Shown here: positions 1 to 27,689 of the stretch, in pieces
Numbering within the stretch: the first letter of the stretch is position 1
Layout: every line of letters starts with the position of its first letter
From: a virus
IMG/VR virus record: IMGVR_UViG_3300032156_000061
Span: 1 to 27,689 of that record
Length of the DNA: 27,689 nucleotides
Strand: one strand, 5' to 3'
Notes under the pieces: generated by a model
Database searches by the model: none
Told to the model about the DNA's origin: nothing
The model's input: the letters and a program-made list of their open reading frames with translations, nothing else
Made by a program: the position numbers and the translations under genes

Positions 1-1
1 C

Positions 2-1132
2 ACGCAGTCGCCTGAGATCAGGAAATCAGTTAAAAATGTGCAAGGGCAAGAAGGGACTATTCCGCTAAATCTTATCGATAAGGCAATGGGTAAAGAACCT
101 ATTCCGGAATATACTGCAGCTAAACTTATGCTCAAGAAAGCAGAAGAGCAGGGTATAAGGGTGCCGTCTCAAGGGGTCCGAGCAGCACTACAGAAAGTAG
201 TAGATATAGGGCCACAAGCTCCGCAGCAAGAAGCCGGTGTGAAAGAGATTCAGAAATGGTTGGATAAATATATACCGAAGGCTGAAGCAGCTACAACTCC
301 TGGTCAGGTGCCCCTTAAAGAAGTAACAGTTCCCAAAGAATTCTCCCCCTCTGGGAAGCCACAGATGCGAATTGATGAATTGTCACCGCAAGCCGCAAAC
401 CAACTAAAATCCATTGCAGGTAAAGGGGACATTCCCCCTACGGTCGCCGAACGAGTAAAACAGCTCATGGCCGAGAAAGTTCCGTATGGGGAACGTGGTA
501 AAGATTTCCTTGAGAAGCAGTACCAAAAATCTGCTTTTGCAATTCGCCAAGCAATCAAGGAGACTATGGGGAAATCAGGCTTTTCGGAATATGAGCCAGC
601 TATGAAAACAACGGCCCTAAAAATGGGAAGGGCAGCACCCATACAGAAAATTCTGGGAAACAAGGATATTCTGCGTGCGGAAGGCGGAAATTGGGAGAAA
701 AGAGCAGAAAATTTACTGAAAAAGGCTTATAATCCGCAGGATCCTTTCGGCGAAAATCCCCACATGAAAATTTTGAAGCGTTTTGATGAGGTATGGGGGA
801 CCAATTTTGCGGATGAAGCTCAGGCCTTGGGTATAGCCAGACAAATGGGCGGTAAAACAGGGCCTACTTCAGGCCTGCCAATTTTCTCACGGCTGGAAAC
901 AGGCCGAAGTCTGCTAGGCACGATTCTATCCGCAGGACTAGGTTATGGAAGTCATATGGCTGGGGCATCCCCTACAGCATCTATATTAGCAGGTACGGCT
1001 GGGATGGCAGCACAATCCCCTGCGGCATGGAGAGAAGCTATTTCTGCTGCTCCAGGAGTTGCCCGTTCACTTACCGCGGCCCCCGCTTTGGGATTACGCC
1101 AACGAGCTCTCAAAAAATCGATGGGGGAGTAG
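2..1132 (+). CDS. Probable virion-associated protein, 3' part (5' end cut by window edge)
   Basis: The frame is open from the first complete codon at position 2, and there is no Shine-Dalgarno site in front of the first GTG/ATG near 36-38, so the true start lies upstream. About 376 residues are visible. Most of it is charged, lysine-rich and probably helical. The last 90 residues (from about GRSLLGTILSAGLGYG) become glycine/alanine-rich and hydrophobic and could be membrane-active, as in DNA-ejection or internal virion proteins of podovirus-like phages. The stop codon (1130-1132) sits inside the ribosome-binding region of the next gene, so the two are translationally coupled. I recognise no catalytic motif. 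The assignment to the virion rests on position directly upstream of the fibre genes and on composition, so it is weak. Confidence 0.55.
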   Translation, partial: TQSPEIRKSVKNVQGQEGTIPLNLIDKAMGKEPIPEYTAAKLMLKKAEEQGIRVPSQGVRAALQKVVDIGPQAPQQEAGVKEIQKWLDKYIPKAEAATTPGQVPLKEVTVPKEFSPSGKPQMRIDELSPQAANQLKSIAGKGDIPPTVAERVKQLMAEKVPYGERGKDFLEKQYQKSAFAIRQAIKETMGKSGFSEYEPAMKTTALKMGRAAPIQKILGNKDILRAEGGNWEKRAENLLKKAYNPQDPFGENPHMKILKRFDEVWGTNFADEAQALGIARQMGGKTGPTSGLPIFSRLETGRSLLGTILSAGLGYGSHMAGASPTASILAGTAGMAAQSPAAWREAISAAPGVARSLTAAPALGLRQRALKKSMGE

Positions 1133-1133
1133 T

Positions 1134-2285
1134 GTGGCCCTTCCCTATTATCCTCTCAGTAATGCCGGCGTTAATGATGCTGTCAAGATCAACGCCGACC
1201 TTAACTACCTCGACAACAGGCTTGCCGGAGCTACAGGCCTACAGGGTCCCCGGGGGCAGACTGGGGTAAGGGGTAGTCCTGGAATTGATGGTTCTCAGGG
1301 CATTACCGGTGCTGCCAATTTTATAGATAATTCCGACGTCCCTTTCACTCCGGTAAATATTACCCCCTCGCTTTATTGGTCCGAATACAACGAAGCTTTG
1401 TACGCCAAGACGAACGGATCCACAGGAGCCTACGTCCAAATAAGTGCCGGGAGTCTTTCTGGAACTACAGGACTACAGGGGCCTACTGGAATTCAGGGCG
1501 GAATAGGTCAAACTGGAATTCAAGGTCAGACGGGTGTTCAGGGGCCTACTGGAATTCAGGGCGGAATAGGTCAAACTGGAATTCAAGGTCAGACGGGTGT
1601 TCAGGGGCCTACTGGAATTCAAGGGATGCCAGGTGTAACCGGACTTGCATTGGGGCAAACCGGAATTCAGGGTGGAACAGGAATTCAAGGTCAAACAGGA
1701 ATTCAGGGTAGAACTGGAATTCAAGGTCAAACAGGTCTTGGACCTACGGGGCTGCAGGGTCCAACAGGGGCGTATGGGGGGCCACAGGGTAATACAGGCC
1801 TTCAAGGACAGACTGGATTACAAGGCCCTTTTAATAATCCATATGCTTATATGTGCCAAGGTGATGATGTTATAAAAAATACGATTTTAACCACAGTTGG
1901 TTATTATAATTTTCAAGGCTTTGCATCTCAAATAACAAGTGGTATAACTGCCGACACAACTGAGAGAGTTGCAATAACAGCTGGCAATGACGGTATATAT
2001 GCGGTAGGATTTGGGCTAAGTTGTATTCCTGTATATGCTTACCCTACCTACGTAAAAATATATATTGCAAAAAATAATGTTAATACATCTATAGCTGGAG
2101 ATATAGATAATAATGAGGGTCAACTGGATTCTACTAACTCTTTTTCTTGGAATCCATGCAGCAGTGCTGGTCTTTTGGATTTGGTAAGTGGGGATTATAT
2201 AGGGTTGAGAATTTATAATCCTTTCAATGTCAGGGTAGAGATGTGTATTAGGCATGCCGGATTATATGTGTATAGGATAGCTTGA
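1134..2285 (+). CDS. Collagen-like tail fibre / receptor-binding protein 1
   Basis: This is a structural protein of about 383 residues. I place the start at GTG 1134 because GGGGGAG (1123-1129) lies just upstream and the previous gene stops at 1132. The frame also opens at a TTG at 1059, but that would overlap the previous gene by 74 bases with GGAG directly abutting the codon. The N-terminus (MALPYYPLSNAGVNDAVKIN...) resembles that of the fibre at 5255 (...DATQVNRNFTDL), so it is probably the virion-anchoring end. Two Gly-X-Y blocks follow, a short one near 1226-1310 and a long one at 1462-1830. Both are rich in GPT, GIQ and GQT triplets and almost free of proline in the Y position. The C-terminal 150 residues are non-repetitive and beta-rich and are probably a trimeric head domain. 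Such proteins form triple-helical shafts. Confidence 0.8.
   Translation: MALPYYPLSNAGVNDAVKINADLNYLDNRLAGATGLQGPRGQTGVRGSPGIDGSQGITGAANFIDNSDVPFTPVNITPSLYWSEYNEALYAKTNGSTGAYVQISAGSLSGTTGLQGPTGIQGGIGQTGIQGQTGVQGPTGIQGGIGQTGIQGQTGVQGPTGIQGMPGVTGLALGQTGIQGGTGIQGQTGIQGRTGIQGQTGLGPTGLQGPTGAYGGPQGNTGLQGQTGLQGPFNNPYAYMCQGDDVIKNTILTTVGYYNFQGFASQITSGITADTTERVAITAGNDGIYAVGFGLSCIPVYAYPTYVKIYIAKNNVNTSIAGDIDNNEGQLDSTNSFSWNPCSSAGLLDLVSGDYIGLRIYNPFNVRVEMCIRHAGLYVYRIA
1476..1620 (+). repeat. 63-bp tandem direct repeat coding 21 residues of collagen-like sequence
   Basis: Two consecutive 63-bp units (1476-1538 and 1539-1601) read as near-identical or identical by eye, and a partial third starts at 1602. The unit codes seven Gly-X-Y triplets. 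The period is a multiple of nine bases, so gain or loss of a unit keeps both the reading frame and the Gly-X-Y register. This points to recent slippage or recombination. Confidence 0.85.
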
Positions 2286-2309
2286 TATTATGTTGGGGTG
2301 TGATTACTA

Positions 2310-3410
2310 ATGTCGTGGCCACAATTACCTACTGACGGGCAATCTTATGTCAATCCGCTAGGAACGACCTATATCTATAGGTCGCTCACTAACTCGTGGA
2401 ACATACAGGTCAGTAATATTGGGGTCACCGGCTTTCAGGGCCAGACGGGAATTCAGGGTGGAACGGGAATTCAGGGTATCACCGGATTAGCATTAGGTCA
2501 AACTGGACTTCAAGGTCAGACGGGAATTCAGGGTGGAACGGGAATTCAAGGTATCACCGGATTAGCTTTAGGTTCCACTGGAATTCAGGGTCCTACAGGT
2601 GCTTATGGAGGACCTCAGGGAGTTACAGGCTTTCAAGGCCAGACAGGAATTCAGGGTCAGACGGGTGCAAATGGTGGACAATATTATGAATCAGTAGCTA
2701 TAGCTGATACATGGATAGATTCTGGGCATAAAGATACAAATTATGGGCATAATAGTACAGTTAGTATCGCTTCTGCTTATGGATACAGTGAATCTAGACC
2801 CTTTTTCAGATTTGATACTACAGGACAGTCCTCTGCTGGCCAACCTGGATCGATAGTTACTCAGGCATGGATTACATTTAGAGCCTCTCAACTCTATATT
2901 AGCAGTCCATTGCAACACGAGTTGTATTATACTCGGCAGAATTGGACGGAATATGGCTGTACCTATAATAAATATGATGGAACGAATAATTGGATAAATT
3001 TAGCCGGATTTGCAGAACCCGAAACTGACATGATATCATGCGGCTCAGTTGTATTAGATGGTGGTACAAATGATTATACTATTGCATTGAATTCTCACGG
3101 ATGTTCCGTTTTAAATAATATGATATTGGCTGCTGATAGTACTGGATCATTTACTTTAGATTCTTATCCACACTATAATAGCGGGTGGCTATATTGGGAT
3201 ATAAATACAAGGGAAAATGTTGTCCCCAAGCCTACATTACATTTTTTCTACGCTCCAGCAGGTAAACCGGGTCTGATAAACTACAGCTACAGCAGAACTA
3301 TCGATGGCGGTGCAGCGGCGTCGGTTTATTTACCCACCCAGAAATTCGAGGGTGGTGCAGCGGCGTCGGTTTATTTACCCACCCAGAAATTTGATGGGGG
3401 ATATGCATAA
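2310..3410 (+). CDS. Collagen-like / DNRLRE-type tail fibre protein 2
   Basis: The protein has 366 residues. The N-terminus ([23 protein letters not shown]) is followed by Gly-X-Y triplets at about 2430-2670, then a region like the DNRLRE domain of secreted and phage proteins ([19 protein letters not shown]... then FFRFDTTG, the usual conserved Asn-Tyr-Gly and Arg-Phe positions). The C-terminus carries a 15-residue unit twice in tandem ([15 protein letters not shown], then the same ending FD), a motif seen at the ends of phage fibre and baseplate proteins. The stop overlaps the next start as TAATG at 3408-3412, so the genes are coupled. Function is inferred as a fibre or host-range protein, and no enzymatic motif is visible. 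Confidence 0.78.
3306..3395 (+). repeat. 45-bp tandem duplication at the C-terminus of fibre protein 2
   Basis: The unit at 3306-3350 is repeated at 3351-3395 with only one or two base differences. It codes the 15-residue unit beginning [14 protein letters not shown]. The near-identity suggests a recent duplication. Confidence 0.85.
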
Positions 3411-4444
3411 TGGCAGACATTCTTCAGGTCCGCAGGGACACAAGTTCAAACTGGCAAGCCGTGAATCCTACTATGGCCCAGGCCGAATTGGGCTATGATT
3501 TATCCTATCATGCTTTCAAGGTAGGGGATGCTACTAGCAATTGGAATGCGCTGCCTTGGTCTGGCCTTGGCATGACGGGCATGCAGGGTATAACAGGAAT
3601 TCAGGGCGGAACCGGATTACAAGGCCAGACAGGTTTTCAGGGTAAAACAGGAATTCAGGGTCAAACTGGTATTCAGGGCGGAACCGGCGTTGCAGGTCAG
3701 ACAGGTTTTCAGGGTCAAACTGGAATTCAGGGTGGAACTGGAACTTCTGGAGTTACAGGTTTAATAGGCTCTACGGGTTTACAGGGCCAGACTGGAATTC
3801 AGGGTCAGACAGGATTCCAAGGTCAAACCGGAATTCAGGGCGGAACCGGATTACAAGGCCAGACAGGTTTTCAGGGTAAAACAGGAATTCAGGGTGGGAC
3901 TGGAGTACAGGGCGGAACTGGTGTAGCAGGTCAAACTGGATTACAGGGCCAAACTGGAATTCAGGGTCAGACAGGATTCCAAGGTCAAACCGGAATTCAG
4001 GGTGGAACTGGAATTCAGGGTCAGACAGGTTTACAAGGTCAAACAGGCCTACAGGGTCAGACAGGAATTCAGGGTTCGACAGGAATTCAAGGTGGAACTG
4101 GAATTCAGGGTCAAACTGGTATTGTAGCCTTCGCCCAATACAACGCCGGAACTTTTACTGGTGCTGCCCAGCTTATTGATTGGGCCAATGGTAAAAAGCA
4201 GAAATTATCCATGGGCATGTGTACTGGACTGCAGATCTATTTTGCCGGCGGAACTCAAGGATCCAACACTCAGTTGATTTGTGATTACCTTGGAAATTAT
4301 ACTCCTAAGGGATTCACTGGCCTTCAGGTTCCGGGTGGAACTGCAATAGTATTTACTGGACAAACAGGAATACAGGATGTGGTAAGCGTATATTATGATG
4401 GGACAAGGTTCATGGGACAATCAGCACTCAACTTTAAATGGTAA
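3410..4444 (+). CDS. Collagen-like tail fibre with major tropism determinant-type N-terminus
   Basis: The protein has 344 residues. Its first 50 (ILQVRRDTSSNW...AELGYDLSYHAFKVGD...WNALPW) match the pattern of the N-terminal domain of the Bordetella phage major tropism determinant (Mtd_N): R-x-G/D-T, E-L-G-Y, K-x-G-D, W-x-x-L. That domain is the virion-attachment part of many receptor-binding proteins. An uninterrupted Gly-X-Y tract follows (3571-4122, about 180 residues), the longest in the window, made mainly of GQT, GIQ, GGT and GLQ. The last 105 residues form a separate beta-rich domain and are the likely receptor-binding tip. The start ATG overlaps the previous stop (TAATG). I saw no reverse transcriptase or template/variable repeat pair, so there is no sign of diversity-generating retroelement variation here. 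Confidence 0.82.
   Translation: MADILQVRRDTSSNWQAVNPTMAQAELGYDLSYHAFKVGDATSNWNALPWSGLGMTGMQGITGIQGGTGLQGQTGFQGKTGIQGQTGIQGGTGVAGQTGFQGQTGIQGGTGTSGVTGLIGSTGLQGQTGIQGQTGFQGQTGIQGGTGLQGQTGFQGKTGIQGGTGVQGGTGVAGQTGLQGQTGIQGQTGFQGQTGIQGGTGIQGQTGLQGQTGLQGQTGIQGSTGIQGGTGIQGQTGIVAFAQYNAGTFTGAAQLIDWANGKKQKLSMGMCTGLQIYFAGGTQGSNTQLICDYLGNYTPKGFTGLQVPGGTAIVFTGQTGIQDVVSVYYDGTRFMGQSALNFKW
3571..4122 (+). repeat. Long Gly-X-Y (collagen-like) coding repeat tract
   Basis: This is a continuous tract of 9-bp-register repeats, most coding G-I/L/F-Q-G-Q/G-T. The hexamer GAATTC recurs in many units because Gly-Ile-Gln is usually written GGAATTCAG. Similar units appear at 1462-1830, 2430-2670 and 18154-18270. The shared DNA sequence makes recombination between these genes likely. 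Confidence 0.85.
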
Positions 4445-4451
4445 TTGACTT

Positions 4452-5141
4452 ATGGCAACATTGACTTTAGGATCAAATTATAGCACTGGTTACAAAGGTG
4501 CATCCATTGTTAGCTCTCTTGCAACTAATTCCGAGGATTCTCATCCGTGGGATGCCGGGACTGGAACTCCACGTACAAGACTTAACCGAGAGTCAACAGA
4601 GACCTCTATTTTTCTCTTGCGTTTTGATTTGTCAAGCGTACCTGCAGGTGCTATCATTAACAGCGCTAACTTAAAAGTTAGAATTCTAATTGGCGACGTC
4701 GCAACCAATTGGGTTGTTTCGGTGCGCAGACTTAAGACCAATTGGGGCGTCACAGATACTGATGCAGGTCCTATGGAACGGCCGGGTACGGCAAACCAGG
4801 CAAGTTGGAATAAGGCATTTTGCACGGGCACGGCCTGGGGTGGAGGAGGTGCATTTGCAATTGGTACTGATGCTGAGGCGGCGGAGGATACTCCCTATAC
4901 ATTTGCAACTATTGTGGCCAACGATTGGCATACAATACCTTGCACAACTTGCATAGCTAACACCTTGACGGCTGCCTATAATTATGGATTTTGCCTGTAC
5001 CCTGATGCTCAAATTACCAGTTTGTATTGCCATTTCTATCACGATTACAAAAATGAGAAAAGTCAGATTGCTTCGGCACCTTATCTTGAAATCGATTACT
5101 CAACGATCAACCCTAATACATGGATGGGAGTAGATTTTTAA
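4452..5141 (+). CDS. DNRLRE-type structural protein
   Basis: The protein has 229 residues. The pattern ETSIFLLRFDLSSVPAGAII...ANLKVRI followed by TNWGVTD and later ...APYLEIDY is the layout of DNRLRE-type carbohydrate-associated or fibre domains: R-F-D-L-S, P-x-G-A-x-I, A-x-L, and a terminal P-x-L-x-I/V-x-Y. The fold is expected to be all beta. It lies seven bases after the previous fibre gene and its stop overlaps the start of the following small gene (TAATG). It lacks a collagen-like tract, so it may be an accessory fibre tip or a capsid-surface protein. Confidence 0.7.
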   Translation: MATLTLGSNYSTGYKGASIVSSLATNSEDSHPWDAGTGTPRTRLNRESTETSIFLLRFDLSSVPAGAIINSANLKVRILIGDVATNWVVSVRRLKTNWGVTDTDAGPMERPGTANQASWNKAFCTGTAWGGGGAFAIGTDAEAAEDTPYTFATIVANDWHTIPCTTCIANTLTAAYNYGFCLYPDAQITSLYCHFYHDYKNEKSQIASAPYLEIDYSTINPNTWMGVDF

Positions 5142-5245
5142 TGCAAAACAAGAAATGTCCGGCGAACAAGGGTGGAAGGTGTTGCACAGGGAATCCCGCC
5201 GAAGTTAAAAAATGTGATGGTTGCAAATCAAATAAGAAAAAATAA
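5141..5245 (+). CDS. 34-residue cysteine-rich protein
   Basis: This small gene starts at ATG 5141, overlapping the previous stop as TAATG, and ends TAA 5243-5245. That stop lies next to the AAGGAG site of the following fibre gene. The product is basic (11 lysines) with five cysteines, arranged as C, then CC, then C-x-x-C (CDGC). The spacing suggests a small metal-binding or disulfide-linked peptide. I do not recognise a family. Coupling to both neighbours and the cysteine pattern support a real gene, but its length leaves room for doubt. Confidence 0.55.
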   Translation: MQNKKCPANKGGRCCTGNPAEVKKCDGCKSNKKK

Positions 5246-5254
5246 GGAGATTTT

Positions 5255-6862
5255 ATGGCATTCCCTTCGATTACTTACACTTTCGTCAACAGCACGACGG
5301 CCGACGCTACTCAGGTCAATAGGAACTTCACGGACCTGATTAACGGCGTATCAGACGGCGTCCATGACATTCGGGTGAACGACGCCTCAGTGGTTGGCAA
5401 CTTGACTTTATCTAACGCGCTGTCTGCCCGGACTATTCTGCCTGGTACAGCCGATCTATACGATCTGGGTAGCGCCGCAGGGGCCTGGAATAACGTATGG
5501 GCCAACAACCTGAATGTTGAATCCGCGGTGGTTTCTGGTGCCGGCCACGTAGCATTCCGGGCCGTAACGAACTACATAGATTCAGACACAGCCAATTATC
5601 TGGACCTACATGCCGCGGATCAAATTCGGGCCAATGGTCCTATGCAGGTTTCCGGAAGCTTCGTCGCTTCTTCTACCCTGCATGTAATAGGGGCTCAGAC
5701 AAACGACGGGGCGACGACTCTTTCAGGGCCTGTAACTATCAACAGTGCTCTGGCAGTGGCACAGACAGCTACCGTTCACTCCATTACCCCCGCGGCCAAT
5801 GATACGTACAATTTGGGTAATACCAACGCGGAACGTTTTGGTAACTTGAATGTTACCTCTGCACTAGTATACACCAATTTGCAGGTTGGGGTGAGCTTTG
5901 GGGCCACGCTACGATTTGCCACAGCGAACGAATATATCGTACAGCCTTCAGCGGGTCGTTTAGATTTATATGCGAACGGTGGTTCAGGACTGGTGGCAAT
6001 TCAGGCCGGCACGATTGTCCCGGGCGGCACGGTTTACCCGGCAACCAATTCCGCTTGTGATCTGGGTGCGTCCTCAAACGGGTGGAAAGATCTTTACGTC
6101 AAGGGAACCGCTTATATGTCGGGGCCGGTGAATGTTGGAGACCAGGTTCAATTTGACACGAACGCTACCCACTACATTTCTGGTACCTCTAATGCGATGT
6201 CCATTCAGGGCGGGACTCTGATAAACATTGGTGGAGGCGGAACCGTTTCAATCTCAGGTGCCGTTCAAACCAACGGTGGGTCCGTAGTGATCAACAGCGG
6301 CAAAGCTGCCTACGACCTGGACGTTCACGGCAACTCGGCGACCGATGTTCTATGCGTCAAGGGAACCGCTGGACAAGTGGGAATTCTCAAGTCTACACCA
6401 TCCCAGGCCTTGGACGTGCTCGGAACCATCGTTGGCACTAACATTGGATTCAGAGGCTGCACTGAATATCTTGCCTCTTATGCATCTGGTTCTTTCGAGG
6501 GGCATTATACAGGTGTATCTACTCTGACCACACTGACATTTTATTATGTAAGCGTAGGAAAAATGGTCACGCTATATCTTCCGCATACACCAACGTGTCT
6601 ATCCACTGCCACAACATTTTCTCTACCCGCGGCCCAAATGCCCGCAGCAGTCGTATCGAAAAATTATAGTGCCAGTGACCGCCCGCTCGTATACTACGGA
6701 CCAGCAGCTCAATTTGCCGACGCTGGTGCTTCGGCGGCGGGTGGGGTAATGGTAGACGCTGATGCGATTATGTTTACAAAGGGTATAAGTGACACCGCCT
6801 GGACCAATTCCGGCGCAAAATCAGTTGATGTCGACCTCATTGTAACTTATCTAAGGGACTAA
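5255..6862 (+). CDS. Long tail fibre protein
   Basis: The protein has 535 residues and starts after AAGGAG (5244-5249). The N-terminus contains the DATQVNRNFTDLINGV pattern common in phage fibre proteins (A-x-x-V-N-x-N-F). The body has at least three copies of a fibre repeat of the form (D/N)-L-G-x-x-x-x-x-W/F-x-x-(L/V): DLGSAAGAWNNVW, NLGNTNAERFGNL and DLGASSNGWKDLY. Between them lie beta-helix-like stretches. The C-terminal 130 residues are a separate globular beta-rich domain. I see no peptidase-like terminal chaperone motif. The base composition is higher in G+C than in the collagen-like genes before it, which suggests a different history within the fibre module. Confidence 0.78.
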   Translation: MAFPSITYTFVNSTTADATQVNRNFTDLINGVSDGVHDIRVNDASVVGNLTLSNALSARTILPGTADLYDLGSAAGAWNNVWANNLNVESAVVSGAGHVAFRAVTNYIDSDTANYLDLHAADQIRANGPMQVSGSFVASSTLHVIGAQTNDGATTLSGPVTINSALAVAQTATVHSITPAANDTYNLGNTNAERFGNLNVTSALVYTNLQVGVSFGATLRFATANEYIVQPSAGRLDLYANGGSGLVAIQAGTIVPGGTVYPATNSACDLGASSNGWKDLYVKGTAYMSGPVNVGDQVQFDTNATHYISGTSNAMSIQGGTLINIGGGGTVSISGAVQTNGGSVVINSGKAAYDLDVHGNSATDVLCVKGTAGQVGILKSTPSQALDVLGTIVGTNIGFRGCTEYLASYASGSFEGHYTGVSTLTTLTFYYVSVGKMVTLYLPHTPTCLSTATTFSLPAAQMPAAVVSKNYSASDRPLVYYGPAAQFADAGASAAGGVMVDADAIMFTKGISDTAWTNSGAKSVDVDLIVTYLRD

Positions 6863-6866
6863 CCAA

Positions 6867-7064
6867 ATGCCAATCAAATCTATGGAACAAGGGATGCACG
6901 AGTTTAAAGAAGGCAGCCTTCATAGCGGAAAAGGAGGCCCCGTCGTGACAAATAGGAAACAGGCACTGGCAATTAGTCTTAGTAGTATAGGAAAAAGTAA
7001 AAAAAGTCCTGTGATGAAGCGTCGTGCCGCTTTATCACGTGTCATGGGAAAATTGGGGGGATGA
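6867..7064 (+). CDS. Small basic protein, DUF6496-like
   Basis: The protein has 65 residues. The pattern MHEFKEGSLHSGKGG then VVTNRKQALAISLS resembles small phage and bacterial proteins grouped as DUF6496 (M-x-E-F-K-x-G-x-L-x-S-G, then K/R-Q-A-x-A-I-x-L-S). No biochemical role is known to me for this family. The gene follows the fibre by four bases and overlaps the next start (ATGATG). Confidence 0.6.
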   Translation: MPIKSMEQGMHEFKEGSLHSGKGGPVVTNRKQALAISLSSIGKSKKSPVMKRRAALSRVMGKLGG

Positions 7065-7255
7065 TGGGCGAGCTCAAAGAGGGTATTAAAGAGGAGCACG
7101 AGCACGCTTCTCTTTATAACAAGCTTAAGGATCCGGGTATGCCGGCCAAAGCATTCTACCGTGGGATTGCTATGGCCCATATTAAAGAGGACCCTGAATA
7201 TTACACCAAATTGGAAAATGCTATGCGAAAAAAAGCTTTAAAGAAGGCTTTTTGA
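7061..7255 (+). CDS. Small protein, DUF5661-like
   Basis: The protein has 64 residues. It could start at ATG 7061 or ATG 7064, and the run GGGGGG just upstream suits the second better. The sequence ELKEGIKEEHEHASLY...AHIKEDPEYYTKLENA fits small phage proteins of the DUF5661 type (G-I-K-x-E-x-E-H, then A-x-x-H-x-x-E-D-P-x-Y-Y-x-x-L). The function is unknown. It is the last plus-strand gene before the convergent sugar operon and overlaps the end of the GNAT gene by 18 bases. Confidence 0.55.
   Translation: MMGELKEGIKEEHEHASLYNKLKDPGMPAKAFYRGIAMAHIKEDPEYYTKLENAMRKKALKKAF
7228..7253. terminator. Possible bidirectional terminator between convergent operons
   Basis: AAAAAGC (7230-7236) and GCTTTTT (7247-7253) form a stem with a 10-base loop. 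It lies where the fibre operon (plus) and the sugar operon (minus) meet, and each transcript would end in a U-run. The stem is short and A/T-rich, so termination strength is uncertain. Confidence 0.4.
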
Positions 7256-7642
7256 GTAGGTGAACTGAATAAGCTCGAATCCAAGGCTTTTGAATAGCTT
7301 CTGACTTCGAATATTCCTTGGCGACACATTTGCCAGGAGCCTCTGCCCTTTATATATAGATTCTATATATTTTATTGCTTCCCGCCCATACCCCATCCCC
7401 TGAAATACTACATCAATAAAGATGCCTATCTCATTGAGTTTAGTCACGTAGCAATAACCTATCTTTAAATTGTTATCTTCGATAATCTTGTAAAACGGAT
7501 AAGGGTTAGATTGAACGAATTCGCAATGGTCGTGGTAGGTCGTCCCCGGTTTATGGCTGATATTAATGGAAGCGTTCCGCTGCTGCAATAATAGCCACAG
7601 GAAGTCCCTATCATTCCAGGTTATGTCCCTATAGGTTGTCAT
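7238..7642 (-). CDS. GNAT-family N-acetyltransferase (sugar cassette)
   Basis: This 134-residue protein fits an acetyl-CoA-dependent N-acetyltransferase. The acetyl-CoA-binding motif A is seen as QGMGYGREAI (Q/R-x-x-G-x-G/A), followed by the typical NVSPRNIRSQKLFKSLGFE (N-x-x-S-x-x-x-F-x-x-x-G-F). The N-terminus has the L-x-x-R-N element. In pseudaminic and legionaminic pathways a GNAT enzyme (PseH/LegH) acetylates the amino sugar made by the aminotransferase. The position directly after a PseB-type dehydratase and an aminotransferase fits that role, although the substrate is inferred. The start overlaps the upstream gene by 14 bases. It is the last gene of the minus-strand operon. Confidence 0.75.
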   Translation of the reverse strand: MTTYRDITWNDRDFLWLLLQQRNASINISHKPGTTYHDHCEFVQSNPYPFYKIIEDNNLKIGYCYVTKLNEIGIFIDVVFQGMGYGREAIKYIESIYKGQRLLANVSPRNIRSQKLFKSLGFELIQFTYSKSLL

Positions 7643-8537
7643 TAGATCTCACTTTAAAGCCCTCAGGTACTTCATTTCCTCGAGTCCTTAACTTACCAGT
7701 CCATTCATGATCAAACGGATAGATAACCCAGTAGTCACCACGATCATAACAGGTATAGGCCTCATGCTCAGATATCAGATCTTCATGAATCTTCTCGAGA
7801 GTCCTTAAGCCTGTTACAGTTATTTCAGGACTAATTTTATTTGCTTCATCCCACATGCGATAGCCCTTCATCTTAGGGATATAGAGACAGCCTCTCTCCA
7901 TGTCCTCTAATCGATCGATGCAGAATTTAGCGGCATCCTTAACGTCCCAAAAGAACCTGGTCATGTCCTTATGAGTAAGGAGAAGAGGAAGTTGATAATC
8001 AGCCCTATCCTTCCAAATGTTGAAAACTGATTTTGAGCTGGAATGCACATTACCGTATCTAACTGAAGCATACTGACAATCGCTGAAGTTATTCCAAGAG
8101 GCGAAGATCTTTTCTCCAATAAATTTCTCAGCGCCATAAACCGCAATAGGCTGGCATCCCTTGTCGCTAGAAACAAATAGGGCCTTTTTGATGCAGGCAG
8201 CATGACAGGCCTTAGCTACAGATAAGGTTCCGGTGACGTTCGTATGAAGGGACTGCTCAATGTTTCTCTGGTCACAGCGATCAATCATTTTCATCGCGGC
8301 CGCATGGATGAGCATGTCACAGCCTCTAATAGCCTGGGTAAGCCTGTCGGTGTCACAAATATCTCCTAAGACATATCTCATAATATTGTCAGGATACTCG
8401 GGCTTATCCAAAGCCATGGATTGCTGCTTACCTTCATCTCGAGAGTATATGACAATACGTGAACTGTAATCGTATGATTGTCGGACAATCTCCTGGCCCA
8501 GAAATCCCGCCCCGCCTGTTATCGCTATTCTCATCAT
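7629..8537 (-). CDS. PseB/CapD-type NDP-sugar 4,6-dehydratase (extended SDR)
   Basis: The protein has 302 residues, near the usual PseB length. The Rossmann motif is GGAGFLG (residues 8-14). LGDICD (57-62), HAAAMKMIDRCDQRN (78-92), SSDK (123-126) and YGAEK (134-138) follow, giving the catalytic D125, K126 and Y134. RYGNV, TRFFW, a G-x-x-Y-I-P-K-M segment and EKIHEDLIS complete the PseB/CapD pattern. The family dehydrates UDP-GlcNAc to a 4-keto-6-deoxy sugar, in PseB with C5 inversion. It would supply the keto sugar to the aminotransferase encoded just upstream. The start overlaps the aminotransferase stop (TAATG), and a second ATG three bases on is equally possible. All key residues are present, so the enzyme looks active. 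Confidence 0.85.
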   Translation of the reverse strand: MMRIAITGGAGFLGQEIVRQSYDYSSRIVIYSRDEGKQQSMALDKPEYPDNIMRYVLGDICDTDRLTQAIRGCDMLIHAAAMKMIDRCDQRNIEQSLHTNVTGTLSVAKACHAACIKKALFVSSDKGCQPIAVYGAEKFIGEKIFASWNNFSDCQYASVRYGNVHSSSKSVFNIWKDRADYQLPLLLTHKDMTRFFWDVKDAAKFCIDRLEDMERGCLYIPKMKGYRMWDEANKISPEITVTGLRTLEKIHEDLISEHEAYTCYDRGDYWVIYPFDHEWTGKLRTRGNEVPEGFKVRSNDNL

Positions 8538-10165
8538 TATACTCGCTTAAAAATTGGACGTGGGGGAAGACCTCTCAATTTTATTTTTCCTGCTCGTATT
8601 GATTCACACACTATTTTAGATTTGTTAATAATCAAATCCCATCCAGATGATAGAAAAGACATTCGAGGAAAAAAGGCCTTTCCAATTATAACTCCTCTAT
8701 TACACATTTCTTGCATATACTCGTTTAAAAAAGGTCCTTCAAAAATTGCTCGGGTAAAATAGCCCCTCAGTTGCACTACTCCCTTACAAACCTCATTCAA
8801 TAGCTGAGTTTTTTCTTCGCATAGTGTTATGAAGTTTTCTATTTTATCTTCTGATAGCCAGGAAAGTTCTTTTAAACAATTTTTGATTGGGGTCATTTCA
8901 CCAGAAAATGTGGTTGATACGAAAACTCCAGGAGTAACCATATCCTTAGTCATACCAACAAAAGCCAGCGAAGAACCGTAGGCCAGCCCTTTACCTAGAG
9001 TCATTAAATCAGGTTTTATGCCCCATTTATTTGCAAAACAAAATTTCTCGACTCTTCCCCCAGAAACAATTTCATCCATACATAGCGGAATATCAAAAGC
9101 TGTGCAGGCAATTCGAATTGCTTTTATTACATCTCTCACGCTTTCATCCAGCATTACAGGCTCTACGATTACTCCGCCTATTTTGTGATTAGGCCCAAGA
9201 GTATTCAAAAAATTCAGTAGGTCCCCATAACTATCAAACTTCGTGTACTGTTGATTGATAGTTCCTAATCCTGGATATTCCTCTGATATGAAAGTTTCTC
9301 CCCATCCATGATATGAAACGCCCAGAATTTTATTCTTGCCTGTTTTAGCCCTCATATAGCGTATAGCAGCATTACAGGCTTCAGTTCCGGTTTTAAGAAA
9401 TTTTACTTTATCCACGGGAAATAGCTGTGTTATTTTTTCAGCTAACAGCACTTCATATACTGTTGGAAGGGAAAATGATTCTGCACACTCATAAAGATTA
9501 GCACCTAATCCCGACATAGTATCAAAATATTTTCCTTGGTCAGTTATCAGATAATTACCTTCTCCGCCATAGCAATGAGTCGGATAGACTCCCTCAATGA
9601 ATTGATCAGGCCGTTTTGAGAATGTTCCCGTTCCATCCACAATCACTTTCTGAGCCCTTTTCCACCAAAAATCTGAAGGTGGCATTTCCTGCTTAAAGGC
9701 AAACTCACCATGAAGTTTATCAGCAGCTTTATTATACGCTTCTATTGCTTCTGATAAAGTTTTAAAATTTCCTATGCCATGTTTTTTTGAATTACTAGTT
9801 ATACATACTGTAAATTGATGAGTTTTTTGAACGAAATGAATATCTTTATAGCCTGTTTCGGTATCTTTATTAGGCCTTCTATTATAGGCATTTTCCTGAT
9901 GTAGACATATTCTTAGATTTGATTTTCTATTATCTATTGAGTTTCCATTGATGTGATCGATATCCAGATCTTTAGGAAAATTCAAAATCTCTTGATGCAT
10001 GAGAACATGCTTCAATTTCCCATTGCATACAAATCCCCTGTGAGCATAAAAACAATTTCCCTTTTTATGAACCGACCATTTGTATTTTGAAATTCTATCA
10101 AAATCATCATCGTCCACGATTGCATTTAGACTGTATTTTTTTCCTCCAAGTTTAATTAATTTCAT
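8537..10165 (-). CDS. AP2/HNH homing endonuclease fused to class III PLP aminotransferase
   Basis: This is one open frame of 542 residues with two unrelated parts. Residues 1-157 are a phage-type homing endonuclease: an HNH nuclease (LMHQEI..., DIDHINGNSIDNRKSNLRI) followed by an AP2-like DNA-binding segment ending KAADKLHGEFAF, where such free-standing endonucleases normally end. From about 161 the sequence is a glutamate-1-semialdehyde aminotransferase-like class III enzyme: TGTEACNAAIRYMRAKTGK, SYHGWGE, CMDEIVSG (PLP-binding Asp364) and LGKGLAYGSS (Schiff-base Lys392). Met161 follows AGGAA closely, so the aminotransferase might also start internally at 9685. A strong AAGGAG precedes the endonuclease start. 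In the cassette the enzyme would aminate the 4-keto sugar, although PseC enzymes are usually DegT-type. Confidence 0.85.
   Translation of the reverse strand: MKLIKLGGKKYSLNAIVDDDDFDRISKYKWSVHKKGNCFYAHRGFVCNGKLKHVLMHQEILNFPKDLDIDHINGNSIDNRKSNLRICLHQENAYNRRPNKDTETGYKDIHFVQKTHQFTVCITSNSKKHGIGNFKTLSEAIEAYNKAADKLHGEFAFKQEMPPSDFWWKRAQKVIVDGTGTFSKRPDQFIEGVYPTHCYGGEGNYLITDQGKYFDTMSGLGANLYECAESFSLPTVYEVLLAEKITQLFPVDKVKFLKTGTEACNAAIRYMRAKTGKNKILGVSYHGWGETFISEEYPGLGTINQQYTKFDSYGDLLNFLNTLGPNHKIGGVIVEPVMLDESVRDVIKAIRIACTAFDIPLCMDEIVSGGRVEKFCFANKWGIKPDLMTLGKGLAYGSSLAFVGMTKDMVTPGVFVSTTFSGEMTPIKNCLKELSWLSEDKIENFITLCEEKTQLLNEVCKGVVQLRGYFTRAIFEGPFLNEYMQEMCNRGVIIGKAFFPRMSFLSSGWDLIINKSKIVCESIRAGKIKLRGLPPRPIFKRV
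9686..10165 (-). mobile_element. AP2/HNH homing endonuclease module inserted at the 5' end of the aminotransferase
   Basis: Residues 1-160 of the fused gene make a complete HNH plus AP2-like homing endonuclease. The likely metal-binding residues are in DIDHINGNSIDN. Such genes normally stand alone or sit in introns. Here the stop codon is missing and the frame runs on into the enzyme. I found no intron-like sequence at the junction. Confidence 0.7.
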
Positions 10166-10371
10166 ACATACTCCTTTTTGTCACCCAGCTCGTCGGTACA
10201 TTCTTCATAGCTGATTTTGACTCCTGAGTCATACCATTCCTCCACTCGCCGTAGAAGTATTTTCGCATCATGTACAGTAGCGGACTTCCAGCTATCCCCC
10301 AGAACAGCTACGGGAATAGGAATGAAATGCCCGCGCATTCCAATCTTACTCACATTAGCTTTCATGATCAT
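10162..10371 (-). CDS. Small protein of unknown function in the sugar operon
   Basis: The protein has 69 residues (starting MIMKANVSKIGMRGHFIPIP), with no family I recognise. It is soluble and mixed-charge, with an acidic C-terminus. Its start overlaps the stop of the cytidylyltransferase gene and its stop overlaps the next start (ATGA), so it is embedded in the operon. Its 3' end holds the AAGGAG site that drives translation of the endonuclease-aminotransferase fusion. Confidence 0.6.
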   Translation of the reverse strand: MIMKANVSKIGMRGHFIPIPVAVLGDSWKSATVHDAKILLRRVEEWYDSGVKISYEECTDELGDKKEYV

Positions 10372-11027
10372 TGCGGTGGCTCCTTTGCCGGAACATTATT
10401 AAAGGGCGCTTCCATAAGGCCTGCAATCCTGTCGAGATCTTCCTGTGTGTCAACCGATAGCTTGACCATATCAAAAAGATTAATAGGAGGCCTCCAATAC
10501 ACGCAACGTAATTGCTCCCGTTCAGCATACTTGGGATTTATGTAGACATGTGCCGTAACATGCTCCCGGTCGCTCCCTCTAGCATATTGATTCAGCCAAT
10601 TTACAGTTTTGCGTGACATAATTTCAATGTCGTTTCCGTCAATCTCAAACCTATTTTCCGGATTGCAGTTGCTGGTAAAATCCGCCCGAAGCATTTTATG
10701 CAGGTTGATCATGTAAAATAGCCTTGACGGATCAAGAACGGGGCAATCCCCCGTGAGCCTGATAAAATCCGTTTCGTGTCGCAACTTTGATATTACCGTA
10801 TGATATCTTAATAGCGGTTCGAACGGGCCGGTGAAAAATGGAATTAAAAGATTATTAAAATACTCCTGAATTTCAACGTCTTCATCCGGCACGATAAAAT
10901 AGGTTTCTGGCACGACTGAGATTACCGTTCGGTAAAGCATTTCGCTGATGCTCAGTTTACCCAACATGGCTTTATATTTACCGGGAAACCTTGTGCTATC
11001 ACTTCGGGCCTGAATGAGTGCTATCAT
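10368..11027 (-). CDS. SpsF-type cytidylyltransferase (CMP-sugar synthetase family)
   Basis: The protein has 219 residues. It opens with IALIQARSDSTRFPGKYKAM, the nucleotide-binding pattern I-Q-A-R-x-x-S-x-R-x-P-G-K of SpsF and CMP-KDO/CMP-NeuAc synthetases. FTGPFEPLLRYHTV and FIRLTGDCPVLDP follow, matching the conserved R-Y and R-x-T-G-D-C-P-x-x-D (metal-binding Asp) segments. The family transfers CMP from CTP to a sugar acid. In this cassette it would activate the product of the NeuB-type synthase. The length and all core motifs look normal. Its start overlaps the stop of the oxidoreductase gene (ATGA). Confidence 0.82.
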   Translation of the reverse strand: MIALIQARSDSTRFPGKYKAMLGKLSISEMLYRTVISVVPETYFIVPDEDVEIQEYFNNLLIPFFTGPFEPLLRYHTVISKLRHETDFIRLTGDCPVLDPSRLFYMINLHKMLRADFTSNCNPENRFEIDGNDIEIMSRKTVNWLNQYARGSDREHVTAHVYINPKYAEREQLRCVYWRPPINLFDMVKLSVDTQEDLDRIAGLMEAPFNNVPAKEPPQ

Positions 11028-11653
11028 GTTATCAACCCCTCTACTTTATACGTTGCCTCTTGTGCCTCAGCTATTCCCCATAGGGATGTAGGATCCTTTA
11101 TCCATTGTTTGATCATTCTTATGTATGACAAATCAATATCGCCGAGGGAAACTGATAGATTATTAATTTGGCACTCGAAGCGATCACCTTTATCGGATAG
11201 CTCCGGCATGCTACGGTCCAAATAGATAAGTTGAATTGCATCCCAGAAAAGGCCGTCTTCGCCGCTGATCCAATTCGAATAGCGAACGGAATTTGATTTC
11301 GGAAGCAACCGAACAGCATCAGACACGACGAACGACCAATTACAAACCATGCGAAAATCCACATCAAATTCCTCACACATTGCCTGTGTATATTCAAGCT
11401 GTTTCCAGTATTTCGTCACCGGCTTTTCGCACAAAAGCGGAACACCGGGCCAGCTTTTGCATACCAACTCGATATCGCTGTAATGGCTTGCGGTCGGCGT
11501 GGCAACTATGCATGCGTCAATCGATTCAGGAAAAGGCATAGTCGGGTCCTTTATGTCAAGCTGAACGACTGAGAACGGGAAATTTCTCCGCAGGATAGCA
11601 GCGTACCGCCGGCCCATTCGGCCTAGACCGCCAATCACAGCAATTCGTTTCAT
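11024..11653 (-). CDS. Short Gfo/Idh/MocA-family oxidoreductase
   Basis: The protein has 209 residues, against about 320-350 for the usual family member. The NAD(P)-binding motif is IAVIGGLGRMGRR (G-x-G-x-x-G). ACIVATPTASHYSDI and LCEKPVTK follow, the latter being the conserved E-K-P. The C-terminal substrate domain is much reduced. Members of this family occur in legionaminic and related sugar clusters. Here it could reduce or epimerise an intermediate, or be a shortened remnant. The stop and start overlap both neighbours (ATGA on each side), so the gene is well integrated in the operon rather than freshly broken. Confidence 0.72.
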   Translation of the reverse strand: MKRIAVIGGLGRMGRRYAAILRRNFPFSVVQLDIKDPTMPFPESIDACIVATPTASHYSDIELVCKSWPGVPLLCEKPVTKYWKQLEYTQAMCEEFDVDFRMVCNWSFVVSDAVRLLPKSNSVRYSNWISGEDGLFWDAIQLIYLDRSMPELSDKGDRFECQINNLSVSLGDIDLSYIRMIKQWIKDPTSLWGIAEAQEATYKVEGLIT

Positions 11654-11916
11654 TCAACCCTCCACATTCTCAGTAACGTTTCGCTGACAGACTTCCCCCG
11701 ATACTCAATCTTTTTCTCCGTCACCGTAGTCGTCACCCGATAGCCCTCACTGATAGCCCGGCCATACAGGTCACCGCGGGCACTCTTGATGTTTACCAGC
11801 CCCGCTGTGGGAATTTCCACGCAATCCCCGACAATCAAGGAAGACCACGGGATATTATCCAGCCATGATTTTCGGTGCCGAACCGGTAAAGGGACGTCTT
11901 TCAGAATTTGGTACAT
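11650..11916 (-). CDS. Small phage protein of unknown function
   Basis: The protein has 88 residues. The middle, SSLIVGDCVEIPTAGLVNI, and the end, LLRMWRVE, resemble small phage proteins with a V-G-D/E-S-F/V core and a terminal R-V/M-W-R, sometimes labelled DUF7303. This is recalled by eye and tentative. It overlaps both neighbours, by 16 bases with the synthase end and by ATGA with the oxidoreductase. Its presence inside a sugar cassette suggests that phage genes and sugar genes are co-transcribed. Confidence 0.5.
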   Translation of the reverse strand: MYQILKDVPLPVRHRKSWLDNIPWSSLIVGDCVEIPTAGLVNIKSARGDLYGRAISEGYRVTTTVTEKKIEYRGKSVSETLLRMWRVE

Positions 11917-12551
11917 TCGAGAACCTCTTTCGGCCTCAGGGCGAAAAATCCGTCAGGGCAATTTGATTTATCTTCCAATTGCATATGGAACTCGATACAA
12001 GGGCACCCCGAATCAATAGCTTTCTTAATCCCATAGGTTCCTAGGCCATGATATGATAGCCCATCGAAATGCTCCCACATGCTGGGGTGAAAGGTCACCG
12101 GAACCAAATCAGGGTATGAGCCGGGATGTGGCAATAAAAGCTTCTTGATCTTACCCGGAGCCCCCAATCCTACAGCCGGGGTCATTAAGTCGGCATAAGA
12201 ATACGTGATATAGATTTGCTCCATGGTTTCAGGAACGACCAGCTCTTTAAAAATTTCATAGTTATGACGCTGGGAGTAGGCAATTTTTGCCCAGGTAACA
12301 TCCATCGTCGCTAACTCACGAGCGAGCCGAGGCGTGAAGACTGAGCATGAAATATCAAGGTGCTCCTGGGCATAGGCTATCAGCTCGGGCATTAGATTTG
12401 CCGGCAGATAGACGTTAGAGCCTGCTGTCTCCCGGGGGAACAGTTGAAACTTGCCGTACTCCAGGCCGCAGTCCTCCGCGACACTGATAAGTTCTCGGGC
12501 CCTTTTAAGTGAGCCTAGGTGGCACGACCCAAAATCAGCTATGAGTTTCAT
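11901..12551 (-). CDS. Short NeuB-type nonulosonic acid synthase homologue
   Basis: The protein has 216 residues. It follows the NeuB/SpsE/PseI TIM-barrel order: IADFGSCHLGSL...A then YGKFQLFPRET (K-F-Q), ISCSVFTPR, TWAKIAYSQ (K-I-A-S type), FDGLSYHGLGTYGIKKAI (S-D-H type) and CPCIEFHMQLEDK...PDGFFAL (E-x-H). The family condenses phosphoenolpyruvate with an N-acyl amino sugar to give a nine-carbon sialic acid-like sugar. Usual members are about 340 residues with a C-terminal SAF domain. Here the SAF domain and part of the barrel are missing, so activity is plausible but unproven. The start overlaps the upstream small membrane protein stop (ATGA). Confidence 0.72.
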   Translation of the reverse strand: MKLIADFGSCHLGSLKRARELISVAEDCGLEYGKFQLFPRETAGSNVYLPANLMPELIAYAQEHLDISCSVFTPRLARELATMDVTWAKIAYSQRHNYEIFKELVVPETMEQIYITYSYADLMTPAVGLGAPGKIKKLLLPHPGSYPDLVPVTFHPSMWEHFDGLSYHGLGTYGIKKAIDSGCPCIEFHMQLEDKSNCPDGFFALRPKEVLECTKF

Positions 12552-12745
12552 TCTCCCTCCAGCTTAGCGGCAATCTCGTCTTCATGCCGCTGATCCATGT
12601 AGATAACCCGATTATTGTCCGGTGCTGTGGTAGCGCGGGGTTTCTTCTGGCCCAATAATTTTAACAGGATTTTGTACTGCATCAGAACTATTACTATTTG
12701 GCATAGGCTGATTAGCAGGACGGATATCATGATTGCTGTTAACAT
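12548..12745 (-). CDS. Small single-pass membrane protein
   Basis: The protein has 65 residues. Residues 2-24 (MLTAIMISVLLISLCQIVIV) are a strong hydrophobic segment, followed by a basic and then an acidic cytoplasmic-type tail. A good GAGGGAG site lies eight bases before the ATG, which supports translation even though the first 134 bases overlap the ribbon-helix-helix gene in another frame. The stop overlaps the synthase start. The function is unknown. It could be a holin-like or membrane-anchoring factor. Confidence 0.55.
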   Translation of the reverse strand: MLTAIMISVLLISLCQIVIVLMQYKILLKLLGQKKPRATTAPDNNRVIYMDQRHEDEIAAKLEGE

Positions 12746-12905
12746 CAGAAAACTCCCTCTGTAAAATGTCTCGAATTAACTGGCTCGTGTTACAGGTGGA
12801 GGCACGGATCCGTATCGCCAAGGATTCCTCAACTTTAGTCCACAGCACGGATCCGTGATCTCCATAAATTTTCGGCCGGCCTCGTCCACGTTTTTCCATA
12901 CCCAT
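12612..12905 (-). CDS. Ribbon-helix-helix-type DNA-binding protein
   Basis: The protein has 97 residues. The basic N-terminus (GMEKRGRGRPKIYG) contains a GRGRP AT-hook-like stretch. SVLWTKVEESLAIRIRASTCNTSQLIRDILQREF follows, which fits a ribbon-helix-helix: a short strand, a helix, a turn at T/S-x-S, and a second helix. The last 40 residues are low in structure and lie where the gene overlaps the membrane-protein gene in another frame. A perfect 27-base palindrome sits 20 bases upstream (12925-12951), which suggests autoregulation. A second ATG (12899) is a possible start. Confidence 0.6.
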   Translation of the reverse strand: MGMEKRGRGRPKIYGDHGSVLWTKVEESLAIRIRASTCNTSQLIRDILQREFSDVNSNHDIRPANQPMPNSNSSDAVQNPVKIIGPEETPRYHSTGQ

Positions 12906-12924
12906 AATATATACCTTGCCGCGA

Positions 12925-12951
12925 ATTAGTGCAAATTAAATTTGCACTAAT
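12925..12951. promoter_or_regulatory. Perfect 13-bp inverted repeat, candidate operator
   Basis: ATTAGTGCAAATT, one central A, then AATTTGCACTAAT. It lies between the 106-residue gene and the ribbon-helix-helix gene and covers the stop codon of the former. No U-run follows on either strand, so an operator is more likely than a terminator. The core TGCAAAT...ATTTGCA recurs in degenerate form at 13757-13772. Confidence 0.6.
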
Positions 12952-13267
12952 CTATGAGCGTGTAATAATGCTCCGGGTAATGGACCCTAAACCACATTGA
13001 GACAGCAGAAATCTCTCGGTGAAATTTTTCCATGGTCGTCTCATAAGGGGTGCCCTTGTACATCTCGATCAGCCGTTCTACTTGCTTCGGATCGCTTTCC
13101 GTGGCACCAAGAAACCAATCATATAAGGCCACCTGAACCGGACTGCACTTTATCGAGCCACCGCCGAACCGGTTCTCAATAACCTCATCTTTCGTACCAA
13201 CCTCGAGATTCTTCAGAAGCTTTTCAACGGTCGTATCAATTTCCTGCAATGCTTGTGCCTCGTTCAT
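12947..13267 (-). CDS. Phage protein of unknown function
   Basis: The protein has 106 residues and is predicted to be largely helical and acidic. It contains CSPVQVALYDWFLGATESDP and WFRVHYPEHYYTL, with several aromatic residues. I recognise no family. The start overlaps the stop of the gene before it (ATGA), and an AAGGAG-like site is present just upstream of the ATG. Confidence 0.6.
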   Translation of the reverse strand: MNEAQALQEIDTTVEKLLKNLEVGTKDEVIENRFGGGSIKCSPVQVALYDWFLGATESDPKQVERLIEMYKGTPYETTMEKFHREISAVSMWFRVHYPEHYYTLID

Positions 13268-13446
13268 AAAGACTCCTTATTTTTTTGCATAATTTTCAAA
13301 GCCCACTTTTCGACATCACCCCCAGCGGCTTGAAACTCCTCCAGCGTCATAAGCTTGTCCCCTGAGACAAGCCACGCGGATAAAAAGCCCCCTTCGCCAT
13401 ATAACTCACAATATCGTTCGTAGCTCTCTACACAACACTCGTTCAT
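13264..13446 (-). CDS. Small protein of unknown function
   Basis: The protein has 60 residues (starting MNECCVESYERYCELYGEGG) and is acidic, with three cysteines in the first 13 positions. It shares overlapping start/stop codons with both neighbours. No family is recognised. The overlaps and the consistent spacing support it as a real gene. Confidence 0.5.
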   Translation of the reverse strand: MNECCVESYERYCELYGEGGFLSAWLVSGDKLMTLEEFQAAGGDVEKWALKIMQKNKESL

Positions 13447-13676
13447 ACATTCCTCCCCTCTGGAATTTTGTAAAATTTTGTTATAGGATATCTTTTATGA
13501 ACTGCATCAAGAGCATCCATATCTGCATACAATCCATAGTTAAGGTGTTCTACTGGTACTGAGCATTTTCCGGCCCAGTCACACCAGTAAGCCATATGCC
13601 CCTCTTTGGCCTTCCGCACTTTAACTTCCCGAACCACCAACTTACCCTCTTCGTTCTTGTACAACATCTGACTCAT
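13443..13676 (-). CDS. Small protein of unknown function, first gene of the minus-strand operon
   Basis: The protein has 77 residues (starting MSQMLYKNEEGKLVVREVKV) with basic and aromatic character and two cysteines about ten residues apart (WCDWAGKC). A promoter-like sequence lies 45-75 bases upstream (13721-13750), and a GGGGGA ribosome-binding site immediately precedes the ATG. It leads the operon that ends with the sugar cassette. I assign no function. Confidence 0.6.
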   Translation of the reverse strand: MSQMLYKNEEGKLVVREVKVRKAKEGHMAYWCDWAGKCSVPVEHLNYGLYADMDALDAVHKRYPITKFYKIPEGRNV

Positions 13677-13720
13677 ACATTCCCCCAGGTTTGGCCGGCA
13701 ACATCGCCAACCATGCTATA

Positions 13721-13750
13721 ATTATACCCAAATTTTTCACCGAACCACAA
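13721..13750 (-). promoter_or_regulatory. Minus-strand promoter for the early/sugar operon
   Basis: Read on the minus strand, TTGTGG (13750-13745) and TATAAT (13726-13721) are separated by 18 bases. The -10 box is perfect and the -35 box matches only TTG. Transcription would start about 40 bases before the first minus-strand gene. Confidence 0.5.
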
Positions 13751-13752
13751 TA

Positions 13753-13810
13753 AAACTTGCAAATATTTGTAAATACATGGTACGAAAGTTGCTTGTGAAT
13801 TAAACTTGCA
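13753..13810. promoter_or_regulatory. Candidate operator cluster in the divergent control region
   Basis: A 16-bp palindrome with one mismatched pair, TTGCAAATATTTGTAA (13757-13772), shares its core with the perfect palindrome at 12925-12951. The 9-mer AAACTTGCA occurs twice in direct orientation (13753-13761 and 13802-13810), 49 bases apart. These sites lie between the two divergent promoters, where a repressor could control both. The gene-free stretch 13677-14007 holds only this cluster, the two promoters and the structured leader. Confidence 0.5.
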
Positions 13811-13818
13811 GGTAAGAC

Positions 13819-13847
13819 TTGACAGGAATGTGGCCGGATATTATATT
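13819..13847 (+). promoter_or_regulatory. Strong sigma70-type promoter, rightward
   Basis: A perfect TTGACA (13819-13824), a 17-base spacer, then TATATT (13842-13847). Transcription would begin near 13854, at the first stem of the structured leader. A reading frame that begins with the TTG of the -35 box is therefore not translated from there. Confidence 0.75.
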
Positions 13848-13855
13848 AGGTGGTA

Positions 13856-14007
13856 GCGAAGTCCAATCAAAAGATAACCAACACAAAAATTTCAGTTCGA
13901 TCAAAAGCCTGTTGGACACCGGACTTCGCAAACTCGGTTATCTGCCAACGGGCTTTTGTATTTTGTACAAAGGCTCCATACAAAATTTTACCTGTAGGAG
14001 GCCTTTT
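13856..14007 (+). promoter_or_regulatory. Structured 5' leader with interleaved and mutually exclusive stems (riboswitch/attenuator-like)
   Basis: Three long perfect or near-perfect complementary pairs occur in the order a-b-c-a'-b'-c': a GCGAAGTCC 13856-13864 with 13921-13929; b AGATAACC 13872-13879 with 13936-13943; c AAAAGCCTGTTGG 13903-13915 with 13945-13957 (one G-U). Pairs a and b would form a pseudoknot with the loop of c. Downstream, 13950-13960 pairs with 13966-13976 (loop TTTTG), and 13969-13977 can instead pair with 13997-14006, covering the AGGAGG site of the next gene. The 3' strand of c, this hairpin and the site-covering stem exclude each other in turn, as in translational switches. 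Confidence 0.65.
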
Positions 14008-14754
14008 ATGTTTCTTTATCAAAAATGGCTGGTAGAACAGGGCGAGTTCAAAGTATTGGATAGCGATTCAAAAATCATATTTTTGATGTTGATGGAATTT
14101 GCAGGAACTAAACCAAATTTAGCAAAAAATTTAGGAACCGCAGAATGCTTTCCTGGATATGAACTTTTGGAAGGACTTACTGGCTACAGCCATCGGAGGA
14201 TCGCTGATGCATTAAAAATATTAGAAAATTCTAAATTGATTTCAATCAGACATCGAAATAAGAAATCTAATGTATATCGGATACTAAATCTGATCGCTCC
14301 CGGTAATCAAAACATAATGTCTGATGAAGACTTGAAAGTCTATCGAAATGCACTTAAGGCCTTAAATGTAGTCCAAGCTCCTCTATGTAGCGCGGCCAGT
14401 AATATTCAGATATTGAAAAGTCATCTTTTGAAAGCTCTACTTATCTATTTGCAGGATTCTTCTTTTAGCTTTCATGACGACATGCCTTCATCTTATCAGG
14501 AACTTTTTCATCTTCTTCAATGTGAAATGGACCGGTATGATAAATTAGATGAAAAAGTCGATTGGAATGATATCTTATCAGATTACATTGAACTCATGGC
14601 TACATGGATAGAGAAAACAGAAGAAGAGTGGAAAGAATATCTTAAACAGAATCCTGATAAAGAGACTAAGCTTAAATATGTGACATCATATGTTCCTATC
14701 TCTATGAGAGATCTGATATGTGATATTCTTCAGTCAGACAGCATAAAAGCATGA
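14008..14754 (+). CDS. Winged-helix protein, replisome-organiser or regulator type
   Basis: The protein has 248 residues. ATG 14008 is chosen because AGGAGG (13996-14001) lies six bases upstream. The frame is open further upstream, but that region is promoter and leader. Residues 1-35 (FLYQKWLVEQGEFKVLDSDSKIIFLMLMEF) and 48-95 (CFPGYELLEGLTGYSHRRIADALKILENSKLISIRHRN) fit the winged helix-turn-helix of phage and plasmid replication initiators and HTH_36-type proteins: S/Y-x-x-L, T-G-Y-S, R-x-I-x-x-A-L-x-x-L-x-x-x-x-L-I. The C-terminal 150 residues are helical and acidic with no motif I know. Divergent from the sugar operon and preceded by a structured leader, it is probably a key control or replication gene. 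Confidence 0.65.
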   Translation: MFLYQKWLVEQGEFKVLDSDSKIIFLMLMEFAGTKPNLAKNLGTAECFPGYELLEGLTGYSHRRIADALKILENSKLISIRHRNKKSNVYRILNLIAPGNQNIMSDEDLKVYRNALKALNVVQAPLCSAASNIQILKSHLLKALLIYLQDSSFSFHDDMPSSYQELFHLLQCEMDRYDKLDEKVDWNDILSDYIELMATWIEKTEEEWKEYLKQNPDKETKLKYVTSYVPISMRDLICDILQSDSIKA

Positions 14755-14824
14755 ACGTCCTATATCTTACTAGCGAAGGTATTCAACCTATGGACCGCGT
14801 TTTTCAATTTAACCTGGAGGTAGT

Positions 14825-15043
14825 ATGTACGTAGAGGTTCCAGACTGCATAGCAGATAGGATTTTGGCGATCGATTGCCCTTATGAGCCACCTGAATGGA
14901 CCGCGGATGGAGATAAGGTAAATTGCACCGCAGGTGAGATTGCAGCCTGTTATGATGCAGAGACCGCAACTGAAATAGCAGCGGCGCACAATATCGATCT
15001 TAGGCGCAAGGCAGTTATGAACGGCCCTCCCCTTACTAGTTGA
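14825..15043 (+). CDS. Small acidic protein of unknown function
   Basis: The protein has 72 residues (starting MYVEVPDCIADRILAIDCPY). GGAGG (14816-14820) lies before the ATG with suitable spacing. It is acidic and alanine-rich with four cysteines. I recognise no family. It is transcribed with the winged-helix gene 70 bases upstream, and no clear terminator lies between them. Confidence 0.55.
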   Translation: MYVEVPDCIADRILAIDCPYEPPEWTADGDKVNCTAGEIAACYDAETATEIAAAHNIDLRRKAVMNGPPLTS

Positions 15044-15095
15044 AGTCCGCAGCCTGCATGTCCATGCAACCATCTTTACAAAGGATAATAAAATC

Positions 15096-15368
15096 ATGCA
15101 AGATGAATATTTCTCAAGTAGTTACGTATCAAAGGTACTAAATATAGGCCCAAGAAAGTTTATGAAGCGTCTTCGAGATCTGAAATTGCTGAATTGGGAG
15201 AATTTACCGGTAAAGCGTGCCCCACAATATTTTAAAGTGGTAAGCAGTGAGCACGGCTGCAAGACTTGCTATGCCACTCGATACAGCCATCTTTTCATCC
15301 AAAGAATTCGTCCCCACATAGCGGACCTACAGAAAGAAGACAAACTCCCCATGGTGGAACGCTTATGA
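15096..15368 (+). CDS. KilAC-like phage antirepressor-type protein
   Basis: The protein has 90 residues. The sequence YFSSSYVSKVLNIGPRKFMKRLRDLKLLNWENLPVKR...YFKVV...YATRYSHLFIQRI follows the order of KilAC/phage antirepressor C-terminal domains: an L-x-I-G-x-x-K-F/L-x-x-x-L-R recognition segment, then a short loop, Y-F-x-V, and a C-terminal helix. These are DNA-binding domains of antirepressors and related regulators. The N-terminal Bro/AntA part is absent, so it is a stand-alone domain. The stop overlaps the next start (ATGA). Confidence 0.55.
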   Translation: MQDEYFSSSYVSKVLNIGPRKFMKRLRDLKLLNWENLPVKRAPQYFKVVSSEHGCKTCYATRYSHLFIQRIRPHIADLQKEDKLPMVERL

Positions 15369-15550
15369 ACCGTTACGAAATCTTACTCGAGAAGAAGCCC
15401 CCGGAGTCTCCTCCACATTTTATTAAGGAGGGGTATGATGTTCTCATTCTTACAGAGCGTTTCTGCCCGCCACCCCCTGATTACAGTCCGCATTTTGCAA
15501 CTTCAATCGTTTTCGTCCCTGAATCATACGTGTGGGGCGGCAATACATGA
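15365..15550 (+). CDS. Small protein of unknown function
   Basis: The protein has 61 residues starting at ATG 15365, which overlaps the previous stop. The same frame opens earlier at 15266, but that part is the shadow of the KilAC-like gene. It is proline-rich (CPPPPDYSP). No family is recognised. The stop overlaps the following ATG (ATGA), which supports a three-gene coupled set. Confidence 0.5.
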   Translation: MNRYEILLEKKPPESPPHFIKEGYDVLILTERFCPPPPDYSPHFATSIVFVPESYVWGGNT

Positions 15551-15972
15551 TCATCCAATGCCCAAACTGCCCCAACGTTTATATTATCGATTACCGCCCA
15601 GACCTCATCACTCAATTCGTGACCTATTGCCCAAGTTGTGGCAAGGACAGCACGAACACCACCCGCGGCCGTGACGAAAGCTGTCGCCCATCCCGCCCTT
15701 GGCCTACGCCCTCCCAGGCCCTTCAAAATCAATTTCTGAGTTCTCTAAAAGAGATTGAAGAAACCGAAGAACCTGACAGCAATTGGTTTGCCCATGGTGA
15801 ACCCGATGCTTGGGTTGAACAAGGTATGCACCTCGCCCGAGTTCAAAGGCTCAAAGGCGGTTTTGTTCATGAGATTAACGACGGAGATTGCTTTTACGGG
15901 CATAAAGAGACACATCACCCCGTTTATCGGACCAATCAGACAAAATACCGCAAACGTAAAAAGTCCTCTTGA
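15547..15972 (+). CDS. Zinc-ribbon protein of unknown function
   Basis: The protein has 141 residues with the start at ATG 15547 (overlapping the previous stop). The frame opens 15 bases earlier, with no better start. The N-terminus has two C-x-x-C pairs, IQCPNCPN (residues 4-7) and TYCPSCGKD about 25 residues later, typical of a zinc ribbon. The rest is hydrophilic and ends in a strongly basic tail (KYRKRKKSS), so nucleic-acid binding is plausible. It is the last gene before the late promoter. Confidence 0.6.
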   Translation: MIIQCPNCPNVYIIDYRPDLITQFVTYCPSCGKDSTNTTRGRDESCRPSRPWPTPSQALQNQFLSSLKEIEETEEPDSNWFAHGEPDAWVEQGMHLARVQRLKGGFVHEINDGDCFYGHKETHHPVYRTNQTKYRKRKKSS

Positions 15973-15997
15973 TTTTAATAATCTGCTAATTTATAAT
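15969..15997 (+). promoter_or_regulatory. Promoter for the packaging/head operon
   Basis: TTGATT (15969-15974), a 17-base spacer and a perfect TATAAT (15992-15997) lie in a local A/T-rich island between the zinc-ribbon gene and terS. Predicted transcription starts near 16004, about 70 bases before the terminase start. Confidence 0.65.
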
Positions 15998-16006
15998 TAT
16001 ATAAGA

Positions 16007-16047
16007 CAGGGCGAGGTACGCCCTGACGTCAGTCACCCCCCGGGGTG
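16007..16047 (+). promoter_or_regulatory. Hairpin-rich leader of the packaging operon
   Basis: CAGGGCG (16007-16013) pairs perfectly with CGCCCTG (16019-16025) around an AGGTA loop. The 8-bp palindrome TGACGTCA (16024-16031) follows, and then the self-complementary CACCCCCCGGGGTG (16034-16047). The G/C-rich stems at the very start of the transcript could protect its 5' end or bind a regulator. The cos or pac site could also lie near here, which I cannot tell from sequence alone. Confidence 0.45.
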
Positions 16048-16074
16048 CCGGATGCAACCCAGAGGAGACATACC

Positions 16075-16470
16075 GTGCCAGGTAAGGTTGGGAAGCCGCT
16101 GAAAGTACGCTCGAAGAAAGAATTACAGTCGCTAATTGATGCTTACTTTGCAGCGAATAGCTCTTTGTCATTATCGGGGTTATGTTTAGCACTTGGGCTA
16201 GCACACAGACGCTCACTTAACGAGTATGAGCAGAACGCTGAGTATGGCAACATTATAAAAAGGGCACGCCTGAAAGTCGAAGAATATTACGAGAAATTGG
16301 CGTGTACCAACCATTCAGCGGCGGGTCCGATTTTCATACTCAAGAACATGGGCTGGTCCGACCGGCAGGAAATTGAACATTCAGGCCAATTGACCAACAT
16401 CATCCGCTATCCATACAAGCGACCGGGGCCCATTGGAGACGTCAATACAGCAGTGGGATCTGACTCCTAA
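16075..16470 (+). CDS. terS: Terminase small subunit
   Basis: The protein has 131 residues with the start at GTG 16075, seven bases after AGAGGAG (16061-16067). An upstream GTG at 16045 lies in a hairpin and has no such site. The pattern KSKKELQSLIDAYF-like, then LSLSGLCLALGLAHRRSLNEYE, IIKRARLKVEEYYEKLA, and GPIFILKNMGWSDRQEIE is that of small DNA-packaging proteins: S-L-x-G-L-x-x-x-L-G, helix-turn-helix, and F-x-L-K-N-x-G-W. It recognises the packaging site and loads the large subunit. It overlaps terL by 38 bases. Confidence 0.85.
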   Translation: MPGKVGKPLKVRSKKELQSLIDAYFAANSSLSLSGLCLALGLAHRRSLNEYEQNAEYGNIIKRARLKVEEYYEKLACTNHSAAGPIFILKNMGWSDRQEIEHSGQLTNIIRYPYKRPGPIGDVNTAVGSDS

Positions 16471-17833
16471 GCAGGATCTTGTACTCTCCCTTGTCGAAAG
16501 AGAAATACTTTTTGGGGGAGCCCGGGGTGGTGGAAAAACCCACTGTGGGCAAATATGGCTTACCTGTGATGAAGATTACATTCTCAACCCTCATTATCGA
16601 GGATTGGTTTTACGTAAGTCTTTTCAGGACCTCAGTGACTGGATAAGTAAAGTTCGAACCTTACTTATAGGAAGAGCCGAAGTCTTCACGCACCCGGCCG
16701 AGATTCGTTACCCAAGCGGCGCTGTGATTTACATGGGGCATTGGGGCGATCCTTCCGCTGTGTCAATGTACTTGGGGCGTGAGTTTCAGAAAATCTTGAT
16801 TGAAGAGCTAACGGACTGTTTTGCAACTGAAGAAGATTACCTCAAGCTACTTGGCTCACTCAGATCATCAGACCCCACTCTTATCTGTCAATGCATGTCG
16901 ACGACGAATCCTGGAGGGCGTGGTCACAGTTGGGTAAAGCGTAGATTCGTTGATGTAGCCAGAAATAAGACTTATTATGAAGCTCACTCAGGTCATACAC
17001 GAATCTTCATTTCAGCTAAGGTCGACGACAACCCGCATATCACACTGAACGACCCAGCTTACGTTGAGTATCTTAATAATCTACCAGCACGTTTGAAGGC
17101 CGCATGGAAGGATGGAAGTTGGGAATTAGCCGAGGGCGCTTACTTCACCGAGTTCGGCCCGCACATGTCAATCAAACCTTTCGAAGTTCCTGAAACAGAT
17201 TGCATATCAGGCCACAGGTTATTCGGCTCACTTGACGTCGGGAAATGTTGTTCTTATGGACAATGGTATCTTCATCCTGATAACAGCATTCATCGCCTAT
17301 TTACATATTATTGCGAATTAAGTTCTATTAGAGATCATGCAGTAGCTTTGAAAAATTTTATTGAAACGCATACACCAAGCCACGGGCATTTTCCGAAGAA
17401 AATTTTCGTTGGTCCGGATGCTTGGACCAAGCGTGGTACTGATGAGATGGTTTGGAGAGCGCCCATTGATGAATATATCGATATCTTTCCCAAGGGGATT
17501 GATTGGGAGAAAGCGAATGACAATAGGGTCAACGGCTCATTCATCATGCAGGATCTTTTTAAGTTACGTGACGGCCGGCCGCAGGTTTATTACGTTGACA
17601 AATATAATAGACAATTTGAAGATGCAATTCCAAGTGCAATGAAAAGCCCCGGTAATCCTGATGATTACGAGAAGACGAATGCCTGGACCGATCATATACT
17701 TGACGAAGCGAGATACGGAATGGTCGGCTTATATAGCTGGTTGACTGGTGAGAAAAAAGCGGTCTATCTGAGACAGCAGACGCAAAAGTGGAATGAACAA
17801 TTTGCCCATGCAGACTGGTATGATGGGATGTAA
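16433..17833 (+). CDS. terL: Terminase large subunit (packaging ATPase-nuclease)
   Basis: The protein has 466 residues starting at TTG 16433 with GGGG five bases upstream. Walker A is GGARGGGKT (28-36), Walker B is ILIEEL (121-126), and the coupling motif is MSTTNPGG (155-162). The nuclease domain has acidic residues D268 (FGSLDVGKC), D329 (FVGPDAW) and D420/D424 (WTDHILDEARYG). All parts needed for ATP-driven packaging and headful or site-specific cutting are present, and the length is normal. It overlaps terS, and a strong AAGGAG site for the following gene lies right after its stop. Confidence 0.93.
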   Translation: METSIQQWDLTPKQDLVLSLVEREILFGGARGGGKTHCGQIWLTCDEDYILNPHYRGLVLRKSFQDLSDWISKVRTLLIGRAEVFTHPAEIRYPSGAVIYMGHWGDPSAVSMYLGREFQKILIEELTDCFATEEDYLKLLGSLRSSDPTLICQCMSTTNPGGRGHSWVKRRFVDVARNKTYYEAHSGHTRIFISAKVDDNPHITLNDPAYVEYLNNLPARLKAAWKDGSWELAEGAYFTEFGPHMSIKPFEVPETDCISGHRLFGSLDVGKCCSYGQWYLHPDNSIHRLFTYYCELSSIRDHAVALKNFIETHTPSHGHFPKKIFVGPDAWTKRGTDEMVWRAPIDEYIDIFPKGIDWEKANDNRVNGSFIMQDLFKLRDGRPQVYYVDKYNRQFEDAIPSAMKSPGNPDDYEKTNAWTDHILDEARYGMVGLYSWLTGEKKAVYLRQQTQKWNEQFAHADWYDGM

Positions 17834-17848
17834 TAAGGAGTAGTTATT

Positions 17849-18361
17849 ATGGGAATCCAGATCGAAGGCTACAGGACGATTTTCGAAGAAAGCGTTTCTG
17901 CGACTACAGCTACTCCTTCCGTTTGGCCTGGAACCAAACGCCTCCATGCTGGTAAGGAATACATCTACGCCTACAATAGCACCGCTTCAACTATGGCACA
18001 GGCGGCTACAGTACTAGTAGACTCTACGGGCTATGAGCTCCAGTCTGACGTCTTGGGCACCGCCTCAGTGGTCTACACAGGCACTCTCAACGACGTTGCA
18101 ATACCGGCAGGAAAATATGGTTGGGTTGCCCTTAATGGGTACAGGGCCGATGAAGGAGCCACGGGTATTCAAGGCAAAACAGGAGTTCAAGGAGCCACGG
18201 GTATTCAAGGAGCCACGGGTATACAGGGTCAGACAGGCTTACAAGGTCAGACAGGTATATTGGCAGGAGGAATTACAGGCGCTGGAACTACCCCTGCAGG
18301 TACTGTTGCAGTAACAATTAGTGGATCCAATTTTTATCTGCTTTATTCAGCGGGGGCATAA
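17849..18361 (+). CDS. Collagen-bearing head protein of the ESVSAxTATP family
   Basis: The protein has 170 residues. The N-terminal 100 match the two proteins after the capsid gene: EESVSATTATPSVWPGTKRLHAGKEYIYAYN... and ...IPAGKYGWVALNGYRAD, where the others have EESVSAVTATP, G-N-x-Y-x-Y-G-Y-N and A-G-x-Y-G-W. A Gly-X-Y insert (18154-18270; GIQ, GKT, GAT, GQT) follows, then a short beta-rich end. It is probably a capsid decoration or head-fibre protein that displays a collagen-like shaft. Its position between terL and portal fits a head role. Confidence 0.7.
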   Translation: MGIQIEGYRTIFEESVSATTATPSVWPGTKRLHAGKEYIYAYNSTASTMAQAATVLVDSTGYELQSDVLGTASVVYTGTLNDVAIPAGKYGWVALNGYRADEGATGIQGKTGVQGATGIQGATGIQGQTGLQGQTGILAGGITGAGTTPAGTVAVTISGSNFYLLYSAGA

Positions 18362-18532
18362 ATGATAGACACAGCGGCAAAAGCAATTCATGAGTTTGGG
18401 CCTAATTTGTTAAGTGCTATCAACGTTATCTGTACTGCAATAGTAGCTATAGTCACTGCAATTATCGGTTATTTGGGTGGAAGGGTACATGGAACGGTGA
18501 TAGCAGCCAAAAAAAACGGCGGAGCAAAATGA
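18362..18532 (+). CDS. 56-residue single-pass membrane protein
   Basis: The start ATG 18362 follows the previous stop directly (TAAATG) and the stop overlaps the next start (ATGA, 18529-18532). Residues 17-41 (LLSAINVICTAIVAIVTAII) are hydrophobic, and the tail is basic (AAKKNGGAK). The layout resembles small phage membrane proteins such as holin-like or head-vertex factors, but I recognise no family. Confidence 0.55.
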   Translation: MIDTAAKAIHEFGPNLLSAINVICTAIVAIVTAIIGYLGGRVHGTVIAAKKNGGAK

Positions 18533-18825
18533 CTTACATTTATGCGTGCGATTGCTGCGGCCTTGAATCTGAAGTCTCCAAGCTACCCGAGCATGCAGGC
18601 CGAGAAGAATTGTGCATTCAGTGCAACGCCCCCTTACGCCGTATCTATAGGCCCATCGGCCTTAACTTCATGACTCTCACTCCCCGGGAGAAGAATGATG
18701 TTACTAAATATAAGCTGGATACCGGGCGTGATCTGGTCTGTATTGGGGATGATATCTCGTCGTTGCAACCGAAGCTATCGGAATATGATTTACCACCTGA
18801 AGTTACTTCTAAGTTCGAGGGATAA
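18529..18825 (+). CDS. FmdB-like zinc-ribbon protein
   Basis: The protein has 98 residues. It opens TYIYACDCCGLESEV and continues ELCIQCNAPLRRIYRP, the Y-x-Y-x-C-x-x-C, C-x-x-C and R-x-Y pattern of FmdB-type zinc ribbons found in many phage head modules. A hydrophilic tail follows. Its role is unknown in general, and it may regulate or assist head assembly. It is coupled to the membrane-protein gene by ATGA and ends six bases before the portal gene. Confidence 0.65.
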   Translation: MTYIYACDCCGLESEVSKLPEHAGREELCIQCNAPLRRIYRPIGLNFMTLTPREKNDVTKYKLDTGRDLVCIGDDISSLQPKLSEYDLPPEVTSKFEG

Positions 18826-18831
18826 ATAGCC

Positions 18832-20805
18832 ATGGCAGATATGTTCGAAGGCACGAGAGACATAAATAGCCCTATGGACATGCCTCGAGTTATCCCCAAT
18901 GATAACGATCGGGGAGGCTCATCCCCAGACTTCAAACTCGCCGTACGCTTATTCACTCAGGGCAAACAGGTTCGAAAACAATACGACCAGGATTGGGATA
19001 AATGGCTCAAATGGTACGGCGGACAGCAATGGGACTGGAGACGCCCGTCTTATAAAGCCAGCCCTTCCATGAACGTGCTCAGGCCAGCCGTTCAGACCGT
19101 CCTTCCTATCATGACTGACGCTTCGCCCGATTTTGACATCAATCCGCAGGAGCCTACCGATTACCAATTCGCCGACACGCTCAATAAGCTGGTTGACAAT
19201 TGGTGGGCACGCAGAAACATGCAGGTCACCCTTACCTATAATATTCTTGACTGTCTGATATTCCCCTGTGGAATCATGAAAGTCGTTTGGAATGACGAGC
19301 TTGACGGCATAGGAGATATCGAATGCACTCGGGTAGACCCAAGAAATATCTACATTGATGCTGATGCAACTGACTTTACTGACGCAAAGTATGTGATTGA
19401 AGAGAAGTGGATCGGGGTGGCGGAACTCAAGCTTAAGTTTCCGGATAAGGCCCAATATATTACAGGTGCTCGCACGACGACCGACCCCAAACAGAAAACT
19501 GAAAGCAAAACCATGGCTGGGGATATCACGTTACAGTCCCCAATTGATCAGGATATCCCCTTACAAAGCAACGGTGATTCAGACAAAAACACTTCGGCTA
19601 CAGCAGGCCAGCTCAAGATTGTTCGAGTTTTGGAATGCTGGGTACGGGATGAAACTCTTGATGAGATGCAGATAGAGGACAAGCAAAACGGTGGCATGAA
19701 GTCCGTCCTCAAAAAGAAATACCCCCGTGGCAGGGTGATTACCATATTACCCGATAGCCAAGTACTATTACAGGGCGTCGACAACCCTTATGCGGACGGC
19801 AAGTTCCCTTACATTCGATTCATCGACACGGTAGTCTCCGGACAGTTCTGGGGTGAAGGTGAGATAAGCCCGCTTATTGAGACGCAGAAGCTTATTAATA
19901 AGGTAGGCTCGACGATCACGGATTGGTGCAATAGAATGACCAATGGCGTGTGGATCGTGGACGATGACAGCGGCGTTAATACGGCTATGCTTACAAATCA
20001 AGTCGGTTTGATTATCAACAAGAAGCGTGGAACTGAAGTCCGTCGTGAAGCTGCCCCCAACTTACCCAGCGAAGTATTCGAGTTTTATAATCTCCTTATG
20101 AGATTGATTGATCAGCAATCAGGAATTCATGATACATCTCGAGGCAGGACGCCTACTGGTGTGACGGCAGCATCAGCTATCCAGTCTCTGCAGGATGCTG
20201 ATCAGACCCGTATAAGACTGAAGGAGCGCAATCTACAGGCTTCATTGGTGCAGCTTGGATATATGGTTGTATCCCGAATGCTTCAATTCTACACGACCCC
20301 TCGAGTCGTGAGAATCACAGGCACACAGGAATGGCCTGAGTTTTATGAGGTATTCTTCTCACGGGAAGAACAGCAAGAGCAGGGTAATCCATATCCTGAT
20401 CAGTTCCCCAACCCTGAAGAAATGATTCCGACCAAAAAATTTATTGCGAATACCAAGCAGTATCAGTTCAGCCCATCTACTAGGCAATATGTAGCCGTGA
20501 CTGATTGGCAGCAGACTGCCCCATCAAAAGGCGAATTCGATGTTGATGTGGTCGCCGGAACGTCCTTGCCCTTCATGAAGCAGAGAAGGACGAATTTGGC
20601 CTTTCAATTATTCCAGGCCCAAGCGATTGATCAAGAGGCCTTACTAGACGCCGTAGAGTTCCCCAATAAAGACGAAATATTACGCAGGATGAACGAGGCT
20701 AAGCAGGCTGCGGCACAAGCTGCTCAGGCGGCTCAAGCCCCACCAACAGGTCTACCAGGCACTATACCATTACAGGGCGGAGCACCAGTCCCGCCAGGAC
20801 AATAG
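18832..20805 (+). CDS. Portal protein
   Basis: The protein has 657 residues. Near the N-terminus, WLKWYGGQQWDWRRPSYKASP, SMNVLRPAVQTVLPIMTDASPD and LVDNWWARRN, then FPCGIMKVVWN and VDPRNIYIDADATDF, form the pattern of podovirus/P22-like portal proteins. EGEISPLIETQKLINKVGSTITDW and GRTPTGVTAASAIQSLQDAD follow, the portal stem and clip region. Twelve copies are expected to form the vertex ring through which DNA enters. The C-terminus ends in an Ala/Gln/Pro-rich tail. It lies between the FmdB-like gene and a Pro-rich protein, as expected for a head module. Confidence 0.88.
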   Translation: MADMFEGTRDINSPMDMPRVIPNDNDRGGSSPDFKLAVRLFTQGKQVRKQYDQDWDKWLKWYGGQQWDWRRPSYKASPSMNVLRPAVQTVLPIMTDASPDFDINPQEPTDYQFADTLNKLVDNWWARRNMQVTLTYNILDCLIFPCGIMKVVWNDELDGIGDIECTRVDPRNIYIDADATDFTDAKYVIEEKWIGVAELKLKFPDKAQYITGARTTTDPKQKTESKTMAGDITLQSPIDQDIPLQSNGDSDKNTSATAGQLKIVRVLECWVRDETLDEMQIEDKQNGGMKSVLKKKYPRGRVITILPDSQVLLQGVDNPYADGKFPYIRFIDTVVSGQFWGEGEISPLIETQKLINKVGSTITDWCNRMTNGVWIVDDDSGVNTAMLTNQVGLIINKKRGTEVRREAAPNLPSEVFEFYNLLMRLIDQQSGIHDTSRGRTPTGVTAASAIQSLQDADQTRIRLKERNLQASLVQLGYMVVSRMLQFYTTPRVVRITGTQEWPEFYEVFFSREEQQEQGNPYPDQFPNPEEMIPTKKFIANTKQYQFSPSTRQYVAVTDWQQTAPSKGEFDVDVVAGTSLPFMKQRRTNLAFQLFQAQAIDQEALLDAVEFPNKDEILRRMNEAKQAAAQAAQAAQAPPTGLPGTIPLQGGAPVPPGQ

Positions 20806-20813
20806 GAGGCACA

Positions 20814-21320
20814 ATGCCAGCATATTCAGCTTATCCGCCTACTAGTAGTATTCCCGGTATGGGGGGACCTGCCGATCAGGCGGCACCGCAGGCTCAGTCC
20901 GGAGCTGAGAAAATGACCAATCCATTTTTCCAGGCCCTAAAAATTATTGGGATTGGGATTAAGACGGCTCAATCGGCTGGTAACCCCAACGCCCCGCAAA
21001 TGGGAACGGCGTTCTCCAGCCTATTACAAAGCATGTCTCATCCTAGTGTAGCCCAGGCAGGCCAACCAGGACAGGGCCAGCCAGCTCCTATGCCTGGACC
21101 AGCTCCACAGGCAGGACCGCCGCCGGCTCCAGCAGCACCAGTTGTGCCGCCAGCCCCGGGTCCGAGTGCAGGTCCGCCAGCTCCAGCAGCGGCACCGCCT
21201 ATGCCACAACCGGGAGCTTTCACGGGTCAGACGCCTTTGGGCCAGCGTCCGGGTCAACGTATGTTTGGGGCTCCTGGTGCAGGCCAACGTCCAGTTTCGA
21301 AACAACCAGTAATCTTATAG
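20814..21320 (+). CDS. Proline/alanine-rich head-module protein
   Basis: The protein has 168 residues. AGGAGG precedes the ATG. Residues 30-75 contain one short helical stretch (TNPFFQALKIIGIGIKTAQS). From about 85 the sequence is low-complexity Pro, Ala, Gly and Gln, mostly disordered, with a few G-x-P runs that are not a regular collagen repeat. No family is recognised. The position between portal and scaffold suggests an assembly or minor head role. The long minus-strand open frames here are G/C-rich shadows. Confidence 0.6.
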   Translation: MPAYSAYPPTSSIPGMGGPADQAAPQAQSGAEKMTNPFFQALKIIGIGIKTAQSAGNPNAPQMGTAFSSLLQSMSHPSVAQAGQPGQGQPAPMPGPAPQAGPPPAPAAPVVPPAPGPSAGPPAPAAAPPMPQPGAFTGQTPLGQRPGQRMFGAPGAGQRPVSKQPVIL

Positions 21321-21330
21321 GAGGTCAATC

Positions 21331-21600
21331 ATGGGTGGAAGTTTTGATGGTGTTTACACAGGTGATGAAGGATGGGCCAAGGGTGGTGATCGTGAGAGCA
21401 TGAACAATGCTTTCGGTTCAGCCGGCGCTTCCAAGGGTGGACCACTTGAATCGCCCGAAGAGAATTTTATTGGCCGTTCCATGAGCCCCGCGGCTCTTGG
21501 GGATCCGGCTAATAATCTTCCAAGCGTTAATAGCGTCAAACCTGAATCTGATGATTCATTTGATTGCATGGCGGATAAAGCACCTTTATTCGGTAAATAA
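21331..21600 (+). CDS. Small acidic glycine-rich protein of unknown function
   Basis: The protein has 89 residues (starting MGGSFDGVYTGDEGWAKGGD) with an AGGAGG site in front of the ATG. It has abundant Gly, Ser, Asp and Pro and no clear domain. It lies just before the scaffold gene. The 50 bases after it contain a 10-bp palindrome, TGCGTACGCA (21628-21637), but no terminator. Confidence 0.55.
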   Translation: MGGSFDGVYTGDEGWAKGGDRESMNNAFGSAGASKGGPLESPEENFIGRSMSPAALGDPANNLPSVNSVKPESDDSFDCMADKAPLFGK

Positions 21601-21656
21601 TATCCTGGGGAAAGCTCAGGGAGCAATGCGTACGCACCTCACCTAAAGGAATGAAT

Positions 21657-22547
21657 ATGTCTTACAATGAAGCACAAGAACAGGCCGTCGCAGAGTTAGA
21701 TGCTCGGCAACCGAATGAGTCCGAAGATCAGACTCCCGTTGAAGGCCAAGAGAATAATGCTGAGGGCCAGCAGCAGGTTACTGGTGGCGATCCGAATTGG
21801 AACCCACAGGAATGGCAACTCAAGTTTAGAGACCAAGTCGTAGTTCCAAAAGATCGTAACCATCTAATCAATCTGGCTCAGCAGGGGTTCAGCTATTCAC
21901 AGCGAATGCAGGAGATGAAGTCGCGTGAAGATCAGCTCAACGCCCAAAAGGCGCAGTATGATCAGTATGCGAAGCTCGAAGACGCGTTCGCCCGGAACCC
22001 GGCATTCAGAGAACAGATCATGCAGTGGTATCAGAACAGCCTTACTCCAGGGGTAACCCAAAGTCAAGCTGCCGCTGCGAGTCCTCAACAGTCGTCTATT
22101 CCTCCTGAGTTACTGCAGGAAATACAGTCTCTCAAGGAATGGAAACAGAATTTCGAATCGTTTCAACAGCAACAGCAAGAGCAGCAGGCCGACAATGAGA
22201 TCATGAGTGAGATCCAACAACTCCAGCAAAAGTATGCCCGTGACGATTGGGAGAGCCCGGCGTCCAACGGTAATAGTTTACTGAAGGAAGTGATCAAACA
22301 TGCTTACGATCTTGGCGGCGTCAAGTTGGAGACAGCTTATAGAGATTTGATGTGGGATTCTCATACCAAGCAATCTGAGATTGGTGGGATGAAGAAGGCC
22401 GCTGAAGCTCAAGCTGCCTCACGTAAAGCTGGTGTGATTGCAGGTGGACGTTCCAAGGGAGCGGTTCCAAAGCAAGTTGACACTGCCTCGATGGGCTACT
22501 CGGATATCGAAAAGCTGATTAAGTCGGAGTATGGCATCAACTCGTAA
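21657..22547 (+). CDS. Probable capsid scaffolding protein
   Basis: The protein has 296 residues, counting from ATG 21657. The AAAGGA site directly abuts an earlier in-frame ATG at 21651 and has proper spacing only to the second. It is very rich in Gln and Glu. Residues 75-110 and 155-200 are predicted coiled coils (SLKEWKQNFESFQQQQQEQQ). The C-terminus is basic (MKKAAEAQAASRKAGVIAGG), like the capsid-binding ends of scaffolds. The position between portal and major capsid genes fits. I see no protease motif. Confidence 0.75.
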   Translation: MSYNEAQEQAVAELDARQPNESEDQTPVEGQENNAEGQQQVTGGDPNWNPQEWQLKFRDQVVVPKDRNHLINLAQQGFSYSQRMQEMKSREDQLNAQKAQYDQYAKLEDAFARNPAFREQIMQWYQNSLTPGVTQSQAAAASPQQSSIPPELLQEIQSLKEWKQNFESFQQQQQEQQADNEIMSEIQQLQQKYARDDWESPASNGNSLLKEVIKHAYDLGGVKLETAYRDLMWDSHTKQSEIGGMKKAAEAQAASRKAGVIAGGRSKGAVPKQVDTASMGYSDIEKLIKSEYGINS

Positions 22548-22578
22548 ATTACCTATATTATTGTTCGGAGGTAATTTA
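22545..22578 (+). promoter_or_regulatory. Hairpin covering the endonuclease ribosome-binding site
   Basis: TAAATTACC (22545-22553) is perfectly complementary to GGTAATTTA (22570-22578). The 3' arm includes the end of the GGAGG site and the first base of the start codon. The stem would lower translation of the following homing-type endonuclease from the long late transcript. Confidence 0.5.
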
Positions 22579-23036
22579 TGGAGTATAAAAAGTGTGTCAG
22601 GTGTAAGGAAAAGAAACCCGTATCGAAGTTCAGTTTGAGGCATAGAAATGATGATCGCTACAAAAAGAAGGATTATTATTTTAGTGCTTGCAAGGATTGT
22701 GAAAAAGAGTACATGCGAGAATCTAAAAAGAATTCTTACTCAGGATCACCTGAATGTACTCGGGAGCACAACCTACGAAAATATGGGATTACAACCGAGC
22801 AGTATGACACTATGCTGACCGAACAAGGGAATGTATGCAAAATCTGTAAGTCTCCTACAGCGGGAGGCAGAGGGCGCTTTCATGTTGATCATGATCATAG
22901 AACTGGTGAGATCCGTGGACTTTTGTGCCACAGATGTAACACAGCTCTTGGATTAACTAATGAAGACACAAGCATACTTTCTAAGATGATTCACTACATC
23001 AACGCAGGAGATTTATATGGCTCTCACGTACAATGA
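22578..23036 (+). CDS. Endonuclease VII-type HNH endonuclease (free-standing, mobile)
   Basis: The protein has 152 residues. The N-terminal zinc-binding part has CVRC (residues 6-9) and CKDC. The nuclease core is KYGITTEQYDTMLTEQGNVC, CKIC, FHVDHDHRTGEIRGLLCHRCN and ALGL, the classical recombination endonuclease VII signature with H-V-D-H-D-H. Such genes often behave as free-standing homing endonucleases in phage genomes. It separates the scaffold and capsid genes, and its last 20 bases overlap capsid exon 1 in another frame. It might cut the intron-free capsid gene and so help the adjacent ORF-less intron spread. Confidence 0.85.
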   Translation: MEYKKCVRCKEKKPVSKFSLRHRNDDRYKKKDYYFSACKDCEKEYMRESKKNSYSGSPECTREHNLRKYGITTEQYDTMLTEQGNVCKICKSPTAGGRGRFHVDHDHRTGEIRGLLCHRCNTALGLTNEDTSILSKMIHYINAGDLYGSHVQ

Positions 23037-24801
23037 AATATCTGCCATTTGTCAATGACGTGGTGGCAGTAAAATCCGGTAAATTGCTGGAACATCCCTA
23101 TGGGACAATCAGCAGCCAAGCTTAGAGGGAAACCTCTTTGAAGGTTCAGAGACTAAGGAAAGCCTAAACTCGCAAGAGCATGGCGATAATACCTGCCCGA
23201 TAAAACGGGTACGCCGGACACCGAATGAGGTGATGATATAGTCCGCTCTTACTGGTAACAGTAAGCTAACACAAAGACACGGAGAAGTACTTCAAGCCCA
23301 AATTAGTGGATTAATTGAAAGATGTGGTCCACGTTAAATCGCTGGTGATTACTTGGAACCTCCTATTATTTTAATAGGACAACCAGAGGCAAGCCAGGAG
23401 ACATCATGAACGCAGCTTATGTAGCAGGATTCTTTGACGCAGATGGATGCTTGAGCCTGAGATACGGTCGAGAAGGCCGTGCTTTTTCTCTTTATGCCAT
23501 CGTCGTTCAAAAGAATAATACTGTTACCCAGAAGCTGCTTGATTATTACGGTGGGAGTATGGGCATTGTCAAAAGAGGCAAGCGTACTTATTACCGTTGG
23601 GTGATGTCAGGACAGGCAGTTAGAGTCTTTTTAACCGACATAGAGCCTTATGTGATCGATAAGCGTGAACAAGTCTTACTTGGGATTGATGCCATCGATC
23701 ATCAAAAGGAATGTGGTAACAGACGCTATCTGAAAGGCGTATGTGGCATACAGCCTTTATCAAAGCATGCAAAAGCATATCGCAAGAGCATGTGGCTCCG
23801 TATGAAGGAGCTTAATACCTGTCATAAATCCTTTGCAGCCGCAGAGACTAAGTCCAGCGACCCTGAAAAGGGATGCGATAGTCCGGCCCTGGCAGTAATG
23901 TCAGGAGGGGCAGCCAAAGCCCCCGCTATCCGTAAGATAGCGTAACAAAGCGAATATCTTTAAGTCCAACGTCCTTCTTGCTCGTCTGCGTGACAAGCAG
24001 GAAAAACAGGACGGCGGAGAAAGAATCCTGTTGCCCGTTGCTTATGCGACGACAACAGCGGCTGGCTCATATGTAGGCGCTGACACTTTGTCAACTACAC
24101 CGAATGACCAGATCACGTCCGCAGAGTTCATCTGGAAACAGTACTATGCGAATATCACCATCACCGGACTTGACGAATTGAAAAACAGCGGAGACGCTGC
24201 AAAAGTCTCGTTTGTCAAGTCGAAGGTCCAGCTTGCCGAAAAGTCAATGGCGTACGCTATGGGTAATGATATCTATACCGGAACTGCCGCTGCGGCCCTC
24301 GTTGGTCTGCAGACGGTCGTTAGCACAAGCCGTTCCTACGGTGGTATTGACAGCTCTTCCTATAGCTGGTGGGATGCTCAGGTTGACAGCACGACTACAG
24401 TGCTCACCATCCCGAAGATGGAGAGTCTCTTTGGTCTTTGCACAATCGGAAACGTTCATCCTACGCTTATCGTCTGCACCCAGGCGATTTGGGACAGCTA
24501 CTTCAGCTTGCTTCAGCCGCAACAGCGATTCATGGACAGCAAGATGGCCGATGCTGGATGGTCCAACGTGACCTTCCGTTCGGTTCCAGTCGTGGTCGAT
24601 AATAGGTGCCCTACGTATTACATGTTCCTGCTCAATGAAGAGTACATCAAGTTGTACACGCATTCCAAGCGTGACTTTAAGCTGGAACCTTTCATTAAAC
24701 CTGTCAATCAGGACATTGCAACGGCGAAAATCTATTGGGCAGGCATTCTGGCATGCGACAATCCACGTCTCCAAGGCGTATTCAGCGCTCTTGCTGCTTA
24801 A
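23017..24801 (+). CDS. Major capsid protein, split into three exons by two group I introns
   Basis: Exon 1 starts at ATG 23017, six bases after AGGAG, and reads MALTYNEISAI up to about 23049/23050. Exon 2 (about 23277/23279-23311) reads TEKYFKPKLVD. Exon 3 (23953-24801) reads NIFKSNVLLARLRDKQEKQD and continues to the stop. Joined, they give an uninterrupted protein of about 304 residues with the usual N-terminus of this capsid family (E-I-S-A-I, F-x-P-K-L-V-D-N-I-F-x-S-N-x-L-L) and, later, PVAYATTTAAGSY, WKQYYANITITGLDELKN and KSKVQLAEKSMAYAMGN. Without splicing, exon 1 meets a stop at 23056-23058 and exon 3 follows a stop at 23938-23940. Introns must therefore be removed for the phage to make capsids. 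Confidence 0.85.
23051..23276 (+). ncRNA. Group I intron 1 (about 226 bases, no ORF) in the capsid gene
   Basis: The conserved elements are in order: P4 GCTGG 23086-23090 with TCAGC 23109-23113; P5 TCCC 23095-23098 with GGGA 23102-23105; Q-type CAATCAGCAGCCAAGC; R GTTCAGAGACTA 23144-23155; S GATATAGTCC 23235-23244 (P7: GACTA with TAGTC); and a P9 hairpin CTTACTG-GTAA-CAGTAAG 23248-23265 with a GNRA-type loop. P1 is CTGCCATT 23042-23049 with 23062-23069, ending in U-G pairs. Ends are uncertain by one or two bases. 23051-23276 ends in G but adds a tyrosine to the protein. 23050-23278 gives the family-like ITEKYF junction and a P10 of three pairs but ends in C. Confidence 0.85.
23277..23311 (+). 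other. Micro-exon of the capsid gene between two group I introns
   Basis: Only 33-35 bases, coding TEKYFKPKLVD (plus a possible preceding Tyr). The peptide supplies exactly the residues missing between exon 1 and exon 3 in the capsid family pattern. Its 3' end GTGGAT is the P1 strand of intron 2. Confidence 0.8.
23312..23952 (+). ncRNA. Group I intron 2 (641 bases) with LAGLIDADG ORF in the capsid gene
   Basis: P1 is exon GTGGAT (23306-23311) with GTCCAC (23327-23332), closed by the U-G pair at the splice site. P10 joins exon 3 ATATC (23954-23958) with GATGT (23321-23325). P5 is TCCTATTA 23361-23368 with TAATAGGA 23372-23379. R is GCAGAGACTAAG (23841-23852) and S is GATAGTCC (23877-23884), with P7 GACTA and TAGTC. 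P8 is CCCT-GAAA-AGGG 23861-23872. P9-type hairpins follow, including CCTGGCA-GTAA-TGTCAGG and CGCTATC...GATAGCG. The intron ends in G23952. The ORF lies in the P6 position between P5 and R and overlaps the 3' core. Confidence 0.88.
23406..23945 (+). CDS. LAGLIDADG homing endonuclease encoded in intron 2
   Basis: The protein has 179 residues. AGGAG lies six bases before the ATG. The motif AYVAGFFDADGCL is at residues 4-16, with the catalytic Asp in the D-A-D-G part. Only one clear motif is present, so it probably works as a dimer. The middle (YGGSMGIVKRGKRTYYRWVMSG) is the usual beta-rich DNA-binding region. The last 45 residues run through the R, P7, P8, S and P9 elements of the intron, so coding and ribozyme sequence overlap there. 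It would cut intron-free capsid genes near the exon 2/3 junction. Confidence 0.88.
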   Translation: MNAAYVAGFFDADGCLSLRYGREGRAFSLYAIVVQKNNTVTQKLLDYYGGSMGIVKRGKRTYYRWVMSGQAVRVFLTDIEPYVIDKREQVLLGIDAIDHQKECGNRRYLKGVCGIQPLSKHAKAYRKSMWLRMKELNTCHKSFAAAETKSSDPEKGCDSPALAVMSGGAAKAPAIRKIA

Positions 24802-24822
24802 CCACAATAAAAGGAGACACAG

Positions 24823-25335
24823 ATGTCTGACTATGACTACAAACAGGTAAGCGAGGAATCAGTCAGTGCCGTGACTGCTACTCCTACGGTTGACCTGGGT
24901 ACGCAACGAGTTTACGGCGGCAATGTCTATACCTATGGGTATAACGCCGGAATTGTAGATGCTACCCAATACACTCCAGTTTTGATAGCAACAGGCTCAA
25001 CAGGCTACAGCTTTACCGGTTATTGGACATATACTGATGGAACATATATCCCTGCACCGAATTTTTTCGGTGTCGTGAAGCATGCCACAATTACGGCGGG
25101 TAGTTATGGCTGGGTTGCAACCAGGGGTTTTGTAGACGTCATGGCTGCGACTGGTATACCTGATGTTGTAGCGGGTGATGCTATTGCTATTGGTGCTACC
25201 GCAGGACGCTGTAAGGCTGCAACATTTACTTCGTATATCACCCAACTTATCCAGAACCGGTATTTTGGGCATGCGATGCAGTCTCAGGGTCATACTGATA
25301 GCACGACAGGTCATTTCACAACGTACATCCGATAA
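24823..25335 (+). CDS. Capsid decoration-type protein, ESVSAxTATP family
   Basis: The protein has 170 residues. It starts after AAGGAG, 21 bases past the capsid stop. It opens SDYDYKQVSEESVSAVTATP, then GNVYTYGYNAG, ITAGSYGWVATRGFVDV and VVAGDAIAIG, and it ends with an FTTYIR strand. It is paralogous to the next gene and to the first 100 residues of the protein at 17849. The V-x-A-G-D-A element and the location directly after the capsid gene are typical of head decoration proteins, where many copies cover the capsid surface. The fold is expected to be all beta. Confidence 0.7.
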   Translation: MSDYDYKQVSEESVSAVTATPTVDLGTQRVYGGNVYTYGYNAGIVDATQYTPVLIATGSTGYSFTGYWTYTDGTYIPAPNFFGVVKHATITAGSYGWVATRGFVDVMAATGIPDVVAGDAIAIGATAGRCKAATFTSYITQLIQNRYFGHAMQSQGHTDSTTGHFTTYIR

Positions 25336-25344
25336 GGAGTTATT

Positions 25345-25848
25345 ATGAGCATTTATGATCAGAAATCCTTGTGGGAGGAGTCGGTCAGTGCCGTGACTGC
25401 AACTCCTTCTGAGGATATTGGTACCCACCGCTATTTTGGTGGGAATGAATACATCTACGGCTATAATGCTGGTGGTGATGCAAACCAAAACCGGATTGTC
25501 ATCCTCACAGCGGCCACAGGTTATTCGTTCGTGGTGACCTATGTTACGGGAACTGGTGCCGTCCTCGACAAGGGCAACACGGTTCTCGGTGTCACGCAGA
25601 ACGCTACGATCGCGGCCGGCTACTATGGCTGGATTTGCACTCGTGGTTGGGTAGACGTAGCGGCGTCCGGTTCCAGCGTGGTTGCAATCGCGGCAGGTGA
25701 TGCTTTGATCAACGGCCTTGACGGCTTTGTTCGAAGCTACACGTTCACCAGCGAAGTCACAGCGGCAATAGCCAAAGGTATTATTGGCTATGCAGCTCAG
25801 ACAACGACCACAACTGGAGTTGGGGCAATGCGTTTCTATCTTCGGTAA
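25345..25848 (+). CDS. Second capsid decoration-type protein, ESVSAxTATP family
   Basis: The protein has 167 residues. AAGGAG (25334-25339) precedes ATG 25345. It shares WEESVSAVTATPSEDIGTHR, GNEYIYGYNAGG, IAAGYYGWICTRGWVDV and AIAAGDALI with its neighbour, and it ends in a similar beta strand (GAMRFYLR). The two genes are clear tandem duplicates that have diverged. They might occupy different capsid positions or vary antigenically. No enzymatic motif is present. Confidence 0.72.
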   Translation: MSIYDQKSLWEESVSAVTATPSEDIGTHRYFGGNEYIYGYNAGGDANQNRIVILTAATGYSFVVTYVTGTGAVLDKGNTVLGVTQNATIAAGYYGWICTRGWVDVAASGSSVVAIAAGDALINGLDGFVRSYTFTSEVTAAIAKGIIGYAAQTTTTTGVGAMRFYLR

Positions 25849-25854
25849 TCTAAT

Positions 25855-25936
25855 GGGACCGGCCCTGGCCGCTTTCCCCCAGGAGAGCAGTTGGGGTCTG
25901 GTCCCTTATCACTTCAAACCTGGGGGAGAGTAAGTT
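25855..25936 (+). promoter_or_regulatory. Structured leader covering the ribosome-binding site of the Maf-like gene
   Basis: CTTTCCCCCAGG (25872-25883) pairs with CCTGGGGGAGAG (25919-25930) over 12 bases with one G-U. The 3' arm contains the whole GGGGGAG ribosome-binding site. GGGACC (25855-25860) also pairs with GGTCCC (25900-25905) in the loop, giving a pseudoknot order. Translation of the following gene is probably held back unless the fold opens. Confidence 0.55.
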
Positions 25937-27049
25937 ATGGATTCTATGGCAGTGAATGTAGATCCAGTGGTAGTCAATCAGTACGAAGCTCGAATCAAGG
26001 AGCTTACTGATCAGATAGCGCAGATGCAGCGGACCATGGTTCCTATGCAACTCATGTTCCAAAGCACCATTGATGCACCACCTATTGCCAAAGAGGGCCT
26101 CTATCAGCAATCATGTGGTAATGACGCTGTCACTATCAATCATTTTGCTGAGAAGTGGCTCGATCATATGAAACGGAATTCCGCCAAGTATGATGTGCAG
26201 CATAAAACAACTATGCTGACCTATGGCAAGTATGCTTATCGACCGGTGATTTGTGCCGGGTCTGGGCCGTCCCTTAAAAAGAACGCCCATCTCCTTATCA
26301 ATAAGCCTACCGAGATAGGCCTTGTTAGCTGCCTCCATAACTATGCGTACTTCACGGACCTTGGTATTAAAACGGATGGATATGTGAACCTGGACGCAGG
26401 GGATATCACAATCCCTGAAATGAGTCAGGGTGGAAAGCACCCCGCGGATTATTATTGGGATGCTTCGAAAGACTGTACGCTTATTGCAGGATTAGTTTCG
26501 AAACCCGAACTACTTGACAAGTGGAAGGGTGAGATTCTTTTCTTCAATTCGCCAGTCCCTGATCAGGCATTCATGGAGCAGTCGGCCAAGATCTGTGATT
26601 TACAGGTTTATTATAACGTGGGTGGGAATGCTCTTGGGGCCTGTTATTATCATGCCCGGGCGGTTCTCGGGGCGATGCCTATCGTGTTTATCGGTGCGGA
26701 TTTTGCTTTCGATTACACGAGAAAGTTTCATTCCTGGGAATCACCTTATGATAAGCAGTTCGCAGGGGTCGTTCCTTACACGGATATCTTTGGCAACAGA
26801 GTATTCACGTGGCCCAGCTATGCTAATTTCGCTGCGTGGTTTGTCCATCAGTCGCTCGGCGGGAATGGTAATAATCCTGTAATGTTCGTGAATTGCACAG
26901 AAGGTGGAATTCTCGGGGCTTATCCCAATGGTAATATTCGTACTATCACTCAGATGGCCCTGGCGGATTTCTTGACAATGTACACTCACCACAAGCTGAC
27001 TCCCGAGTTGGTGAAGGGTGAAGTTGAAAAACCAAAGTTACTTTTTTAA
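25937..27049 (+). CDS. DUF115/Maf-like protein, candidate virion glycosyltransferase
   Basis: The protein has 370 residues. Residues 15-40 form a short coiled coil. The core has AGSGPSLKKN (107-116, the G-S-G-P-S-L signature), LDAGD (152-156), YNVGGNALGACYYHARAVLG (226-245), IVFIGADFAF (249-258), a nearby H265, and CTEGG (320-324). This is the order of the DUF115 / motility accessory factor (Maf) family. Maf proteins attach pseudaminic or legionaminic acid to flagellin, and a branch (MptE) makes a pterin diphosphate. In a phage that also encodes a nonulosonic acid cassette, glycosylation of head or fibre proteins is the better guess. Its ribosome-binding site lies in a strong hairpin. Confidence 0.72.
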   Translation: MDSMAVNVDPVVVNQYEARIKELTDQIAQMQRTMVPMQLMFQSTIDAPPIAKEGLYQQSCGNDAVTINHFAEKWLDHMKRNSAKYDVQHKTTMLTYGKYAYRPVICAGSGPSLKKNAHLLINKPTEIGLVSCLHNYAYFTDLGIKTDGYVNLDAGDITIPEMSQGGKHPADYYWDASKDCTLIAGLVSKPELLDKWKGEILFFNSPVPDQAFMEQSAKICDLQVYYNVGGNALGACYYHARAVLGAMPIVFIGADFAFDYTRKFHSWESPYDKQFAGVVPYTDIFGNRVFTWPSYANFAAWFVHQSLGGNGNNPVMFVNCTEGGILGAYPNGNIRTITQMALADFLTMYTHHKLTPELVKGEVEKPKLLF

Positions 27050-27061
27050 GGAGAGTGGGTT

Positions 27062-27337
27062 ATGGCAGTTACAGCTACTTGGACTCAGTCGGTTTTTGGT
27101 GACCGGCGTGTAGCGTTCGGTTTGGTGACCATGGCGTCGGTAACATCAGGTGCTATCCAAACCCCGCTGAATGTCATTCAGGGTGGATCCGTTACTATTT
27201 ACAGCACTACATCAGCAGTGCCTAATTTCATTCCGTCTTTCAATCGGGCATCCGGTGGAACAGCAACCAATGGGTATTTGCAGATTGCTACATGCACTGC
27301 CGGTGATACGTTCAACGTTTGGGTATTTGGCGAATAA
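27062..27337 (+). CDS. Small probable head protein
   Basis: The protein has 91 residues, starting after AAGGAG (27048-27053). It is all-beta in character with many Thr and Ser (VTATWTQSVFGDRRVAFG, VIQGGSVTIYSTTS). There is no signal peptide. No specific family is recognised. It follows the Maf-like gene within 13 bases and precedes another beta-rich gene, so it is probably part of the virion. Confidence 0.55.
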   Translation: MAVTATWTQSVFGDRRVAFGLVTMASVTSGAIQTPLNVIQGGSVTIYSTTSAVPNFIPSFNRASGGTATNGYLQIATCTAGDTFNVWVFGE

Positions 27338-27351
27338 CCAGGAGGAAGCAA

Positions 27352-27689
27352 ATGCACGGTTTTGATGCTATAAGGGCTATCGATGCAACTGTCGTTGTGC
27401 CGTGTTTTGCGGCCGCCGCTTACAGTTCTTACGTGCCCATTCATGGGGCCAATACGCTTTTCGTCAAGGTGGCTACGGCAACCTCGGCGCATGCTATTGA
27501 CTTCCAGCTTTCCGATACTACTTCTGCCAGCTACCCATATTTCATGTTGTCAACCAATGGCACCGGTGGTGGAGCGGGTGGGGATGCTACCCTTACCCGA
27601 ATGAGAGTTCCATCCGGAACGCATGGTTGTATCTATGGAATTCAGAATGTAGCCGGCATGAGATATTTGAGGGCGAAATGTGATGTAGA
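27352..27689 (+). CDS. Probable structural protein, 5' part (3' end cut by window edge)
   Basis: The ATG at 27352 follows AGGAGG (27340-27345) with six bases between. The frame is open for 112 codons to the window edge, reading MHGFDAIRAIDATVVVPCF and on to ...MRYLRAKCDV. It is beta-rich with Gly, Ser and Thr stretches, like its neighbour. A competing frame at 27383 is a shadow without a ribosome-binding site. The function is unknown. Confidence 0.65.
   Translation, partial: MHGFDAIRAIDATVVVPCFAAAAYSSYVPIHGANTLFVKVATATSAHAIDFQLSDTTSASYPYFMLSTNGTGGGAGGDATLTRMRVPSGTHGCIYGIQNVAGMRYLRAKCDV

Follow-up and report, generated by a model that had tools for sequence, protein, structure and literature searches.

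The Capsid Gene and Its Exons

The window analysed here, a 27.7-kb IMG/VR virus contig, carries a major capsid gene (23017-24801, plus strand) that lies downstream of the terminase and portal genes and reads as three exons separated by two group I introns. The spliced 304-residue protein matches the NCBIfam model NF033394 (capsid_maj_Podo, 5.4e-77) and the PHROG major head protein family phrog_9953 (7.1e-65), which confirms the original prediction of a phage major capsid gene. Exon 1 (23017..23048, plus strand) encodes MALTYNEISA followed by the bases AT, and is delimited by homology to the relatives L002 and L003 and by a U.G pair of P1 at T23048. Exon 2 (23278..23311, plus strand) is a micro-exon of 34 nt, made of a C and the codons for TEKYFKPKLVD, whereas exon 3 (23953..24801, plus strand) runs from NIFKSN to the stop codon and is covered by the NF033394 and phrog_9953 matches of the spliced protein.

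The exon layout is settled at the sequence level because intron-free relatives are continuous over the three exons. In this regard, L003 (87% identical) reads MALTYNEISSITEKYFKPKLVDNIFRSN and L002 (84% identical) reads MALTYAEISAITEKHFRPKLVDNIFRSN without interruption, so that the micro-exon, ITEKYFKPKLVDNIF, is read straight through in both of these 84-87% identical genes. Some 40 relatives at a greater distance also keep the TEKYFKPKLVD block uninterrupted. Both the micro-exon of 33-35 nt and an intron-free homologue matching across all three exons, as originally anticipated, are thus borne out. Between the window and L003, its closest relative, exon 2 has accumulated 7 synonymous and 0 non-synonymous changes, which we take as a sign of purifying selection acting on it in the reading frame of the capsid. 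The gene might instead go unspliced, with translation of the capsid protein starting further inside, for example from TTG 24031, where an open reading frame does begin. This is extremely improbable, as the relatives examined possess the first ~50 residues in conserved form, exon 2 is conserved with respect to L003, and the sequence AGGAG precedes the ATG at 23017.

Relatives of the capsid gene in genome contigs amount to one distant MAG contig. Among viral members of the window's capsid family, L247 (2186-2500) and L248 carry a different group I-like intron at ISA|ITEK, a position that differs by 2 nt from the insertion site of intron 1, and L282 (1480-1742) carries another one at STTD|NET; Rfam fails to detect those of L247 and L282. 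From these cases we infer that the family has been invaded repeatedly by introns. A second intron-1-like intron at the same site was not found, the nearest case being the different intron of L247/L248.

Other parts of the window also deserve a description. A minus-strand cluster (7238-12551) resembles those for nonulosonic acid synthesis, with genes for a PseB-like dehydratase, a class III aminotransferase, a cytidylyltransferase, a NeuB-like synthase and a GNAT acetyltransferase, and this aminotransferase (8537-10165, minus strand) carries an HNH endonuclease domain as an in-frame N-terminal fusion. Three ORFs with abundant collagen-like GxTGxQG repeats (1059-4444) probably encode tail-fibre or virion surface proteins, and an MptE-like (PF01973) protein is found among the structural genes (25937-27049), where L003 has a similar ORF in the corresponding position.

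Two Different Group I Introns

Intron 1 (23049..23277, plus strand) lacks an ORF and is recognized by the Rfam covariance model RF00028, Intron_gpI (23004-23265, model positions 1-253, 76.9 bits, E 3.7e-18); its boundaries are approximate, the in-frame end indicated by frame tests being A23277 and the family-standard end G23276. Its P1 pairs CTGCCAT with GTGGCAG (23042-23048/23063-23069) and its P7 pairs GACTA with TAGTC (23151-23155/23239-23243). The U.G pair that marks the 5′ site in P1 can be placed at T23048 (7 bp) or, alternatively, at T23049 (8 bp). The splice G is located 19 nt before P4, as can also be read from the sequences of the related introns in L029 and L046. The predicted guide (23059..23069, plus strand) consists of CGTG for P10 (23059-23062) followed by GTGGCAG for P1 (23063-23069), and would pair contiguously with CTGCCAT plus an in-frame CACG. 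Partial relatives of this intron detected by blastn include those of crAss-like phages and the psbA intron of S-PM2, among others.

Intron 2 (23312..23952, plus strand) holds its ORF after the 5′ strand of P6 and was delimited by a core descriptor and by an in-frame end at G23952, a terminal G at the position that homology requires. We find a P1 formed by GTGGAT/GTCCAC (23306-23311/23327-23332) with its U.G at T23311, a P3 of 7 bp (TCGCTGG/CCAGCGA, 23339-23345/23854-23860), a P7 formed by GACTA/TAGTC (23846-23850/23879-23883) and a P8, CCCTgaaaAGGG. This P3-P7-P8 core occurs in canonical order, and the combined descriptor was absent from all 3000 dinucleotide shuffles (0/3000); it is a stricter version, used because a generic group I descriptor that set no constraint on sequence proved unspecific (44/150 shuffles). 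Two sets of core elements, as originally claimed, are present. The two separate covariance hits that were expected reduce to the one for intron 1, since the Rfam model stays below threshold on intron 2 (10 bits, P4-P5 only). Searches by DNA pattern detected no close relatives of intron 2 in viral contigs; the same 3′ core motifs occur in an intron with a LAGLIDADG ORF in the capsid-type gene of L007.

The ORF of intron 2 (23406..23945, plus strand) encodes a putative LAGLIDADG homing endonuclease of 179 aa, with the motif AGFFDADGC and a match to phrog_5046 (7.1e-19); Pfam LAGLIDADG models, including LAGLIDADG_1, reach 2e-4, just under their cut-offs. Its phage homologues cover at most residues 1-138, and its last ~40 codons traverse the 3′ core of the ribozyme, with the stop codon inside TAACAAA.

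From their shared 3′ TAACA...G motif it had been suggested that one intron derived from the other, or that both had a common source. A derivation of one from the other is not supported: blastn between the two introns yields no matching word longer than 13 nt, which rejects recent copies of each other, and the motif is general, a G being found no later than position 11 from TAAC onwards in 81 of 83 surveyed related introns (the exceptions are L016 and L008). Altogether, we consider it highly probable (about 0.88) that this is the major capsid gene of an uncultured podovirus-like phage with two separately acquired, self-splicing group I introns 34 nt apart. Each ribozyme would pair the last bases of the exon preceding it with the guide sequence in P1 and use an exogenous guanosine to cut at the 5′ site so defined, and exon joining would then yield the 304-residue capsid protein.

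The 3′ End of Intron 1

The three exons restore the family-like N-terminus, as had been predicted, but not with the usual terminal G at the first junction: a 5′ site at T23048 combined with the family-standard G23276 results in a frameshift, and a common frame across the exons requires that intron 1 end after A23277 (or C23278). A cut after A23277 gives the junction CAT|CACGG, the product ISAITEKYF and a 4-bp P10 contiguous with P1. Each of the further ways of rescuing the frame that we tried changes conserved residues, and automatic prediction of 3′ sites from P10 proved too noisy for use alone.

One tentative explanation, which leaves the two-intron layout standing, is that the contig has one base in excess at the junction of intron 1 and exon 2, owing to an assembly error or a defective allele. 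Intron 1 as written would then give no in-frame capsid by ordinary splice rules, a reading we also hold tentatively. The position of G23276, which is that of the terminal G in related introns, speaks for such an excess, given that its use shifts the frame. On the other hand, the other listed reading frames are intact, a separate contig (L016) likewise seems to lack the terminal G, and the in-frame cut additionally forms a contiguous P10.

It is also conceivable, if rather unlikely, that intron 1 truly ends in A23277, its 3′ site being set by the P10 contiguous with P1 and not by a terminal G. This would account for ISAITEKYF in frame together with the 4-bp P10, and it finds a parallel in the first intron of L016, in which positions 6-15 after TAAC are free of G and a 6-bp P10 is combined with an in-frame junction, the capsid-family frame expected there being partly our assumption about such capsid proteins. 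Against it, the guanosine-site pair in P7 of intron 1 is an ordinary G-C, and a terminal G is, to our knowledge, near universal among group I introns, in agreement with the 83-intron survey. Nothing relevant to natural introns that end in A emerged from a search of the open-access literature. That intron 1 and the first intron of L016 are both natural A-ending group I introns, with 3′ sites set by a P10 contiguous with P1 beside a micro-exon, is a rather unlikely proposal.

Finally, both introns might end at the G of a CAAAG sequence (23276 and 23950), in which case the micro-exon would encode HGEVLQAQISGS in a frame that stays open to the end. Such a short stop-free alternative frame is unsurprising by chance, the conservation of the micro-exon lies in the TEKYFKPKLVD frame, and we judge this option very improbable.

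A Neighbouring Nuclease Gene and Intron Mobility

Immediately upstream, overlapping the capsid start, a free-standing ORF (22578..23036, plus strand) encodes a predicted Endo VII-type nuclease of the DHHRN family (PF02945, E 2.7e-24), a candidate partner of intron 1 in homing. It is 38% identical to g49 of S-PM2, a psbA-adjacent gene that we take to be F-CphI. In the alignment to g49, the ORF shows the DHDH, R, N and CX2C residues (VDHDHRTGEIR..CHRCN plus CKIC) described for the F-CphI (DHHRN) family (PMC6083498). The psbA system of S-PM2 resembles the window in that a group I intron lacking an ORF adjoins the gene of a free-standing Endo VII-type nuclease (PMC6083498), and part of its intron matches intron 1 (76.7% over ~84 nt); it differs in that the host gene is psbA and not a capsid gene.

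Because intron 1, itself without an ORF, adjoins an F-CphI-related nuclease gene, the arrangement suggests collaborative homing. In this line, L003 has the nuclease gene (81% identical) without intron 1, and L002 has neither, a distribution compatible with collaborative homing, though no proof of it. Alternatively, the Endo VII-type protein may be a common nuclease with no link to intron 1; L003 keeps it in the absence of the intron. On our reading, intron 1 probably spreads with the free-standing nuclease, as the psbA intron does with F-CphI, and intron 2 would be a conventional mobile intron encoding its own LAGLIDADG nuclease.

Micro-Exons between Group I Introns in Other Phages

The window is not alone in having a micro-exon between two group I introns. 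A single search pattern for two intron-1-type introns round a tiny exon detected 33 stretches in viral contigs, several of them in other capsid genes of unrelated viruses, and none in genome contigs; as placed by P1, these exons measure very roughly 10-50 nt, and the lengths are rough. A published precedent is the ribonucleotide reductase large subunit gene (rNDPL) of phiNIT1, where cDNA revealed a small exon between two group I introns (PMC11878797). The micro-exon between ribozymes that was originally noticed is real, and its description as unusual has to be qualified. PhiNIT1 shares with the window a small exon flanked by two self-splicing introns in one phage gene and differs in its gene, a ribonucleotide reductase, and in being a Bacillus myovirus; exon skipping in SIOphi is another precedent (PMC11878797). 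The mycobacteriophage LittleE likewise has a group I-type intron in its major capsid gene, with a LAGLIDADG-like ORF, but the intron is single, the ORF lies on the opposite strand and there is no micro-exon (PMC3706429).

The closest arrangements come from two IMG/VR contigs, L016 and L007, with capsid-type genes in which two group I introns surround a micro-exon, although these belong to other capsid families and occupy other insertion sites. In L016 (7320-8620), a micro-exon of 18 nt (NRDYEG) in a major-head-type gene is flanked by two group I introns that Rfam detects, the first of them seemingly without a terminal G, and the exon downstream shows a match to a major head family. In L007 (1395-2900), a LAGLIDADG intron with ambiguous splice sites is followed first by a micro-exon of ~44 nt and then by another group I intron, so that a LAGLIDADG intron is again paired with an Rfam-type one, in reversed order with respect to the window. 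A further gene, present in L313, L315 and L326, has many intron-1-type introns and several tiny exons; in L313 its downstream exon, too, matches a major head family.

Significance

Taken with L016, L007 and L313/L315/L326, the window suggests that capsid genes are recurrent targets of tandem introns. A structural gene in need of strong expression would here tolerate two ribozymes ~34 nt apart, a spacing at which P1 of one and P10 of the other would have to compete for a single tiny exon. Moreover, its first junction would offer a direct test of how strict group I ribozymes are for a terminal G.
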